Positions 1-63,249 of a stretch of DNA of 63,249 nucleotides are shown here, one piece after another. The notes beneath the pieces are model-generated. The model was not told where the DNA came from. It searched no databases and worked only from the letters and a program-made list of their open reading frames with translations. Source of the DNA: Acidobacteriota bacterium (lineage in GTDB: Bacteria; Acidobacteriota; Terriglobia; Acidiferrales; UBA7541); the NCBI GenBank assembly GCA_003223215.1, contig QHYH01000122.1, positions 1 through 63,249 on the forward strand, written 5' to 3'. The stretch's first letter is position 1; every line of letters starts with the position of its first letter. Made by a program: the position numbers and the translations under genes.

Positions 1-1
1 T

Positions 2-2434
2 CTCACGCTCGCTCTCGGCATCGGTGCCAACACCGCCATCTTCAGCCTCATTGACGCTGCTCTTCTTCGTTCCTTGCCGGTGCGCGATCCCCAACAACTA
101 GTAGTCTTTCAATGGGCCGCTCTCCATTCGCCAAACACAAATGGACAATACAGCTACATGTCCTGTCCGTCGTCGAATCCCACCGGGGAACACGGATGCT
201 CTTTTTCCTATCCCATGTTCCAGCAATTTCAGTCTCTTCAAGACGTTTTCTCCAGCCTCACTGCTTTAGGCGGCGACGTGGGGCTCAACCTGAGAGGCAA
301 CGGCCCCGCCAGCTTTGTGCATGGAGAACTGGTCTCAGGAGAGTTTTTTGACACACTCGGTGTCTCAGCAGTGGTCGGCCGGACCTTTGCTCCTTCGGAT
401 GACAAGCCAGGTACGTCAGGAGTCGCAGTGCTTGGATACGGCTATTGGCAGAGCGCTTTCGGCGGCGATCCCGCCGTAGTCGGAAGAACAATTTGGCTGA
501 ACAATGCCCCCGTGACGATTGTGGGTGTCGCGGCGAAAGATTTCCCTGGCTTGGATCCGGCCGCAGCCCGCCCGATCTGGCTTCCGTTATCGCTCCAGCC
601 GAAACTTGGAAAAAACCTGAATGGAAGTATGGGCGGGGACAAGCCGTCGCTTCAGGCAGGCGACGACAACTGGTGGGTGTACGTTGTTGCACGCCTCAAG
701 CCGGAGATTCCCTTAGGGAAGGCGCAAGCGGCCGCCAACGCTTTCTTCCACAGTGATGTCCTGGAGACGACAAAGAAATTATTCAAGGCCGAAGATGCGC
801 CGCGGCTGGCCCTCCTGCCTGCGCCGCAGATCATCAGGGGACTGCACGATCGGTTTTCGACACCCCTGACAATTCTGATGACTGCGGTGGGCATGGTTTT
901 GTTGGTGGCCTGTGCCAATGTTGCCGGGTTGATGCTCGCGCGGTCCGTCACACGACAGAGAGAACTTGCGGTGCGGCTGGCGCTAGGCGCTGGACGAAAA
1001 AGGATTGCGCGGCAATTGCTCACCGAAAGCCTGCTTCTCTCTCTGGCGGGGGGCGTATCCGGAATTCTGCTCGCCTACTGGAGCGTACAGTTTCTTGTTG
1101 CGTTTATGTCTCGCGGAGGATTGTGGCCCTCGCGTTTGTCGGCGCATCTGGATCTGCGCGTTCTCGCCTTTACCGTGGCAGTGTCCATTCTCACCGGAAT
1201 TTTATTCGGCCTCGCTCCTGCGTTTCGCGGAATGCAACTGAATTTGACACCTGCGCTCAAAGAAAGCCCTACAACCCTTGCGGGCGGCGCATCGCACCGA
1301 TGGGTGAGTTTCGGCGGCAGCTTGGCGGTAGCTCAGGTGGCACTATCCGTTGTCATGCTTTCGGGCGCTGGCCTGCTGGTGCGTACACTGGAAAATTTGA
1401 AAAGCATCGATCCCGGTTTTGATACGCAGAATATTCTGCTCTTTGCAATGGATCCGACCCTCAACGGCTATACGGATGCGCAAATTCATGGCCTCTTTCT
1501 TCAACTACAGCAACGCCTCGAAGCTCTGCCCGGCGTGCTTTCCGCCAGCTACTCTTTCGATCCTCTGTTGAGTGGCGACCTTTGGTCGTCAACGTTCAAG
1601 ATCGAAGGGGAGGCGCAGAACACACAGCACATAACAGACGCGCTGCAAGTCGGACCGAAGTTTTTCGAAACTTTGCATATTCACGTGCTCGCTGGACGGA
1701 CCTTGAGCTCAAAGGATTTCACTTCAGCACTCGGGTCAGCCTGGTGCCCCACGGTCGTCAACGAAGCATTTGCCCGTCAGTTCTTTAAAGAGCAGAATCC
1801 GCTTGGCCGGGGGATCAGGGGTCTCGGAGATAAATACCCGAGTTGCGAAATCGTCGGTATCGTTGGCGACGCGAAATATCAAACGCTGCGGAGCGAAATG
1901 TCACCCACGGTTTACGTGCCGCAAACAGAAGGCAGTGCGACGTTTGAGGTTCGAACAATCGCAAACCCCGAAACGATCATTCCCTCGGTTCGCAGCATTG
2001 TGACCCAACTGGACAACAACCTACCCCTCTTCGACGTTAAGACTCAGTCTGCGCAGATTGAGGGATCGCTTTTTCAGGAGCGGCTAATTGCGCGTTTATC
2101 GAGTTTCTTTGGCGGGCTTTCGCTGTTGCTCGCTTGCGTCGGCCTCTATGGACTGCTCTCCTACGAAGTGGCGCGGCGGACCCGCGAAATCGGCATCCGC
2201 ACGGCCTTGGGCGCACAGCAGCGCGATGTGCTCCATCTCGTTGTTGGACAAGGAATAGCAGCTCTCGCCTTGACCCGATATTTGAAAAGCTTGCTCTACG
2301 GAGTTCGCCCGACAGATCCCATAACCTTTGTGGCCGTGGCTTTGCTTCTCACGCTGGTGTCCCTAGCGGCTTCATACATCCCGGCGCGGCGCGCAACCAA
2401 GGTCGACCCGATGGTGGCCCTGCGGTACGAATGA
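2..2434 (+). CDS. ADOP-type ABC transporter permease, 5' end cut by window
   Basis: Integral membrane permease of the MacB/FtsX superfamily, of the acidobacterial duplicated orphan permease type. No ATPase partner is visible. The reading frame is open from base 2 with LALGIGANTAIFSLIDA, the conserved first membrane segment, so the N-terminal prefix and true start lie outside the window; the TTG at 74 is internal. Two MacB-like extracytoplasmic domains and two FtsX cores follow, each with a VACANVAGLMLARS-like segment, and the protein ends in the family signature PARRATKVDPMVALRYE. The last FtsX core is odd: after VVGQG only four residues precede ALTR, whereas the next two copies have about sixteen, so about 12 residues of a membrane helix are missing in frame. 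Substrate is unknown; exporters of lipids, peptides or drugs are possible. Confidence 0.9.
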   Translation, partial: LTLALGIGANTAIFSLIDAALLRSLPVRDPQQLVVFQWAALHSPNTNGQYSYMSCPSSNPTGEHGCSFSYPMFQQFQSLQDVFSSLTALGGDVGLNLRGNGPASFVHGELVSGEFFDTLGVSAVVGRTFAPSDDKPGTSGVAVLGYGYWQSAFGGDPAVVGRTIWLNNAPVTIVGVAAKDFPGLDPAAARPIWLPLSLQPKLGKNLNGSMGGDKPSLQAGDDNWWVYVVARLKPEIPLGKAQAAANAFFHSDVLETTKKLFKAEDAPRLALLPAPQIIRGLHDRFSTPLTILMTAVGMVLLVACANVAGLMLARSVTRQRELAVRLALGAGRKRIARQLLTESLLLSLAGGVSGILLAYWSVQFLVAFMSRGGLWPSRLSAHLDLRVLAFTVAVSILTGILFGLAPAFRGMQLNLTPALKESPTTLAGGASHRWVSFGGSLAVAQVALSVVMLSGAGLLVRTLENLKSIDPGFDTQNILLFAMDPTLNGYTDAQIHGLFLQLQQRLEALPGVLSASYSFDPLLSGDLWSSTFKIEGEAQNTQHITDALQVGPKFFETLHIHVLAGRTLSSKDFTSALGSAWCPTVVNEAFARQFFKEQNPLGRGIRGLGDKYPSCEIVGIVGDAKYQTLRSEMSPTVYVPQTEGSATFEVRTIANPETIIPSVRSIVTQLDNNLPLFDVKTQSAQIEGSLFQERLIARLSSFFGGLSLLLACVGLYGLLSYEVARRTREIGIRTALGAQQRDVLHLVVGQGIAALALTRYLKSLLYGVRPTDPITFVAVALLLTLVSLAASYIPARRATKVDPMVALRYE

Positions 2435-2456
2435 CGCCTGTCTGAGGGGTGATGTT

Positions 2457-5107
2457 ATGGTGTGGCCTCGGCAAATTTGGCTTCGATTACAAACTCTCTT
2501 CCACCGCGGTCGCAGCACGCAGCGATTGGACGACGAAATCCAATTCCATCTCGAACAGCAAATCGCCGAAAACGTAGCCTCCGGCATGAGTCCCCAAGAA
2601 GCCCGCTCCGCCGCCATGCGCGCCTTCGGCAATCCTACTTTCCTCAAAGAGCAAACGCGCGGCACCTGGGGCTGGATCTGGCTCGAACAAATCGGCCAAG
2701 ACTTTCGATACGGAATTCGTATGCTGTCCAGAAATACGGGATTTAGTTTAGTTGCGGTTCTTTCGCTGGCATGGGCATCGGAGTGAACACCACCGTCTTC
2801 AGTGCAGTTAACACTGTGCTGTTGCGTCCCTTAGCGTATCCGGATGCTGATCGCTTGGTGCTCGTGCAGTATCGGTCCTTGCATGCGGGGAGCGGCCGCT
2901 TCGAACTTACCCCGGCGGCTTATCTGGAACTTCGGCGGACGAACAAATCTTTCGAGGGGATCGCCGCCTTTAGTGCGTCTGATTTCAACTTGATTGGAAC
3001 AGGCGAGCCTGAACGGTTGAGCGGCCAAATGATCTCCCCGTCCCTCTTTTCGGTGCTCAAAGTGTCCTCGCAGATAGGACGCGGATTTACGGCCGAAGAT
3101 GAAAAAGATGGGGCGCCTCGAGTCGCCATCCTCAGCTACGGCTTGTGGCAACGCCGCTACGGGGGACAGGAGAGTGTCATCGGCCAAACAATCACCCTCG
3201 ATGATGAGTCGTTTGAGGTGGTTGGTGTGGCCCCACGCGGATTCGATTTCCCGGAAAAGGGGACGGATATATGGGTACCGAAGGTTTTCGCAGCCAGTGA
3301 GTTGCGCGACATGAATTCTTATTATCTGAGGGTCATCGCGCGGCTCAAAACGGGCGTGCCATTCGATCAAGCGCAGAGCGAGTTGAATACTTTCGCTCAT
3401 AATTGGGCCCAGAGCTATCCGGAGAACGGGGATCTGGCGTTGACTCTGACGCCTCTTCGCGATGCAGTGGTGCAAGGTTTTCAACAAGCGCTAGTCGTCC
3501 TTCAGGTAGCGGTCGGTTTCGTTTTGCTGATCGCGTGCGTAAATGTGGCCAACCTGTTGCTGGCCCGATCGGCCGTACGTGAAAAGGAGATAGCCTCGCG
3601 CGCCGCTTTGGGCGCCAGCGCACGGCGCCTCATTCGCCAGCTTCTAACGGAGAGCCTCGTACTCGCACTTGGCGGTGGAACTTTTGGTTTGTTTCTTGCG
3701 GCGTTGGGGATTCGGATTTTGAAGCTCATGAATCCCGGCACGATCCCCCGCCTCGATGAAGTCAGCATAGACTCGTCGGTACTTGCGTTTACATTGGGCA
3801 TTTCCTGTCTCGCCGGGTTTGCGTCCGGGTTGGCTCCTGCATTGAAGTTAGCAAGGTCTGACGTGCAACAGACACTCAAGGAGGCCGGACGTAGCTCCAT
3901 CGGATCCGGCGGGCGGCGGTTGCTCGGGGTGTTTGTAGTCGCCGAAATAGCCTTGTCCCTGGCGCTCATGGTAGGAGCGGGTCTGCTCATTCGGAGTTTC
4001 CTGCGGTTGCAGGATGTAAGCCTGGGATTCACGCCCGACCGTCTGTTGACGTTGCAAGTAAACCTGCCCAAGGATGAGGCGCAGGATTCGCCGCGCGTCG
4101 CGAACCTCTTTCGAGAAGTAATTGAGCGGGTGCAAGCGTTGCCTGGCGTGCAAGTGGCTGGCGTAGGCACGGCACTGCCGGTGATGGAGCTGGGAATTCG
4201 GTCTAGCTTATCCATTGAGGGGCAGACCGACCCTCCACATGGACAGCCCCCAAAGTTGGCCAACAATCGTGTAGTGAGCCCCGGCTACTTCGGCTCTCTT
4301 CGAATTCCACTCGTCGAGGGTCGCCTTCTTTCGAGCCAAGATACGATTCAAGGCCTGCCTGTCGCAGTCATCAATCGCGCAATGGCCAAACGCTATTGGA
4401 GCAATGAGGACCCGGTTGGACAACGATTCCGATTACAGGCAAGCGGCACGCCCCTGCCTTGGCTTACGGTGGTGGGGATCGTCGGCGACATTCACCAAGG
4501 TGGATTGGACACCGCTCCCGTGCCCGAGTTTTACACGCCTTTCACTCAGGATTACGCTCCGTTCGCCGTGCCGCAGGTGCTCTTCGTCCGAACCGATGGG
4601 GACCCCGTGAGCCTCGTCGGCGGCGTAAGGGATGAAATTGGGGCTGTGGACAGGAGTCTACCCGTTTTTGCGATCCAGACCATGGACGACGTTCTAGCGC
4701 ACTGGCTAGGGCCGCGCCGTTTCAACCTGCTTCTCTTGTCCGTATTCGCGGGAGTGGCGTTAGCGTTGGCCACAGTCGGGATTTATGGGGTGATGTCCTA
4801 TTCTGTCAGCCAGCGCACCTGCGAATTTGGAGTCCGTGTGGCTCTTGGGGCGCAGCGCCGTGACGTCCTCGCGCTTGTCATCCGGCAAGGGCTGGTGCTA
4901 GCGATTATTGGAGTGGTTGTGGGCCTCGTTGTATCGTTCGCATTGACGCGCTGGCTCGCGACTCTACTCTTTGGTATCTCCGCTACCGACCCGTTCACCT
5001 TTTCAAGCGTGGCAAGCCTTTTCACGTTGGTTGCGTTTGTAGCCTGCTACTTTCCTGCGCGGCGCGCCATGAAGATGGACCCTATTGAGGCGCTGAGATA
5101 CGAGTAG
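2457..5107 (+). pseudogene. ADOP-type permease broken by a single-base deletion
   Basis: Second tandem ADOP permease. ATG at 2457 follows a good Shine-Dalgarno (GAGGGG). Frame 1 (2457-2786) encodes the ADOP N-terminal prefix (two-helix region with FHLEQQIAENVASGMSPQEA and AMRAFGNPTFLKE) and enters the first membrane helix at SLVAVLSLA. The rest (GIGVNTTVFSAVNTVLLRPL to the C-terminal PARRAMKMDPIEALRYE) continues in another frame from about 2771. Restoring one C (gca-c-tgggc) would give the canonical ALGIGVN, so one base is missing near 2772-2774. The remaining 2.3 kb is free of stops, with both MacB-like domains and both FtsX cores intact, so the lesion is recent or an assembly error. A short product starting at the internal ATG at 2771 would lack the prefix. 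Confidence 0.85.
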
Positions 5108-5127
5108 GTCATCTGGAGGGTGCTGCC

Positions 5128-7851
5128 ATGGTGTGGGCTCGGCGATTGTGGCTTCGGCTACAAACTTTGTTCCGTCGTGAACGGGTCGCTCAGCGATTAG
5201 ACGACGAGGTGCAGTTTCATCTGGAGCAGCAAATTGCGGAAAACATTGCCGCCGGCATGAGCCGCGAAGAAGCCCGCTGCGCCGCTATGCGCGGCTTCGG
5301 CAATCCTACATTCCTCAAAGAAGAGACCCGCGACACCTGGGGTTGGACCTGGCTCGAACACTTCGCCCAAGATTTGCGTTATGGCCTTCGGGCGCTGCGA
5401 AAAAATCTCGGATTCACGGCTGTGGCGGTGCTAACGCTCGCCCTGGGAATTGGCGCGAATACGGCCATTTTTCAACTGATCGATGCGCTCCGCCTGCGCT
5501 CCATTCCTGTGAAGGAGCCGCAGCAACTCGTTATCGTGCAACTGGCCGACAGCACCGGCGTCAGGGGAAGCCAAGCCAGTGGTTATCCTGTTCTGACCAA
5601 TCCGGTCTGGGAAAAACTCCGCGACCAGCAGGACGTGTTCTCCGGCGTTCTCGCCTGGGGCAGTAACAGTTTCGGCCTCACTCCCGGCGGCGATGTTCGG
5701 CTTGCTCAAGGCCTTTTCGTCAGCGGTGATTTTTTCCACGTACTCGGTGTGCGGCCGTTGATGGGCCGCGTATTCACCACTTCCGACGACCGCCGCGGCT
5801 GCGGCTTGCCGGGAGCCGTGGTTAGCTATGCTTTCTGGCAACGCGAACTTGGCGGCGATCCGTCAGCCATCGGGCACAAGCTCACGCTTAACTACCATCC
5901 CGTCGAAATCATTGGCATCACGCCTCCCGGTTTCTTCGGGCTCGAAGTAGGCAGCTCCTACGACGTTGCCGTTCCCATTTGCTCGCAAGCGGTTCTATGG
6001 AGCGAAGGCACCTGGCTCGACGAAGGCACGGTCTGGTGGCTGAACGTCATGGGACGGCTGAAACCGGGCTTGACGCGCGAAAAAGCAAACGCGCAGTTGG
6101 CAGTGATTTCACCAGGAATCTTTCAAGCCACGCTTCCATCCAACTATCCCGGCGAAAACGTGAAGGACTATCTCAAATTCAGGCTCGAGGCCGTTCCCGG
6201 GGGCAGTGGAGTTTCCTGGCTGCGAATTCAATACTCAGAGTCGTTGTCACTTCTGCTGGGCACCGCAAGTTTGGTTTTGTTAATCGCTTGTGCAAACCTC
6301 GCCAATCTGATGCTGGCACGCGCCACCACGCGCGAGCACGAATTCACTGTGCGCTTTGCCATCGGCGCCTCGCGCAGCCGGCTCATCCGGCATTCGATGA
6401 CGGAAAGCCTTCTTCTTGCGTTGCTTGGCGGTGCGCTGGGACTTTTCCTCGCTGGAGCACTTAGCAAATTCCTGGTGGCCTCCCTGGGCATGGAGGGTGA
6501 TGCGCCTTTTCTCAACCTTAAGCCAGATTGGCGCCTGCTCGCCTTCACCTTCGGACTTGCCAGCCTTACTTGCATCTTGTTTGGCTTGGTGCCAGCGCTG
6601 CGAGCATCGCGCGTTTCTCCCGCAGAGGCGTTCAAGTCCGCCGGCCGCACAGCGACTGCAAGCCGCAAACGCTTTGGATTTCGCCAAGGGCTGGTCGTCT
6701 CGCAAGTTGCGCTGTCACTGGTGCTCGTGGTCGGCGCGCTGCTTTTTTCCGGCAGCCTGCGCAATCTTCTCGCCGTTGACGCCGGTTTCTCGCAAAAGGG
6801 AGTCGTCATTGCCGGTCTGGATCTCTTCCGTCGTCTAAATGTTCCATATGCAGGGCGGGTCGCATTCAAGCAAGATTTGCTGCAAAAGATCCGCGCTCTT
6901 CCTGGCGTCGTTTCGGCTGCGGAGGTGGAGATGCTTCCCCTTAGCGGGAGCAGCACGGATAATGAGGTCTGGATTCAAGGAACCAATCCTGCCAGCAGAG
7001 TGGTTTCTCTGTTCAATGCGACCAGCGATGGTTACTTCAAGGCGATGGGCATTGCGCTGCTTGCGGGCCGGGACTTTAGTTCGCAGGACACGGTCTCCTC
7101 TCCCAAAGTCGCGATTGTGAACCAAACCTTTGCCAGCAGACTTGGCCTAGGGATGAATCCCATCGGAAGGACATTTCGGCGGCAGGCTACTCCGTCGGAA
7201 CCGGAACAATCCTTCGAGATAGTAGGCTTGGTTGCCAACACAAAGTACTCCAGCTTGCGTGAAGAATTTGCCCCCATCGTGTTTCTCTCCACGTCTCAAG
7301 ACCCACAGCCTGCCCCCTTTGCTCAATTCGTGATCCGCTCGGCAGCGCCCATGGCCGAAACCGTTTCAAATGTCAGAAGCCTTGTCGCTCAGGCCAGCCC
7401 GCTGATCACGCTTGGTTTTCAGCCCTTTGAAACCACGATCCTTGAGGGCCTGACACGCGAGCGCCTGATGGCTAAAGTCTCGGGCTTTTTCGGCCTGCTC
7501 GCTACGCTAATCGCCGCCGTCGGTCTTTATGGTGTGATGTCTTACCTGGTCGCGCAACGCACGAATGAAATAGGCATCCGCGTGGCGCTCGGGGCGCAAA
7601 GAGCAGATGTCCTCTCGCTGGTACTTCGCAACGCCGCCTTGCTCCTCGCCCCGGGGTTAGTCCTCGGTGCGTTTCTGAGTGTGGCCGCTGCCCAGGCGGC
7701 CAGAGCAATGCTATTTGGCTTGAAACCAAGCGACCCTGGAGTTCTCGTCGCTGCCATGACCGGGTTGGGATTCATCGCCCTTTTAGCGAGTTTCCTTCCT
7801 GCGCGACGGGCGTCGCGAGTCGATCCCATGGTGGCCTTGCGATTCGAGTGA
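5128..7851 (+). CDS. ADOP-type ABC transporter permease, full length
   Basis: Complete 907-residue member of the same tandem family. Domain order: ADOP prefix (about residues 1-90, with DDEVQFHLEQQIAENI and MRGFGNPTFLKE), first membrane helix (LALGIGANTAIFQLIDAL), first MacB periplasmic domain (about 120-350), first FtsX core (LLIACANLANLMLARATT, about 370-490), a central helix (VSQVALSLVLVVGALLFSG), second periplasmic domain (about 545-760) and second FtsX core ending with PARRASRVDPMVALRFE. ATG at 5128 follows CTGGAGGG. It lies 20 bp after the second copy, so the three were probably one transcript. Prefix wording is nearly the same in copies 2 and 3, pointing to local duplication. No nucleotide-binding subunit is nearby, as usual for these orphan permeases. 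Confidence 0.93.
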   Translation: MVWARRLWLRLQTLFRRERVAQRLDDEVQFHLEQQIAENIAAGMSREEARCAAMRGFGNPTFLKEETRDTWGWTWLEHFAQDLRYGLRALRKNLGFTAVAVLTLALGIGANTAIFQLIDALRLRSIPVKEPQQLVIVQLADSTGVRGSQASGYPVLTNPVWEKLRDQQDVFSGVLAWGSNSFGLTPGGDVRLAQGLFVSGDFFHVLGVRPLMGRVFTTSDDRRGCGLPGAVVSYAFWQRELGGDPSAIGHKLTLNYHPVEIIGITPPGFFGLEVGSSYDVAVPICSQAVLWSEGTWLDEGTVWWLNVMGRLKPGLTREKANAQLAVISPGIFQATLPSNYPGENVKDYLKFRLEAVPGGSGVSWLRIQYSESLSLLLGTASLVLLIACANLANLMLARATTREHEFTVRFAIGASRSRLIRHSMTESLLLALLGGALGLFLAGALSKFLVASLGMEGDAPFLNLKPDWRLLAFTFGLASLTCILFGLVPALRASRVSPAEAFKSAGRTATASRKRFGFRQGLVVSQVALSLVLVVGALLFSGSLRNLLAVDAGFSQKGVVIAGLDLFRRLNVPYAGRVAFKQDLLQKIRALPGVVSAAEVEMLPLSGSSTDNEVWIQGTNPASRVVSLFNATSDGYFKAMGIALLAGRDFSSQDTVSSPKVAIVNQTFASRLGLGMNPIGRTFRRQATPSEPEQSFEIVGLVANTKYSSLREEFAPIVFLSTSQDPQPAPFAQFVIRSAAPMAETVSNVRSLVAQASPLITLGFQPFETTILEGLTRERLMAKVSGFFGLLATLIAAVGLYGVMSYLVAQRTNEIGIRVALGAQRADVLSLVLRNAALLLAPGLVLGAFLSVAAAQAARAMLFGLKPSDPGVLVAAMTGLGFIALLASFLPARRASRVDPMVALRFE

Positions 7852-7867
7852 ACCGCGACACGCCCCG

Positions 7868-8422
7868 CTAGCGTCCCCTAGTGGATTTTTCTTGTTGTTT
7901 AGATTCGCTCAGCAATTCACGGCCGAAAACACCCTTCAACCACTCAGGAGCACTATGCGTTGTTTTGACCAACTCCCCCGCGATGAAACGTGCCACCAGC
8001 CGGTGCCCCCTCCCATTTGGTGTGTTGTCATAAACCAGAAGATCGTCAGCATGTCGTCGCGCCTCAGCCAGACTCGTCATGGCCTCGTCATACGACGCTG
8101 GAATCGTGCCCAGCGGCACGGCTTGTCCGCCGCGACTCATCCGAACAAGGATTCGTCCGACATTCAGGTTAGGGTCTTCTGTGCAGATGAATAAAACCTT
8201 TGTTGTGTAGCCGGCCTGCCTCGCGCTTTCCAACAGTTCCGTGTCCACGGTCAAGTCTTCAACAGCGAACGAGCGTCGCTCGCGCAGCATCGCATCCCGT
8301 TGGTGCGGAATCGGTGGAACCAACGTGGGAAAAGCTTCTTTTAGGTGGGCATCGTAGAAGGTGGTCTTACCCGCCCCGATGGGGCCTGCTATCACAACAA
8401 GTGCTGGTTTTTGTTCGCTCAG
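7868..8422 (-). CDS. zeta-toxin-like P-loop kinase
   Basis: Small P-loop NTPase related to the zeta toxin / predicted ABC-type ATPase group, whose characterised members phosphorylate UDP-amino sugars. Walker A is GPIGAGKTT near the N terminus; a conserved acidic stretch FAVEDLTVDTELL, an RILVRMSRGGQAVP segment and DDLLVYDNTPNGRGHRLVARF follow. The first usable ATG/GTG/TTG is GTG at 8395, but it falls inside the first beta strand. In-frame codons from 8422 give SEQKPALVVIAGPIGAGKTT, the normal start of the family, and the codon at 8422 is CTG preceded by AAGGA nine bases upstream. I therefore place the start at CTG 8422. It is the last gene of a leftward operon with two RHH proteins. A toxin role is inferred; it may instead serve the transfer module. 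Confidence 0.75.
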   Translation of the reverse strand: MSEQKPALVVIAGPIGAGKTTFYDAHLKEAFPTLVPPIPHQRDAMLRERRSFAVEDLTVDTELLESARQAGYTTKVLFICTEDPNLNVGRILVRMSRGGQAVPLGTIPASYDEAMTSLAEARRHADDLLVYDNTPNGRGHRLVARFIAGELVKTTHSAPEWLKGVFGRELLSESKQQEKSTRGR

Positions 8423-8434
8423 CGTAAATTATCC

Positions 8435-9214
8435 TTATCGTGCAGTTTTTCGTGTGACAGCCGTTTCTGATTCCCGTTGGAACTTTCCCGCGACCAACAT
8501 CACTGGGAATCGCTTCCCGGCAAGAGTGACCTCAACAGTCCTCCCTAACTTGCGGTCATACTCAAAGCGTGTGCCGTCTGAGAACTTTCCCGTGGGGCCG
8601 TCTTGGAGACCAGTGAGAGTCGCAAGAACTTCGAATAATTGCTGCCGCTCCGCAGAACTCATTTTGTCGTAGGTAGCCTTGGTTGGGCGCCGTGTTGGCC
8701 TAGATGAGCCTCCGAGCCTGCCATGCCCGTCTTTCGAGTAGTGAGCCGCCAACCCGCTGTTCACGAGTTGATTGATGGAGCAGTTGCGTGTCTTTGCTGT
8801 GCGATGAAGGCTCCTGATCAGGCGGCGCAGGAGGACCACCTGTGTCTCCCTCGCCGTTTGTTTCTTCTTGCCTTGGAGAGCAACCAACTTCACCGTGTTG
8901 AGGTTCACGGCGAGGAGCGCGTCATTGATCGAGGCGGACAAATCACCTTGATACCTGCGCTTGGCACGAAGCAGTTTGTCCAGCCCGATCAGCAGGCGGA
9001 CGTTGAAGACATCGAAACCGACGTTTCTCCGGATTGCCACAGGCTGCACCAGCATCCTTTGAGGAGTTCCCGCAGTAGCGCTGCCGCAACGGTCTCTTCC
9101 ATACGATATATACATGGCCCTGGTGTGTGCTTCAACCAGGGGATGTGGAAAAGATGTTTTCACCTTGCTTTCGTATGGTTGCCGAGGCCGCTGGGCGAGA
9201 GCATCCTTTCTCAT
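8435..9214 (-). CDS. tandem ribbon-helix-helix-like protein, function unknown
   Basis: A 259-residue basic protein with no name I can assign. Two segments resemble ribbon-helix-helix DNA-binding folds: around residues 68-105 (VRLLIGLDKLLRAKRR, then DLSASINDALLA) and around 120-160 (VVLLRRLIRSLHRTAK, then CSINQLVNSGLAAHY). The second matches the usual RHH pattern closely. The C-terminal part has a basic linker (STRPTRR-like) and a small beta-rich tail containing GTRFEYDRKLGRTVEVTLAG. The ATG at 9214 overlaps the stop of the upstream gene as ATGA, implying translational coupling, and the stop lies 12 bp before the start of the zeta-like kinase. Position suggests an antitoxin or relaxosome accessory protein; both are inference. 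Confidence 0.65.
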   Translation of the reverse strand: MRKDALAQRPRQPYESKVKTSFPHPLVEAHTRAMYISYGRDRCGSATAGTPQRMLVQPVAIRRNVGFDVFNVRLLIGLDKLLRAKRRYQGDLSASINDALLAVNLNTVKLVALQGKKKQTARETQVVLLRRLIRSLHRTAKTRNCSINQLVNSGLAAHYSKDGHGRLGGSSRPTRRPTKATYDKMSSAERQQLFEVLATLTGLQDGPTGKFSDGTRFEYDRKLGRTVEVTLAGKRFPVMLVAGKFQRESETAVTRKTAR

Positions 9215-9648
9215 TCTTGCGTCCCAGACGTGAGGACCTCCTCCAGCGTAGCTTTGTTCCGCGTCGCTACCTCCTGAGCGGCGAGGCGGAGAATCTTTGC
9301 GTATCTGAGCCTGGCCCGCGCCCGGGCCGCAGGCAGCACCTCCTCTGGAGGTTCAATTACGCAGGTCAGAACGTACTGCAACAGCGAATTTGTGAGGGCA
9401 ACTTGGGTGTGTACCAAAGTGAATAGGGACTGTACCTCCTTTGCCATATTCGCGAGGGTGGCCGCAATGCGGGCCTCTAGCTGGGCTGTCGCTTCCGTGT
9501 TATCGCCCTGCCGAAGTTCGAGCTCACAGGCAGTGAGGATAAAGGCCTGTTCGGAGCGAAAGCCGCGCTCACTGGCAGCAGAGCGCACGCGGTCGCGAAA
9601 TTCCTTGCTCGGGAACAACAAATTCCGCTCGATTCGATGTTTTTTCAT
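9211..9648 (-). CDS. RHH-like DNA-binding protein in TraJ position
   Basis: A 145-residue protein beginning MKKHRIERNLLFPSKEF, with an N-terminal ribbon-helix-helix-like segment (about residues 6-45: RNLLFPSKEF, then a helix, then FRSEQAFILTACELEL) followed by a long helical domain (LEARIAATLANMAKEVQSL). ATG 9648 is chosen because AGGAGG stands seven bases upstream; the frame stays open to 9723 but without a site. It heads the leftward operon and diverges from traK/traL across the candidate oriT, which is where IncP plasmids carry TraJ, an oriT-binding RHH protein. The sequence is not obviously TraJ, so the role as oriT-recognition protein is inferred from position and fold only. Confidence 0.65.
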   Translation of the reverse strand: MKKHRIERNLLFPSKEFRDRVRSAASERGFRSEQAFILTACELELRQGDNTEATAQLEARIAATLANMAKEVQSLFTLVHTQVALTNSLLQYVLTCVIEPPEEVLPAARARARLRYAKILRLAAQEVATRNKATLEEVLTSGTQE

Positions 9649-9722
9649 CGGATTGCCTCCTCTCTTAGTTGGTGGCGCATTTGTGGCACAAATCGCTCGA
9701 AAGCAGCCACCGCCCATGAGCA

Positions 9723-9754
9723 TGAAACGGTTTCAGTTAGCCCTAAAATCCTGC
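9723..9754 (+). other. candidate oriT: inverted repeat plus IncP-like nic core
   Basis: In the 383-bp gap between the divergent RHH gene and traK, a perfect 6-bp inverted repeat TGAAAC-G-GTTTCA (9723-9735) is followed 12 bp later by AATCCTGC (9747-9754). The IncP/MOBP nic consensus is YATCCTG|Y, so seven of eight positions agree, and cleavage would fall between 9753 and 9754. In RP4 the same strand carries nic, with the traJ-side inverted repeat just upstream, traJ leading away to the left and traK to the right; the layout here is the same. No relaxase gene is in the window, so it would need to be supplied in trans or lie elsewhere. Confidence 0.5.
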
Positions 9755-10031
9755 GCAGCATGGCCACATCCCTTTATGTTCCAATACCCAGCTTCGACGC
9801 ATAAATTCACGCACATTCTTTCGTTCCTCCTGTTATTTGCGTTTCAGAGTGTTTTTCTCGGAGGACAAACGCTGATCGACTGAAGGTTTGCGCTGGCAAC
9901 CGTATCCATTCGTTTCCCGATGATGAAGTAGTGATGACATTCGTAGAGTGTGCCGAGCTCCGCTCTTTTTTTCGCTTTACGCGTGCGAATCAGCATGCTA
10001 TATACATACACCATACTGAGCAACGTGCCAT

Positions 10032-10466
10032 ATGTCAACGCTCAACGAGTACCGCGCCTGCTTAAATGACCTGGCGGCCGCCACGCCCAGGAAAAAGGCC
10101 GCACTCATACGGTCTCTCCTCCCAAGCATCGAAGCAGCTCTCAGCTCTGGACAAACCCTGAAGGACATTTGGGTAGCGCTCGAGAAGAAAGGCCTAGCTA
10201 TGGCCTATCGGGTTTTTCAGATGACCGTCTGGCGCGCAAGAAGAAGCAAGAAAACAACCGCGCCACGCGATTGGGAAAAAAGCAACGTCTCTTCGCCGCA
10301 GGAACCGCTGCAACAAAGCGAGCCGTTGAACGTTGAAGGACGCGACCCGCTAGCAAATCTAAGACGGTTGGAGGAGAACCGACCTGGATTTCATTGGCGA
10401 GGAACGAACAGCCAGAGAAAGGTGATGAGCAGAAGGGAGGCAGTTAATGACAAAGGCAAGCGGTAA
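10032..10466 (+). CDS. traK: TraK-like oriT-binding transfer protein
   Basis: A 144-residue basic protein. The segment LLPSIEAALSSGQTLKDIWVALEKKG followed by MAYRVFQMTVWRARR corresponds to the conserved part of IncP TraK (EAALASGY...IWEHMRE...SYETFRSHARR), which binds and bends DNA beside nic. The C-terminal half is a low-complexity linker rich in Arg, Glu and Pro, again as in TraK. The start ATG at 10032 has no clear Shine-Dalgarno. The gene overlaps traL by 20 bp, a coupling typical of the RP4 traKLM order. Homology was recognised by eye, so the exact subfamily is uncertain, but the adjacent traL makes the call firm. Confidence 0.75.
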   Translation: MSTLNEYRACLNDLAAATPRKKAALIRSLLPSIEAALSSGQTLKDIWVALEKKGLAMAYRVFQMTVWRARRSKKTTAPRDWEKSNVSSPQEPLQQSEPLNVEGRDPLANLRRLEENRPGFHWRGTNSQRKVMSRREAVNDKGKR

Positions 10467-11199
10467 CGGAAGCGGCAGAACGGCGATTCACATAGCGCTG
10501 CAGGGGAAGGGAGGCGTGGGAAAGAGTCTGATCTCGGCCATCTTGTCTCAGTATCTTTCGTCGAAGGGTCAGGATGTGTGTGGAATTGACGCAGATCCAG
10601 TGAATCAAACCTTCTCTGAATATGGAGGTTTGCGGGTGGAATGTCTGAATCTTCTGAGGGAAGGAAGCATTGACCAGCGGGAGTTCGATCTGCTTATGGA
10701 GCGATTCCTGAAAGAAGAGGGCACGTTTGTGGTGGACACCGGTGCCTCGACTTTCATTCCTCTGTGGCACTACATCCTCGAAAACCATGCCCTCGATCAT
10801 TTGCGACAGAAAGGGAAGCGCGTTTTCATCCATTCGGTGATCACTGGGGGGCAGTCGCTGAACGATACGCTAAGCGGCTTCGAGGCGCTTGCAGAGACCA
10901 CGCGGGAAAAGAACATCGTGGTGTGGCTAAACGAATATTTTGGCCCGGTGCTACAGGATGGGGCTGGGTTTGCGGATATGGCGGTTTGCAAGAGGCACGC
11001 GAACAAGCTGCACGGGTCAGTGGCGATCGCGCGGCGAACTGCGGATACCTTTGGTCGAGATATGGAAGAAATGATCTCGCGCAAACTGACCTTCGACGAA
11101 GCCGTGAAGGGATCGGATTTCACGATCATGACCAAGCAGCGTTTGTTAGTCGTGCAACATGATCTATTTGAACAGTTGGATAGGGTTGGGTTGGTCTAA
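10447..11199 (+). CDS. traL: TraL-like ParA/MinD-type ATPase of IncP transfer region
   Basis: A 250-residue nucleotide-binding protein closely resembling RP4 TraL. The deviant Walker A reads LQGKGGVGKSLISA, then GIDADPVNQTF, VVDTGASTFIPLWHYI, an FIHSVITGGQSL segment, NIVVWLNEYFGP and the C-terminal block SRKLTFDEAV...MTKQRLLVVQ...LFEQLD; all have direct counterparts in TraL. AAGGGAGG lies six bases before ATG 10447. TraL is a small accessory ATPase of the IncP transfer region whose exact task is unclear. Together with traK it shows that this island derives from a conjugative or mobilizable element, although TraI, TraG and a mating-pair system are absent from the window. Confidence 0.85.
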   Translation: MTKASGNGSGRTAIHIALQGKGGVGKSLISAILSQYLSSKGQDVCGIDADPVNQTFSEYGGLRVECLNLLREGSIDQREFDLLMERFLKEEGTFVVDTGASTFIPLWHYILENHALDHLRQKGKRVFIHSVITGGQSLNDTLSGFEALAETTREKNIVVWLNEYFGPVLQDGAGFADMAVCKRHANKLHGSVAIARRTADTFGRDMEEMISRKLTFDEAVKGSDFTIMTKQRLLVVQHDLFEQLDRVGLV

Positions 11200-11369
11200 A
11201 GGCGATAAAGCTGTGGGCCTCAAGAGATCAAAAGGTCACTCGACAGCATACGCTGGCGCAGCGGCAAGGCTTTGCAGAATCAGAGGTGTTCGAAGTCTAC
11301 GACGCGATCGCGAATCGGAGACGGATGGAAGCGAAGCTTGAGGGTCTCACCACCAACCGAAGACTCTAG
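11184..11369 (+). other. stop-free frame after traL without a standard start codon
   Basis: This frame is open for 61 codons and its translation looks protein-like (SRDQKVTRQHTLAQRQGF, then VFEVYDAIANRRRMEAKLEGL before TAG). No ATG, GTG or TTG occurs before the internal GTG in SEVFEV, which would leave only about 27 residues. It overlaps the traL stop. It may be the tail of a decayed third tra gene (TraM position) or chance. Confidence 0.25.
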
Positions 11370-11414
11370 ACGGAACGCGTCCATGGAAAGAGGGAATCTA
11401 GAGCATACACAAGA

Positions 11415-11555
11415 ATGATCGACGGATCGAAGCCGAAGTGTGAGGTGACTGGGAACAGGCTCTTGTTTGCAACAGAGCGTGCGATTTTGGCTCGTGAGCA
11501 AGGAACCCCGATTGTTCGCGCTCCTCCTGGTGTGACCTCACGAGCTTCCAGTTGA
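11415..11555 (+). CDS. small hypothetical protein between traL and integrase
   Basis: ATG at 11415 opens a 46-residue frame, MIDGSKPKCEVTG, then LLFATERAILAREQG and PIVRAPPGVTSRASS, ending at TGA 11553-11555, eight bases before the integrase start. No strong ribosome-binding site is seen. The composition is protein-like and the region would otherwise be a 364-bp gap. I do not recognise the family; it could be a small element-borne protein acting with the recombinase, but that is only suggested by position. Confidence 0.35.
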   Translation: MIDGSKPKCEVTGNRLLFATERAILAREQGTPIVRAPPGVTSRASS

Positions 11556-11562
11556 TACAACT

Positions 11563-12834
11563 GTGAGCGAAGCTGTTACAATTCTCCCGATTGTGGCACC
11601 GCGCCGAAGGGGCAAAACCTTGGCACGGCGCACGTACCAGAAAGGCTACATCTATCAAGAGGGGAGAAACCGGTCGGATGCGTGGCTTCCGAAAGACCCT
11701 GCCTACGTGCAATTCTGGCGGGATGTACCGGGGGATGCAAATCCCAGGAAGCAGAAAGTTTGCCTTGGGATCTGTCGCACACGCACGATCGCAGAACGGG
11801 CAGCCGCCGAGAAGCTTGAGCAACTCGGCATCAATTCTACTCAAACGTTCATCGAAGCAACTTCTACCATTACTTTCAAGGATCAGGGTCAGATCTGGCT
11901 CAAGTCCTTGGCCAACCGCAAACGTAATCCACTCGAACAAACAACTATCGACACAAGGCGCTATGCCCTCGACAAGTGGATTTTCCCATTTTTCGGGGAC
12001 AGACTCTTGACAGATGTGAACAATCTGGCGATGAGAGACTTCGTGGACCACATTTCCCACTTGGCGCCATCAACGATTCGGGACTATTCGAACATCGTCA
12101 AGGCCGTGGTGGCTTCAGCCATCAACGAAAAAGCCGAAGAACTGTTTCCGCGAAAATGGAACGAGGAGTTCATCGATGCACCAATCATCGAAAAACAAAA
12201 TCAACCTTCTACAACTTCCGAAGGAATGGCGGAAATTCTACGGTATGCGGACGGACAGTTCCGTGTTCTTTACGCACTCCTCGGGGGCTGTGGCCCTCTG
12301 CGGGCCGGAGAAGCGCTCGGCCTCGAAATTGGCAAGCACATCTCGGAAGACTGCCGCACGCTCTACGTTCGCCAAAAAGCGAAGCGCGGCAAAATCCAGC
12401 CAAATCTAAAGACGAAGCACGGGGAACGAGACATTGACCTCTGCACGCCCCTCGCGGCAATGCTGCGGGATTTCATCGGCAGCCGCACCTCGGGGCTTCT
12501 GTTTTGCACCTCTACGGGGAAGCAGCTCCTCCAGTCGAACACTCTCCAAGACAGCCTTCATCCCATCCTGAAAAAGATCGAGCACGAAAAGGGTGGGTTC
12601 AACATCTTTCGGCGGTTCCGCATCACGCAGCTCGAGACGGCGGAGTGCCCGAAGGCCCTGCAACACTTCTGGTCGGGACACGCACCAACGCATGTCTCCG
12701 AACGCTACAAGAAACTACTCAAACAGCGTGATTGGCGACTCGAGTGGGCTGAGAGGATAGGGATGGGGTTCGAGCTTCCGGCACGCCCAGTTGCCCCGTA
12801 CGCCCCGGTAATCGTATTTCCTAAAGCAGGTTAA
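11563..12834 (+). CDS. tyrosine recombinase (integrase) of the tRNA-Ala island
   Basis: A 423-residue phage-type integrase that would catalyse site-specific recombination at the adjacent tRNA. An Arg-rich N terminus (about 1-60) precedes a core-binding domain (about 100-200, with DTRRYALDKWIFPFFGDRLL and LAPSTIRDYSNIVKAVV) and a catalytic domain (about 225-400). The first catalytic Arg is in CGPLRAGEALGLE; a Lys-rich hairpin follows (VRQKAKRGKIQ); the box II motif reads FRRFRIT where HxxR is usual, so the His is replaced by Arg; box III is SGHAPTHVSERYKK with the nucleophile Tyr. It ends 13 bp from the CCA end of tRNA-Ala, the classic position for an element inserted at a tRNA 3' end. The start (GTG at 11563) lacks an obvious ribosome-binding site. 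Confidence 0.85.
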   Translation: MSEAVTILPIVAPRRRGKTLARRTYQKGYIYQEGRNRSDAWLPKDPAYVQFWRDVPGDANPRKQKVCLGICRTRTIAERAAAEKLEQLGINSTQTFIEATSTITFKDQGQIWLKSLANRKRNPLEQTTIDTRRYALDKWIFPFFGDRLLTDVNNLAMRDFVDHISHLAPSTIRDYSNIVKAVVASAINEKAEELFPRKWNEEFIDAPIIEKQNQPSTTSEGMAEILRYADGQFRVLYALLGGCGPLRAGEALGLEIGKHISEDCRTLYVRQKAKRGKIQPNLKTKHGERDIDLCTPLAAMLRDFIGSRTSGLLFCTSTGKQLLQSNTLQDSLHPILKKIEHEKGGFNIFRRFRITQLETAECPKALQHFWSGHAPTHVSERYKKLLKQRDWRLEWAERIGMGFELPARPVAPYAPVIVFPKAG

Positions 12835-12847
12835 GTTCTTTAGAATC

Positions 12848-12923
12848 TGGTGGACGAGAGGGGATTCGAACCCCCGGCCTCCTCGTTGCGAACGAGGCGC
12901 TCTCCCAGCTGAGCTACTCGCCC
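12848..12923 (-). tRNA. tRNA-Ala (anticodon CGC)
   Basis: On the minus strand the 76 bases fold as a full cloverleaf: acceptor stem GGGCGAG pairs with CTCGTCC, including the G3-U70 wobble that is the alanine identity mark; D arm, an anticodon stem with loop TTCGCAA (anticodon CGC, codon GCG), and a T arm with GGTTCGAATCC. The CCA end is encoded. The 3' end faces the integrase, so this is the likely attachment site of the island to its left. I found no second copy of the tRNA 3' end in the window. Confidence 0.95.
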
Positions 12924-12981
12924 ACCGTTTCAGCCCGCAACCATTGTAGCATCAACACTCTTTGGGAGAATCTTGGGACAA

Positions 12982-13269
12982 TCAAACGGCCAGCTTTTCA
13001 GCCGCAGCCTTGCGCTGTTCCGGAGTGAAGTGCGTGTAGCGTTCGCTCATGCGCAGACTGCTGTGCCCGATTTCCAGCTTGATGATTTTCCGTGGCATCC
13101 CTCCGCTCTCTATCGCCGATACTCTACCATGGCGGAATGCATGCATCGTGCCGACCGGGATTCCAACTTGTCTGCAAATCGGACTGAGCACGTCGCGATT
13201 CACGTCGCCGTTTTCAGTGGAGTGCTGTTGCGCGCTGCTACCGAAACCGGCTAATGACCGTTCCGGTTG
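12982..13269 (-). pseudogene. C-terminal stump of a second tyrosine recombinase
   Basis: The frame contains the catalytic end of a phage-type integrase: MHAFRHGRVSAIESGG (box II, HxxR-H), IGHSSLRMSERYTHFT (box III with nucleophile Tyr) and a normal C-terminal tail. Everything upstream is missing: the frame meets a stop at 13270, before the core-binding domain and the first catalytic Arg. It reads toward the 5' side of the tRNA-Ala gene, 58 bp away, and is unrelated in sequence to the intact integrase on the other side. It is a relic of an earlier integration at the same locus. Confidence 0.8.
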
Positions 13270-13345
13270 TCAGCGATTGTGTGTGGAAAGGGATTGTGGG
13301 CTAATGCTGTGGAATCGTCAACGGATGAAACTAATTCGTGGCCTT

Positions 13346-13873
13346 TTACTCCTGGCCTTTCAAAATCCGCACGACCGCAAGGATTGTGTTCCAGTTGCGC
13401 GTGGTCACCGGCGCACCGAACAGCTTGTCGATCTGGCCGAGATAGCCGATTGTCTTCATGTGCCGACGGTACATTCCGAGCACGAACCGGTTCTTCGACG
13501 CGATCACTCGCACGAACCAGTCTCCACCTGGGGGAAGACTGATTGGGATGGAGGGCATGACGCGGACGGCCTTCGACAAAATGCTCACGAATCGAACAAC
13601 ATCAGCGCGTGACGGCTCAGTGCCAAATGGATTATCCTTCGCTAAGAGAAGAAGATCACGACCGTCGCAGAATACGACTTCGGCCTCGAAGGGCAACAGG
13701 TGCAGCAATTCAGCACGGAATTTTTCCGTGGAACCCGGTTTGCGAACGACAAACGTGCCAGCAGCGCCGACATTCACAACGTCATAGCCGCTCAGTCGCC
13801 TTGCCAGGACTCTAGGGCGAAACGTCCTATGTCCGCCGACGTTGATACCGCGAAGGAAAATGACAAGTGCCAT
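13346..13873 (-). CDS. DUF1697 family protein
   Basis: A 175-residue protein of the DUF1697 family, whose function is not established. The start is set at ATG 13873, giving MALVIFLRGINVGGHRTF, the usual family N terminus; a frame extension to 13909 adds twelve unlike residues. Typical blocks are GYDVVNVGAAGTFVVR and RNWNTILAVV near the end. The length matches the family (about 170-180). It stands alone between the integrase stump and the methyltransferase on the same strand, with about 45 bp separating it from the latter. Confidence 0.8.
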   Translation of the reverse strand: MALVIFLRGINVGGHRTFRPRVLARRLSGYDVVNVGAAGTFVVRKPGSTEKFRAELLHLLPFEAEVVFCDGRDLLLLAKDNPFGTEPSRADVVRFVSILSKAVRVMPSIPISLPPGGDWFVRVIASKNRFVLGMYRRHMKTIGYLGQIDKLFGAPVTTRNWNTILAVVRILKGQE

Positions 13874-13918
13874 AGTCAACGAAGAGAATCTCAACTCCGC
13901 GCCTGGCAATGGCTCCCA

Positions 13919-14749
13919 TCACGCTCCGTGGGCCACTGCCAACAGGTGAGCACTGGCACCGTGGGCCGAGGGCTCTCGCTCAACTAGAGTCAAGAACTCC
14001 ATCAGGCTCTTTCGTTGCGCGGGGTCATCCCAAGCCTCGCCGAGATGCGCTGTGCTCCACACTGGACCCTCAACAGCAAATATTTGGATATCAGCAAAAC
14101 TGGCGTCATGAACTTCGGCTGCCAACTCTTCAGGGCGATGGAAGTAGGCAGTCGTGAAATAAGCAGCTTGATTCGTCGAGTTGCGGTGCTGACCTGTCGC
14201 CAGGTCACTTGCTACGATCTTGCGAAACTCAGCATCACGAAAGAATCCTCTCGCCAGTCCGTCGATGAGCGAAGCAAAACGCGAAATTGCGGCTGCGACT
14301 AGGACGCCCTGAGACTTGAGGATGCGGCGAGCTTCACGAAGGGCGATCAGTCGATCTGCACGTTCAACAAGATGATACAAGGGACCTAACAGAAGAACTG
14401 CATCGGCGCTGTTAGACGGAGCCGCTAGGCGGCGCGCGTCGCCTTTGGTGATTGAGCCGAGCTTAACACCTGACGATGTGGAACGGGCTTTTGCCTGCTC
14501 TAGATGAATTTCAACGGGATCGATGAGATGAACCACATATCCTTGCTCGCTAAGTGGAAAGGCGTAGGCTCCGGCCGCACCGCCGACGTCAAAAAGCACT
14601 GCGGGTGCGGGCGGAAGAACTCGAGCAAGAATCTCCAGTGTTCGAAGCCGTTCCGGCTCGCCATGAGCCTCGGATAGACGTTCGGACTCTCTGGTTTCTA
14701 GATAGTGGGCTTCAATTTCCCTCGGTAGCGACGATGATTGGTCGTTCAC
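13919..14749 (-). CDS. class I SAM-dependent methyltransferase
   Basis: A 276-residue methyltransferase with the Rossmann SAM-binding fold: motif I VLFDVGGAAGAYAFPL (about 50-65), an acidic end of beta 2 (VHLIDPVEIHLEQA), a post-I Asp (KGDARRLAAPSNSADAVLLLGPLYHL) and a post-motif helix (LREARRILKSQGVLVAAAI). The C-terminal third (about 190-276) is a variable cap with AAYFTTAYFHRPEELAAEV. Substrate is unknown. The ATG overlaps the stop of the DHFR-like gene upstream by ATGA, so the two are translationally coupled. Confidence 0.85.
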   Translation of the reverse strand: MNDQSSSLPREIEAHYLETRESERLSEAHGEPERLRTLEILARVLPPAPAVLFDVGGAAGAYAFPLSEQGYVVHLIDPVEIHLEQAKARSTSSGVKLGSITKGDARRLAAPSNSADAVLLLGPLYHLVERADRLIALREARRILKSQGVLVAAAISRFASLIDGLARGFFRDAEFRKIVASDLATGQHRNSTNQAAYFTTAYFHRPEELAAEVHDASFADIQIFAVEGPVWSTAHLGEAWDDPAQRKSLMEFLTLVEREPSAHGASAHLLAVAHGA

Positions 14750-15324
14750 TGTATCTGTGCCTCAGCGCCAATTTCGTATTCACTCTGCACCAGGCCGCCT
14801 TTATAGGAGCGCGTCGCCACATGACGAAGACTGATGTCGCGCGGTATCGGGCCAAATAACGGAATACCTACACCGATCAGTACTGGCACGCGTGTGATCA
14901 CCAGTCGGTCAATACATCCCGCCGCAAGAAATCTCTGAATGGTAACGCCGCCGTCTATATAAGCGTGTTTGAAGCCGCGGGACTTGAGCTGCCTTACGAT
15001 TTCGGCCGGTTCTCCCGACATCTGCTCGACCACGCCGCCTTCGACTGATGAGAAGTCGAGCGGACGGCTGCTCAGTACAAATACCGGCTTTTTCCCGTAA
15101 AACCACGACCCAAATTTCAGTACAACTTCGAAGGTCTTCCGGCCGATGACGACCACATCGACGCTGCCGTAGAATTCCTCAAAGCCGTGAGGCTCCTGCC
15201 CGCCCGCATCTAAGAAATCGAGCGCATGGTCTGGCCGGGCCAGAAAGCCATCGACGCTCACTCCGCAGAAGACTGAGAGTTTTATGGCGGTCCTCCTGAG
15301 TTGGCCGCTAGTGTATTTGTCCAA
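14746..15324 (-). CDS. DHFR-like protein of the RibD C-terminal family
   Basis: A dihydrofolate reductase-fold protein (RibD C-terminal type) that would bind NADPH; many relatives are unassigned reductases. Family landmarks are KLSVFCGVSVDGFLAR, DVVVIGRKTFEVVLKFG, KPVFVLSSRPLD and HAYIDGGVTIQRFLAAG. The start is unusual. The frame begins with TTG at 15324, but a perfect AGGAGG sits six bases before codon 14 (ATA at 15285), and translation from there gives the normal family N terminus of a 179-residue protein. Either AUA is used, or an ATG was mutated and the TTG form is made. The stop overlaps the next gene's ATG. Confidence 0.75.
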   Translation of the reverse strand: MDKYTSGQLRRTAIKLSVFCGVSVDGFLARPDHALDFLDAGGQEPHGFEEFYGSVDVVVIGRKTFEVVLKFGSWFYGKKPVFVLSSRPLDFSSVEGGVVEQMSGEPAEIVRQLKSRGFKHAYIDGGVTIQRFLAAGCIDRLVITRVPVLIGVGIPLFGPIPRDISLRHVATRSYKGGLVQSEYEIGAEAQIQ

Positions 15325-15343
15325 GGTGGATTGAGCAAGGAAT

Positions 15344-15377
15344 CCGAGTCAGAGAGGCTTTCGTCTCTCTGACTCGG
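15344..15377. repeat. perfect 13-bp stem-loop between divergent genes
   Basis: CCGAGTCAGAGAG and its exact complement are separated by an 8-base loop (GCTTTCGT). There is no T run on either side, so it is not a standard terminator. It lies in the 5' region between the DHFR-like gene (minus) and the regulator remnant (plus). It could be a REP-like palindrome, a regulator site or a scar of an element. Confidence 0.7.
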
Positions 15378-15434
15378 TTAGGTGGATATGGCCGTCTGAT
15401 GACTTTACGGTTGAAGTAACCGTCTATCAAGAGG

Positions 15435-15869
15435 ATGCGCAATATTACGGCGCTCCTGTTCGTTGCGACCGTCCCTGACAGTGGCCCAGAAAGATTACTG
15501 CGTGAACAAAAACGGGTAGCAGAGTCCATCACGAACACAGCGCGGTCTCCGTCTGAAAAATCCGTCCGCGACGTAACCCATCAACTGCTACGCGACCTCT
15601 GCCCACGCCTCCGGGATGATCGAAAGCGCCAAGACGGGCGCGCGTTCGGATCCACGGGGGCGGCAGCCAAGCTCGGCATATCGCGGTCCACGCTGGAACC
15701 GAAGATTCGGTCGCTCAAAATCGACAAAATCGCTACAAGACTCATCCGGGAACTTGAGGGTTTAGCGCCACCTCATGGGATTCGCATTCACCGACTATAT
15801 GATAACAAAGGAGTTTGCGGCGCAGCCCGGCCTTCTAAGTCATTGAAAGGAAAGCAATGGAGTCCTTAG
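15435..15869 (+). pseudogene. C-terminal remnant of a sigma-54-type regulator
   Basis: The only recognisable part is GRAFGSTGAAAKLGISRSTLEPKIRSLKIDK (around residues 67-97), shown here in two parts: RAFGSTGAAAKLGI and SRSTLEPKIRSLKI. This is the Fis-type helix-turn-helix that ends FhlA/NtrC-like activators. The AAA+ domain that should precede it is missing, and the upstream residues look non-homologous. ATG at 15435 follows AGAGG, but a functional 144-residue product is doubtful. Confidence 0.5.
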
Positions 15870-15895
15870 TGCCCCTGAGATTCCTAGCATGAACC

Positions 15896-16984
15896 CTACG
15901 GACTTGTGGCTTGCTGCTTCGGGCTCGCGGTAAACTCATGCAAAAGCCGTGTTCTGCTAGTCGACCGGGTGGGGAATCCGCGGTAAATGACGCGCAGCGT
16001 GGCAACAAGGGGAATGGAAAGATAGATCCCGATGATTCCGCCGACCGCGCCACCCACCATTACCGTGAATATTGCTAGGAGCGGATGAATCTCCAACTCA
16101 TGCCCCATGACGCGGGGGGAGATCCAGTAATCCATAAGGATGCGCCACACGCAGAGTAGAATGAGAAACCAGATCCAGTGCGAGTGACCGAGTAGGCCGG
16201 CGGTAACAATCGTGCCGGCTGCGATCACCCAGCCCGCCACCGGAATAAACTCAAGCATTCCGGCCAACGCACCTAACGTCAGGGCATTCGAATAGCCCAG
16301 CGCGAGCATCGCCGCGGTGCAGAAACTGAGCGACAGCAGGCCGAGCAATACCTTCGCGCGGATGTAGTGCTGGAGCATAACGTGCAGTTCGGCAGCCATG
16401 ACACGCACGGCCTCGTAGCTCTCGCTTGTCGAAATAAGATGGACGATGTGGTTCGCCAGCTTCTCGCCGTCGCTGAGAAAGAAAATCGCCAGGATCGGGA
16501 TGACCAGGGTTCCAGCGATCGCCGTGGACGCAAATCGTTCCATTTCCTTCATCGTATTGTCGATACTCGCTCGATGCTGCTGCAGAAATGTCTTGATACG
16601 AAACGTCTGGGTGTTGCTCCAACCAAAGTTGCTCCCGAGGTCGTCGGCGATTTCACCCGTGGAAAATCTGCCAGCTAGCGCAGACATTTGGTCCACGAAT
16701 CGCCCGGGGTGTTTGTGGAATTCCGGCGCGAGCCCATGAAAAACCAGTGCCAGCAGAACGATGAAGGTTAGATACGCTTCCACCACATGCGGCCCTCTCA
16801 GGTTTTTGAAAAACAATGAATGGCGCTGCAGGAATCGGACGACAGGATCAATCAAATAAGCGGAAAGAATCGAAAAAGCAAAGATGACGATGACCGCGCG
16901 TGCGACGTAGAGAATGCCAAGGACGAGTGCGAAGACGAGGATTGTCAACAATATTCTTGCAGTGCGGCGATCAGGTAATGGCAT
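15896..16984 (-). CDS. AI-2E family (PerM-like) membrane transporter
   Basis: A 362-residue inner-membrane protein of the AI-2E transporter/PerM family. Hydrophobic segments: ILLTILVFALVLGILYVAR and VIVIFAFSILSAYLIDPVV at the N terminus, one near residue 80 (AYLTFIVLLALVF), then a soluble region, and four to five more from about residue 150, with the family-typical LAGMLEFIPVAGWVIAAGT and ISPRVMGHELEIHPLLAIF. ATG 16984 is preferred over TTG 17002 because GGTGGAGA precedes it. The substrate is unknown; characterised relatives move autoinducer-2, indole or Na+/H+. A remnant gene ends 15 bp upstream on the same strand, so an operon was probably broken here. Confidence 0.88.
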   Translation of the reverse strand: MPLPDRRTARILLTILVFALVLGILYVARAVIVIFAFSILSAYLIDPVVRFLQRHSLFFKNLRGPHVVEAYLTFIVLLALVFHGLAPEFHKHPGRFVDQMSALAGRFSTGEIADDLGSNFGWSNTQTFRIKTFLQQHRASIDNTMKEMERFASTAIAGTLVIPILAIFFLSDGEKLANHIVHLISTSESYEAVRVMAAELHVMLQHYIRAKVLLGLLSLSFCTAAMLALGYSNALTLGALAGMLEFIPVAGWVIAAGTIVTAGLLGHSHWIWFLILLCVWRILMDYWISPRVMGHELEIHPLLAIFTVMVGGAVGGIIGIYLSIPLVATLRVIYRGFPTRSTSRTRLLHEFTASPKQQATSP

Positions 16985-16998
16985 ACATCTCCACCAGC

Positions 16999-17275
16999 TC
17001 AAGAGCCTTCCCGAAACTCTAGTCGGTTCTGGCTTTCCAACTTTTGCTTGATAGATCCGAGGACTCGTTCCAGCGAGGAGCGTGTTTTGTCAACAGCTAC
17101 TTTCCTCACGATGCCCCCTTTTAATCCGGTCAACCCCGCCTGCTGGGAACCCTTGAGGGTGATTAAGTAAATGCCGGGATGCTCCGGATGCTCTTGGTCT
17201 CGGACGCAGACGGTTAGATCGAGAGCGGTTTCGAAGTAGTGGCTTGCGTAAAGCTGCTTTACAGCTATCGCATAG
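16999..17275 (-). pseudogene. C-terminal fragment of a conserved hypothetical protein
   Basis: About 85 codons read AVKQLYASHYFETALDL, then GIYLITLKGSQQAG, LTGLKGGIVRKVAVDKTRSSL and a final helix. This is the end of a secreted-type hypothetical protein I associate with Acidobacteria. The frame has no start of its own: upstream it runs into DNA belonging to the IS21-like transposase. The gene was cut at about 17275-17285, most likely by the insertion and later deletion of that element. Confidence 0.6.
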
Positions 17276-18211
17276 AGGCACATAGCCGTACTGGTCGGTC
17301 TTCCGCTCATGGCACAGGTAGGGAGCGGGAAGATGGGCAGGCAAGGCCACCAGCGCGGCACGTTCTTGCTCGAAGGCTTGCGCAGGAATCAGCCCGGTTT
17401 TAGACACCGGGCGATGTTCCATGCGGACCGTGGACCACTCGAGGGCTTGCTGATTCAGATCTTCCAGGCTGGAAAAGTGGCGCCCCGGGAAGAAGTTCGT
17501 TTCTACGGTCCAGAAGCTGCGTTCCTCGCCGGCTTTGCGGTTGGCATGCCCCTTTTCATGGCAGACGAATCGGAAGCCGTGCGCGGTGGCGAAGGCGGCC
17601 ATCTCCGGCACGATCACCGCATTCCGCCCGGTGCCCCTCAGACGGGCCAGGTTCGTGTTATCGATCACACAGATCCGCCCGGCATAGCCCCAGAACATCA
17701 GGGCTGTGTGCAGGAAGCATTTCATGCGGAAGCGGTTGAACTTTCGGAAAAATTGCAAGTACCGCCGCTTCGAGTAACGCAAATAGAGCAGGCTGGCAAT
17801 CACCAGAGTTAGCCTGTCGCCCGGGCGGATCCGGTAGGTGCTGGTATCGTGCTGCATCTCGGCACCCGGCTCGTCGGGCACGCGATCGCAGCGGGTCGAT
17901 GGCTCTTTGCTCAGGCCCAGCTCGCGCAGCAAGCGGGTCAAGGTCGAGTAGGGGATCTGGATGCCTTCTTCCTCGGTCAGCTTCTCGTGGACGCGCTGCG
18001 CCCGGCCCTCGCATTCCCTATACAGCCGTTCGAGCAGCTCGCGATCAAGGCGGACCTTGCGCTTGCGTGTCGGGACCGGCATCTCCCCCTTTTGCTTGAG
18101 GATCGTGCACACCGTGTTGCGGCTGAGATGCAGCCGGCGCGCGATCTCGTTTATGCTCATGCCCTCCTGGTGCAGCAGAAACACCGCTTTGCGCTTGTCC
18201 GCTTCGATCAT
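17276..18211 (-). pseudogene. IS21-family (IstA-like) transposase, C-terminally truncated
   Basis: ATG 18211 follows AAGGAAA. The N terminus carries a helix-turn-helix (MSINEIARRLHLSRNTVCTI). The DDE core is present: first Asp in EMQHDTSTYRI, second in ICVIDNTNLARL, Glu in the GEERSFWTVETNFFPGR segment. Homology continues to RKTDQYGYV at about 17280 and then stops; the frame goes on to 17090 only as out-of-frame sequence of the neighbouring gene remnant. The missing part is the C-terminal beta domain, so activity is unlikely. Confidence 0.8.
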
Positions 18212-19088
18212 GGAGTTTCCTTACGCTGTCGGAAAAAGCTTGTGTCTGACTCAAGATTCCAGCCGTCAGCAGATTCGCCTGGGCGTGAAAGGCGGGGGTC
18301 TTCAGGCGCCGGTCCTCGCTCTTGCCCATCACCCGGCGCATGTACTTGTCGGTGAGTTCCAGGTCCTTCAGCAGCATCCGTTCAAACTCGTTGCACCCGT
18401 CCGCATCTTCGGGCACCTGCCGCATCACCTCCAACACCTGCCCCGGATGCCCGTCGCGGATGGCTTGGCGGAGAGAAGCGGGCCCGCGAAAGTAACCGTG
18501 CGCTAGTTGTTCGATGTCCCGCACGCTGAGCTTCTTCCCGCTCAAGGCCACTACGAACTCCTCGACCTCCTGCTTGTGGACCCCGTTCATGCGCATGAAC
18601 TGCCGCAGCGTGTACATGTAGGGATAAACCGGAAAAGCGCCGCTGAAGATCTTCTCTCGCACCCGCGGGCTCATCTCCGCGAGCAGCCCCAGCCGCATGC
18701 TCACCCAAGACTTGCTGCGCGATAACCGTTCGGCCAGATCGGCCACGCTGCCCGACCCGAGCTTGCGCAGCTGGTCGAGGAAGGCCGCCTGCTCCAGAAT
18801 GCTCAGCGAGTGGTCATTCGACTCGCGCAGAAGATTCAGAATGGCCGCGGCTTCCTCTTCTCCCAGAGAAGCGTACGGCGCCATACTCATCCCCAGCTTC
18901 ACTGCACAGCGATAGCGCTTGAACCCGTTCAGTAAAATGCTCTGCGACGTGTGATCCACGCCCTCCAGAGGCTCCTCGATTCCACGTTCGGCAATCGCAG
19001 CCAACAAGCGCGCCTCCGCCGCCGGATTCCTCATCCGGTAGCTCTCGTACCTCAAATCCAAGGCCGCCAGCTCGATTTCGCGTTCCAT
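18045..19088 (-). CDS. ParB-like protein of the IS21-like element
   Basis: ATG 19088 follows CTAGGAG five bases upstream. The N-terminal part has the ParB nuclease-like pattern (IEEPLEGVDHTSQSILLNGFKRYRC, in parts: LEGVDHTSQSILLNG and FKRYRCAVKLG) followed by a ParB HTH region (LEQAAFLDQLRKLGSG, AERLSRSKSWVSMRLGLL). It resembles the DNA-binding accessory protein found beside this transposase type. The last 55 residues overlap the transposase gene and are low-complexity; in the neighbouring frame the sequence would end RKETP with a stop overlapping the transposase ATG. An indel near the 3' end is therefore likely. Confidence 0.65.
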   Translation of the reverse strand: MEREIELAALDLRYESYRMRNPAAEARLLAAIAERGIEEPLEGVDHTSQSILLNGFKRYRCAVKLGMSMAPYASLGEEEAAAILNLLRESNDHSLSILEQAAFLDQLRKLGSGSVADLAERLSRSKSWVSMRLGLLAEMSPRVREKIFSGAFPVYPYMYTLRQFMRMNGVHKQEVEEFVVALSGKKLSVRDIEQLAHGYFRGPASLRQAIRDGHPGQVLEVMRQVPEDADGCNEFERMLLKDLELTDKYMRRVMGKSEDRRLKTPAFHAQANLLTAGILSQTQAFSDSVRKLHDRSGQAQSGVSAAPGGHEHKRDRAPAASQPQHGVHDPQAKGGDAGPDTQAQGPP

Positions 19089-19095
19089 CCCGCTC

Positions 19096-19548
19096 CTAGG
19101 AACTGTTGTTCGTGAGGTAGTGCAGAACATAATCGATTCGGCGACGGCGGGCCATGCGGTGTTGTCTCACCGCCCTTGCCAACATCTTGCGGATCTCCCA
19201 CTCGCTTACCCGCCGCCTCTCGATCCGACTGACCACCATGGCCAGATAGCGGACGATGTCCGCGTCGAAGTGCATCCCCTGGCCTTCCCCGGGCTGCCGG
19301 CCTGGGCCAGCCCCTCGGCCGCGCTTGCCGTTTTGCAGTTTCTTTTTCTCTTTGCCTTCCGCAGTGCGGTAGTAGGCCACGCTGCGCTGAGTGGAATTTC
19401 GCTTCCGGTGCACCTTGCGGCACCCAAAGGGACAGCGCAGATCCCTGCGCCCGGCGTTCCGGGGATGGGTCAGGAAGAAAATCCGGCACTCGCGGCAACG
19501 GCACAGACAGGGTCGCAGATAGGGGTGGGTGCGGAGGACCGACCGCAA
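19096..19548 (-). CDS. zinc-binding small protein of the IS21-like element
   Basis: A Cys-rich basic protein with CLCRCRECRIFFLTHPRN and CPFGCRKVHRKR, suggesting a zinc ribbon, followed by a Lys-rich AYYRTAEGKEKKKLQ segment and a C-terminal helix pair (ARAVRQHRMARRRRIDYVL). The TTG at 19548 is the first possible start, yet the frame upstream to about 19650 still reads like protein (QEQFRSGPDWYRRSGIRALV), with no start codon before a stop. The gene may therefore be truncated at its 5' end together with the element. Its stop lies 7 bp before the ParB-like ATG. Confidence 0.55.
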   Translation of the reverse strand: MRSVLRTHPYLRPCLCRCRECRIFFLTHPRNAGRRDLRCPFGCRKVHRKRNSTQRSVAYYRTAEGKEKKKLQNGKRGRGAGPGRQPGEGQGMHFDADIVRYLAMVVSRIERRRVSEWEIRKMLARAVRQHRMARRRRIDYVLHYLTNNSS

Positions 19549-19684
19549 CAGGATGTAATACGCCCCGACCAGAGCGCGGATGCCGCTGCGGCGATACCAA
19601 TCCGGGCCGCTCCGAAACTGCTCCTGGATTTTGACGACTAAAAACCCAGGTTCTGGCTTATGATGGAAATCTCATTACACACAC

Positions 19685-19739
19685 ATCCCTGCTACCCGAT
19701 CGACACTTCGGTGTCGAGAGGGTACGCAGGGATTTTTTT
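19685..19739 (+). terminator. strong intrinsic terminator with UUCG loop
   Basis: ATCCCTGC-TACCC-TCGACAC, loop TTCG, then GTGTCGA-GGGTA-GCAGGGAT and seven T residues form a long hairpin with U tract on the plus strand. No plus-strand gene lies directly upstream (the IS genes run the other way), so it ends either a short transcript or a gene displaced by the IS. Confidence 0.8.
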
Positions 19740-19902
19740 GCGCACACCTGTTCTGCGCCAGCGCGCCGCCGGTGCAGGAACATCGCAACCCCTACTTGGA
19801 AAGGAAGAGTTTCCCCGCAACCCAACTGCACTTACAACAATGTGCAGTCGAACGTCTGGCCGGCCCCTTCAATTTACCTGACCGCAGGATTCGTCAATTT
19901 TA

Positions 19903-21214
19903 GTGAGCGCTATAGCGTATCATAGCTCCATCATCACCGCAGGCAATGGCGGCACCCAGCCAACCCAAGCAGCCTTAACCATCTTCTATAATCAAGGGAC
20001 CCAGAAATACGAACTGGTGCAGACCCTCCAGCCGGACGAACAAATGTGGATTGATATCGGCAAGCTCATTCGCGAACACGTGGCCGACAAAAATGGCAAC
20101 ACGCTACCTCCCACCGCCACGTCAGGGTCCTTTGAGATTCGTGACCTAACGCACACCGGCCTCGGCACGCTGTTCGAAGGGAAAATCACTTACGACAAAA
20201 CCTACGGCCATGCGGCCTACGGTTGTGGCGTCTGCTGCGGGTACAATGCGGCTATACTTTGGTACGACCCCATCAACCTCGGGTTTCAAGGTTCCCCGGT
20301 CGCCGATGGCGTATGGGGTTACAATGTCTGCAGCCAAGGATACGACGACGTCACCAGCAGCTTTTACGGTGACTGGAGCAGTCAGGCCACTTCTATCGTC
20401 ACCGTCGACTACTATGGTACCCACACTCCTCAGCATGAGGGATCGACCACGACGAACACATGCGGAGACATCGAAAGCACCGCCCACTACCCGCTTTGCC
20501 CGGCCCTGCGACGCTGCCCCCAAGGCGGCGCCAACGTCAAGCCCAGCGTTGCAATAACAGGCGCCTCCAGTTTTGCCTTCGTGGGCAGTGACCCTACTAT
20601 CCCAAAAGTGCTCCAGCAGGCGGTCGGGAAGCCCGATGGGGGAAACTACAGTTGGACCGCCAGCCCCACGGGTCGGATCTCCTTTGACAACCCGTCCTCC
20701 GACGTCGTAAACATGTCCGGCATAAACCCGAGCACTTCCGTGGGAGACACGACTCTCACGGTGAACTATTCGGTCGGTACCCAATCGGCAACAGCGACTT
20801 CGACCGCGACCTCCAGGATTTTCGTCTATCTTGCACTAAACACTCAAATTTCGGTTCCCCCTCCCAGTGGCAAGTACGGATATGACTACCGGTTGACCTA
20901 CGATACGTACACATGCCCTGGTGGACAGATCCTTCAGCCGGGTTTCAGCGGCATTTCGGTGCCAGAGAGTATTTCTGTAAGCAGCACCAACATGCCTGGG
21001 GCTACGACTCATACGGGTACAGGGGCTACAGATCCAAACAGCGAGTTTACAGACAGACTGGCTCATTAGCAACCAACCTATCCCGTCTAATGCCAGTGAG
21101 GTCGACACTCAGGAGATCTTCGTGGGGGGCATCTTCGTCCGCAACAACACTCTCAACTACTCAGCCACAACGATAACAGTCACCAATAACGGAACCTTTA
21201 GCTGCACACATTAA
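19903..21214 (+). pseudogene. frameshifted secreted-type protein of acidobacterial kind
   Basis: The frame from GTG 19903 to 21069 encodes a beta-rich extracellular-type protein (ITAGNGGTQPTQAALTIFYN, ELVQTLQPDEQMWIDIGKLI, TLFEGKITYDKTYGHAAYGC, then an Ig-like region). The product ends abruptly in DRLAH. A second frame continues directly with DWLISNQPIPSNASEVDTQE and ends FSCTH at TAA 21214, clearly the original C terminus. The shift coincides with a duplicated ACAG at 21049-21056. Upstream, another frame from about 19795 reads VWPAPSIYLTAGFVNFSERYS, joining the main frame by a further indel at about 19905, so the N-terminal part is also lost. Function unknown. Confidence 0.7.
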
Positions 21215-21237
21215 TCGAGCAAGGGAGGCTCCCACCC

Positions 21238-22317
21238 GTGATCAAACCAACCGCGGTTCTGGCAATTTTATCAACACTAGCGATACCGGGCGGGTTTGCT
21301 ATACGATCGCAGGACACACTTGATCCCTTGGACAAAAGATTGGGCGGCTTTGAACTGCTAAACGAGACCTTTGTTGACGGCCTAGCCAAAATTGATGGCC
21401 AAACTGAACTTGGCATCGCGGTTGAGCTCCCTCTGAAAGAACGCCTATCAGATGCAAATATCTCATACGTGCGGTTTACTTCACATGTACCAGGTGGAAC
21501 GATCCAAGATGTTCTCAATTACCTATGTTCGCTAGACCCGCGCTTTAGCTGGTCAAGATACAAGCAGATCATTAACGTCTACCCGCGCAACACCTCCGTT
21601 CTGGGTGACAAATACTTCATGAATCGGCGCCTATCTGACACAATTGTAGAGATCTCCGATCCCGCGGAAGGCATATTCAGCACGACAGCGGCGCTGGCCG
21701 GGTCGCTCGAACAGATCGCATTTTCGCAGTCCGGTGCGTTGCCTGGCTTCTCACGTCCCTGGAGTTTTTCATCGGACGGACGAACTCTGCGAGAAGCGTT
21801 TGATGAAATAGCGCTACATATGGGAACAGGCTATGGATGGACGCTGGGAGGGGCGAATGAGTTTCGAGTTATCCGCTTTCACGCAAGACTGCTCCCCGGT
21901 GGCACACCCGAAGCCAAGGGCGAAGCAGGGTCACAGGAGGGCTCGTACATTCAAGTTGTTTCAGTCGCGGTTGAACCACATACTATCCACGCGAAGGACA
22001 AACCAAGCCAGGCAGTTGTAAAGGCCAGCCTAGTTGTACGCGGCAACATACCCTCTGGCTCAACGGCAACAGTAGAGCTGAGCACCTACTCATCGGAGGT
22101 GCCAGGAGTGAAACTTTGCTATGAAAAACGAATCCAGATGGTTGCCTTGGATAGCGACTTTATCGGTGTGGAATTTCCGGTCACGGCCTGTCCCGATACA
22201 GCACAGGGGAAGGTACTGTTGGGCGTAACCGTCCAGGGCGCCACGGGACACGTGATGATCAAACGGACCCCGTCCGACAAAGGTCAGATGTCGCAATTAA
22301 CAATTGCCGTTCCCTGA
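21238..22317 (+). CDS. secreted protein of unknown function
   Basis: A 359-residue protein starting at GTG 21238 after GGGAGG, with a signal-peptide-like N terminus (IKPTAVLAILSTLAIPGGFA). It has two halves that look alpha/beta (GIAVELPLKERLSDANISYV, TIQDVLNYLCSLDPRFSW; LREAFDEIALHMGTGYGWTL), which resemble short STN/secretin-type modules, and a beta-rich C-terminal domain. Codon use seems slightly less GC-rich than the neighbours. It follows the frameshifted gene by 23 bp and probably belonged to the same transcript. I do not recognise a named family. Confidence 0.65.
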   Translation: MIKPTAVLAILSTLAIPGGFAIRSQDTLDPLDKRLGGFELLNETFVDGLAKIDGQTELGIAVELPLKERLSDANISYVRFTSHVPGGTIQDVLNYLCSLDPRFSWSRYKQIINVYPRNTSVLGDKYFMNRRLSDTIVEISDPAEGIFSTTAALAGSLEQIAFSQSGALPGFSRPWSFSSDGRTLREAFDEIALHMGTGYGWTLGGANEFRVIRFHARLLPGGTPEAKGEAGSQEGSYIQVVSVAVEPHTIHAKDKPSQAVVKASLVVRGNIPSGSTATVELSTYSSEVPGVKLCYEKRIQMVALDSDFIGVEFPVTACPDTAQGKVLLGVTVQGATGHVMIKRTPSDKGQMSQLTIAVP

Positions 22318-22475
22318 TCGGACTCTCTCAAACGACTTGTCCAGACTCACGACGTCGCTCTTGCTTCTTGCCGGAGCTCCCTTGTCAGTTGGTAACGCCT
22401 TCTGCCGCTGAGACTTATTGTATCAGGTGAGTCGTACCGCTCGCAAGACGCCTAAGCCCAAAAGTCACAGAGAAC

Positions 22476-24095
22476 TTACGGCTGGTCGACCGATCCTGAC
22501 GCGGCGATGCGCTGCGCCACAACCCTGCGCGCGTTCTGGTAAAGCGCGCGCGCTTGCGGAATGGCTTCGACGGCCTTCTGCACCTGCGGGTCGCCTTCCA
22601 GCAGAACCTTGAAACCTTCCTGCATGTTAAACACGGACATGAACACTTCCTGCTTGATCTTGCGCTTGATCCAGTCCTGGTTCTCCGCTATTTCGGGTTC
22701 CGTGTAACGGACATTGTGTTTGCTCAGATATTCGCGGAACATATGCATCACGTTGTCGTCGACTTCAAAATCTTTTGCAACAGTTGGCTTGGTTCCCAGG
22801 AAATAACGCGTGAACCCGCCCGCGCCGGTTTCTGCCGGGAACAGCACATCACCACGAAAGAGCAGTTGTTGGAACTTCGTGAGCTTCGGTGCATCCACGA
22901 CGATATCCGGCGTAATCCCGCCGCCGCCGGTAACCTGGCGCCCGCTGTCGGTCAGCCGTACCTCAGTTGGGTGCTCCGGCACCTTGCGCTCGTAATGATA
23001 TTCGTAGAGCGAAACGGATTTGTAATCGCGTTGAATCAGCCGGCCGCTGGGCGTGTAATAACGCGCAGTGGTCAAGGCCAGCCCAGTATTCTCACTAAGC
23101 GGGGTGACCGTCTGCACCAGGCCCTTACCGAAGGTCGTCTCGCCCACAATCAAGCCGCGATCGTGGTCCTGCACCGCGCCCGAAACAATCTCCGTTGCCG
23201 ATGCGGAATTGTTGTTCACCAGGATCACCAAGGGAGCAGTCATTCCCTGATTACCGCGAACGGCATAGTACCGCCGCTCGGGGGAGTTTCTTCCGTGATG
23301 GGAGACGATCAATTGATTCTTGTCCAGGAACATGTCTCCAACCGCGACGGCTTCGTTCAACAACCCTCCGGGATTTCCCCGCATGTCCAAGATCAGCCCG
23401 TCCAGCGAAGCAGCGTCCAGTTTCTTCAGCGCGTCGGCAATTTCATGGTCGGTCGTTTCGTTAAATCCCGATAGCCGGATGTAGCCAACGCCCGGCTTCA
23501 GCAAAAACGCGATATCCACCGAATGCCGCGGAATCTCATCGCGCGTCACGGTAAACACTAGCGGCTCCTGATAGCCTTCGCGCGAAACGGTAATCTTTAC
23601 CACCGTGCCTTTGGGCCCCTTCAGCAGGTCGGCCACCTCGGTGGTGGACAGTTGGTCGGTCGATTTGTCATCGACTTTAAGAATTACGTCCCCCGGCCGG
23701 ATTCCTGCGTTGTAAGCCGGAGCTCCCGCGTACGGTGCCATCACCACGGTGTGATTCTGCTGGGGGGCGACGATCATTCCCACGCCGTAATACTTTCCGC
23801 GCTGATCTTCCCGCAGAAGGGCAAATTGTTTGGCGTCGAAGAAACTCGAATGCGGATCGAGCATCCGCAACATTCCGGGGATGGCGCCCTGGTAGACCGC
23901 TTTGTCCACGTCTACCTGGTCGGCATAGTTACTCTGAACGACGTCCAGAACGCGCGTGAAGTTGCGCACGGCGGTCTGGTAGTCGTCCGCCGAGGCCGCC
24001 GTTGCCCGCACATTGGGACCGTAAATGCCTCCCAATACAGCAGATAACAGCAGTACTCCGATGGCAATCAAAACCCCACGACGCTCTGATTTCAT
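22476..24095 (-). CDS. ctpA: S41 carboxy-terminal processing protease
   Basis: A 539-residue periplasmic or membrane-tethered serine protease. ATG 24095 after GTGAGGT gives MKSERRGVLIAIGVLLLSAV, an uncleaved or cleaved signal anchor. A PDZ domain (about 110-190) contains YYGVGMIV and AGIRPGDVILKVDD; the S41 core (about 200-400) has GYIRLSGFNETT, LDMRGNPGGLLNEAV, the nucleophile in NNNSASATEIVSGA and the general base Lys in TFGKGLVQT. A long C-terminal region (about 400-539) with several helices is typical of acidobacterial CtpA. It is divergent from tatA, with about 115 bp between the starts. Confidence 0.93.
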   Translation of the reverse strand: MKSERRGVLIAIGVLLLSAVLGGIYGPNVRATAASADDYQTAVRNFTRVLDVVQSNYADQVDVDKAVYQGAIPGMLRMLDPHSSFFDAKQFALLREDQRGKYYGVGMIVAPQQNHTVVMAPYAGAPAYNAGIRPGDVILKVDDKSTDQLSTTEVADLLKGPKGTVVKITVSREGYQEPLVFTVTRDEIPRHSVDIAFLLKPGVGYIRLSGFNETTDHEIADALKKLDAASLDGLILDMRGNPGGLLNEAVAVGDMFLDKNQLIVSHHGRNSPERRYYAVRGNQGMTAPLVILVNNNSASATEIVSGAVQDHDRGLIVGETTFGKGLVQTVTPLSENTGLALTTARYYTPSGRLIQRDYKSVSLYEYHYERKVPEHPTEVRLTDSGRQVTGGGGITPDIVVDAPKLTKFQQLLFRGDVLFPAETGAGGFTRYFLGTKPTVAKDFEVDDNVMHMFREYLSKHNVRYTEPEIAENQDWIKRKIKQEVFMSVFNMQEGFKVLLEGDPQVQKAVEAIPQARALYQNARRVVAQRIAASGSVDQP

Positions 24096-24210
24096 GCTGA
24101 CCTCACGAAAATGCCTCAACAAAATTATAGCACACCGCAAAGTCCGGTTTGACAGCGGCTAAATACCCTTTCTATGATGCCAATGGGGTCTTAGACGGCT
24201 GTCAGGCGCC

Positions 24211-24642
24211 ATGTTGAGCATTCCTCACATGATTGTGATCTTTGTCGTGGTCCTGGTGGTTTTTGGGCCACAAAAGCTCCCCGAGCTGGCACGCGGGCTC
24301 GGGAAGCTCATGGCAGAGTTCCGCAAAGCCTCCTTGGATTTCAAAACGGCGTTTGAAGAAGAGATGCGTGACCTGGAGCGCCAGGCCTTACTCGCCGAGC
24401 GCAGGAAGGCTGCGGAAGCATCCGCGGCCAGTGCCGCTACGCAACCGGCGCAGCCTGAGAACCTCCCTGCTCCGGCGAGCGCGGCGGATATCTCCGCGCA
24501 GCCCCAGGCCAGCGAGGCCCCCGTCATCGCGCCGGACGGCGAGTCCGTGGCCCGCGGCTCAGAAGACGCGGCAGAAAACAAGGCCGCTCCTGCGGCAGCG
24601 AATCTGCCAGAATCCTCCGAGGACTCCCCGCATCCGGCGTAA
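24211..24642 (+). CDS. tatA: Sec-independent translocase subunit TatA/TatB
   Basis: A 143-residue Tat component: one N-terminal membrane helix (MIVIFVVVLVVFGPQKLP), the FGPxxLPELARGLGK hinge, an amphipathic helix (LMAEFRKASLDFKTAFEEEM) and a long Ala/Pro/Glu-rich tail. The FGP motif is usual for both TatA and TatB; the long acidic tail is TatB-like, while no separate TatA is nearby. tatC starts 5 bp after its stop, so they form an operon for export of folded proteins. Confidence 0.88.
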   Translation: MLSIPHMIVIFVVVLVVFGPQKLPELARGLGKLMAEFRKASLDFKTAFEEEMRDLERQALLAERRKAAEASAASAATQPAQPENLPAPASAADISAQPQASEAPVIAPDGESVARGSEDAAENKAAPAAANLPESSEDSPHPA

Positions 24643-24646
24643 ACCC

Positions 24647-25471
24647 GTGGCTGACTCCGTTCCCAACACGCAAAATTCCAGCCGCTCGGAGGAACCCGGC
24701 GGCACCATGACGTTTTTCGAGCACCTCAGCGAGTTGCGCAAGCGCATCATTTACTCGCTGTATGCCATCGGTGGCGGGACGCTCATTGGCGTGTACCTCT
24801 CAAAGTACTTCGTGAAATGGATCAACAAGCCGATGCTGAAGGCGCTCGCCGAGGCCGGACTGGATGCAAAGCTGATTTACACTCACCCGGCTGGCGCCCT
24901 AAATCTTGTCATCACCGTGGGTGTGTACCTGGGAATCGTTCTGGCTTCCCCCGTAGTGCTTTATCAAATCTGGCTGTTTGTCGCGCCGGCACTTTACAAA
25001 CATGAACGGGGTGCCGTCACCGGCTTCATGTCTTCCACCATTTTTCTTTTCCTGGCGGGAATCGCCTTCGGCTACTTCGTCATGCTGCCCCACATCCTGC
25101 ACTTTCTTGTGAGTCCCGGGCCGCTGTTCGCGCTCGGGCATGACGTCACACCTATGACGGACGTGAACGAGTATTTCGGACTGATTCTGCTGATCCTTCT
25201 CGGCATGGGGCTGATGTTCGAGCTCCCGGTTTTGATTTTCTTTTTGTCGCTGTTTGGAATCGTCACGCCGAGGTTTCTCTGGAAGAATTTTCGCTATGCC
25301 ATTCTGGTCATCACGGTCATTGCCGCGATCATCACACCTACTCCAGACGCCACGACGATGTTGGTCTTTATGGCCCCCATGGTCGGGCTTTATATCCTAG
25401 GCATCGGCGTCTCCGCGGTCGTCACGCGGCGGAGAGAACGCCGCATCGCTGCTCCGGCGGAGGCACGCTAA
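24647..25471 (+). CDS. tatC: Sec-independent translocase subunit TatC
   Basis: TatC is the receptor for twin-arginine signal peptides in the inner membrane. The 274-residue product has the TatC N terminus MTFFEHLSELRKRIIYSLY and six hydrophobic segments, including LNLVITVGVYLGIVLASPVVL, FLFLAGIAFGYFVMLPHIL, YFGLILLILLGMGLMFELPV and FRYAILVITVIAAIITPTPD. I use GTG 24647; ATG 24707 directly before TFFEHL is an alternative that would drop 20 poorly conserved residues. The stop and the next gene's ATG overlap as TAATG. Confidence 0.93.
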   Translation: MADSVPNTQNSSRSEEPGGTMTFFEHLSELRKRIIYSLYAIGGGTLIGVYLSKYFVKWINKPMLKALAEAGLDAKLIYTHPAGALNLVITVGVYLGIVLASPVVLYQIWLFVAPALYKHERGAVTGFMSSTIFLFLAGIAFGYFVMLPHILHFLVSPGPLFALGHDVTPMTDVNEYFGLILLILLGMGLMFELPVLIFFLSLFGIVTPRFLWKNFRYAILVITVIAAIITPTPDATTMLVFMAPMVGLYILGIGVSAVVTRRRERRIAAPAEAR

Positions 25472-26469
25472 TGGGTTCTCTTTCGGTGCATTGTTTGCGA
25501 GCCTCTTGGATCGTTCTACTCTTGAGTTTCCTTGCCGCTTGCGTTGCGGGCTGCCAGGCTGGCGGCACGGATTCCCGCACGGAGGGTCAACCGCCCTTCA
25601 TGAGCAAGGCGGCTACGACTCCTCCGCAGGCGTCCGATGACGCGCCTTCGCCCGACAAAACCGATGGCTTCGATGGCAAGCGCGCCTATGCGCTGGTCGC
25701 CAAGCAGGTCGAGTTTGGCCCACGGCCTTCGGGGACGCCGGCACTCGCGCGACTGCAGGATTTTCTGCAATCGGAACTGAAAAGCTACGGGTGCACGGTT
25801 GAAACCGACAGTTTCACAGCCGACACGCCCATCGGCCGATTGCCGATGAAAAACATCCTCGTCAAGATTCCCGGAGAAAAGCCCGGCGTAATTCTCCTCG
25901 GCACCCACTACGACACTCTGTTGAAGCAGGATTTTGTCGGCGCCGATGACGGAGGTTCCTCGACGGCGTTGATGCTGGAGCTGGCGAGGCACTTGTGCCC
26001 GCAGCGCGGAAGATACGCCGTGTGGATTGCGTTCTTCGACGGCGAAGAGGCCATGCGGCAGTGGAGTGATACCGACAGCCGTTATGGCAGCCGCGAGATG
26101 GCCGCCAAGCTTGCCCTGTCTGGCGACATCAAGAAGATCAAAGCATTTTTGCTGGCGGACATCGTGGGCGGACACACCGCCCGGTTTCCGCGTGAATCCA
26201 GTTCCACGCCCGCTTTGGTCAATCTGTTTTGGAATACCGCTCACAGGCTCGGCTACGCGTCGCTTTTTCTGGATGAAGCCTTTTCCGCCGAAGACGATCA
26301 TGATTCGTTCCTGAAGCGCGGGGTCGCCGCGGTGGATGTGATCGGAGACTTTACGAAGAATGGTTACTGGCATACCGCCGAGGACGATCTCGACAAAATC
26401 AGCCCCAGGACGCTCGCCCTTGTCGGACATGTTTTTCTGGAAAGCTTGAAACAGTTGCAAGCGCAGTAG
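25471..26469 (+). CDS. M28-type lipoprotein, glutaminyl-cyclase-like
   Basis: A 332-residue exported zinc protein. The N terminus is a lipoprotein signal with lipobox LAACVAGC. The M28/glutaminyl cyclase core shows metal ligands in LGTHYDT, GADDGGSS, FFDGEEA and GYWHTAEDD. The phrase WSDTDSRYGSREMA after GEEA is characteristic of glutaminyl-peptide cyclotransferases, which form N-terminal pyroglutamate, rather than of aminopeptidases. It is translationally coupled to tatC, which suggests, but does not show, that export and N-terminal modification are expressed together. Confidence 0.85.
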   Translation: MGSLSVHCLRASWIVLLLSFLAACVAGCQAGGTDSRTEGQPPFMSKAATTPPQASDDAPSPDKTDGFDGKRAYALVAKQVEFGPRPSGTPALARLQDFLQSELKSYGCTVETDSFTADTPIGRLPMKNILVKIPGEKPGVILLGTHYDTLLKQDFVGADDGGSSTALMLELARHLCPQRGRYAVWIAFFDGEEAMRQWSDTDSRYGSREMAAKLALSGDIKKIKAFLLADIVGGHTARFPRESSSTPALVNLFWNTAHRLGYASLFLDEAFSAEDDHDSFLKRGVAAVDVIGDFTKNGYWHTAEDDLDKISPRTLALVGHVFLESLKQLQAQ

Positions 26470-26506
26470 CAATCACCTGACGAAGGCGTCGTTCGTCGGC
26501 TCGCGT

Positions 26507-28171
26507 CTAGGGCTCGAAGCGCACGTCCTTGCCTTTTTGCAGGGCTGAGTGTTTTGCGAAATCCTCGTCGTTGCGGAACGGAAAATCCGAGCGGTAGTGG
26601 CTGCCGCGGCTTTCTTCGCGAGCCAACGCCGTGCGCGTCATCACCAGGGCCAGGGTATGGAGATTTCGCAATTCGTGCCCTCCGCGGCCCGACTTGTCCG
26701 ATTTGGGAGGTTCGATCGCTTCCAATTGCTTGATGGCTCCTGCCAACTCTTTGCCGCCGCGCATGATGCTCGCGTCCTGCCACATCACCTCACGGATCTT
26801 CGTCAGCAGCGCACACACCACTGCGGGAGCTCGGCCCGGGCCGTTTTTCGCCGTTGCACCATTCTTTGCGGCTACCCCGTCCTTCACTGCGTCTTTCTGT
26901 GCGCCGGTAGAACCGTCTGGCAGCGGCGCAGGCCCTCCTAGCAACGCCTGTCCCGTGCGCTTTCCCGCCGGCGCATCTTTCATCATCGCTTGTCCCGCGA
27001 TCGCGCCAAACACCAGCCCTTCCAGCAGCGAATTACTGGCCAACCGGTTGGCACCGTGCACTCCGGTTGCCGCTGTTTCTCCTGCGGCATATAGGCCCGC
27101 AAGCGAGGTGTGCCCTTTCAAATCGGTCTTCACTCCGCCCATCAGGTAATGCGCCGCAGGACAAACCGGCGCCAGGTCGCTCGCCAGGTCCAAGCCGTGG
27201 CTCAGGCAGGTTTCGTAAATTCGGGGGAAGCGCTTCTTCAGAAATTCCTCGCTCTTCTTCGTCATGTCCAGATAGACGTGCGTGCTTTGCGTGCGCTGCA
27301 TCTCGCTGACAATGGCGCGCGCCACGATGTCGCGAGGAGCCAATTCCTGCGCTTCGTGGTATTTCTTCATAAATCGCTCGAGGCCGATGTTGCGCAGCAC
27401 GCCGCCTTCTCCGCGCAGTGCCTCGGAGAGCAGAAACCGCGGCGCGCCCTGAATCGCCAGCGCCGTGGGATGGAATTGCATAAACTCCATGTCAGACAGA
27501 ACCGCACCCGCGTCATAGGCGATGGCCATGCCGTCGCCGGTGGCGACTTCGGGATTCGTCGTCTCGCGATAGATTTGGCCTACGCCGCCCGTTGCCAGCA
27601 ACACCGCGTTTGCATGCAGTTCGTGCAGCGTACCGTCGGTTTCGTCGATAAAGCGCAGCCCGCTCACTCGGCCGCGCTCCGTGATCAATTCCGTCGTGAA
27701 CGCGTGCGCGCGCAGGTGCAGGTGCGGGATCGCATGCGCGCGCGCGAGCAGCGCCCGGCTGATTTCGCGGCCCGTCGAGTCTCCTTGAGCGTGCAGAATC
27801 CGCGAGCGGCTGTGCGCGGCTTCACGCGTGAACGCTAGCTTGGTTCCGGCGCGATCGAATTCTGTGCCCCACTCAATGAGCTGCGAAATGTACTTTGGCC
27901 CTTCTTCGACCAGCAGCGTCACAGCCTCGGGCCGGCACAAGCCGTCGCCGGCGTTGATGGTGTCCTGTTCGTGCAACCCGATCTCGTCTTCGTCGGAAAG
28001 CGCCACGGCGATTCCGCCCTGCGCCCAGGCGGTCGCCGAATCGCTCAAATGCGATTTCGCCAGAACCAGGACGTTTCCCGCCGCGCTCAATTCAATGGCG
28101 GCGCGCAGACCGGCGATTCCGCTGCCCACGACTGCGTAATCGACGTGATGGATCTTGGGGGAGTTCGTCAT
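26507..28171 (-). CDS. nadB: L-aspartate oxidase
   Basis: FAD enzyme that oxidises L-aspartate to iminoaspartate, first step of de novo NAD synthesis. The 554-residue product (ATG 28171) begins with the dinucleotide motif YAVVGSGIAGLRAAIEL, followed by GGIAVALSDEDEIGLHEQDT, the substrate region HSRSRILHAQGDSTGREI, GGVGQIYRETTNPEVATGDG and EFMQFHPTAL, and later YLMGGVKTDLKGHTSLAGLY with GETAATGVHGANRLASNSLL. The C-terminal helical domain carries an unusual linker of about 50 Ala/Gly/Lys/Pro-rich residues (around 405-455) before ALLTKIREVMW. nadA and nadC are not in the window. It is divergent from aroB. Confidence 0.95.
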   Translation of the reverse strand: MTNSPKIHHVDYAVVGSGIAGLRAAIELSAAGNVLVLAKSHLSDSATAWAQGGIAVALSDEDEIGLHEQDTINAGDGLCRPEAVTLLVEEGPKYISQLIEWGTEFDRAGTKLAFTREAAHSRSRILHAQGDSTGREISRALLARAHAIPHLHLRAHAFTTELITERGRVSGLRFIDETDGTLHELHANAVLLATGGVGQIYRETTNPEVATGDGMAIAYDAGAVLSDMEFMQFHPTALAIQGAPRFLLSEALRGEGGVLRNIGLERFMKKYHEAQELAPRDIVARAIVSEMQRTQSTHVYLDMTKKSEEFLKKRFPRIYETCLSHGLDLASDLAPVCPAAHYLMGGVKTDLKGHTSLAGLYAAGETAATGVHGANRLASNSLLEGLVFGAIAGQAMMKDAPAGKRTGQALLGGPAPLPDGSTGAQKDAVKDGVAAKNGATAKNGPGRAPAVVCALLTKIREVMWQDASIMRGGKELAGAIKQLEAIEPPKSDKSGRGGHELRNLHTLALVMTRTALAREESRGSHYRSDFPFRNDEDFAKHSALQKGKDVRFEP

Positions 28172-28295
28172 GGGGGTGAAAATCGCCACTCAAATCGCTC
28201 AATATGGTAGCACGAAGAAAAATAAGCGGATAAGCAGGCGGGCCGGTTTAGGGGGGCTCCCAGCGCGTGTGTTACATTGGAAAACGTCTCGCGAA

Positions 28296-29423
28296 ATGAA
28301 AATCACACGCGTTCGAGTGCGATCTTCCGCCGGCCCCTACTCCGTTGTTGCCGGAGTGGGTGTAATCGGCCATGCGGCTCGCGAAATTGCGCACCTCGGG
28401 CATTTTTCCAGCCTGCACATCGTTTCCTCGCCCAAAGTCTGGCGCGCTGCCGGGAAGACGGTTGAGCGCGGCCTGCGGCTCTCGCATCGAAAAACTTTGC
28501 ATCTTTTCAATGACGCGGAGTCCGCAAAGCATCTTGGCGCAGTCGAGCACATTGCGCGCTCCCTTTGCCAAGCGGGAGCGGATCGCAAGTCGCTGATCAT
28601 CGCGGTCGGCGGCGGAGTCGTTGGCGACGTGGCCGGATTTGCAGCAGCTTCTTATTTGCGTGGCGTGGCCTTGGTTCACATTCCCACGACTCTGGTCGCG
28701 CAAGTGGACAGCTCCATCGGCGGAAAAACCGGGGTGAATCTCCCCGAAGGGAAGAATCTTGTTGGGGCATTCTACCCACCGCGATTGGTGATCACCGACC
28801 CTGACCTTCTCGGCACCCTTGCCGACCGCGAATTCCGTGGCGGGCTTGCAGAAGTCGTCAAGCACGCGGTCATTTCTGACGCGCCGCTGTTCGCTCGCCT
28901 CGAAAAGGACCTGGACAGGATCTTGCGGCGCGACCGCGAAGCGCTCGGTTCCTTGATCGCTCGCAACGTGCAGATCAAAGCCCGCGTGGTCAGCCGCGAC
29001 GAGCGCGAATCCGGCTTGCGCGAAATCCTTAATTTTGGCCACACGTTTGCCCATGCCCTGGAAAGCGCTACGCTTTATCGTCGCTACCAGCATGGCGAAG
29101 CGGTTGCCTGGGGTATGATGGCTGCCGCTTTCCTTGGCTACGAACTGAAGGTGACTCCTGCACCGGATGTCTCACGCATCATCTCGTTGGTTTGCCGTCT
29201 CGAACCTCTACCGCCCTGGCCAAGCCTTTCTCCCGCTGTTTTGCTCGATGCCATGCGGTCTGACAAAAAATCCCGCAGCGGGGTGCTGCGTTTCGTTCTC
29301 TCCGTACGGATTGGCCGGGCGCGCACGTTCGATTCCGTCCCGCAGCAAGCGGTTGAACGCGTTCTGCGTTTCACGCCTCGCTTGATCGCCGCCGCAGGCG
29401 GCCGTTTCGGTGTCTCGAAATGA
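28296..29423 (+). CDS. aroB: 3-dehydroquinate synthase
   Basis: Second enzyme of the shikimate pathway, converting DAHP to 3-dehydroquinate with NAD and a divalent metal. The 375-residue product starts at ATG 28296 (MKITRVRVRS); upstream codons to 28155 lie inside the nadB promoter region and are not conserved. Motifs: IIAVGGGVVGDVAGFAA, HIPTTLVAQVDSSIGGKTGV, NLPEGKNLVGAFYPP, FRGGLAEVVKHAVI and the metal-binding LNFGHTFAHALE and QHGEAVAWGM. Its stop overlaps the ATG of menG (ATGA). Confidence 0.95.
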   Translation: MKITRVRVRSSAGPYSVVAGVGVIGHAAREIAHLGHFSSLHIVSSPKVWRAAGKTVERGLRLSHRKTLHLFNDAESAKHLGAVEHIARSLCQAGADRKSLIIAVGGGVVGDVAGFAAASYLRGVALVHIPTTLVAQVDSSIGGKTGVNLPEGKNLVGAFYPPRLVITDPDLLGTLADREFRGGLAEVVKHAVISDAPLFARLEKDLDRILRRDREALGSLIARNVQIKARVVSRDERESGLREILNFGHTFAHALESATLYRRYQHGEAVAWGMMAAAFLGYELKVTPAPDVSRIISLVCRLEPLPPWPSLSPAVLLDAMRSDKKSRSGVLRFVLSVRIGRARTFDSVPQQAVERVLRFTPRLIAAAGGRFGVSK

Positions 29424-30208
29424 GTGGAGCCAGCGCGCCGGTAAAGGGCGCTCGTCCTGAGGGCGCCTCGAGCGAGGCGGACGCTTCGAGAAAAGTACGC
29501 GACATGTTCACGCAAATCGCGCCGCGTTACGATTTGCTGAACCATCTGTTGTCGTTCGAGTTGGATCGGCTGTGGCGCGCTCGGGCTGCGAAGTGCCTTC
29601 GACCGATCCTTAAACGCCCCGATGCTGTGGTTCTGGATCTGTGTTGCGGAACCGGCGATCTCGCTCTGGCTCTCGGAAACGCCGGCGAAGCCCGCATCCT
29701 CGGCGCGGATTTTGCGCACACCATGCTTGTCCGCGCCAGGCTGAAAATCCAACTCGCCCCAAGGCACTCCGGTTGGCCGCCTCGCGTCCCGGTTCCATTT
29801 TTCGAAGCCGACGCTCTCTGCCTGCCTTTCGCGGATGCTTCCTTTGATTTGGTGACTAGCGCTTTCGGCTTCCGCAACCTTGCTAATTACGAAGCGGGTC
29901 TTGGCGAGATTTACCGCGTGCTCAAGCCGGGCGGGACAATTGCGATTCTCGAATTCGCCGAACCACCGCAAGGTTTTCTAGGGGATTTGTACCGGTGGTA
30001 TTTCACTCGAGTCCTGCCGCGAATCGGCTGGCTGATCTCCGGCCACCGGTCGGCCTACACTTATCTACCAAAGTCCGTGTCGCGCTTCTTCCGCCCTCTA
30101 GAACTTGCCGCGGTGCTCGGCCGTGTCGGCTATCAGTCCGTCGAGGTTCGTGAGTGGACGATGGGTACCGTGGCACTGCACACGGCAACCCGAAAAACCG
30201 AAAGCTGA
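29420..30208 (+). CDS. menG: demethylmenaquinone/ubiquinone-type methyltransferase
   Basis: C-methyltransferase of the UbiE/MenG family, final step of menaquinone synthesis. The 262-residue protein has the UbiE signatures VRDMFTQIAPRYDLLNHLLS, SAM motif I VLDLCCGTGDLALAL, the segment PFADASFDLVTSAFGFRNL and VLKPGGTIAILEFAEP, then YTYLPKSVSRFF and MGTVALHTA. The first 25 residues are a poorly conserved extension. It overlaps aroB by 4 bp and converges with the regulator gene 8 bp downstream. Confidence 0.93.
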   Translation: MSGASAPVKGARPEGASSEADASRKVRDMFTQIAPRYDLLNHLLSFELDRLWRARAAKCLRPILKRPDAVVLDLCCGTGDLALALGNAGEARILGADFAHTMLVRARLKIQLAPRHSGWPPRVPVPFFEADALCLPFADASFDLVTSAFGFRNLANYEAGLGEIYRVLKPGGTIAILEFAEPPQGFLGDLYRWYFTRVLPRIGWLISGHRSAYTYLPKSVSRFFRPLELAAVLGRVGYQSVEVREWTMGTVALHTATRKTES

Positions 30209-30216
30209 AAACCGCA

Positions 30217-31605
30217 TTATTCTTCCAGTCCGGCGGTGCGCAATTTGGCCAGCAGCGTCTTGGGCGTGATGCCCAGCTTCTCGGCGGCCCGTGTTTTATT
30301 CCACTTGCATTCGCGCATAGTGTTTTCGAGCAATGCCTTCTCCACGTGCGCCGCCGCGCGGCTGGTGACCTGTTCGAGTGTTCCGTCCCAGTCGAATTTT
30401 TCGGGGAGCATACCGGCCGGCAACCTCGCGTCGTCGGGCTTCGTTGTTGGCATCTGCAGCGCGTCCGCGCGAATGCTCACCCCGTCAGCAAGAATCACGG
30501 CTCGCTCCATGGTGTTTTGCAACTCGCGCACGTTTCCTGGCCAGCGATAGTGCAGCAACCGCTCACGTGCATCTTCGGAAAGTTCCAGGCCGGGCTTGGT
30601 AAACTCGCGGCTGAATTTCTCGAGGAAATGATTCGCCAACAACAGCACGTCGTTGCCGCGTTCGCGCAGCGGCGGAATGGTGATGGGCACGGTGGAAATC
30701 CGGAAGTATAAGTCGTCGCGAAACAGTCTCTCCTGCACTTGTTTCTGCAAATCGCGGTTCGTGGCCACGATGATACGGAGGTCCACGTCGATCGACTGCG
30801 TGCCGCCCACGCGTTCGAAGCGTTTTTCTTCCAGCACACGCAGCAGTTTCGCCTGAATCGCCAGCGGCAGCTCGCCAATTTCGTCCAGAAACAGCGATCC
30901 CCGATGCGCCAGATCCATCTTTCCCACTTTGCGCGTGGCCGCTCCCGTATATGCGCCCTTTTCATGACCGAACAACTCGTTTTCCACCAGCCCTTCCGGA
31001 ATCGCCGCACAATTCAACGCCACGAACGGTTGTTGCCGTCGCGGCGAGAGATGATGAATCGCCAGCGCAAACAATTCCTTTCCCGTGCCGCTTTCGCCCA
31101 ACAGCAGGCAGGTGGTGTCCGTCGCCGCGATTTTCTGGATCTGCTGGCTGACCTCGCGGATCGATTGATGTTCTCCCACGATCCGCGGGAAGCCGTAGCG
31201 CACCGCGTACTCCGCACGCAGCAGCAAATTCTCGCGTTGTAGCTCCTGCTGTTCCGCCGCTCGCTTCACCAAGAGCTTCAAATGATCCAGGTCCACGGGC
31301 TTCTGCAGAAAATCAAACGCGCCGTCTTTCATCGCGGCAACGGCTTCTTCCACCGACCCGTAGGCGGTCAGCAGCAAGACGGGAATCGTAGCGTCGGCTT
31401 GCTTGGTTTCCCGTAAAACATCCAGCCCCGATGCTCCCGGCATCTTCAAATCCGTAATCACCAGCAAATATCTGCGCGCACGCACTTTTTGAATCGCGGC
31501 CGCGCCGTCTGCCGCTTCGTCCACGGCGTATCCGGCGCGCTCCAGCGCTTTTCGCATCATGGCGCGCAGTTCGCTCTTGTCTTCAACGAGCAGGAGAGGT
31601 TCCAT
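30217..31605 (-). CDS. NtrC-family sigma-54 response regulator
   Basis: A 462-residue regulator: receiver domain (about 1-120; MEPLLLVEDKSELRAMM, phospho-acceptor in LLVITDLKMPGASG, conserved Lys in FLQKPVDL), AAA+ sigma-54 activation domain (about 145-380; LLLGESGTGKELFALAI, ELFGHEKGAYTGA, GSLFLDEIGELP, the arginine finger region FRDDLYFRISTVPI, WPGNVRELQNTMERAV) and Fis-type HTH (WNKTRAAEKLGITPKTLLAKL). ATG 31605 after GAGAGAG is the start. The frame stays open upstream to 32040, but that extension reads through the dispersed repeat and is not part of the gene. Its partner is probably the histidine kinase at 32758. Confidence 0.94.
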   Translation of the reverse strand: MEPLLLVEDKSELRAMMRKALERAGYAVDEAADGAAAIQKVRARRYLLVITDLKMPGASGLDVLRETKQADATIPVLLLTAYGSVEEAVAAMKDGAFDFLQKPVDLDHLKLLVKRAAEQQELQRENLLLRAEYAVRYGFPRIVGEHQSIREVSQQIQKIAATDTTCLLLGESGTGKELFALAIHHLSPRRQQPFVALNCAAIPEGLVENELFGHEKGAYTGAATRKVGKMDLAHRGSLFLDEIGELPLAIQAKLLRVLEEKRFERVGGTQSIDVDLRIIVATNRDLQKQVQERLFRDDLYFRISTVPITIPPLRERGNDVLLLANHFLEKFSREFTKPGLELSEDARERLLHYRWPGNVRELQNTMERAVILADGVSIRADALQMPTTKPDDARLPAGMLPEKFDWDGTLEQVTSRAAAHVEKALLENTMRECKWNKTRAAEKLGITPKTLLAKLRTAGLEE

Positions 31606-31778
31606 CTCTCTCGTTTCTATCACGAATCCCGGGGTCTCCAGGAAACAACCGAATACGCATGTGCGGAGAACGAAAGCACGGCAGCCCTGCAGGTGGTTGC
31701 TTTGAGGTTCCCGATCGAGGGAGCGCCTTCCAAGCCAACCATAGCCCCACCCTGGCCCCGGGAAGACGTCTCCGATAC

Positions 31779-31819
31779 GAAAAGAGCCTGATTGGGCGGC
31801 GCCGGCGCAATCAGGCTCT
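31779..31819 (-). terminator. 12-bp hairpin between secreted protein gene and regulator
   Basis: AGAGCCTGATTG and its exact complement flank a GC-rich 13-base loop. Read on the minus strand the stem is followed by TTTC, a weak U tract, so it probably ends transcription from the secreted coiled-coil gene before the ntrC-like gene, or attenuates read-through into it. Confidence 0.55.
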
Positions 31820-31840
31820 TCTGAAAACCAAGCACGCAAA

Positions 31841-32034
31841 CTTACCCAGGTGGGCCGTAAAGCCTCGGCGTTTTTAGGCCGAGGACTGTCCGACTGGGCG
31901 GGCAGCCCAAAAGTAAAGCCTCTTCGTGGTCCTCCGCTGAAGTAGGGCGGTTGTGGGCGGAACCCAGCAAAGCCATCTCGGGAAAACAAACCGAGAGGCC
32001 GTAGGAATCCTCGCCGCTTGCGGCGGGGAGGATG
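31841..32034. repeat. dispersed structured repeat, copy A
   Basis: About 194 bp nearly identical to 41815-42054. It contains three small hairpins: CCTCGGC/GCCGAGG with loop GTTTTTA, CTCGG/CCGAG around GAAAACAAA, and CGCCGC-TT-GCGGCG near the end. Copy A lacks about 45 bp present in copy B after the first hairpin. It lies just upstream of the ntrC-like gene on that gene's strand. No transposase or long terminal repeats are seen. Confidence 0.9.
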
Positions 32035-32052
32035 CGTCAAAAAGAACTCCTC

Positions 32053-32706
32053 TTACTGCGCCCACCCGGGGTCGCCGCCGGACTTCCTGAGTTCCGTCTC
32101 CATGTCGTCTAACTGCTGCTTAAGCTGCTCCAATTCTTTTTTCTTGGCCGTGATCTTGGCGGTCTTGTCGTTGATTTCCCCGCGGTTGTTCTGTTGCATC
32201 ATAGCCTTCTGCGGATCGTTGTAGTACTGCAACTGGGACTTTTGCAATTCGCGCTGAAGAACATCAATTTCCTTCTCGACATTAGCGATCTTTTGGTGCT
32301 GCTCAGTGAAGCGTTTGCGCCACGCTTTCTCGCTGTTTGGATCTTCTTTCTCTTCGGCATTTTCCTTTTTCGTCGCGTCTTCCGCCTTCACAGCGTCCGG
32401 CGCCGTTGCCGCTGTCGCGCCTTTCGTCTCGGCTATCGCGGGGGTCGCAGCGGTTGCGTTTTGTACGGAAGGTTTCTCTGGCTCGGCCGGCCTCACATCA
32501 TCGTCGGTATAGACCTTCTTCGGCTTCGGCGCGTTCTTCTTCTCTTTCTGGTCACGCGCCTTCCTCGCGGCGTCGGCCACGGGATCGCCCGTTTGCTGCG
32601 AGGAGTCCTGCTGCGACGAACTCTGTTGCCGCGCGTAGCTTCCTAACGGAGCCAGCCACAGCGAGGCGAGCACCGCCGCCATCCTCAACCAGTCGTTCTT
32701 AAGCAT
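32053..32706 (-). CDS. secreted coiled-coil protein of unknown function
   Basis: A 217-residue exported protein: signal peptide MLKNDWLRMAAVLASLWLAP with probable cleavage after SYA, a Gln/Ser and Lys/Ala/Pro-rich disordered middle (about 25-125; contains PKPKKVYTDDDVRP), and a C-terminal coiled coil (about 130-205; QHQKIANVEKEIDVLQREL and TAKITAKKKELEQLKQQL). I do not recognise a function. It lies between a histidine kinase and its putative response regulator, on the same strand, with 51 bp to the kinase gene. Confidence 0.8.
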   Translation of the reverse strand: MLKNDWLRMAAVLASLWLAPLGSYARQQSSSQQDSSQQTGDPVADAARKARDQKEKKNAPKPKKVYTDDDVRPAEPEKPSVQNATAATPAIAETKGATAATAPDAVKAEDATKKENAEEKEDPNSEKAWRKRFTEQHQKIANVEKEIDVLQRELQKSQLQYYNDPQKAMMQQNNRGEINDKTAKITAKKKELEQLKQQLDDMETELRKSGGDPGWAQ

Positions 32707-32757
32707 ACTGTCCCGCCCTTCCGGAGCTGTTCCGAAGGCCCCTTTTTCTCTTGCAGG

Positions 32758-34119
32758 CTAGATAGGACCCTGCTTTGATTCTACTGCTTCGGCAACCCTT
32801 CGCGACAGAGGTAACGTAACCATAAACTCGGCCCCGCCCTTCGGACAGTTCCTAACTTCTACCTGTCCTCCGTGCTGCACAATGATTTTCTGCACCACGG
32901 CCAATCCCAATCCTGTTCCATTGGTCTTGGTGGTGAAAAACGGCCGAAACAATTTCGCCATCGCCGCTTGCGCAATGCCGGGGCCATTGTCAGCAACGAC
33001 GACGCGCTGCCATCCGGCTTCCTCGACGTCAATCACTTCTCCGCGAACGGTCACGCGCCCGCCACCATCCGCCTCAGCGCACGCCTCCGCCGCGTTCCTC
33101 GCAAGATTCAGCAGCGCCTGCCGCAGCAGCCCTTCGTCTCCCGCCACGTCGCCAAAATTTCCCGTACACTCGATCGTCACCTGCGGCATAGTCTGCGCTA
33201 CTTCCGTTATCGCGCGCTCCACCACGTCCTCCAGTCCGACGCACTCCTCGGGAATTTCCAACGGCCGCGCATATTTCAAAAACTCTGCTACCATGTGGGT
33301 AATGTTCCGGGTTTGCTCTACGATTTTCTTCGCGTAATCCGCGGCCTCGCACGGTGAGGATTCCGGAATCAACTGCGCGTATCCAGAGATGGTGGCCAGC
33401 GCGTTTTTGAATTCGTGGGCGATTCCCGCCGACAACTCACCGAGGACCGCCAAGTTTTCCTTGAGCTGCATGCGCTGCTGCAGCGCCGCCAACTCCGTCA
33501 AATCCGTAAGCAGGCAGATGACTCCGCTAATTTTCCCTTCACTGCGCCGGATGGGGGAGATGGTCACGCCGAGGTGCCGCGTGTCCCCGGCAGGAGGTAC
33601 ATACTCGACTTCTTCTCTCCGGAAGATTCTTCCCGTCTCGAGGCACTCCGCGACCAGCTGAGTCAGTGCTGAATTCTGTCCGAGCGCCTCGCTGTAGCGC
33701 CGGAATCCCAGCCCGCGAATTCCCAGCGCCTGCTCCGCCGCTGGATTCGAACTCGAAATAATCCCCGTTGCGTTCACCACCACCAGCCCCGCAGGCATAT
33801 TGCGCGTGACTTCTTCGCTCAGCCGCTCGGTCTGCTCGGCGCGCTCCCTTTCGATTTTGTGCAACCGCTCCAGCTCTTTTTCCTGCTCGCGGAGTTGCTG
33901 GATGACTCCTTGCATGGATGCCGCCATGAACGCCGACGGATTCTCCGTGCGCGGCGCGCTCGCGCGAATCTTCCCCTTGTGCTCCTCTTTGGTGCTCTGA
34001 AAAAACCTGCGCAGCAGGTACACGACCAGCCAGCCGACTGCCAGCACTCCAATGCCAAGCCCCGCTGTCATTTCCCACAGGTGCTGCGTGCCGTTTCCGC
34101 CTTGGAGCGTTCCCCACAT
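32758..34119 (-). CDS. NtrB-like sensor histidine kinase with PAS domain
   Basis: A 453-residue kinase with one N-terminal membrane helix (MTAGLGIGVLAVGWLVVYLL), a coiled linker (LREQEKELERLHKIERERAE), a PAS domain (about 105-215; NMPAGLVVVNATGIISSSNP), HisKA with phospho-acceptor in ELSAGIAHEFKNALATISGY, and HATPase (N box LLRQALLNLARNAAEA, G1 VVADNGPGIA, G2 GTGLGLAVVQKI). Without a large periplasmic loop it probably senses an internal or membrane signal. It most likely phosphorylates the NtrC-like protein encoded downstream on the same strand. Confidence 0.92.
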   Translation of the reverse strand: MWGTLQGGNGTQHLWEMTAGLGIGVLAVGWLVVYLLRRFFQSTKEEHKGKIRASAPRTENPSAFMAASMQGVIQQLREQEKELERLHKIERERAEQTERLSEEVTRNMPAGLVVVNATGIISSSNPAAEQALGIRGLGFRRYSEALGQNSALTQLVAECLETGRIFRREEVEYVPPAGDTRHLGVTISPIRRSEGKISGVICLLTDLTELAALQQRMQLKENLAVLGELSAGIAHEFKNALATISGYAQLIPESSPCEAADYAKKIVEQTRNITHMVAEFLKYARPLEIPEECVGLEDVVERAITEVAQTMPQVTIECTGNFGDVAGDEGLLRQALLNLARNAAEACAEADGGGRVTVRGEVIDVEEAGWQRVVVADNGPGIAQAAMAKLFRPFFTTKTNGTGLGLAVVQKIIVQHGGQVEVRNCPKGGAEFMVTLPLSRRVAEAVESKQGPI

Positions 34120-34180
34120 TCGTTTTGCCGTTAACTGGATTGCAAGCCCTCGTCGCAGAAACTGCTTACGCGCGCAAACC

Positions 34181-35098
34181 TCATCCTAAGATGCCTCCCG
34201 TCGCCGGCCATTGCGAGGTGACCAGGGGACCAAGGTAGACAATTGCCAGCGCGCCAATTCCCAAAAACGTCCCGAGCGGCAGCTGGTATTGGCTGGCAAT
34301 GGTCCACCGCAGCGTATTCACCGCTCCCAGCCCTCTTCGGCTTCCGCGTTCCGCCAATTCCCGGTGCCAGCCCGCCAAGTACAGCGTTACCACAACGCTC
34401 AATCCGATTGCGCTGCCCAGCAGGCTTCCGAGCAAGATCGTCCAGAACGTTCCGCGCAAACCCACAAAAGCCCCAACCATGGCCATCATCTTCACATCGC
34501 CCATGCCCATGCCTTCACGCTTGCGCACCAATTTGTAACCGGCCGCCAGTCCCCACAGGAGAAAACTTCCAAAAGCCGCTCCCAGGATTCCATCGAGGAG
34601 CCCGGCCAAATGCCCTTGCAAATGCCGGTGAAAAAACCGCCAACCGAGCGCGCCGGCAAACCCCTCGCGCGGCGGCACAACCCACGAGAACATCAGTCCC
34701 ACCGCGAATCCAGGCCAGGTGACCAGATCCGGTAACAGCCGCACGCGCAAATCCGTGATGGTCAGGACCACTATCAGGCACGTGAAAAACAGCCACTTCA
34801 CCCCGGCTTGCGTGATGCCGTACTCCAGAAAGGCAGCCACAAACAGCAATCCCGTCGCCAGTTCGACCAACGGGTACATCACCGAAATCGGGGCGCCGCA
34901 CGCCCGGCATTTTCCTCCCAGCCAGATCCAAGCAAACACCGGCACGTTGTCGTAAAGCCTGATGGCCGTTCCGCACTTCGGACAGCGCGATCCCGGCAAG
35001 ATAATTGAAACGTTCTCCGGAATCCGCGTGATGCAGACATTCAGGAAGCTCCCAATCACCATCCCAAACAGGAAAAAGAATATGCCGGCGATGACCAC
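34181..35098 (-). CDS. pilD: prepilin peptidase / N-methyltransferase (A24)
   Basis: Membrane aspartic protease that cleaves and methylates type IV prepilins and pseudopilins. The 305-residue protein has the N-terminal MVIGSFLNVCITRIPEN segment, the zinc-ribbon-like methyltransferase loop (CPKCGTAIRLYDNVP and CRACGAPISVMYPLVE), and the two catalytic Asp sites in TDLRVRLLPD and GMGMGDVKMMAMVGA, spread over about eight membrane segments. The insertion between the two Asp sites (about residues 145-185) is longer than in enterobacterial enzymes. No pilin genes are nearby. Confidence 0.93.
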   Translation of the reverse strand: MVIAGIFFFLFGMVIGSFLNVCITRIPENVSIILPGSRCPKCGTAIRLYDNVPVFAWIWLGGKCRACGAPISVMYPLVELATGLLFVAAFLEYGITQAGVKWLFFTCLIVVLTITDLRVRLLPDLVTWPGFAVGLMFSWVVPPREGFAGALGWRFFHRHLQGHLAGLLDGILGAAFGSFLLWGLAAGYKLVRKREGMGMGDVKMMAMVGAFVGLRGTFWTILLGSLLGSAIGLSVVVTLYLAGWHRELAERGSRRGLGAVNTLRWTIASQYQLPLGTFLGIGALAIVYLGPLVTSQWPATGGILG

Positions 35099-35324
35099 AG
35101 TTTAGTCGGCCACCCTGAGGCCGCGTGTGAAGTCGGCCGCTTGCAGCCGCTTTTATTACTGTCCCACAGCCGTGCCCTCCCTCTCAACAAACGCGCTTTC
35201 CCGCGTGCCCCATCCCTAACGCCTTCTTCTCTCGACCTTCTCTACCTCGTCGTTTCGTTTGGCTTTTCCTCTGCCTTTTCATCTCCAAGCGTCGACTGTA
35301 AACTGTGAGTGGTTGGCTTCTTTC

Positions 35325-36377
35325 ATGAACTTCCTCGAGCGCAAAATCCGCCGCTACGAGCATTGCCGCTGGACCACGGACGACAACCGCCGTGTGCAAC
35401 CCTTCCATTGGGGCCTTGAGCACATCGGCGGCTCGCCCGACGAACCCGCCCCCGGCGCTTTTCTCCGGAAATATGCGAAAAACGCCATCGAAAACAGTCT
35501 CGACTGGTACGCCACCACCCCCGCCACCGACTATCGTCTCGACGCGCAAAACATTCTCACCTTCACGAGCGCCATCGAATCTCCCTGGCCCGAAAACAAC
35601 ACGGTTTACGCCCGCCTCTGGACCGCCTCCCGCGGTTGGAAGCCTCCGATCAAAGCCGCACGCGGCACTGCCGTCGTGGTTCTCCCGAACTGGAACGCGA
35701 AATGGCACGGCCAGGACGGCCTCTGCGAATGGGCCGCTCGCTTCGGGATTACCGCGTTGAAGATGAGCCTGCCTTATCACAATCGCCGCATGCCCCGCGG
35801 CTTCGAGCGCGCCGACCAGATTTGCGGCCCGAATATCGGCCTCACGCTCCAGGCTAATCGCCAGGCGGTCCTAGACGCCCGCCGCTGCCTCCGCTGGCTC
35901 GAGCAGCAGGGCCACACCAAACTCGGCATCCTAGGTACCAGCATCGGCTCCTCGGTCGGCTACATCACCTTGGTCCACGACCCGGCCGTCCGCGCGGGAG
36001 GCTTCTTCCATGTATCCACCTACTACGCTGACGTCGTGAGCCAGGGAATGACCACCAACCACGTCTGGGAAGGCCTCCGCCACCACGTTTCCGTGGACGA
36101 GCTCCGTGAGTACTGGGCGCCCATCAGCCCTATGCCTTACGTCGAGCGCGGCATGGGTGCCGGACGCAACTGCTTCATGGTCTACGGCAAGTACGATCCA
36201 ACTATGCTGCCCGAACTTACCCGCCAGATGCTCGATTCGCTCCGCCGGCACGGCGCTCGGCCCCGCACGCTCGCGCTTCGCTGCGGCCACTACTCCCTCG
36301 AACTGTTCCCTTTCTCCTATGTTGCGGGCTACCGCATGCTCGCCTTCCTCCGAGGGGCCCTTTCTAGCTCCGGCTAA
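35325..36377 (+). CDS. alpha/beta-hydrolase-like protein
   Basis: A 350-residue protein starting at ATG 35325 (MNFLERKIRRYEHCRW). The fold is alpha/beta hydrolase: a central strand TAVVVLPNWNAKWHGQDGL, a cap region (FGITALKMSLPYHNRRMP), and the nucleophile elbow GILGTSIGSSVGYITL, with Ser in GTSIGS. Likely acid and His lie in VYGKYDPTML and LRCGHYSLE. It resembles the ABHD18/DUF2048 type. No signal peptide is seen. Substrate unknown. It is transcribed away from pilD across a 226-bp gap. Confidence 0.75.
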   Translation: MNFLERKIRRYEHCRWTTDDNRRVQPFHWGLEHIGGSPDEPAPGAFLRKYAKNAIENSLDWYATTPATDYRLDAQNILTFTSAIESPWPENNTVYARLWTASRGWKPPIKAARGTAVVVLPNWNAKWHGQDGLCEWAARFGITALKMSLPYHNRRMPRGFERADQICGPNIGLTLQANRQAVLDARRCLRWLEQQGHTKLGILGTSIGSSVGYITLVHDPAVRAGGFFHVSTYYADVVSQGMTTNHVWEGLRHHVSVDELREYWAPISPMPYVERGMGAGRNCFMVYGKYDPTMLPELTRQMLDSLRRHGARPRTLALRCGHYSLELFPFSYVAGYRMLAFLRGALSSSG

Positions 36378-36692
36378 GTCTTGCCCTTACCGGTTGGAGC
36401 CAAAGGAAACGCGTTAGACTCGCGGCAGATTTGTACTGTGCTGTCGGCGCTTTTAGAGGACGCGCCCCATGAATTGCCGTTCGCAAACCGGAAGCTCCGA
36501 TAGCTGCTTCGCTTTGATTCGGGACCGCGTGCAGGCAGTCAGGAGAGTTTTTCGAGGCCGTCAGTGCCGCCGGCAACTTCGGAAGCCCCCGCCTCAATCG
36601 CGCCTTGACGAGCTCCTGTGGGAAAGCTAAAGCAACACTTGAACTGACGTCGAGAACAGCCGAATTAAGTAGCCGAAGACCGAACCCGGTAG
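36378..36692. other. intergenic region between convergent genes
   Basis: The 315 bp hold no convincing gene, RNA or terminator. A 77-codon minus-strand frame (36364-36597) lacks a ribosome-binding site and family features and is disregarded. Confidence 0.6.
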
Positions 36693-37907
36693 CTAGGCGA
36701 CGGGATTCTGCACGCGATCGACGAGGGACCGAAACTCCGCGTCGGTGAGCAGCCCGCGCTTCTCGACACCTAACCGTTTCACTGCCGCGAGCACGGCTTG
36801 CTGTTGCTCAGCCGTCAGAGGGATGCCCAGCTCCTTTGCTTTGATCGCGATACTGTCGATTCCGCTCTTTTTCCCGAGCACGATCTCGCGGTTCGCTCCC
36901 ACCAAGTCGGCGGAGAAAGGTTCGATCGCTTCCGGGATATGGAACTGGCTCGCCACCGCGCCGCTTTCACGCATAAAAAGGTTTTCGCCGACGACCGGTT
37001 TCCATGGTTCCAGCGGATGCCCCGCCGCCTTCCGCACCAGCGCGGAAACCGTGCGAATCTTCTTCAGATTCAGCTCGACCGGGACGCCATACAACCCTTC
37101 GAGGGCCATGCCAATTTCACCGATGTCGCCATTCCCTGCGCGTTCGCCCATCCCGTTGATGGTTCCCTGGATCCACTCCGCTCCCGCGCGCACCGCCGCC
37201 ACCGCGCATGCGGTAGCCATGCCGAAATCGTTGTGTCCGTGGAAATGCAGCGGCACTTGCGGCCCGACCCATTCGCGGACTTGCCGGACCAGGAATTCCA
37301 CGGCTTCCGGCCCGCACGCGCCAATCGTGTCCACGACAACGAGTTCCTCGGCGCCGGCATCCAGCGCGTTCCGGTAAAAGTCTCGCAAGGTCTCTAATTC
37401 CGTACGCGTTCCATCCACAGTGAAGAACGCCACTTTCACGCCGTGTTCTCGTGCGTACGTAATCGTTTCCGCGGCGCGCCGTTTTGCTTCGTCAACGGTG
37501 AGCCGGTAGGCTTTCAGTTTGATTGCGCTCGTCGGTGTCTCAATCACCGCCCTGCGAGATCCGAGCCGCAGCAATTCGTCGATGTCTGCTTTCACCGCGC
37601 GGCCAAAGCCCCAGACCTCGGCTTGCAATCCGGCCCTGGCAATCAGCTCGATGGCCTCCGCATCATCCGCCGACACGCGCGGAAAACCGGCCTCGATGCG
37701 TCCCACGCCGAGTTCATCAAGTGCTTGCGCAATCTCCAGTTTTTGCCCGGGCGTCAGAACCACGCCGACGCTCTGCTCGCCGTCGCGCAGCGTAGTGTCG
37801 TAAAACTTCACTGCTCGGCGCGAGGCAAAACCCTTTCGCACCTCGGGACGCCGGTTCAGCTCGCTGATCCAGAATCCGTTTTGCATTTGCGAAGAAGTTT
37901 CCGCCAT
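36693..37907 (-). CDS. HMGL-type aldolase (isopropylmalate/homocitrate synthase-like)
   Basis: A 404-residue DRE-TIM metallolyase, condensing acetyl-CoA with a 2-keto acid. The DRE motif is FYDTTLRDGEQSVGVVL; the metal-binding His pair is in PLHFHGHNDFGMATACAV, followed by INGMGERAGNGDIGEIGMAL. The C-terminal LeuA regulatory domain is absent, and the length fits homocitrate synthase/NifV- or citramalate-like enzymes; the true keto acid cannot be told from sequence by eye. ATG 37907 follows GAGTGAGAAG, 8 bp after the FAH-family gene, so they are co-transcribed. Confidence 0.85.
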   Translation of the reverse strand: MAETSSQMQNGFWISELNRRPEVRKGFASRRAVKFYDTTLRDGEQSVGVVLTPGQKLEIAQALDELGVGRIEAGFPRVSADDAEAIELIARAGLQAEVWGFGRAVKADIDELLRLGSRRAVIETPTSAIKLKAYRLTVDEAKRRAAETITYAREHGVKVAFFTVDGTRTELETLRDFYRNALDAGAEELVVVDTIGACGPEAVEFLVRQVREWVGPQVPLHFHGHNDFGMATACAVAAVRAGAEWIQGTINGMGERAGNGDIGEIGMALEGLYGVPVELNLKKIRTVSALVRKAAGHPLEPWKPVVGENLFMRESGAVASQFHIPEAIEPFSADLVGANREIVLGKKSGIDSIAIKAKELGIPLTAEQQQAVLAAVKRLGVEKRGLLTDAEFRSLVDRVQNPVA

Positions 37908-37915
37908 CTTCTCAC

Positions 37916-38923
37916 TCAGGCTCTCGCCGCTTTTCCGCCGTGCAATTCCTGGTAGGAAACCACCGGGTTCCGCAGCACGCCGATCTTCTCAATTTCGCAC
38001 TCGACGATGTCGCCTGGTTGCAAATACAGAGACTTCGGATCGTCGCTGAACGCCGCCACACCGGAAACCGTTCCGGTTGAAAGCACGTCCCCAGCGGAAT
38101 AGCTCATCGGGGAATAATGTGCGACGATCTCCTGCACCGTGACGGCCATTTTGCTCGAATGCGATTGCTGCCGCGTCTTGCCGTTCACGCGCAGCTGCAT
38201 CGAGAGATGGTTCGGCTGGGGAATCTCATCGGCGGTGACGATGTGCGGCCCGAGCGGGCAGAACGTATCAATCCCCTTGCAAAAGCTGAACACGCCGGAC
38301 TTCATCTCGGTGCGCTGGATGTCCCGCGCGGTAATGTCGTTGAAAATCACATACCCACCGATAAAATCGGCCGCTCGCGCCGCGTCAAAATGTTTTCCCG
38401 ATTTTTTCATGACTAGCGCGAGTTCCAGTTCGTAATCAAGCTCCTGCGTCAAATGCTCGGGATAAACGATCGCTTCGTCAGGGCCGATGATCGCATCCAC
38501 GTTCTGAAAAAAAACAATCCACGGCAAAACCGGATGCGAAAAACCGGACTTCTGCGCTTCCACGTGGTGCTCCCGGAAATTTCCCGCGGTGTGAAAAAAT
38601 TTCTTCGGAATAATGGGGGCTTTGACTCGCACTTCCCTTTTCTGAAACCGCAGAGACTCTCCCGACGGCCCCGCTTCCGCGCCTTCCTTCACCACGTAGT
38701 CAAGCGCCGTCCGCGCCGCATCCAAACCGCGGTCGCCATTCTCAAACAGCCCCCGCATGCTTGGTGGAACGCGCGCATCCGCCAGCGCATAAAACGCGCC
38801 TTCGTGCTGCACATTCCGCAGATACAGGGCATACGCTACATTCAAATCCACGATCGTTTCATCGACCTCCAGTGCGCCGATGCGGTCTTCGCGGCTTTGC
38901 CGGTTGAAGGTGACCAGCTTCAT
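37916..38923 (-). CDS. fumarylacetoacetate hydrolase family protein
   Basis: A 335-residue FAH-family enzyme acting on 2-keto-acid type substrates (hydrolase, decarboxylase or isomerase). ATG 38923 gives MKLVTFNRQSREDRIGAL. Core motifs: KKFFHTAGNFREHHVEAQ, the metal ligand region LDYELELALVMKKSGKHF, YVIFNDITARDIQ, DTFCPLGPHIVTADEI and the C-terminal DVLSTGTVSGVAAFS and LQPGDIVECEIEKIGVL. The gene precedes the HMGL aldolase by 8 bp, suggesting a shared catabolic or biosynthetic route for a keto acid. Confidence 0.88.
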   Translation of the reverse strand: MKLVTFNRQSREDRIGALEVDETIVDLNVAYALYLRNVQHEGAFYALADARVPPSMRGLFENGDRGLDAARTALDYVVKEGAEAGPSGESLRFQKREVRVKAPIIPKKFFHTAGNFREHHVEAQKSGFSHPVLPWIVFFQNVDAIIGPDEAIVYPEHLTQELDYELELALVMKKSGKHFDAARAADFIGGYVIFNDITARDIQRTEMKSGVFSFCKGIDTFCPLGPHIVTADEIPQPNHLSMQLRVNGKTRQQSHSSKMAVTVQEIVAHYSPMSYSAGDVLSTGTVSGVAAFSDDPKSLYLQPGDIVECEIEKIGVLRNPVVSYQELHGGKAARA

Positions 38924-39096
38924 GGGAGAGAGTGCCTCGCCTCGCAACGGGAGAGTCGCCCGCGCTATCGCGAACAGTATAGTGGAAACCGAAGTTCTCC
39001 TGGCGAAAGAAACTCCTTCGGGGGCGGAGGTAAAGTGGCAGGCCCTGGTTCAAACGGAACGAGAAATTCCAGGAAGTTTTCGGAATCCGCCTGAAT

Positions 39097-39936
39097 CTAA
39101 TTGTCGCTCGGCGGCTTGATATAGGCTGCCCCGTGCCGGTGAAGGCCCGCGGTGGGAATTGCTTGAGAGAAAACGATGCGGATCGGAACGAAAATGGCGC
39201 CCGTGCCCGGAGTAAAAGGAACGGCAACTTCCACGCGCGTGCCCACCGGGTACTGATTGCGGCTGCGGAAGCTGATGCCCCCTTTGGACAGGTCCTCGCA
39301 GACCACCACTTCCTCGGCAAAGCCGCGGCGCCGGATGCAAGCCAGCACGCGTGCCTTTACCCGTGCGCGGTTGCGTCGCGGAACGACCCGTTCTTCGGCC
39401 GGGTGCGTGCCATCACCTTCCAGGCCGGCCGCCTCCGACAGCGATTCAATCCAGATGGAGGGTGACTCGCAGTGCCGGCAGTGCCGCGCGACGCATCGCC
39501 GCACCTCGAAGGATTTCAGCTGCATTTCGTTCAGGTACACGACTTCGCGTCGCTGGCAGAAGCTGCATTCCATGAGCAGCCGAGCGAGCGCTTCTTCCGC
39601 CTTGTGCAACGAGGGAAATTCGATGTCCCAGAAGTCGCAACGCGGCTCCAGGATATGGATGGCATAGAGAAAACCGTTCGCATCTTGATCGATTTCCGCG
39701 ACGACGCGCGCGCGGGTGTGTTTCCACTGCTCCCCTTCGATATGCCGCCGCAAATGGAGTTCCTGGCCGTCCTCCAGTTTTTCGGTGAAGCGCAACACGC
39801 CCCCGTTGCGGCTGACAAGCAGCGTCTCCACGGTCTGCGAGAACGTGGCTCCTTGCGCCGTGGCCCAGGCAACTTCGACGGGCATGCGGAGGCTGATACG
39901 GTCGCTCTGGCGGAGCCTATCAGATGGTGTGCTCAT
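39097..39936 (-). CDS. PilZ-domain protein, probably two PilZ-like units
   Basis: A 279-residue cytoplasmic protein. The N-terminal part (about 1-100; RQSDRISLRMPVEVAW, VSRNGGVLRFTEKLEDGQEL) has a PilZ-like beta barrel with a degenerate ligand motif. A central helical segment contains Cys pairs (CSFCQRREVVYL and CVARHCRHCESP), a possible metal site. The C-terminal PilZ domain (about 185-275) has the canonical RRNRARVKARV and VCEDLSKGGISFRSRN motifs for cyclic di-GMP binding. It may link c-di-GMP to motility or surface functions. Confidence 0.8.
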   Translation of the reverse strand: MSTPSDRLRQSDRISLRMPVEVAWATAQGATFSQTVETLLVSRNGGVLRFTEKLEDGQELHLRRHIEGEQWKHTRARVVAEIDQDANGFLYAIHILEPRCDFWDIEFPSLHKAEEALARLLMECSFCQRREVVYLNEMQLKSFEVRRCVARHCRHCESPSIWIESLSEAAGLEGDGTHPAEERVVPRRNRARVKARVLACIRRRGFAEEVVVCEDLSKGGISFRSRNQYPVGTRVEVAVPFTPGTGAIFVPIRIVFSQAIPTAGLHRHGAAYIKPPSDN

Positions 39937-40194
39937 AAACGTGGTTAGGCACGATTCCGACTTTCAGGCTAACATGCGCAAAAACCTTGCATAGCGCGGT
40001 TGTGGGACGGATTGTCGTTCCATGTAATAACCCAATCCCGGCGCGTAGAAACGGTCGTGGTATTGCTTCTTTCGCATGTTCATCCAACCGAAGGCGCCTC
40101 GGCGGTCCGGATTTCGTCCATACTGGGTAGCTGTGTACGATGCCGGCAGCGCTCATCTTTGAACGCGTGAATCCTTGTGGGCAACGTCATTTTC

Positions 40195-40554
40195 ATGAGT
40201 GACCGAACATCGAACGACGAATCCCGGAGTCTCTCCGTCCGGGACCGCCGCTTCTGTATCCGCTATCCTTTTGCGGCGGATGTCGTCGTTTTGAACCTGG
40301 AAACCGGTTCGCGAACCGATGGTGTGACCTGCGACCTGTCTCTGGGTGGAATTTTCGTCTGCACCAGCAAACCGCTGGCATCCAACACCCGTGTACGCGT
40401 CACGCTAACGAAGAAAGACCAGAAACTAGAGGCTCTCGGGATGGTGCGCATCGTCAAGCCGCGCATCGGCATGGGCATTGAGTTTCTCGATCTTGAGCCA
40501 CCGCACCATGGCCTGTTGTGCCGCTGGATCGAACAGCTCAGCAAGGTGCGCTGA
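40195..40554 (+). CDS. single-domain PilZ protein
   Basis: A 119-residue PilZ protein from ATG 40195 (MSDRTSNDES); GTG 40177 would add six residues. The c-di-GMP binding pattern is RDRRFCIRYPFAADVVVL and TCDLSLGGIFVCTSKPL (RxxxR and D/NxSxxG). The rest is the PilZ barrel with GIGMGIEFLDLEP-like end (MGIEFLDLEPPHHGLLCRWI). It is divergent from the larger PilZ protein, with a 258-bp shared upstream region, and converges with alaX. Confidence 0.85.
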   Translation: MSDRTSNDESRSLSVRDRRFCIRYPFAADVVVLNLETGSRTDGVTCDLSLGGIFVCTSKPLASNTRVRVTLTKKDQKLEALGMVRIVKPRIGMGIEFLDLEPPHHGLLCRWIEQLSKVR

Positions 40555-40581
40555 GAATTCCCACAGGTTTTGCCGGCGGGT

Positions 40582-41802
40582 CTAAGGCCCGGACACTTTT
40601 CCCCTGGCCAGAACCAGTGCTTCTTTCAAGTGCGACGGATCCGCGACCTGCCCGCGCGCGAAGTCTCTGGTTCCACCGCCTTTGCCGCCAGTTTTCTCTA
40701 ACACTTGCCGGAGCAGTGCGTTCATGTCTTTTCCCGACGAAGGATGCTGCGCAAAGAGAATTTGGCCGCCTTCCATGCGGCCGAGCAGTGCGATGGTGTT
40801 TTCCCTCTTTGCGAGCGCGGTCGCAAACAAACCGAGGAATTCCGGTTGCATGTCGGAGAAGACGCGGTCGATCACGCGAATGCCCTCGGAATCAGCGGGA
40901 GTCGATTGCAAGACCAGCGCCGCCTCCGCTGCCGCCAGGCGTTCGAGCAGCTCTCGATAATTCTTGAAATGGGTGTCGCGCTCCGCAAGCACCCGCCCCA
41001 GTGCAGAAACGACTTCCTCTTGAGCACAACTGAGTTCTTCGGCCGATTCGCGAAGCAATGCGAAATCGCGGCGCGCCGCTTTTTCGGCACGCCCGCCGCA
41101 AACAAACTCCACGCGCCAATCCTGCCGAATCCTCATCGAGCGCCGCACAAGGATCATGCCGATTTGTCCGGTGCCTTTTACGTGGGTCCCGCCGCACGGT
41201 TGCAACTCCACGCCTTCAATCTCGATCGCCCGCAACACGCCCTCGCGGTCAACTTCTTTTCGCACTCCCAAGCGCGTCAATTCCTCCGCCGTCCCATAGC
41301 GAACGCTCACGCGGCGGTCTTCAAAAATAATCTGATTCGCTCGGCGCTCCGCGTCTTCCAGAACCTGCTCCGATGGCTCCTGTCCACGCAAATCGATGGT
41401 GCAAACCTCCGTACCAAGATGAAACGAGACGGTCGGTAGAGCAAAATGTTTCTGAAACATCGCCGACAACAAGTGCTGGCCGGTGTGCTGCTGCATGTGG
41501 TCGAAGCGGCGCGGCCAGTCGATCGAACCTTTTACTTCAACGCATTCGAGCCTGCGGTCAACAAGGTGAACGATTTCGTCCTTGCGGTCGCTTACCTCCA
41601 AAACTCGCGCATCGCCGATCTTCCCGAAGTCATGCGGTTGACCGCCCGAAGTAGGATAAAAAGCCGTTTCATCCAGGATTGCTTGCCATGAGGAAGCCTT
41701 GGCTTGCGGGGAAGGACAAGCCGTCGCGGGCTCACAACTCAAGACTCTGGCCGTAAATTCTCTTTGGAAGGAATCGTCGTAATAAAGCCGGCGTGTCGCC
41801 AT
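40582..41802 (-). CDS. alaX: alanyl-tRNA editing protein AlaX (with DHHA1 domain)
   Basis: A 406-residue trans-editing hydrolase that removes serine or glycine from mischarged tRNA-Ala. ATG 41802 gives MATRRLYYDDSFQREFTARV, followed by the AlaX start ILDETAFYPTSGGQPHD. Zinc and catalytic motifs of the second additional domain are HMQQHTGQHLLSAMF and LQPCGGTHVKGTGQIG. A coiled segment and C-terminal DHHA1 domain (about 320-406; GGKGGGTRDFARGQVADP) make it an AlaX-L form. An open frame extends upstream to 42009 but lies in repeat copy B and is not coding. Confidence 0.92.
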   Translation of the reverse strand: MATRRLYYDDSFQREFTARVLSCEPATACPSPQAKASSWQAILDETAFYPTSGGQPHDFGKIGDARVLEVSDRKDEIVHLVDRRLECVEVKGSIDWPRRFDHMQQHTGQHLLSAMFQKHFALPTVSFHLGTEVCTIDLRGQEPSEQVLEDAERRANQIIFEDRRVSVRYGTAEELTRLGVRKEVDREGVLRAIEIEGVELQPCGGTHVKGTGQIGMILVRRSMRIRQDWRVEFVCGGRAEKAARRDFALLRESAEELSCAQEEVVSALGRVLAERDTHFKNYRELLERLAAAEAALVLQSTPADSEGIRVIDRVFSDMQPEFLGLFATALAKRENTIALLGRMEGGQILFAQHPSSGKDMNALLRQVLEKTGGKGGGTRDFARGQVADPSHLKEALVLARGKVSGP

Positions 41803-41814
41803 GATTGCGGTGGG

Positions 41815-42054
41815 CTTACCAGGTGGGCCGTAAAGCCTCGGCGTTTTTAGGCCGAGGATATAAGGCCCCTCTTTCTTTTCCTTCCGAACTGCTCTGTATT
41901 TCTGTCCGAACGACCTATGGGCGGGCAGCCCAAAAGTAAAGCCTCTTCGTGGTCCTCCGCTGAAGTAGGGCGGTTGTGGGAGGAACCCACCGAAGCCATC
42001 TCGGGACAAACCGAGAGGCCGTAGGAATCCTCGCCGCTTGCGGCGGGGAGGATG
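41815..42054. repeat. dispersed structured repeat, copy B
   Basis: About 240 bp, the fullest copy. Compared with copy A it has about 45 extra bp (TATAAGGCCCCTCTTTC onward) after the first hairpin, and otherwise differs at few positions. It ends 12 bp upstream of the alaX start, again on the 5' side of a minus-strand gene. Both copies have the same orientation. Confidence 0.9.
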
Positions 42055-42117
42055 TCAAATCCTAGCGATACAGGCACTCACTCTGGCCTGGGCGGCTGGT
42101 TGAACTGCCGCTGGAGT

Positions 42118-43290
42118 TCAAGCCTGTAAAGCTTTCTGCCATGCCTCCGAGTACTTGTATCCGGTGCCGGTGTTGAACAGCACCACCGTCTCATGCGGCT
42201 TGATCCAGCCGGACCCCGCGAGAATGCGCGCCGCTACCACCGTCGCAGCGCCTTCGGGCGCCGCCAAGATGCCCTCGAGCGACGCCAATTCCCTGCCCCC
42301 GTGCAGCATTTCGTTATCGGTCACCGACACGGCAGTTCCCCTGGTCTGGCGCAGCATGCTGAGAATCAATTGATCTCCGAGCGGCCACGGCACACGCAGT
42401 CCGGAAGCAATCGTGGCCGCGTTTGGAAAGAATTGCGCCGAACTCTGGTGCGCTTCCCACGCCTTCACGATGGGCGCACAGCCTTCCGCCTGCACCGCCA
42501 CCATGCGCGGCCGCTCCCCGCCGATCCGCCCCATCTGCTGCAGTTCGTCGAACGCCTTGCACATCCCGATCAGCCCCACGCCGCCTCCCGTCGGGTAAAA
42601 AATGACATGCGGAAGTTTTCCGCCAAACTGCTCCCACAACTCGTAGCCCATCGTTTTCTTGCCTTCCACGCGATACGGCTCTTTCAGCGTCGAGACGTCG
42701 TACCATCCTTCGCGGTCTTTGTTCTCCGCTACGTATTTTCCGCAATCCGAAATCAGGCCATTCAGCTTGACCACCTTCGCGCCAAACGCTTGGCACTCCA
42801 TCACGTTCGCCGAAGGAGTATCCGCCGGCATCACGATCACCGCAGCCATCCCAGCCGCTGCCGCATACGCCGCCAGTGCCCCTCCTGCATTGCCCGCGGT
42901 GGGCGCCGCCAGCGCTTTCACGCCGAGCTGCCTCGCTCGCGTGACCGCAGCACTCATCCCCCGCGCTTTGAAGGAGCCCGTGGGATTCAGCCCTTCGTCC
43001 TTCACGTAGAGATTCGCGAGGCCCAGGGACGCCCCCAGGCGCTTGGCATGGACCAGCGGAGTCATGCCTTCGCCGAGTGACACCGGCGGATCATCGGGAA
43101 GCACTTCTGCGTAGCGCCAGAGGTTTCGCGGGCGATCCTTTAGCGTCTCGAGCGTAAACGTCCCCGCGGCGCGCTTCAAATCGTAGCGTGCCAGCAGAGG
43201 CTTGCCACATGTGCACAAGTGCTGCTCTCGCGACGCGTCGTACTTCTTCGCGCACGCCGAACACTCGAGCTCGATCAAATTTGAACTCAT
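42118..43290 (-). CDS. thrC: threonine synthase
   Basis: PLP enzyme converting O-phosphohomoserine to threonine. The 390-residue product starts at ATG 43290 (AGGA nine bases upstream); ATG 43317 has its site too close. An N-terminal rubredoxin-like zinc finger (LIELECSACAKKYDA, HLCTCGKPLLARYD) is typical of the class. PLP Lys lies in GLNPTGSFKARGM, the phosphate loop region in APTAGNAGGALAAYA and YPTGGGVGLIGM. Homoserine kinase and dehydrogenase are not in the window. Confidence 0.93.
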   Translation of the reverse strand: MSSNLIELECSACAKKYDASREQHLCTCGKPLLARYDLKRAAGTFTLETLKDRPRNLWRYAEVLPDDPPVSLGEGMTPLVHAKRLGASLGLANLYVKDEGLNPTGSFKARGMSAAVTRARQLGVKALAAPTAGNAGGALAAYAAAAGMAAVIVMPADTPSANVMECQAFGAKVVKLNGLISDCGKYVAENKDREGWYDVSTLKEPYRVEGKKTMGYELWEQFGGKLPHVIFYPTGGGVGLIGMCKAFDELQQMGRIGGERPRMVAVQAEGCAPIVKAWEAHQSSAQFFPNAATIASGLRVPWPLGDQLILSMLRQTRGTAVSVTDNEMLHGGRELASLEGILAAPEGAATVVAARILAGSGWIKPHETVVLFNTGTGYKYSEAWQKALQA

Positions 43291-43562
43291 TGTCGCAATT
43301 CCTGCCGGTTGACTCATAACTCCGTCAGTCTATCATCCTCATCGCATCGCACCGTACTCGCTAGATGCCTTCACCTTCTGGCACGAGGTGCTGGCCGCTT
43401 GTTTCCACGGCCCGGTCATCCCGGGCGCAGCGAGGAATCGTGGCGTTATCGACACGCCGGCCGGCCAGCTGCGAACGCCGCGCTTCCCTGTCATTTTCAT
43501 CGGGCCAGTACCGCTCGCCATGCCACCGGCAAACTTTTCAACCTGCAAACCCTCCCTCCCGT

Positions 43563-43568
43563 TACAAT
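43563..43568 (+). promoter_or_regulatory. possible -10 element of a leaderless transcript
   Basis: TACAAT ends six bases before the ATG of the HAD gene at 43575, so transcription would begin at or near the start codon. No convincing -35 box is visible. The GGGGG run touching the ATG is too close to act as a normal Shine-Dalgarno. Confidence 0.3.
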
Positions 43569-43574
43569 AGGGGG

Positions 43575-44426
43575 ATGCCCGTACGCCTCATTGCGCTGGA
43601 TATTGACGGTACGCTTTTGGACAGCCGCTGGCAGGTTTCCGAAGCCAACCGCAACGCAATCGCCGAAGCGGCGCGGCGGGGTATCGAAGTCGCTCTCGTC
43701 ACCGGGCGCCGCTATGACTTCGCCATGCCCGTTGCGCGTCAGCTAGAGGCCCCGCTCACCATGATCGTCAGCAACGGTGCCCTGGTCCGCTCCAATGATG
43801 GCCGCACGCATTTGTGCCACCTGCTTCCCCGCCGCGTCGCCGAGCAGGTTCTCCGCCTGACCAAGTCCTGGCGCGAAGGCGCGGCCGTGATTTTCGACCG
43901 TCCTGCCGAGAACCAAGTAATGCTCGAGCGGCTCGATCCTGACGATTCTCTTAGGTATGCCTATTACTCACGAAACAAAGAGTTTATCGGCTTAGCAAAT
44001 CCACTTGAGACCTGCTTGAGCGAAGACCCAATTCAGGTGATGCTGTCCGGGAAAGTCGCAGTAATGCGCGACGCCGAGCGCGCTTTGCGCGGCGCGTCCT
44101 TCGCGGAAGCGTATGCACTGGCCGTCACCATGTACGAGCACCGGGACTTCGCAATGATTGATGTCCTTAATCCGATCTGCTGCAAAGGCGCATCGCTCGC
44201 CGAATGGGCCACGTTGCGCGGCTACGCTCGCGAAGAGGTTATGGCCATCGGCGACAATCACAACGACCTCGAAATGCTAAGCTTCGCCGGCATACCGGTT
44301 GTCATGGGCAACAGCGTCCCGGAACTTAAGACCTTTGGCTGGCACGAGACCCGCACCAACGACGAGAACGGCGTCGCCCATGCTATCGAGCAATTTGCCC
44401 TGCGCGAGGCTGCCCCATGCGCCTGA
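43575..44426 (+). CDS. Cof-type HAD-superfamily phosphatase
   Basis: A 283-residue haloacid dehalogenase hydrolase of the Cof subfamily (class IIB), dephosphorylating small sugar or cofactor phosphates. Motif I is LIALDIDGTLLDSRWQVSE, motif II VALVTGRRYDFAM, a C2B cap spans about 85-185 (IVSNGALVRS onward), and motifs III/IV are ICCKGASLAEWA and VMAIGDNHNDLEMLSFAG. The start is ATG 43575; upstream codons to 43365 are not conserved. It overlaps the next gene by 10 bp. Confidence 0.9.
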   Translation: MPVRLIALDIDGTLLDSRWQVSEANRNAIAEAARRGIEVALVTGRRYDFAMPVARQLEAPLTMIVSNGALVRSNDGRTHLCHLLPRRVAEQVLRLTKSWREGAAVIFDRPAENQVMLERLDPDDSLRYAYYSRNKEFIGLANPLETCLSEDPIQVMLSGKVAVMRDAERALRGASFAEAYALAVTMYEHRDFAMIDVLNPICCKGASLAEWATLRGYAREEVMAIGDNHNDLEMLSFAGIPVVMGNSVPELKTFGWHETRTNDENGVAHAIEQFALREAAPCA

Positions 44427-45253
44427 CCTCGACTTCGAACCCCGTCGTTCCGAACGAAGTGCGCGGCCTGTCTCGGCTTTTGGTTTTTCCACCGCGTTGG
44501 GGTGTCCGCGCCCTTCCTCTCCTGCTCGCGCTCCTGGCTGCCCCCTCCGCTCGCGCCGAATACATCGTTCTCCGGAGCGGCGAGCGCATCCACGTCAACG
44601 GGTACCAGCTGGTTGGCGACAAGTACCGGCTGCAGCTGCAAGGCGGTTGGGTGGATGTGCAAACCGCCGACGTGGAGAAAATCGAACCGGAAGAAGTCTT
44701 TACGCCCGTGGTCCCCGATCCACCGGTCCCCCTTCAACCCATCGCGCCGCCCTATCGCGAACTGGTCAGTGCCGCCGCTTCGCGCTATGGCGTGGACGCC
44801 GAGCTGATTTCCAGCGTGATGGAAGTCGAGTCCCACTTCGACGCGAAAGCCGTGTCCCCCAAGAATGCGCGCGGATTGATGCAGTTATCACCGCAAACTG
44901 CGGCGCGTCTGGGCGTGAAAGATATTTTCGATCCGCAGGAAAATATTGACGCCGGGACGCGCTATCTGAAAGAGCTTCTGCAGCTCTACAACAACAATCT
45001 GACGCTCGCGCTCGCCGCGTACAACGCCGGCCCTGACAAAGTGCAGAAATACGGCGACGTTCCGCCCTACCGCGAGACGGTTTCCTACGTGAACCAGGTC
45101 AAGCGCAAGTACCAAAAGTCCAAGTCCGCGGCCGCCGCCAAAACCGCCCCTTCGGCGGCTCCCAAAGCGCCCGCGAGTGCCCCTGCTTCTGGCACATCGG
45201 CAACGCCGCCTTCCGCTCCGCCTTCGCCCACGCCCAAAACGCAAGACCCCTAG
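44417..45253 (+). CDS. SLT-domain lytic transglycosylase, exported
   Basis: A 278-residue murein lytic transglycosylase. The N terminus is basic and hydrophobic (PLLLALLAAPSARA, likely signal cleavage after ARA). A small beta domain (about 48-95; YIVLRSGERIHVNGYQ) precedes the SLT domain (about 115-225): catalytic Glu in SSVMEVESHFDAKAVSP, then NARGLMQLSPQTAARLGV, DAGTRYLKELL and LALAAYNAGPDKV. The C terminus is a Pro/Ala-rich tail, perhaps a wall-spanning linker. Coupled to the HAD gene by overlap. Confidence 0.92.
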   Translation: MRLTSTSNPVVPNEVRGLSRLLVFPPRWGVRALPLLLALLAAPSARAEYIVLRSGERIHVNGYQLVGDKYRLQLQGGWVDVQTADVEKIEPEEVFTPVVPDPPVPLQPIAPPYRELVSAAASRYGVDAELISSVMEVESHFDAKAVSPKNARGLMQLSPQTAARLGVKDIFDPQENIDAGTRYLKELLQLYNNNLTLALAAYNAGPDKVQKYGDVPPYRETVSYVNQVKRKYQKSKSAAAAKTAPSAAPKAPASAPASGTSATPPSAPPSPTPKTQDP

Positions 45254-45403
45254 TCTAGGGGAGCTCTGGAAGAGCCGGCTTTGTGCCCTAGTCTCCTTCG
45301 AGAAGTTTTGGATCTTTCATGGTTCGCGCGCTCTAACCCGAGAACCCGCTCCGCGTAGCGGCCGGGCTACCCCGTCCGGTTCTTTCTTGTAGCGGTTCTG
45401 GCC

Positions 45404-45925
45404 TCACTTTGCGGCCTGATGGTGATCGAAACTAATCACCCGCTTGATCCTCCACATTCCATCCTTGTACTGCCACAAATGGATGAACTTCGCCTCGCCC
45501 ACTGGCTCGGTATCCTCATGCCCCGGATGGTGAAACCGGTGAACCCCGATCTCCACTGCGCCAAAGCCCTTCATGTAATAGACCTGCAAACTTCCCGGCA
45601 CGAGCTCCCGGGTCACTTTGCCGCAAATATTGTTCTTCACGCTCTCCGTCAACGCCGCTCTCCCAAGCGTCACGCCGCCTTGATCGTGGTAGAATTCCAC
45701 ATCCTCCGCGAGGAACGAGGCAAACTTCGCCAAATCGCACCGGTTGTAGGAATCAAACAGCGCCGCATCGAGCACCGCCACCGCCTTCGCCAACTCCTCC
45801 TGCGACTTGATATCGGCTAAGGCCGGCACCGGCTCGAGGCTAGTCTGGGCGCTCGCCGGGGCGACGCCAAGCGCAAGCAACGGCAAAAGCAACATCGTTC
45901 TTAGCGAAGCCAACAACTTCTTCAT
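45404..45925 (-). CDS. exported DUF4440/NTF2-like protein
   Basis: A 173-residue protein with signal peptide (MLLLPLLALGVAPASA) and an NTF2-like fold of the DUF4440 type: VAVLDAALFDSYNRCDLAKF, LAEDVEFYHDQGGVTLG, and the C-terminal strands KFIHLWQYKDGMWRIKRVIS. ATG 45925 follows GGGAG. The family includes ketosteroid-isomerase-like proteins without known reaction here. It stands alone between intergenic gaps. Confidence 0.85.
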   Translation of the reverse strand: MKKLLASLRTMLLLPLLALGVAPASAQTSLEPVPALADIKSQEELAKAVAVLDAALFDSYNRCDLAKFASFLAEDVEFYHDQGGVTLGRAALTESVKNNICGKVTRELVPGSLQVYYMKGFGAVEIGVHRFHHPGHEDTEPVGEAKFIHLWQYKDGMWRIKRVISFDHHQAAK

Positions 45926-46062
45926 CGCGACTCCCTCTCATTCGGATTTGAACGACACGAGAGCAGATACGGGGCTTCACCGAGGAATGTTCCATCGAGA
46001 AAGTTGCGGCGACCTTCTTTAGGCTCGTTCCAATCCTGGGAAGCACTTGATAGGGTCTCAAC

Positions 46063-46308
46063 TCAATACTGTGCTTCGGGCGCGCCCCAGATTTTGGGCG
46101 GCCCGCCAGGGAGCGGCGGTTCCTCCTCTTCGCGTTCTTTGGGCGTTCGCGGCGACGGCAAGAACACCGTTTCCCGAATTCTCCTCCCTTTCCCCTGGAG
46201 TTTTTCCGCGAGAGCGTTCCAGCACGCGCTGCAGATGTCGTACTCCCTGCCCGCAATTTCCTTTGGCAGGCAATCCTTGGCTCCTCCGCAGAGGTCGCAA
46301 GTGATCAT
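46063..46308 (-). CDS. small zinc-finger protein
   Basis: An 81-residue protein with two CxxC knuckles (ITCDLCGGAKDCLP and YDICSACWNALAEKLQ) that probably bind one zinc, followed by a charged Glu/Pro-rich tail (PKEREEEEPPLPGG). The Cys spacing and composition make it a likely real gene although it is short. It stands alone; role unknown. Confidence 0.65.
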   Translation of the reverse strand: MITCDLCGGAKDCLPKEIAGREYDICSACWNALAEKLQGKGRRIRETVFLPSPRTPKEREEEEPPLPGGPPKIWGAPEAQY

Positions 46309-46452
46309 AGACTCCTCCCGTCACGGTTGTGGCTGCTTCCCTCGCCGCTCGCAATCTAAACAAGACGCTCGTTGGCTTCATTGTACGCCTCGGAAGCGGG
46401 CCAAGGGCGGTTCGCGCCAGGACGACGGAATCTAAGCGTCCAGCAAGAAGTT

Positions 46453-46533
46453 GTAGCGGCCGGTCCTCAGGCCGACGAGGTCATGAAAAGGATTCCGAAA
46501 GGAAGTGCGCGGTCCTTTAAGACCCGCCGCTAC
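46453..46533. repeat. imperfect inverted repeat in intergenic gap
   Basis: GTAGCGGC (46453-46460) and GCCGCTAC (46526-46533) enclose a further short hairpin (GGTC-CTTTAA-GACC). The 273-bp gap holds no gene. Such GTAGCGGC palindromes also appear in part near 45354-45362 and may be REP-like. Confidence 0.4.
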
Positions 46534-46581
46534 CTGGCCGACCGACGGCCGATCACGCCGGGTGCTGGTAGAGAGGAGGGA

Positions 46582-47241
46582 TTAGGCGGCAGAGACTTGA
46601 GGGCGGCGGTAAAGGGAGAACGACCAGAGGAACGATTCGCGATGCGCGGCACGGACAAACCCGGCAGCTTCCAGGACCGCAGCCATCTGCTGCGGCGGAT
46701 GAACGAAGATGCGAAAGGCGCTTCGTCCGAGCCAAAGGAAAAAGTTCACGACCGAAAATCCCCCACGAAGATACCAGCGGTCGGGCGGGTGGGTGAAGGC
46801 CAGCAAGCGGCGCGATCGCGCGGCCGCCGCGCCAAGCAACGCGCTCGCGTCGGGATAACAGCAGACGACGCGGTCGAGGGTAACAACGTCCGCCTCGGAC
46901 AGCGAGGCGGCGATCGCCGCAAAATTTCCAAGAATAAATTGCGTGGGACGCGAGCCATAACGCGACCCAACGTTGCGGCGCGCAAGTTCGAGGTAGGCGG
47001 GCGAGGCATCGGCAAGCGTCACGCTGGCCAAGCCGGCGGCGGCGAGTTCCCGAGCGATTACGCCAATGCCGGAGCCGACATCGAGAAGCTCGAGATCGTG
47101 GAGCGTCCAGCGGCGGAGTTCGGTGAGGAGCATGCGCGTACTGGCGTCAGGGCCGCGTCGCTGGTAGCGGCGCAAATCACGATCCGCAATGCGGGAGTCG
47201 AAGAAGCCCGCAGCTGCGCAATGACCGGCGCAGCAGGTCAT
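46582..47241 (-). CDS. SAM-dependent methyltransferase with Cys-rich N terminus
   Basis: A 219-residue methyltransferase. ATG 47241 is favoured because GAGAGG lies eight bases upstream; it gives MTCCAGHCAAAGFFDSRIAD. An N-terminal helix RDLRRYQRRGPDASTRMLL precedes SAM motif I LELLDVGSGIGVIARELA, VTLADASPAYLELARR and DVVTLDRVVCCYPDASALL. It resembles the Mg-protoporphyrin O-methyltransferase-like group, but no tetrapyrrole genes are near, so the substrate is unknown. Confidence 0.8.
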   Translation of the reverse strand: MTCCAGHCAAAGFFDSRIADRDLRRYQRRGPDASTRMLLTELRRWTLHDLELLDVGSGIGVIARELAAAGLASVTLADASPAYLELARRNVGSRYGSRPTQFILGNFAAIAASLSEADVVTLDRVVCCYPDASALLGAAAARSRRLLAFTHPPDRWYLRGGFSVVNFFLWLGRSAFRIFVHPPQQMAAVLEAAGFVRAAHRESFLWSFSLYRRPQVSAA

Positions 47242-47535
47242 GCAGCACACCTCTCATGGCGGAAGGCCGTCGAATTGAGAGTCTAGCGTAAGGCCGCGCC
47301 GGAGAGAATGCTAGTGAGGTATGGCGGGCTGAGGCGAGAGGAATCCGGGAGCAGACTCCAGAAGGCCGAGACCGAGATGGATGAAGTTGCGCCCTGATTG
47401 AGCACGGCGCGTCTTGCGCGCAGGAAGGAAAGGAATGCTCCTTCCTGCGCACGGCAGAGATTTGGAGAACTCTCAACTACGCCTCGCACCGCGAACTTGT
47501 TGTGGCTCCCGCAAGGATGTTGCTTCGCGGAGGCA

Positions 47536-48039
47536 TTAGAGATGCAGGACAATCCCGAGCGACACCCGCGTGCAATTGAGGGTTTGGCTCGAGTTGCGCA
47601 GACCGACGTAGTCCACTTGCGGACGCAAAGCGATGTGCGGAGCCATACCGATATCGACACCACCGCCAAAACCAAACGCAAACTGATTGGAAGCGGCCGA
47701 ACTGCCTCCATACCCAGCGCTGAGCCGGGAGCCACCCACCAGGCCCTGCAAGAAAGGATTGATCTTGGTGGGGTTGCGGAACGTCAGGCGCGGACCGAGC
47801 AGGAAGGTGTAGGTGTTCAGGGCAACGCCGGAGGGTGCGGCATGATAAACGCCAAAATCACCGACGATCCCGAACCACAGGTGATTAAAGGCCAGAGAGC
47901 CGCTAATCCCGTTCTGGTTCACTCCGTTCGAGCCACCCAGACGGAAATAAGAATAGCTAACCGAAGCATCCACGGACTGCGCGCGCGACGGAATGGCAAA
48001 CAGGGCTATCCCTACAGCAAGCAACATCAGCTTCTTCAT
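47536..48039 (-). CDS. outer-membrane beta-barrel protein
   Basis: A 167-residue exported protein: signal peptide MKKLMLLAVGIALFAIPSRA (ATG 48039 after AAGGA), then alternating amphipathic strands typical of an eight-stranded OmpA/OprF-like barrel: VDASVSYSYFRLGG, GISGSLAFNHLWFGIVGDFG, TYTFLLGPRLTF, FAFGFGGGVDIGM and the final VSLGIVLHL. Likely an outer-membrane protein of unknown role. Confidence 0.85.
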   Translation of the reverse strand: MKKLMLLAVGIALFAIPSRAQSVDASVSYSYFRLGGSNGVNQNGISGSLAFNHLWFGIVGDFGVYHAAPSGVALNTYTFLLGPRLTFRNPTKINPFLQGLVGGSRLSAGYGGSSAASNQFAFGFGGGVDIGMAPHIALRPQVDYVGLRNSSQTLNCTRVSLGIVLHL

Positions 48040-48258
48040 CGTTTTCCATCCTTTCGGGGGGGACATCAAGGGCTGGAAACACAAGCCTCGGCGACCGGTC
48101 GGAGGGCTCGGAACCGTGCCGAGGGGCTCATCTTATTGTTGAACACCAAGAAGAAAAAATGACGCAAAACACAGGAAGGAGTTCTACGCCTGCAATACCG
48201 CCTAGGACTTCAACCGTTTTCCAACGGCTGAGGTGGGCCGGAAGACGTCCGGATAAGC

Positions 48259-49686
48259 TTAGCCGAGGAAGCGGCCTTGGGCGAAAACGTTTTGCGGGTC
48301 GAACGCGGCTTTGAGGCCGCGCATGAGGGCAAGGTTCGGAAGAGGGACTGGCGGAGTCGCGCCTAAAAGAGCGGAACCAGAAGCGGGCCGCCCAGAGGCC
48401 GGCGCTACAAAATCAAGACCCCAAACGTTTACTTCACGCTTGAGTTGTGTGGGGCACCAAGGGAGAGTGGCATAAGCGTTTTCGGAAGCGCACAGGGAGA
48501 AAACGGACAAGGTGGGTTTAGCGAGGCGATGGACATGGTCCGGTCGAGTATATTCCCCGGCCTGTGGCAGGAGAGCAAAGTACACGACGCCGCAGGCGCG
48601 CGTGAGAAGCGGGGCAAGGCGGCTCGGAAGAATGGCGATTTTGAAGACAGCGGCTTCGGAACAAGCTTCGAGAAGAAGCGGAACGGATTGGCCGAGGTAG
48701 TGCCAAAGGTCGGCGCCTTCGGTTTCGTTGAGAGTAATAAGCTGCGAGTGTTTGGCTTCCGGGAGGGCCGCGATGCGAGTGAATTCGCTAGAAGCGCGAT
48801 CGCACACTTCTGAGGTGCCTTCGATGCTGCCGCAAAGATGCCAGGAGTCTCCGGGGAATTTTCCCTGAAGAGGCGCCGCCGGAGGCTCCGGAGAATTTTT
48901 CTCGGCCTCGAGGAAGAGTTGCAGAAGCTGGGGGCTGACTACGTCGATAGAAGCGGGAGCGAGAGGAGACTTCTCGACGAGATGGCCGAACGCAAGAGCA
49001 TTTTCGGGCGCGGGAAAAGAGACGACGAAACCGCGGCGCGAGGGCGCCGCGGGAAAGGTCCGGAAGTTGAGGCGGGTGATGACGGCAAGAGTGCCGAGCG
49101 AGCCGATCAGGAGCTTGTGGAGGTCGTAGCCGGTGACGTTTTTGACGACGCGGCCACCGCTCTTACAGAGGCGACCGGTGCCGTCGACAAATTCCGCGCC
49201 AATCAAGAAGTCCCGGGCAGTGCCGTAGGAATGGCGAAGCGAGGAGTCCACGCCGGAGGCGATGATGCCTCCGATGGTGGATTCGAAGTAAAACGGGACA
49301 GAGAGTGGCAGGAATTGTTTTTGTTGGTAGAGAGGAGCGGCGAGGTCGTTGAAGTTGGCTCCGGCATCGACGCTGACGGTGAGGTCGCCGGGATCGTAAT
49401 GAGCGATTTGGTCGAGGGCGGTCATGTCGAGGGCGACGTCGTACCGCGAAGGGGGCATGCCGATTTGGAGTTTCGTGCGATGGCCGCAAGGGATCAGGGA
49501 GAGCTTTTCGAGGGCGGCGAAGCGGACGATTTCGGCAACTTCTCCCGCGGAAGCTGGCTTGGCGACGGCCGAGGGCGTCAGTTCGTCGACGACGTATTCG
49601 GAGCACACGGAAGGATCGGCGGAGACGTGGGAAACGCCGATGGCGGATTCGAGACGGGAGGCGAAGTTGGACATAGCGCTAGTCAT
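48259..49686 (-). CDS. glcE: glycolate oxidase FAD-binding subunit GlcE
   Basis: A 475-residue FAD-linked oxidase of the FAD_binding_4 type. ATG 49686 (MTSAMSNFASRLES) is used; ATG 49674 is an alternative. PCMH-type motifs: IPCGHRTKLQIGMPPSRYDV, TVSVDAGANFNDLAAPL, PFYFESTIGGIIASGVDSSL and GRVVKNVTGYDLHKLLIGSLG. The C-terminal region is divergent and ends FDPQNVFAQGRFLG. With GlcD upstream on the same strand it would oxidise glycolate to glyoxylate. The Fe-S subunit GlcF is not found next to them. Confidence 0.88.
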   Translation of the reverse strand: MTSAMSNFASRLESAIGVSHVSADPSVCSEYVVDELTPSAVAKPASAGEVAEIVRFAALEKLSLIPCGHRTKLQIGMPPSRYDVALDMTALDQIAHYDPGDLTVSVDAGANFNDLAAPLYQQKQFLPLSVPFYFESTIGGIIASGVDSSLRHSYGTARDFLIGAEFVDGTGRLCKSGGRVVKNVTGYDLHKLLIGSLGTLAVITRLNFRTFPAAPSRRGFVVSFPAPENALAFGHLVEKSPLAPASIDVVSPQLLQLFLEAEKNSPEPPAAPLQGKFPGDSWHLCGSIEGTSEVCDRASSEFTRIAALPEAKHSQLITLNETEGADLWHYLGQSVPLLLEACSEAAVFKIAILPSRLAPLLTRACGVVYFALLPQAGEYTRPDHVHRLAKPTLSVFSLCASENAYATLPWCPTQLKREVNVWGLDFVAPASGRPASGSALLGATPPVPLPNLALMRGLKAAFDPQNVFAQGRFLG

Positions 49687-49824
49687 GGGACAACCGCAGC
49701 CAGAAGAGGTCGACAGTTGAAACCGGGACAAGCGCGGAGGCTTTTTGAGGAGTAAGGAAATAGGGATGAAAGAGAAGAGGCAGGAAGAGCCAGGGGTCAA
49801 GGAGGCGAACTGGGGCAACAGGCA

Positions 49825-51363
49825 TCATGTGGCGCTCGGGCGAGAATGAGATGGCGCGCTCGAACGGGTGCGAATTTCGCCGCAGCCTTTGCTGAGCGGG
49901 AAGATCTTGCCGGGATTGAGCAAACAAGCGGGATTGAAGGCGTCGTGGACGCGGCGCATGAGGTCGAAATCGGCGTCGGAGAAAAGAAGCGGCATCAGCT
50001 CGGACTTTTCCATGCCGATGCCGTGTTCGCCGGTGAGTGCGCCACCAACTTCCACGCAATAGCGGATGATTTCCGCGGAGGCTTGCATGGCATGTTCGAA
50101 TTGCCCCCTATCGCGAGGATCGTAGAGAACGATGGGATGAAGGTTGCCGTCGCCGGCGTGGAAAATATTGCAAATGTCGAAACCATATCGCGCGCCGATT
50201 TGGCGGATGCGGCGAAGCGTTTGCGGAAGTTTGGTGCGAGGAATGACGCCGTCGAGAACATAGTTGCTGGGAGCGAGGCGGCCAAGAGCGCCAAAGGCGT
50301 TCTTGCGGCCTTTCCAGAGAAGTTCGCGTTCGGCGTTGTCGCGGGCAAGGCGGACTTCGCGGGCGTGGTGGGCGTTCGAAACTTCCCTGATGGCTCTAGC
50401 CTGAGCCGCGACGGCCTCCGCGAGGCCCTCGACTTCGAGGAGAAGAACCGCGGCGCTGTCCCGCGGGAAACCGGCGTGGACGAAGTCTTCGACGACACGG
50501 AGTGTCCAGCCATCGAGCATTTCGCAAGCCGCGGGAATGATGGCGCGCGCGGTAACGTCCACGACGGTTTCGGCGGCGTCGTCGACGGAATCGAAGATCG
50601 CGAGGAGCGTTTCGACGGCTTCGGGCTTGCGGGAGAGCTTCACGGTGATTTCGGTGACGAGCGCCAGCGTGCCTTCCGAACCGACCAAGATGCCGGTCAG
50701 GTCGTAGCCCGGAGCGTCACCTTGGGCGCTGCCGACCCGCACAACTTCGCCGTCGGGAAGGACCAGTTCGAGCGCGGTGACGTGATTGGTGGTGACGCCA
50801 TAGGCGAGCGTGTGGGGACCACCGGCGTTTTCGGCGACGTTGCCGCCGATGGTGCAGGACTTTTGGCTGGAGGGATCTGGCGCGAAGTAAAGGCCGTGAG
50901 GTGCGGCGGCGAGGCTAAGATCGAAATTGACCACGCCGGGCTGGACGACGGCGCGCTGGTTCTGAGGGTCGAGGGAGAGAATGCGGTTCATGCGCGCAAA
51001 AACGATCATCACGCCGCCGGTGCGGGCGAGCGCTCCGCCGGAAAGACCGGTCCCGGCGCCACGGCCCACGATGGGGGCATTGTGCTTTCCGGTAAGTTTC
51101 ACGATTTGCGAGACCTCTTGCGTCGTGGTGGGAAACACGACGATGTCGGGGCGGCCTTTCTCAACCGATCCGTCGTATTCGTAGAGAACGACATCTTCCG
51201 CTTGAAAAAGAACGGAGGAAGAGCCGAGAAAGTCTGAAGGCCAGAATCCATAGCGTTCGCCTTTTAACCGGATGCCGAAGGAACATTCTTCATGAGCTTC
51301 AAAGGCGATAGCCTCCTTTTTGACAAGGCACCTAGCTGAGGGCTGCAGCCCCGACCTCCTCAA
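49825..51363 (-). CDS. glcD: glycolate oxidase catalytic subunit GlcD
   Basis: FAD-dependent 2-hydroxyacid dehydrogenase. Core features: VLYEYDGSVEKGRPDIVVFP, APIVGRGAGTGLSGGALA, GVVNFDLSLAAAPHGLYFAP, SCTIGGNVAENAGGPHTLAY, GYDLTGILVGSEGTLALVTE, and the C-terminal metal-site region FHAGDGNLHPI and GALTGEHGIGMEKSELM. The N terminus is unclear: conserved homology begins about codon 45 (SDFLGSSSVLFQAEDVVLYE), but no ATG or GTG lies in frame just before it. TTG 51363 is the nearest in-frame start, while an ATG with proper spacing to homology sits in another frame (GCT ATG GAT), suggesting a small indel. Family length is about 460-480. Confidence 0.88.
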   Translation of the reverse strand: MRRSGLQPSARCLVKKEAIAFEAHEECSFGIRLKGERYGFWPSDFLGSSSVLFQAEDVVLYEYDGSVEKGRPDIVVFPTTTQEVSQIVKLTGKHNAPIVGRGAGTGLSGGALARTGGVMIVFARMNRILSLDPQNQRAVVQPGVVNFDLSLAAAPHGLYFAPDPSSQKSCTIGGNVAENAGGPHTLAYGVTTNHVTALELVLPDGEVVRVGSAQGDAPGYDLTGILVGSEGTLALVTEITVKLSRKPEAVETLLAIFDSVDDAAETVVDVTARAIIPAACEMLDGWTLRVVEDFVHAGFPRDSAAVLLLEVEGLAEAVAAQARAIREVSNAHHAREVRLARDNAERELLWKGRKNAFGALGRLAPSNYVLDGVIPRTKLPQTLRRIRQIGARYGFDICNIFHAGDGNLHPIVLYDPRDRGQFEHAMQASAEIIRYCVEVGGALTGEHGIGMEKSELMPLLFSDADFDLMRRVHDAFNPACLLNPGKIFPLSKGCGEIRTRSSAPSHSRPSAT

Positions 51364-51419
51364 ATACGCGTATTTTAGGAGTAGCCTGCAAAATGCGCAT
51401 CTCGCACTATAGTGAGATT
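51362..51419. promoter_or_regulatory. palindromes in the glcD-gyaR intergenic region
   Basis: A perfect 14-bp palindrome AAATACGCGTATTT (51362-51375) and a near-palindrome centred on CACTATAGTG within ATCTC...GAGAT (about 51398-51417) lie between the divergent glcD and glyoxylate reductase genes. They are suited to bind a dimeric regulator controlling both directions. Confidence 0.45.
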
Positions 51420-51505
51420 TCCGGCAGCCGCGCAACGTGAAGTTGCAAGCGAGGTAAGCGAGTGTGTTAGTGTGAAGGCCCCCAGACCTCGGCTGAGGAT
51501 AAACG

Positions 51506-52480
51506 GTGAAACCGAAGATTTTTGCGACACACCGATTGTTTGACCCCGCGAGAACAATCCTGCAGGAAAACTGCGACGCGGAGTATTGGGAGAAGCAGGA
51601 GCGTCCGCCGCGCGAGGAGGTGTTACGACGCGTAAAGGATAAAGAAGGGCTGATCTGCCTGCTGACGGAGAAAGTGAACGACGAATTGTTGCTGGCGGCC
51701 ACGAAATTGAAGATCGCGGCGAACGTGGCGGTTGGTTTTGACAATATTGACGTGGCGGCGTGCACCAGGCGCGGAGTTATTGCAACCAACACGCCGGGAG
51801 TGCTTGACGAGACGACCGCGGACTTTGCGTGGACCTTGCTCATGGCGGTGGCGCGGCGGCTCGGCGAAGGTGACGCGCTGGCTCGGTCAGGCGACTGGAA
51901 AGGCTGGGATCTGGATCAACTGGTGGGAACGGATGTGTGGGGGAAAACGTTAGGGATCGTGGGATTCGGGCGCATCGGGAAGGCCATGGCCCGGCGGGCG
52001 AGCGGGTTTCGGATGAAAGTGATTTACACGGATGCGGTGCGTGCAACCGCCGAAGCGGAGCAAGAGTTACGTGCGGAGTATCGGGACATAAATGCCCTGC
52101 TGGCGGAGTCAGACTTCATCAGCATCCACACGCCGCTGCTGCCCGAAACGCGGGGGCTGTTCAACGCGGCGAAATTCGAGCGCATGAAGCGGACCGCGTT
52201 CCTAGTCAACACGTCGCGAGGGCCGGTGGTGGACGAGGCGGCGCTGGTGGCGGCGCTCGAGAGCGGAAAAATCGCGGGAGCGGCACTCGACGTATTTGAA
52301 AAAGAGCCGGCCATTCACTCCGGCTTGCATCGCCGGAACGTGGTGCTTGCGCCGCATATCGCGTCGGCTTCGCTCGAGACGCGTACAAGGATGGCGTGCA
52401 TGGCGGCGGAAAACGTGATCGCGACTTTCGAGGGGCGACGTCCTGCAAACATTCTGAACCCCGAAGTACTGAAAGGATAA
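51506..52480 (+). CDS. gyaR: glyoxylate/hydroxypyruvate reductase (D-2-hydroxyacid dehydrogenase)
   Basis: A 324-residue NAD(P)H-dependent reductase. GTG 51506 follows GAGGA. Features: ANVAVGFDNIDVAACTRRGV, TPGVLDETTADFAWTLLMAV, nucleotide motif GKTLGIVGFGRIGKAMARRA, and catalytic Arg, Glu and His in VNTSRGPVVDEAAL, ALDVFEKEPA and NVVLAPHIASAS. It would reduce glyoxylate to glycolate or hydroxypyruvate to D-glycerate. With the glycerate kinase 24 bp downstream and the divergent glcD/glcE genes it forms a glycolate/glyoxylate salvage set. Confidence 0.92.
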   Translation: MKPKIFATHRLFDPARTILQENCDAEYWEKQERPPREEVLRRVKDKEGLICLLTEKVNDELLLAATKLKIAANVAVGFDNIDVAACTRRGVIATNTPGVLDETTADFAWTLLMAVARRLGEGDALARSGDWKGWDLDQLVGTDVWGKTLGIVGFGRIGKAMARRASGFRMKVIYTDAVRATAEAEQELRAEYRDINALLAESDFISIHTPLLPETRGLFNAAKFERMKRTAFLVNTSRGPVVDEAALVAALESGKIAGAALDVFEKEPAIHSGLHRRNVVLAPHIASASLETRTRMACMAAENVIATFEGRRPANILNPEVLKG

Positions 52481-52504
52481 GCGAAAGCTGGGGTCATCCT
52501 TCCC

Positions 52505-53818
52505 ATGGCGGACCTTAAACAAATTGCCCGCCAAATTCTTCACGAGACCCTGGCCGCGATCGATATCCCTGCAACGATGCAGAGGAAGCTGCGGCGGCAA
52601 GGCACGCGGATCGTGTGCGGCGAGAAGACACTTGACCTGAAGGATTTCGAAAAAATACGAGTGGTGGCGGTAGGGAAGGCAGCTCACGCCATGGTCGAAG
52701 GGCTGGTGTTTGCGCTTGCCCCCTTTGTGGGCTTTGCAGGGGCCGTGGCAGCTCCCTCGCTTCCAAAGAAGCCCGTGCCTGGCCTGAAGTATTTTGCGGC
52801 GGGACATCCCACGCCGAACGAGCAGAGCTGGAAAGCGGCGGAGGCCATTCTCGCTTTACTGCGAAAATGTGACGCAAAGACACTGGTGATTTTCCTGCTT
52901 TCGGGCGGCGGATCAGCGCTGATGGAACTGCCGCTCGATGCGAAGCAAACCTTGGAGGACGTGCAGCATTGGCACAAGGCGCTGGTGACTTGCGGGGCAA
53001 GCATCGATGAGATCAACACGGTGAGGAAGCATTTGTCGGCGGTGAAGGGCGGGCGGCTGGCGGCGACGGCTCCGGAGGCCACGAAAATCACGCTGGCGGT
53101 CAGCGATGTGCCCGTAGGAAAGGAATCCGCGCTGGCGTCGGGGCCAACGTTGCCGGACCCGACGACCGCTGCGGATGCGAAACGCGTCATGAAGGAATAT
53201 GCGCTTGGCAACAAATTCCCGCTGGCCCTACAAAAATGGCTCAAAGACGAGAAAATGCCGGAAACGCCAAAACCCGGCGACGGGGCCTTCCGGAAATCGT
53301 CCTTTTCGCTGACACTGGGAATGGACGATTTGCTTCATCCGGCGCACCACGCGGCGGAAGCATTGGGTTTTGTGACGTGTTGCGATAACTCGACCGATGA
53401 ATGGCCGGTCGAGAAAGCGGCGGAAGCGTTGCTGAGGCAGCTCGCGGAGTTGCGCGTGATGCATCGCGGGCGGCGCGTCGCTTTGATTGCCGATGGAGAA
53501 GTAAGCTCGCCGGTGACGGGAAACGGAATTGGGGGAAGGAATTCGGCGTTCGTGCTGGCTTGCGTGGAAAAAATCGCGGGAGAGAAGGTGGCGGTGCTGA
53601 GTGCGGGGACTGACGGGATTGACGGCAATAGCTCCGGGGCGGGCGCGGTGGCAAACGGCAGGACGCTCGAGCGTGCGAAGGAGGCGGGACTCGATCCGAG
53701 AGATTTCTTTGAGCGAAGCGATGCATTTACGTTTTTTTCGAGGCTGGGTGACGCGATCTTGACCGGGCGCACGGGAAATAATTTGCGGGATTTGCGGATA
53801 CTGCTGGCTGACCGGTAG
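52505..53818 (+). CDS. gckA: glycerate 2-kinase (MOFRL/DUF4147 family)
   Basis: A 437-residue kinase phosphorylating glycerate to 2-phosphoglycerate. The N-terminal DUF4147 domain has VVAVGKAAHAMVEGLVFAL, YFAAGHPTPNEQSWKAAEAI, FLLSGGGSALMELPL and INTVRKHLSAVKGGRLAA, SDVPVGKESALASGPTLPD. The C-terminal MOFRL domain shows ALIADGEVSSPVTGNGIGGR, VLSAGTDGIDGNSSGAGAVA and LGDAILTGRTGNNLRDLRIL. It follows the reductase on the same strand and feeds carbon into lower glycolysis. Confidence 0.93.
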   Translation: MADLKQIARQILHETLAAIDIPATMQRKLRRQGTRIVCGEKTLDLKDFEKIRVVAVGKAAHAMVEGLVFALAPFVGFAGAVAAPSLPKKPVPGLKYFAAGHPTPNEQSWKAAEAILALLRKCDAKTLVIFLLSGGGSALMELPLDAKQTLEDVQHWHKALVTCGASIDEINTVRKHLSAVKGGRLAATAPEATKITLAVSDVPVGKESALASGPTLPDPTTAADAKRVMKEYALGNKFPLALQKWLKDEKMPETPKPGDGAFRKSSFSLTLGMDDLLHPAHHAAEALGFVTCCDNSTDEWPVEKAAEALLRQLAELRVMHRGRRVALIADGEVSSPVTGNGIGGRNSAFVLACVEKIAGEKVAVLSAGTDGIDGNSSGAGAVANGRTLERAKEAGLDPRDFFERSDAFTFFSRLGDAILTGRTGNNLRDLRILLADR

Positions 53819-53951
53819 GAGAAAACATCCATGCAGAGGGCGCACCGCCTGGACAGCGGGAACACCGGGAAGAGAAGGAACACTGCCTGCAGAAAAGAAA
53901 CGAAGGGCCTCGGTTTCGAATGGCCTAATCTTCATTTCTCATCTGGATAAA

Positions 53952-56603
53952 TCATTTGCTCGAGGGCCTCGCTGGAGGAAGGCGCGTTTCGATGGCTTTG
54001 AGGCGCTCGTTCATTTCTTCAACCAGATGCTCCAGTTTATCCAGCCGCTCGAGCACCACATCGGAGTCGCCGGACTTCTCTGACGCCGAACCGGGTGCGC
54101 CGGCCGATTCGGCCGCTTCTGCGTTCGGAGGAGTGGGCTTGGTCGCGGGAGGCTTTCTCAGGCGGGCAAGCTGGCCCTTGATCATGGGAACCATCTCGAT
54201 GCTGAGGTCGTCACTCTTGAGCAATGCCTCGAGGGCAGGCACGGCAATGGCATCACCGCGGCCCCCGAGAGAGAAGACCGCCGCCATGCGAACCGGGAAA
54301 TTGGGTTCGCTGAGGTAGCCAGCAATTTGCTTGGTGATGTCCTGATTGTTTTTCTCCAGGCTGGCCAAACTGCGAATTGCGGCGGTGCGGGACGGAATGG
54401 GCTTGCCGGGTGCCGACCATTGTTCGAGAAGCGGCACAGCCTTGTCGTCGCCGAGCGGGCCAAGCGAGCGAAGCGCGGCATTCCGGAGATAGCCGTCCGG
54501 AGAATCGCCGGAGACCGCGGCTCCCAGAGTCGCGAGGGCATCGGGGGTTTTGAGCCGGCCGAGTGCCTGTAAGGCAGCCGCGCGAGCGCGATAGGAACTG
54601 TCGGCCTTGGCGATTTCGGTGAGTTTGGCCGGGATGGCGGAATCGTCCTTAAAGTTGCCGAGAGCAGCGACGATGCGATAGCGCACCCAGGGCTCGTTTG
54701 CAGAATCGAGCGCGTCGAGGAGCTGTTTGGATGCGGCAGGCGAGCCGATCTGACCGAGGGCGTCGGCAGCCGTGGCGCGGAGGCCCCAGAATTTGTCGTT
54801 GCGGAGGGCATTTCCAAGGGCGCTAACCACTTCGTCGTCGTTCTTGATTTTTTCAAGGGCGGAGACCGCGTCGGCACGATCGGCAAACTCACCGGCATTT
54901 TTCAACTGATAGAGCCATTCCTTCTTTTCTTTATGGAATTCGGTGGACTTGAGGACACGGTTGGCCTTGTCGAAGAGCACCATGAGGGGGGCGGAGTCGG
55001 AGGGCAGCGTGAAGACCTGCTCGGCTTTCGAAACGGTGATGGGATAGAGCCTCGGGCCGGAGGCAGTCGTGATTTCCACGTTCACAGGAACGTGGAAGAT
55101 GCCGACGCGGCCCTCGACTTTTTGCGTTTGCTTCACGGTCAATTCGACTTGATGCTTGTCGTGGTCGTAGGAATAGCCCAAGTCAAATTTCGGGGCGCCG
55201 GCACCGTACAGCCATTGGCTGAAGAATTGATCCACATTGACGTGTGACGATTCTTCGATGGCTTTGGCGAGGTCGGCAGTAACGACGTTTTTGCCGCGAT
55301 TGACCTCGAGGTAGCGCTTGAGCCCGCGATAAAAACCGTCGTCGCCAAGCTGATACCGCAGCATGTCGAGCACCCAGCCGCCTTTCGTGTAGGCGTTGCC
55401 GTCGAATTCGCTCGAATCATCAAAGTCGTAACGCACGATGGGCTTGTCGAACAGATTGGGCTGCGAGAACCATCCGCGTGAGCCCTCCCAACGCTCGTAG
55501 TCGGCCTGGTCCTTGCCGTAATGCGCTTCGGTCCAAACACCTTCCAGCAAAGTGGCGAAGCCTTCGTTGAGCCAAATGTCGCCCCAGTCCTTGCAGGTGA
55601 CGAGATCGCCGAACCACTGGTGGCCAAGCTCGTGGGAGATAAGGTCGTCTTCGTCGGTGAGCATTTCGGCGGCGATTTTCGGGTGATTGAGAGAGCTGCT
55701 GGTGTTTGTGGTGGCGCTGGAATTCTCCATTCCGCCGGCGACAAAGTCATCGACCATGACCTGCGCGTATTTTTCCCAGGGGTATTGGACGCCGAGCTTC
55801 TTGCTGAACAGATCGATCATTGCCGGGGTACGGCTGTAGTTGACCGAAAGACGATCACCGCGGCCCTTCGGCGCGTAATAGGTCACCGGCAGACCGCGCC
55901 AGGAATCTTTGACTTCGTCAAATTCGCCGGCGACAACGGTGATGAGGTAGGTGGAGCTGGGGACGGTTTCGCGCCAGTCCCAGGTTTTCAGTCCCTTGCC
56001 GGCATCGGAAACGCTGATGAGCTTGCCATTCGAAACGGTCAGCCAGGACGCGGGAACGGTGAGGATGATTTCGGTGGTCAAACGGTCGTTGGGATAATCG
56101 TAGGTAGGCAGGTAGTAACGCGTATCTTCGGATTCGCCCTGCGTCCAGATTTGAATGGGACGGTCGGGATAGTCCTTGTCGGGAAGAATGAAGTACATGC
56201 CTTTGCTAGGTTTGCCTTCGTAGCGAATGGAGACGTCGAATTTCTCGCCCGCCTTGGCGGCAGCCGGAAGAGGAACGATCAGTTTCTCGGCAGTGGTTTC
56301 GAATTTCGCCGGGGATTGGTTCAAAGTGACCTTCTCGATGGTTAGGCCGACGGAGTCGAAAGCGATTTTGGTGGTGCCGTCGCGGAGAATGGAAAGGGTG
56401 TGGGTCACCTCGCCAAGAACTTTTTTGTGTTCAAGGTCGAAGCGCAGGGCGATCCGGGAATGCTCGAGATCGTAGCTGCGGGAACGAGCGTACGGCTCAT
56501 CGCCGCGAACCGGCGACAGGGCGACGAAGACCGCCAGCAGCGAAGCCAGCAAAACAGCGGCGACGCGCGGGCAATTTGCAGCGCGAAGGGATTGCATGGT
56601 CAT
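53952..56603 (-). CDS. M1-family metalloaminopeptidase with HEAT repeats
   Basis: An 883-residue exported aminopeptidase. A signal peptide (AAVLLASLLAVFVALSPVRG) precedes the M1 N-terminal beta domain; the substrate motif reads GGMENSSAT (GxMEN), and the zinc site HELGHQWFGD with the third ligand in WLNEGFATLLEGVW. A C-terminal region (about 590-800) is built of HEAT-like repeats (ALGNALRNDKFWGLRATAAD, ALGQIGSPAASKQLLDAL and similar), followed by a Pro/Ala linker and a terminal coiled coil (LDKLEHLVEEMNERLKAIE). ATG 56603 follows AGGAG. The HEAT part replaces the usual ERAP-like domain; such fusions are known in M1 proteins of several phyla. Confidence 0.9.
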   Translation of the reverse strand: MTMQSLRAANCPRVAAVLLASLLAVFVALSPVRGDEPYARSRSYDLEHSRIALRFDLEHKKVLGEVTHTLSILRDGTTKIAFDSVGLTIEKVTLNQSPAKFETTAEKLIVPLPAAAKAGEKFDVSIRYEGKPSKGMYFILPDKDYPDRPIQIWTQGESEDTRYYLPTYDYPNDRLTTEIILTVPASWLTVSNGKLISVSDAGKGLKTWDWRETVPSSTYLITVVAGEFDEVKDSWRGLPVTYYAPKGRGDRLSVNYSRTPAMIDLFSKKLGVQYPWEKYAQVMVDDFVAGGMENSSATTNTSSSLNHPKIAAEMLTDEDDLISHELGHQWFGDLVTCKDWGDIWLNEGFATLLEGVWTEAHYGKDQADYERWEGSRGWFSQPNLFDKPIVRYDFDDSSEFDGNAYTKGGWVLDMLRYQLGDDGFYRGLKRYLEVNRGKNVVTADLAKAIEESSHVNVDQFFSQWLYGAGAPKFDLGYSYDHDKHQVELTVKQTQKVEGRVGIFHVPVNVEITTASGPRLYPITVSKAEQVFTLPSDSAPLMVLFDKANRVLKSTEFHKEKKEWLYQLKNAGEFADRADAVSALEKIKNDDEVVSALGNALRNDKFWGLRATAADALGQIGSPAASKQLLDALDSANEPWVRYRIVAALGNFKDDSAIPAKLTEIAKADSSYRARAAALQALGRLKTPDALATLGAAVSGDSPDGYLRNAALRSLGPLGDDKAVPLLEQWSAPGKPIPSRTAAIRSLASLEKNNQDITKQIAGYLSEPNFPVRMAAVFSLGGRGDAIAVPALEALLKSDDLSIEMVPMIKGQLARLRKPPATKPTPPNAEAAESAGAPGSASEKSGDSDVVLERLDKLEHLVEEMNERLKAIETRLPPARPSSK

Positions 56604-56622
56604 TCTTCTTGGCTCCTGTGAA

Positions 56623-57000
56623 TCATATGTCCTCCCTGTTCGAGATGGCGGCCGAGATGGTTTCGGAAGCGACGAGCAGGTAATCCGTATCGAACGTTGA
56701 GATGGCCAACAAACTGAGCCTGGCCTCGGCGAGCGGCGAAGCCAACGCGGAAAGCACGCCGTTCTCGGTTAGCACAAAAGGGCCATGAACCTTGCGAACC
56801 CGCCAACTCGATTGCAGTTGTACTTCAGCGGGAACCAGGGACTGTTCGCAGACAATAGAAAGTTCGTCTCCCGTCCTTGGGATGGAAGAAAAAGGGCCTT
56901 GCGTTGCCCATGCGGGAGCAGGCGCAGTGGGTGCCAACCGGAATAGCGCGAACGGTCTGGGCAAGAGGGAGAGTTCGAAATGACGGGGCATCGTGGGCAT
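56623..57000 (-). CDS. ACT-domain protein
   Basis: A 125-residue protein with the small ACT-type fold of the ACT_7 kind: FALFRLAPTAPAPAWA, DELSIVCEQSLVPAEVQ, a central VHGPFVLTENGVLSALASPL, and the ligand-binding helix-turn AEARLSLLAISTFDTDYLLV. Members probably sense amino acids. ATG 57000 is used (ATG 56991 is an alternative), right after the SDR gene stop, so it is in an operon with it. Confidence 0.82.
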   Translation of the reverse strand: MPTMPRHFELSLLPRPFALFRLAPTAPAPAWATQGPFSSIPRTGDELSIVCEQSLVPAEVQLQSSWRVRKVHGPFVLTENGVLSALASPLAEARLSLLAISTFDTDYLLVASETISAAISNREDI

Positions 57001-57005
57001 CAAGT

Positions 57006-57797
57006 TTAGAGCAGGCTCCTGACAAGACCGCCGTCCACCGCGATCGAGGTGCCGGTGACATAGCTGGCGCGCTCGGAAGCTAGAAAGGCAACCACGGCGG
57101 CAAATTCCGCGGGCGTACCGAGACGTCGCGCGGGTATTTCACGTTCCCAGCCGGCGAAGACTTCTTCGGGCCTGGAGCCGCTACGCGCGGAAATGGTGGC
57201 TGCGAGGCCGTCCAGGCGCGCGGTGCGCGTGTAGCCGGGACAAACGTTGTTCACGGTAATGCCGTCGGCGGCATATTCATTGGCGAGCGTGCGGGCCAGG
57301 CCGGTGACGGCGGCACGCACGGAATTGGAGAGCAAAAGGCCGTCGACCGGCTGCTTCACCGCCGACGAGGTGATGGTGATCAAACGCCCCCATTTGTTTT
57401 TCCGCATGTGCGGCAGAGTTTCCCTGGCAAAAAAGACCGTACTCATCAGCAGTTGGTCCACCGCGGAGCCCCAGTCTTCTGGCTTGGTGCTCTCAAAAGA
57501 GTTGGACGGAGGACCACCGGAATTGGTGACACAAATATCGAGCCGGCCAAAGCGGGCTTCAACCGCGGAAACGAACGAAGCAACTCGAGCGGAATCCGTG
57601 ACATCGAGCGCCTGATGGAAAACTTCGCGGCCCGTGGATTTGCGTATGTGCGCAGCGGTCTCGGCAAGGGTCGCCGGAGTACGAGCGCAAATGGCCACGT
57701 GAGCGCCTTCGCGGGCGAGTTCTTCCGCGACGGCGCGGCCCAGTCCTTTGCTGGCAGCCGCGACGATCGCGACGCGCCCCGTGATCCCCAGATCCAT
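57006..57797 (-). CDS. SDR-family oxidoreductase lacking the usual Tyr-Lys pair
   Basis: A 263-residue short-chain dehydrogenase. ATG 57797 follows GAGGTG and gives MDLGITGRVAIVAAASKGLG, the nucleotide-binding TGxxxGxG variant. NSGG, SSAVKQ and the C-terminal VNNVCPGYTRTARL and GTSIAVDGG are typical. At the position of the catalytic YxxxK the protein reads LLLSNSVRAAVTG, so Tyr and Lys are absent. A known subgroup of 3-oxoacyl-ACP-reductase-like SDRs shows this. Its reaction is therefore open. It precedes the ACT gene. Confidence 0.85.
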   Translation of the reverse strand: MDLGITGRVAIVAAASKGLGRAVAEELAREGAHVAICARTPATLAETAAHIRKSTGREVFHQALDVTDSARVASFVSAVEARFGRLDICVTNSGGPPSNSFESTKPEDWGSAVDQLLMSTVFFARETLPHMRKNKWGRLITITSSAVKQPVDGLLLSNSVRAAVTGLARTLANEYAADGITVNNVCPGYTRTARLDGLAATISARSGSRPEEVFAGWEREIPARRLGTPAEFAAVVAFLASERASYVTGTSIAVDGGLVRSLL

Positions 57798-57966
57798 TCC
57801 GGCACCTCGTCGAAACTTGTCATCGTCTCGCAAAACGGCAGAGACCGTCAATGGCGAGTCCGGTAAAGAATTTTGTTTGCGCGACGCGCGGCACGGCACT
57901 AAGATGCAGGCAATTCCACCCTTGCTGAAGCGGACCCCTGCCTTGCGGGGTCGCGGGAGGTCTCTT

Positions 57967-59124
57967 ATGCGAAAGATCAAATGGCTGGCGGGCGCCGCAA
58001 TCCTGTTGAGTGGCTGGAATATCTCCGTCGCGCAACAAATTGGAAAGTATGTCCCGATCCAGGCGGGCTCGGACGTGGATCACGCCTTAAACGAAATCAA
58101 TTCGACGACGGACCCAACACAAAAGCTGGCATTGATTCAAAAGTTTGCCGACGGACCTGGGAAGGAGGGCAACTATCCCCTCGTTGCGGACGGCCTTTTT
58201 GTTGATTATTACCTGAACCAAAAGAACTACGACAAAGCGTTCGAATACGGCGACAAGGTTTTTGCTCTGGATCCGGACAGTTTTCAGAACGCGATCAACA
58301 TGGTGAGAGCTTCCGCCGAGAAAAGCGACGTGGACCGGCTGATCTCGTATGGAGAAAAAGCCGGTGCGATCATCCAACGATACAAAGCATCGGCCGCGCC
58401 GGAAGGCACATCGGCAGCGATGTGGGATGAGCAGAAGGCGCGCGTCTTGGAAGCAAACAAAGATAGTTACACCTATGTCCAGCAACTGGTGTTCCGCGGC
58501 GTGTATCAGGCGAAAGATCCGGCGAAGCGGGCAGCGCTGCTGGTGAGATTCGCGCAAGCATTTCCGGATTCGGCGTTTGCCAACCAGGCTCTGGGCGTCG
58601 CGGCTACGGCCTATCAACAGGCACAGAACACCGCGAAAATGCTGGAGGTGGCGAACGGTTTGCTCGCGAAGGACCCAAACGATGTGGGGATGCTGCTTCT
58701 GCTTTCGGATTACTACGGCGAGAAGGGCGAGCAACTCGACAAAGCCGAGACTTACGCGAAGAAGGCTATTTCCACGGTGGAGAGCTCAGTGAAGCCCGAA
58801 GGCGTGACGGACCAGCAGTGGACGCAACAAAAGGGGCTGCAGAAAGGCTTGGCCTTGAGTTCGCTGGGGCAGATTAACATCGAAAAGAAGGAAAATGCGC
58901 AGGCGGTGGACAATCTGAAAGCGGCGGCGCCATTGGTGAAGGCCGATGACGGAAGTTACGCGCGCAATCAATACCGTTTGGGATTTGCGCTGCTGAATTT
59001 GAAAAAGAATGCGGAAGCGAAAGAGGCGTTCACTCAAGCAGCCTCGGTCAATAGCCCGTACAAGGCGTTGGCGCAGGAAAAGCTAAAAGGTCTGGCGGCG
59101 CCGGCACGGCGGAAAGCGTCATAG
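57967..59124 (+). CDS. exported TPR-repeat protein
   Basis: A 385-residue protein with a signal peptide (MRKIKWLAGAAILLSGWNIS, probably cut after SVAQ) and tetratricopeptide-like repeats through the chain: YYLNQKNYDKAFEYGDKVFA, FANQALGVAATAYQQAQNTA, LLSDYYGEKGEQLDKAETYA and RLGFALLNLKKNAEAKEAF. ATG 57967 follows GGGAGG. It has no catalytic motif and probably acts as a periplasmic scaffold. Divergent from the SDR gene. Confidence 0.85.
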   Translation: MRKIKWLAGAAILLSGWNISVAQQIGKYVPIQAGSDVDHALNEINSTTDPTQKLALIQKFADGPGKEGNYPLVADGLFVDYYLNQKNYDKAFEYGDKVFALDPDSFQNAINMVRASAEKSDVDRLISYGEKAGAIIQRYKASAAPEGTSAAMWDEQKARVLEANKDSYTYVQQLVFRGVYQAKDPAKRAALLVRFAQAFPDSAFANQALGVAATAYQQAQNTAKMLEVANGLLAKDPNDVGMLLLLSDYYGEKGEQLDKAETYAKKAISTVESSVKPEGVTDQQWTQQKGLQKGLALSSLGQINIEKKENAQAVDNLKAAAPLVKADDGSYARNQYRLGFALLNLKKNAEAKEAFTQAASVNSPYKALAQEKLKGLAAPARRKAS

Positions 59125-59212
59125 ATTCGATGGTTGCTCCTGCTGAATCGGAGGGAGCGGGTCGCGCATCTAAGAGTTTCGTGGGAGTCGCGGGAAGCAA
59201 AGGGAGAGGTCG

Positions 59213-59686
59213 ATGACAGAGATCGCAACATTTGGCGCAGGATGTTTCTGGGGAGTGGAGGCCGCGTTCCAGCGCGTGCCCGGAGTGATGGGTACGGCTG
59301 TGGGCTACAGCGGCGGGCACACGGAAAACCCGACTTACCGGGATGTTTGTACGGATGAAACCGGCCATGCCGAGGTAGTGCAGGTGACGTTTGACCCGGC
59401 ACAGGTAAGTTACCAACAACTCTTGAATGTGTTTTGGCAGATCCACGATCCCACGCAAGTGAACCGGCAGGGTCCGGATTTCGGCACTCAGTACCGCACC
59501 GCGATTTTCTTTCACACGCCGGAGCAGGAAGCGATTGCGAAGAAGGCTCGCGACGCTCTGGAAGCCAGCGGCAAATTCCGGCGGCCCCTTGCGACGGAAA
59601 TCACCCCCGCAGGAAAGTTCTACCGCGCGGAAGAGTATCACCAGAAATATTTGCAAAAGCGCGGCGTCGCTTCCTGCCATTTCTGA
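59213..59686 (+). CDS. msrA: peptide-methionine (S)-S-oxide reductase
   Basis: A 157-residue repair enzyme reducing methionine-S-sulfoxide. The active-site motif is [13 protein letters not shown]; further conserved parts are [52 protein letters not shown] and [10 protein letters not shown]. The resolving Cys is probably the one in the C-terminal SCHF. No msrB is fused or adjacent. ATG 59213 follows GGGAGAGG. Confidence 0.95.
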
Positions 59687-59891
59687 TAAATATTCCCGGT
59701 GCGCGGCACGAAGCAAACCTTGCCGCCCTCTCATCGCAGTTAAAGAACCACCTGCATTCGCTCTCGCTAACTCATTGAATGCGACAGGCTTATTCTCACA
59801 AGCCGGCGTGTAACCAGGTGCTCGCTAAGGGCGATTCCTAGACTAGGGCGGCCGTTCTCCAGGGGAGTCGCAACCAAGAATTGCCCGCCGC

Positions 59892-61271
59892 TCACTTTTG
59901 CGCGTCTGCGGCCTTGGCCGTGACGATCTGCGGATCGGCGAACTGCAGCCAGAAGCCCATCATTTCTTCATCGCTCGGCTCGCCCCAACGAACAGCCTTG
60001 GACGGATCGGGATTCAAAGGATTGTTTCTGGAGTTGTCGAAATAGGCGACGGTCATCAGCTTGGTGCCTTTGGGCAGCAAAAACTGTTTCTTCAGAAAAT
60101 AAGTCTCCTGCCAGCGGAAATCATAGTGCGGCACGTCCAGCAGCACCTCTTCATGGCCATCGGGATAGATCGCTTTGCTGGTCATGCTCTTCCCACGGAA
60201 GTGCATGTGCGCGGTATAGGCCACGGCGATGACCTCTTTGGGCAGCGTGAAACAGGAGGTGACACGATGACTGCCGTCATTCGGAGGAATCCGAAACATG
60301 TTATTCCAGATTTCGTACTGCGCGACTTCGTGCTCTACCGGTTCTTTGGCAAACACCAGGCCGACGCTCGTGCGATCCTTCACATCGAGGCCGTGATGAT
60401 TGCTGTAGTGAATCTGAAATTGCAGATACCCACCGGCAGGAATCCGCAGCGCGTATCCCGGAGGCCGGACTTCCGGCATGTGGCCCGGCAAGTAAATCGC
60501 CGGAACGATATTCAAATAACCGGAACTGTGACCGGGAATTCCGCCGCCATCGGGAGCCGAGCAACCGTCGTCAATAACCGGTGCATCCGGCCGGAGATGC
60601 AATACTTTCCCGGTGCGATAGTGATACTCGTCCACGCCGGTATTTTCTTTGGCATGTTCCGCAAGGTGCTTAGCATATTCGGCTTGATCGATCACGGAAA
60701 CCGTGGCGTGATGCACCACACGGCGATCGCCGGGAAGCACTTCGCCTGCCTGGATCCACTTGTCCTCCGTGAAATTCGTGGGAACGTAAATGTATTCGTA
60801 ATCGTCCAGGGCAGTTTTGGGCACGAGAAATTCGGGGATGGTGAAAATGACGTCCGGCTTCATGTGCCAGCCAGGTTCGAAGACGGGGGCCGGAGGCATG
60901 TCCTTCTGGTCGCCCTTTTTCATTCCTCCTTTGACCCATTCATCGATGGCGGCGATATCCGCGTCGCTCAAGCGCGCATCGTTCATGAATTCACCGACAC
61001 TGGGATCCGCATGCCATGGCGGCATCTTGCGCTGATCCACGCTCTGCCGAATCAAGCCGGCGAACGGCAGAACCTCTTCATGGGTCAGGAGCGACATGGG
61101 AGCAATGTCGTTTGGACGATGGCACATGACGCAATTCTTGTACAGGATGGGCGCAACATCTTTGCTATAGGTGATTTCTTTTTGGGGCGGCGAGCCTTGC
61201 TTTCCGGCTTCAAGCAACAAACTGCACGAACCGGCCACGCAAACAATGGCGATCACGATCCGCAAACGCAT
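59892..61271 (-). CDS. cytochrome c / copper type II monooxygenase-like fusion
   Basis: A 459-residue exported protein. ATG 61271 begins a signal peptide (RLRIVIAIVCVAGSCSLLLE). The N-terminal domain has one haem c motif, NCVMCHRPNDIAPMSLL, and the WHADPSVGEF pattern of planctomycete/acidobacterial cytochromes. The C-terminal half is like copper type II ascorbate-dependent monooxygenases (PHM/DBM): candidate Cu ligands in RRVVHHATVSV, LQFQIHYSNHHG and AYTAHMHFRGKSM. Electrons might reach the copper from the haem instead of ascorbate. Substrate unknown. Confidence 0.82.
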   Translation of the reverse strand: MRLRIVIAIVCVAGSCSLLLEAGKQGSPPQKEITYSKDVAPILYKNCVMCHRPNDIAPMSLLTHEEVLPFAGLIRQSVDQRKMPPWHADPSVGEFMNDARLSDADIAAIDEWVKGGMKKGDQKDMPPAPVFEPGWHMKPDVIFTIPEFLVPKTALDDYEYIYVPTNFTEDKWIQAGEVLPGDRRVVHHATVSVIDQAEYAKHLAEHAKENTGVDEYHYRTGKVLHLRPDAPVIDDGCSAPDGGGIPGHSSGYLNIVPAIYLPGHMPEVRPPGYALRIPAGGYLQFQIHYSNHHGLDVKDRTSVGLVFAKEPVEHEVAQYEIWNNMFRIPPNDGSHRVTSCFTLPKEVIAVAYTAHMHFRGKSMTSKAIYPDGHEEVLLDVPHYDFRWQETYFLKKQFLLPKGTKLMTVAYFDNSRNNPLNPDPSKAVRWGEPSDEEMMGFWLQFADPQIVTAKAADAQK

Positions 61272-61375
61272 TTGGCCCCCCTCATTAAAGCGCGCTACTT
61301 GTTTTAACGAGCTGGTCCTTCGCTCCAAATAGCGGCAGCGAAATCATTCTACACCCTGAAGTTCTGGAAATGGCG

Positions 61376-61454
61376 CGATGGAAATTTCGCAACTCGGAAG
61401 GACACGGCGGAGAGGGTGGGATGCAAACCCTGCTAGCCTAAGAAATTTCCATCG
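61376..61454. repeat. 13-bp inverted repeat enclosing 53 bp
   Basis: CGATGGAAATTTC (61376-61388) and its exact complement (61442-61454) lie in the 600-bp gap upstream of the cytochrome/monooxygenase gene. The spacer has no recognisable content. It may be a scar of a small element or a cruciform site. Confidence 0.6.
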
Positions 61455-61497
61455 AGGACGGTTCCGTGCAACGCCGGAAGCAAAGGACCCTTTGACA

Positions 61498-61528
61498 GAA
61501 AGAGGGCCTTATATCCTCGGCCTAAAAA
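61498..61528. repeat. dispersed structured repeat, fragment C (reverse orientation)
   Basis: GAAAGAGGG then CCTTATATCCTCGGCCTAAAAA matches the reverse complement of the part of copy B around 41844-41876, with one G fewer. The match stops at the first hairpin. The adjoining sequence is a broken isochorismatase-like gene. Confidence 0.75.
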
Positions 61529-61782
61529 GAGGTCGACCCGATGACTGGAACTTTGAACGCAACGACGGTACGCGCCAATGCCACAGCATTATTGAGCACC
61601 ACTTGCCGCGGGACGGACTCGACACCGAATCCAAGCCCCGCCTGAAAATCAACCAGCAACATCGGGCATCCTTCTGGTTTCGAAAGCGTGTCGGGTTGCA
61701 GCCATTCAGATTGTCCCTGGAATTTCTCACCAGCACAGAGCGCCCCGACAGACTTGCTATCGAGCTTTGGGCGCGATGGCAA
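61522..61782 (-). pseudogene. isochorismatase-like hydrolase, cut by repeat fragment C
   Basis: On the minus strand the frame reads MLLVDFQAGLGFGVESVPRQ, then VVLNNAVALARTVVAFKVPV and IGSTSF before a stop supplied by the repeat. This is the N-terminal part of an isochorismatase-family hydrolase (catalytic Asp in VDFQAGL). The remaining 100 or more residues with the Lys and Cys of the triad are gone. The TTG at 61782 is only a formal start. Confidence 0.65.
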
Positions 61783-61869
61783 AGCAAGTTTTTGCTACTC
61801 TACCTATGGACAACGTCATTTTGCCGCGTAACCGTGGAACAAACGGCGCTAGGCTGAGACTAGGAATCA

Positions 61870-62694
61870 ATGAACAACCCTGATAGAGAGCAGCAAAAGC
61901 GGGTCAACGATTATTTCCAGTCAACGTTAGCCTACTGGGATGAGATTTACCGCGAAGGCGGAGTGTACCAGACCATTTACCAGCGGCGCCGCACCGTCGC
62001 CCTTTCTCTGGTAGATAAGCTCGCGCTGCCGGCGGGATCACGCGTGCTGGAGGTAGGATGCGCGCATGGCCTGACCACGGTTGCACTGGCCGAGCGTGGT
62101 TTCTCCGTGGAAGCGGTTGATGCCGTGCCAGAGATGATTTCGGCGGCGCGGATTCGGGCCCAAGAGTCGGGGTTGGCACAACGAATGTCGTTCCAGGTTG
62201 CCGACATACAGAATCTTCCTTTTGAAGCTGGCAGGTTCAATCTTGTTCTTGTCATCGGTGTGACCGAGTGGTTGCGGTCTTTGGAGCAACCATTGCGGGA
62301 AATAGAACGTGTGCTCAGGCCTGGGGGACATTTAGTCATCGCTGCGGACAATCGATATGCACTGGCCAACATGCTCGATCCCCTGCGCAATCCAGTAGGC
62401 GTCTACCTGAAAGGAATTCTTCAAGCTCTCCTAAAACGTTTTGGATATCGGCGGCGGTCCCCACCCGAAAGAAGTTACTCTATACGGCAGTTCGATTCAT
62501 TCTTGTGCGCTGCAGGTCTGACGAAAGCGGAAGGAAAGACCGTGGGGTTCGGCCCTTTCTCTTTTTGCCGCAGACCCCTGCTGGCCGAAAATACTGGGTT
62601 GAAATTGGATCAATCCTTGCAAAGGCTGGCCGATAGCAGCCTGCCGCTTCTTAGGTCTAGCGGATACGTGTACATCGTCCTCGCAGTGAAGTAA
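61870..62694 (+). CDS. SAM-dependent methyltransferase (class I)
   Basis: A 274-residue methyltransferase. A helical lead (NDYFQSTLAYWDEIYREGGV) precedes motif I RVLEVGCAHGLTTVALAERG, the acidic VEAVDAVPEMISAA, VADIQNLPFEAGRFNLVLVI and the UbiE-like RVLRPGGHLVIAADNRYALA. The C-terminal part (about 180-274) with RRRSPPERSYSIRQFDSFL resembles enzymes methylating polyketide, lipid or sugar substrates; no pathway genes are next to it. Start ATG 61870, without a strong ribosome-binding site. Confidence 0.85.
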   Translation: MNNPDREQQKRVNDYFQSTLAYWDEIYREGGVYQTIYQRRRTVALSLVDKLALPAGSRVLEVGCAHGLTTVALAERGFSVEAVDAVPEMISAARIRAQESGLAQRMSFQVADIQNLPFEAGRFNLVLVIGVTEWLRSLEQPLREIERVLRPGGHLVIAADNRYALANMLDPLRNPVGVYLKGILQALLKRFGYRRRSPPERSYSIRQFDSFLCAAGLTKAEGKTVGFGPFSFCRRPLLAENTGLKLDQSLQRLADSSLPLLRSSGYVYIVLAVK

Positions 62695-63076
62695 TCATGA
62701 TTGGTCGTCAGGCAACTTTAAGACGACTCACTTCTCGGCCCATGTCTCACACTATGTGGGCTGAGAGACCCGATAGATGTCGCTAAGTATCTGCCAGTCA
62801 GAAGGATGGTTGGTAGCGGCGGTAGGAATCGCGGCTAATCCGGCGATTTTGGCGAGTGTCGGGTTAGGTCGGTGCCAATCCGTCCGCCATGGGAGTTCCG
62901 AATTCCGACGCTCGAAGGAACATTACGGAACAATAAAAATCCCCGTCTGCGCTTTCCCATGGCTCTCCGTTCCTGTGCGCTCCGCGTAAGTGCCTGAATT
63001 CCCGCGTCAAGGTGCTCTGTCACAGCCGTGTGAGGCACTGTAACAATAAGGAACGGAAGATCACGCCAAAAAAGCT
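62695..63076. other. intergenic region without recognisable gene
   Basis: About 380 bp. It contains a short hairpin (CTCGGCCCA with TGGGCTGAG, near 62731-62766). Two short frames (62777-62989 plus, 62835-63038 minus) lack ribosome-binding sites and family features. Confidence 0.5.
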
Positions 63077-63107
63077 GTGGGCGTAGTTCAGCTGATGGAG
63101 CGCGATC
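63077..63107 (+). other. tRNA 5'-half-like remnant
   Basis: GTGGGCG-TA-GTTC then AGCTGATG-GAGC resembles the acceptor strand and D arm of a tRNA (Gly-like), with a complete four-pair D stem. No anticodon arm, T arm or acceptor complement follows; the sequence runs directly into the stop of the next minus-strand gene. Confidence 0.35.
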
Positions 63108-63248
63108 TCAGGCGCCCCGGCGACGGAGCTGTTTGAGGGCCTCGCCGCAAAGCGCCATGGCCCGAGTGACACAAGGGTATAGATCGTCGGAGGCGTAGAA
63201 CGCCGCTTCCTCGACGCCGCGAAAGGAAGCGATCCACTGCCTGAAAGT
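63108..63248 (-). CDS. C-terminal part of a gene running off the right edge
   Basis: The minus-strand frame entering from the right edge is open for 46 codons: FRQWIASFRGVEEAAFYASD, then LYPCVTRAMALCGEALKQLR and RRGA before TGA (63110-63108). The composition is protein-like and helical. It is too short to name. The start lies outside the window. Confidence 0.55.
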   Translation of the reverse strand, partial: TFRQWIASFRGVEEAAFYASDDLYPCVTRAMALCGEALKQLRRRGA

Positions 63249-63249
63249 C

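Follow-up and report, generated by a model that had tools for sequence, protein, structure and literature searches.

Why does a minus-strand reading frame for a cysteine hydrolase stop at a fragment of a dispersed repeat, and what does the break say about the repeat? The frame (61782-61522, 86 aa in the ORF list of the window) lies in contig C226 of an 8.8-Mb draft assembly of 279 contigs; by the window we mean the whole 63,249-nt stretch of this contig that was analysed. According to a preliminary description, an isochorismatase-like gene is broken exactly where a 31-bp reverse-oriented piece of the repeat starts, the stop codon comes from the repeat, and this is direct evidence that the repeat inserts or mediates rearrangements. 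Our analysis makes us highly confident that a PATE-type copy with IS608-type ends inserted after TTAC in the hydrolase gene and then decayed by deletions. The features on which the argument turns are collected in Table 1.

Table 1. Coordinates of the hydrolase remnant, the repeat relic and the element copies in the window.
Feature	Position	Strand	Basis
Second window copy of the element, with internal deletion; TTAC before it (31842-31845), end GCGTCAA	31846-32040	+	repeat comparison
Target TTAC beside the full copy	41816-41819	+	sequence
Full copy of non-coding IS608-like element, 239 nt	41820-42058	+	search, fold
Second break of hydrolase gene: 48-50 nt dispersed sequence, left part resembling tRNA-Ser 3' end (reverse complement, by eye)	61406-61455		genome comparison
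Resumed hydrolase gene, AG-GGTCCTTTGCTTCCGGCGTTGCA, frame shifted	61467-61491	-	alignment to L148
TGTCAA, right terminus of the element, first T common with the relic	61492-61497	-	sequence match; TCAA ends 24 of 29 right-ended copies
Relic of the dispersed element (nt 25-57, from left-hairpin loop onward), supplying the TAG stop	61497-61528	-	alignment to full copy
5' part of YcaC/isochorismatase-like hydrolase pseudogene, homologous codons ~31-85	61529-61692	-	tblastn and orthologue matches
Upstream part of hydrolase ORF, start codon uncertain, unmatched by the three nearest orthologues	61693-61782	-	their matches begin at residue 30-31

The homologous part of the ORF is shorter than first thought. 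Similarity to YcaC-like cysteine hydrolases, which have the isochorismatase fold, covers codons ~31-85, about 55 residues and not the 80 or so of the preliminary description, and little is matched before residue ~31. With the intact orthologue L148 as tblastn query the identity was 74.5% over 55 aa (E 3e-22, 61692-61528). Of 299 genomes searched within the class, five, including that of the window itself, gave a hit at E<=1e-7; intact frames in three same-class genomes are 73%, 68% and 64% identical to the ORF, and one further match is 38% identical. The three nearest intact orthologues all belong to a single family of the class, different from that of the window, and the best of the plasmid matches listed (the best 10 of 46) was a Microvirga plasmid locus with 59% identity. 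Profile NCBIfam NF041461 matched the ORF at E 8e-5 with 22 bits, against a cut-off of 310, the YcaC structure 1yac matched weakly (E 0.86), and Pfam gave no match for the fragment. The orthologue that is 73% identical (L148) matches PF00857 with 98 bits. A complete Isochorismatase domain is absent from the window gene, the remnant of which consists of ~55 residues and a short frame-shifted tail. No intact orthologue was found within the genus, where 35 congeners gave matches of 32-40% identity only, so the gene may have been acquired by transfer; a scan of genome contigs with the hydrolase fragment gave no relative. In the same-class matches and in the best 10 of 46 plasmid matches, homology to the hydrolases ends at codon 84-85, where the repeat piece starts, and in this the place of the break had been identified correctly.

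The repeat piece aligns to the element over 33 columns with one gap. On the minus strand, from 61528 to 61497, it reads TTTTTAGGCCGAGGATATAAGG-CCCTCTTTCT and is identical to nt 25-57 of the full window element except for one base. The 31-nt core of the piece scores 28 against the element, whereas the best of 19,787 31-mers sampled from the window outside its known repeat places scored 13 and none reached 28. The TAG that stops the hydrolase ORF (61524-61522) falls in the TTTTTAGG of the repeat, within the left hairpin of the element, and so is indeed supplied by the repeat, while the relic itself begins in the apical loop of that hairpin. The block of nt 25-57 comes without either element end and therefore is, taken alone, no insertion scar. 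That such pieces might be a shared functional motif rather than relics of the repeat was also considered and rejected: an isolated piece at another locus (L096) is preceded by TTACCAT and looks like a deleted copy too.

The dispersed nature of the repeat is borne out by a search of the 8.8-Mb assembly with the window copy, which gave at least 46 matches at E<=10, among them 28 that exceed 100 nt; the count is a lower bound, as 40 of the 65 candidates were scored. From left to right, the full copy has the guide AAAG and the left hairpin, an omega-RNA-like right half, the guide GAAT, the right hairpin and the terminus TCAA. When the window copy is folded, AAAG and GAAT stand at the 5' base of the two subterminal hairpins. 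Ends were counted in 38 loci examined in the own genome. The left end of 33 copies is preceded by TTAC (25 copies), TTGC (four), TTGA (two), TTAA (one) or none of these (one), and, of the 29 copies with a right end, 24 have TCAA there and five do not. Two copies, L033 and L034, are without the stretch between two GTAAAGCCTC repeats. Two 30-nt left-end stumps of the element, L103 (G000:C147) and L104 (G000:C145), end in ..CTCGGCGTT and both break at one nucleotide, in the hairpin loop in which the window piece starts; the common break point possibly reflects a fragile hairpin, or coincidence. The loci L101, L102 and L105 are right ends of related but distinct elements, each with GAATCCTCGCC and a hairpin. 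As their upstream parts differ, the genome seems to harbour at least two such element families.

Mobility of the repeat can be judged from sites that lack it. A copy of 246 nt (L013), with neighbours that we take to be membrane-fusion and RND transporter genes by family name (the reading frame was computed), is absent from G013 and G012. There, flanks of 91-94% identity abut exactly, and the empty sites read TTAC/TTTGCC against the occupied TTAC[246 nt..TCAA]TTTGCC (here and below a slash marks the junction). Compared with these empty sites the insertion shows no target duplication, this being one insertion of the two tried; the flanks of the second copy, L022, gave no clean alignment in the relatives and hence no clean empty site, and that copy was not counted.

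At the hydrolase gene, the piece is followed immediately by TGTCAA and then by AG-GGTCCTTTGCTTCCGGCGTTGCA. This last stretch is ~25 nt long, and its last 23 nt align ungapped to L148 with a score that none of 5000 shuffles reached and that only two of 25,288 sampled 30-mers of the window reached, both overlapping the site itself. Against L149 the score was reached by 17 of 5000 shuffles and 63 of the 25,288 30-mers, and the distant orthologues L150, L146 and L147 lend weak support (82, 657 and 607 of 5000 shuffles, respectively), with all five orthologues aligning at one common offset. In the intact orthologues the protein reads STSA..VY/SGP. The junction is GCG AGC CGG GTT TAC/AGT GGC CCA ATG CTC CCG GCG TTG CA in L148 and likewise GTTTAC/AGTGGCCC in L149, and TTAC is replaced by CTAC in L150, TTAT in L146 and CTAT in L147. 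The window thereby sets TCAA/AG-GG opposite the TTAC/AGTGG of the two nearest orthologues, with the resumed gene one base out (AG-GG versus AGTGG). From the aligned letters, the gene very probably continues beyond the piece with its frame shifted, starting again at the site where the two nearest orthologues carry the TTAC target. It does not terminate at the piece, as had been supposed: the intact same-class orthologues map a resumption of ~25 nt beyond it, directly after TGTCAA. With the left TTAC junction gone, the check here is confined to the right junction, where 6 nt of the terminus are left.

The empty sites of L013 and the facing of TCAA/AG-GG and TTAC/AGTGG at the hydrolase gene together support the view that the repeat inserts, which was one half of the original interpretation. 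The other half, that it mediates rearrangements, finds no support beyond deletions, because the gene continues past the piece and deletions within a dead insertion and next to it suffice to explain the changes seen. Under a true rearrangement, two repeat copies would have recombined, or the DNA would have broken at the left hairpin, and the 5' end of the hydrolase gene would have been joined to unrelated repeat-bearing DNA. The start of the piece in the apical loop in which the L103 and L104 stumps also end would suit such a breakpoint, as would the further break at ~61456 at a different dispersed sequence, but gene sequence resumes on the far side of the piece, adjoining the element terminus TGTCAA, and the missing 3' part, which was sought in the assembly, is not there as a lone 3' half among its eight PF00857 matches. 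We consider this explanation very improbable. Even less credence can be given to filler DNA, that is, to a double-strand break in the gene mended with a short stretch for which the repeat served as template, with no transposition at this place. The presence of just one short internal element block and six terminal nucleotides would agree with a patch, which, however, leaves unexplained why TGTCAA stands where the two nearest orthologues carry TTAC, and the element inserts cleanly elsewhere (L013).

A decayed insertion would account for the site as follows. The copy would have entered on the minus strand, just 3' of the TTAC that the codons GTT TAC (Val-Tyr) contain in the YcaC-like hydrolase gene, presumably transferred as single-stranded DNA by a Y1 HUH transposase (TnpA) acting in trans, and the TAG in its left hairpin would have ended the hydrolase frame. 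Later losses would have removed ~40 nt on the left (~12 nt of the gene, TTAC and element nt 1-24) and ~177 nt from the core of the element, the latter deletion being implied by the position of TGTCAA directly after the relic. The visible 31-bp piece would be the remainder between these two deletions. In addition, the locus would have lost a single base immediately behind the insertion point as well as the 3' part of the hydrolase gene beyond the next ~25 nt. The order of the losses is one that we infer. The left end of an element of this family is required for insertion, and for this reason the left deletion should postdate the insertion.

From ~61456 on, the hydrolase gene is replaced by a second dispersed sequence of 48-50 nt, which may be the attachment-site footprint of an integrating element. 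ARAGORN finds no tRNA at 61406-61455. The same sequence, present also at L055, L106 and L107, consists of the tRNA-Ser-like part followed by GCTAGCCTAAGAAATTTCCATC and recurs with 83-88% identity in G002, G018 and G024. In G028 the same cytochrome-like gene, at a contig end, has a tRNA-Ser-like stretch next to it, and ARAGORN calls no tRNA there either.

Other repeated sequences occur in the window. A 56-nt stretch (62723-62778) is 96% identical to G000:C138:307-362 and is another small dispersed sequence, for 62780-62831, close by, G017, G028 and G032 have short matches, and a 300-nt direct repeat (2441-2740 versus 5112-5411, 77% identical) is unmatched to the IS608-like element. The last 159 nt of the contig (63091-63249) have a 100% identical counterpart close to the end of contig C238; the window's contig therefore ends in a repeat. 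As the assembly is a draft of 279 contigs and this contig end recurs near the end of another, one might suspect that contigs were misjoined via a short repeat and that the broken gene is an assembly artefact. Yet an indel distinguishes the piece from the full copy in the window, the piece is flanked on both sides by homologous gene sequence, and we regard such an artefact as most improbable, on a par with the filler explanation and behind the rearrangement.

The signals of the element place it in a known group. In IS608, as excerpts of PMC5934647 describe it, cleavage occurs at TTAC on the left and TCAA on the right with the guides AAAG and GAAT, and an inserted element lies 3' of TTAC and keeps it on its left. 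The repeat likewise has a left-retained TTAC, a TCAA terminus and AAAG and GAAT at the bases of subterminal hairpins, and the one insertion for which empty sites were compared shows no target duplication, in which it resembles IS608 as excerpted (PMC5934647). Unlike IS608, it is 239 nt long and encodes no transposase. Since its ends, guides and hairpins equal the four signals of IS608, the repeat is best read as a non-autonomous, non-coding, PATE-type member of IS200/IS605 with IS608-type ends. PATEs are palindrome-associated transposable elements of Haloquadratum walsbyi (PMC3119063), with one in Halanaerobium (PMC7290912), and from the portions of these papers at hand the repeat agrees with them in being free of a transposase, in having subterminal palindromes related to IS605-type elements and in lacking target duplication. 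It is too short at 239 nt for a transposase, has palindromes near both ends and carries ends related to the IS605 type, and the core deletions of L033 and L034 resemble the short-repeat-mediated core deletions of PATEs reported in the same portion of PMC3119063. The repeat differs from the PATEs described there in belonging to another lineage and in containing a module of ~120 nt that is like a tnpB 3' end and right end. Among the titles listed in searches of open-access papers none names this repeat, and we claim novelty no further than this.

The relation of the ends to IS605-type elements rests on loci at both sides. The genome has 12 Y1_Tnp matches, and beyond the 3' ends of two decayed tnpA genes lie element-like left ends, L119 (~80%, TTACCAGTCGGGCCGTAAAG) and L120 (77%, E 0.002); a third one by a tnpA, L117, is doubtful (E 0.31). 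G018 and G030 (L070/L071) have a tnpB whose 3' end, together with the right end, matches the right half of the element (nt 121-239) at 73%. In both, the right end finishes with GGATGTCAA, and the TnpB, of 400 aa, has the Pfam domains OrfB_IS605, Cas12f1-like_TNB and HTH_OrfB_IS605. Within the own genome, BLAST beside the 15 PF07282 loci revealed no tnpB with like ends beyond a 15-nt match at L123 (E 0.045) and a 20-nt match at L136 (E 2.3). The right end of a tnpB remnant, L128, shares the layout GAATCC..TCAA, and five of the 15 loci align to the TnpB of L070 with 29-32% identity. Taken together, the repeat is best read as a PATE as understood in the excerpted PMC3119063, made of the left end plus the omega-RNA/right-end module of an IS605-type element that lacks its genes.

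The RNA (omega-RNA) of TnpB derives from the tnpB 3' end and the right end in ISDra2, as excerpted from PMC8612924, and the right half of the repeat resembles these same parts, unlike an omega-RNA locus in that no tnpB is seen in the repeat itself. In cmscan, three of four copies matched Rfam HgcC (RF00062) with 25.8, 23.0 and 22.8 bits (E 0.018-0.11), below the gathering score of 50, and five of seven related loci did so with 21.0-29.4 bits (E 0.0025-0.46), the best being the tnpB locus L070 with 29.4. The best score of the repeat, 25.8 bits, is half of the gathering score, and the weak likeness does not make it an accepted HgcC member. Rfam HEARO, the IscB RNA, was considered as the identity of the repeat; cmscan reported it in none of the loci tried and gave the sub-gathering HgcC instead. 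The fourth copy, L010, gave a snoRNA match only, which we take as chance, and in the window nothing except a tRNA reaches a gathering score. An alignment of the right half holds 11 sequences only, which are too alike for a covariation test. In Thermococcus kodakarensis, three of five confirmed HgcC RNAs are transcribed within transposase genes, according to the available part of PMC4247193. As judged from its likeness to tnpB right ends, the right half may be a candidate orphan omega-RNA module.

We further consider it possible, if rather unlikely, that each dispersed copy is an orphan omega-RNA gene which keeps a TnpB RNA scaffold, with the DNA immediately to the right of TCAA as its guide. 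If true, a single trans-acting TnpB could cut all empty sites of TTAC plus flank, and could in this way hold or copy back dozens of elements without a transposase. The omega-RNA-like right half makes this trans-guide idea testable. The hydrolase case itself is an ordinary decayed insertion, a matter of genome decay, and a tempting misreading is corrected with it: the gene was probably hit by an insertion that later decayed, not cut by a rearrangement. An anonymous repeat becomes a defined mobile element with exact ends, and its copies in the genus become readable as insertions at TTAC. The analysis adds to this genus a well-defined PATE family that carries an omega-RNA-like module.
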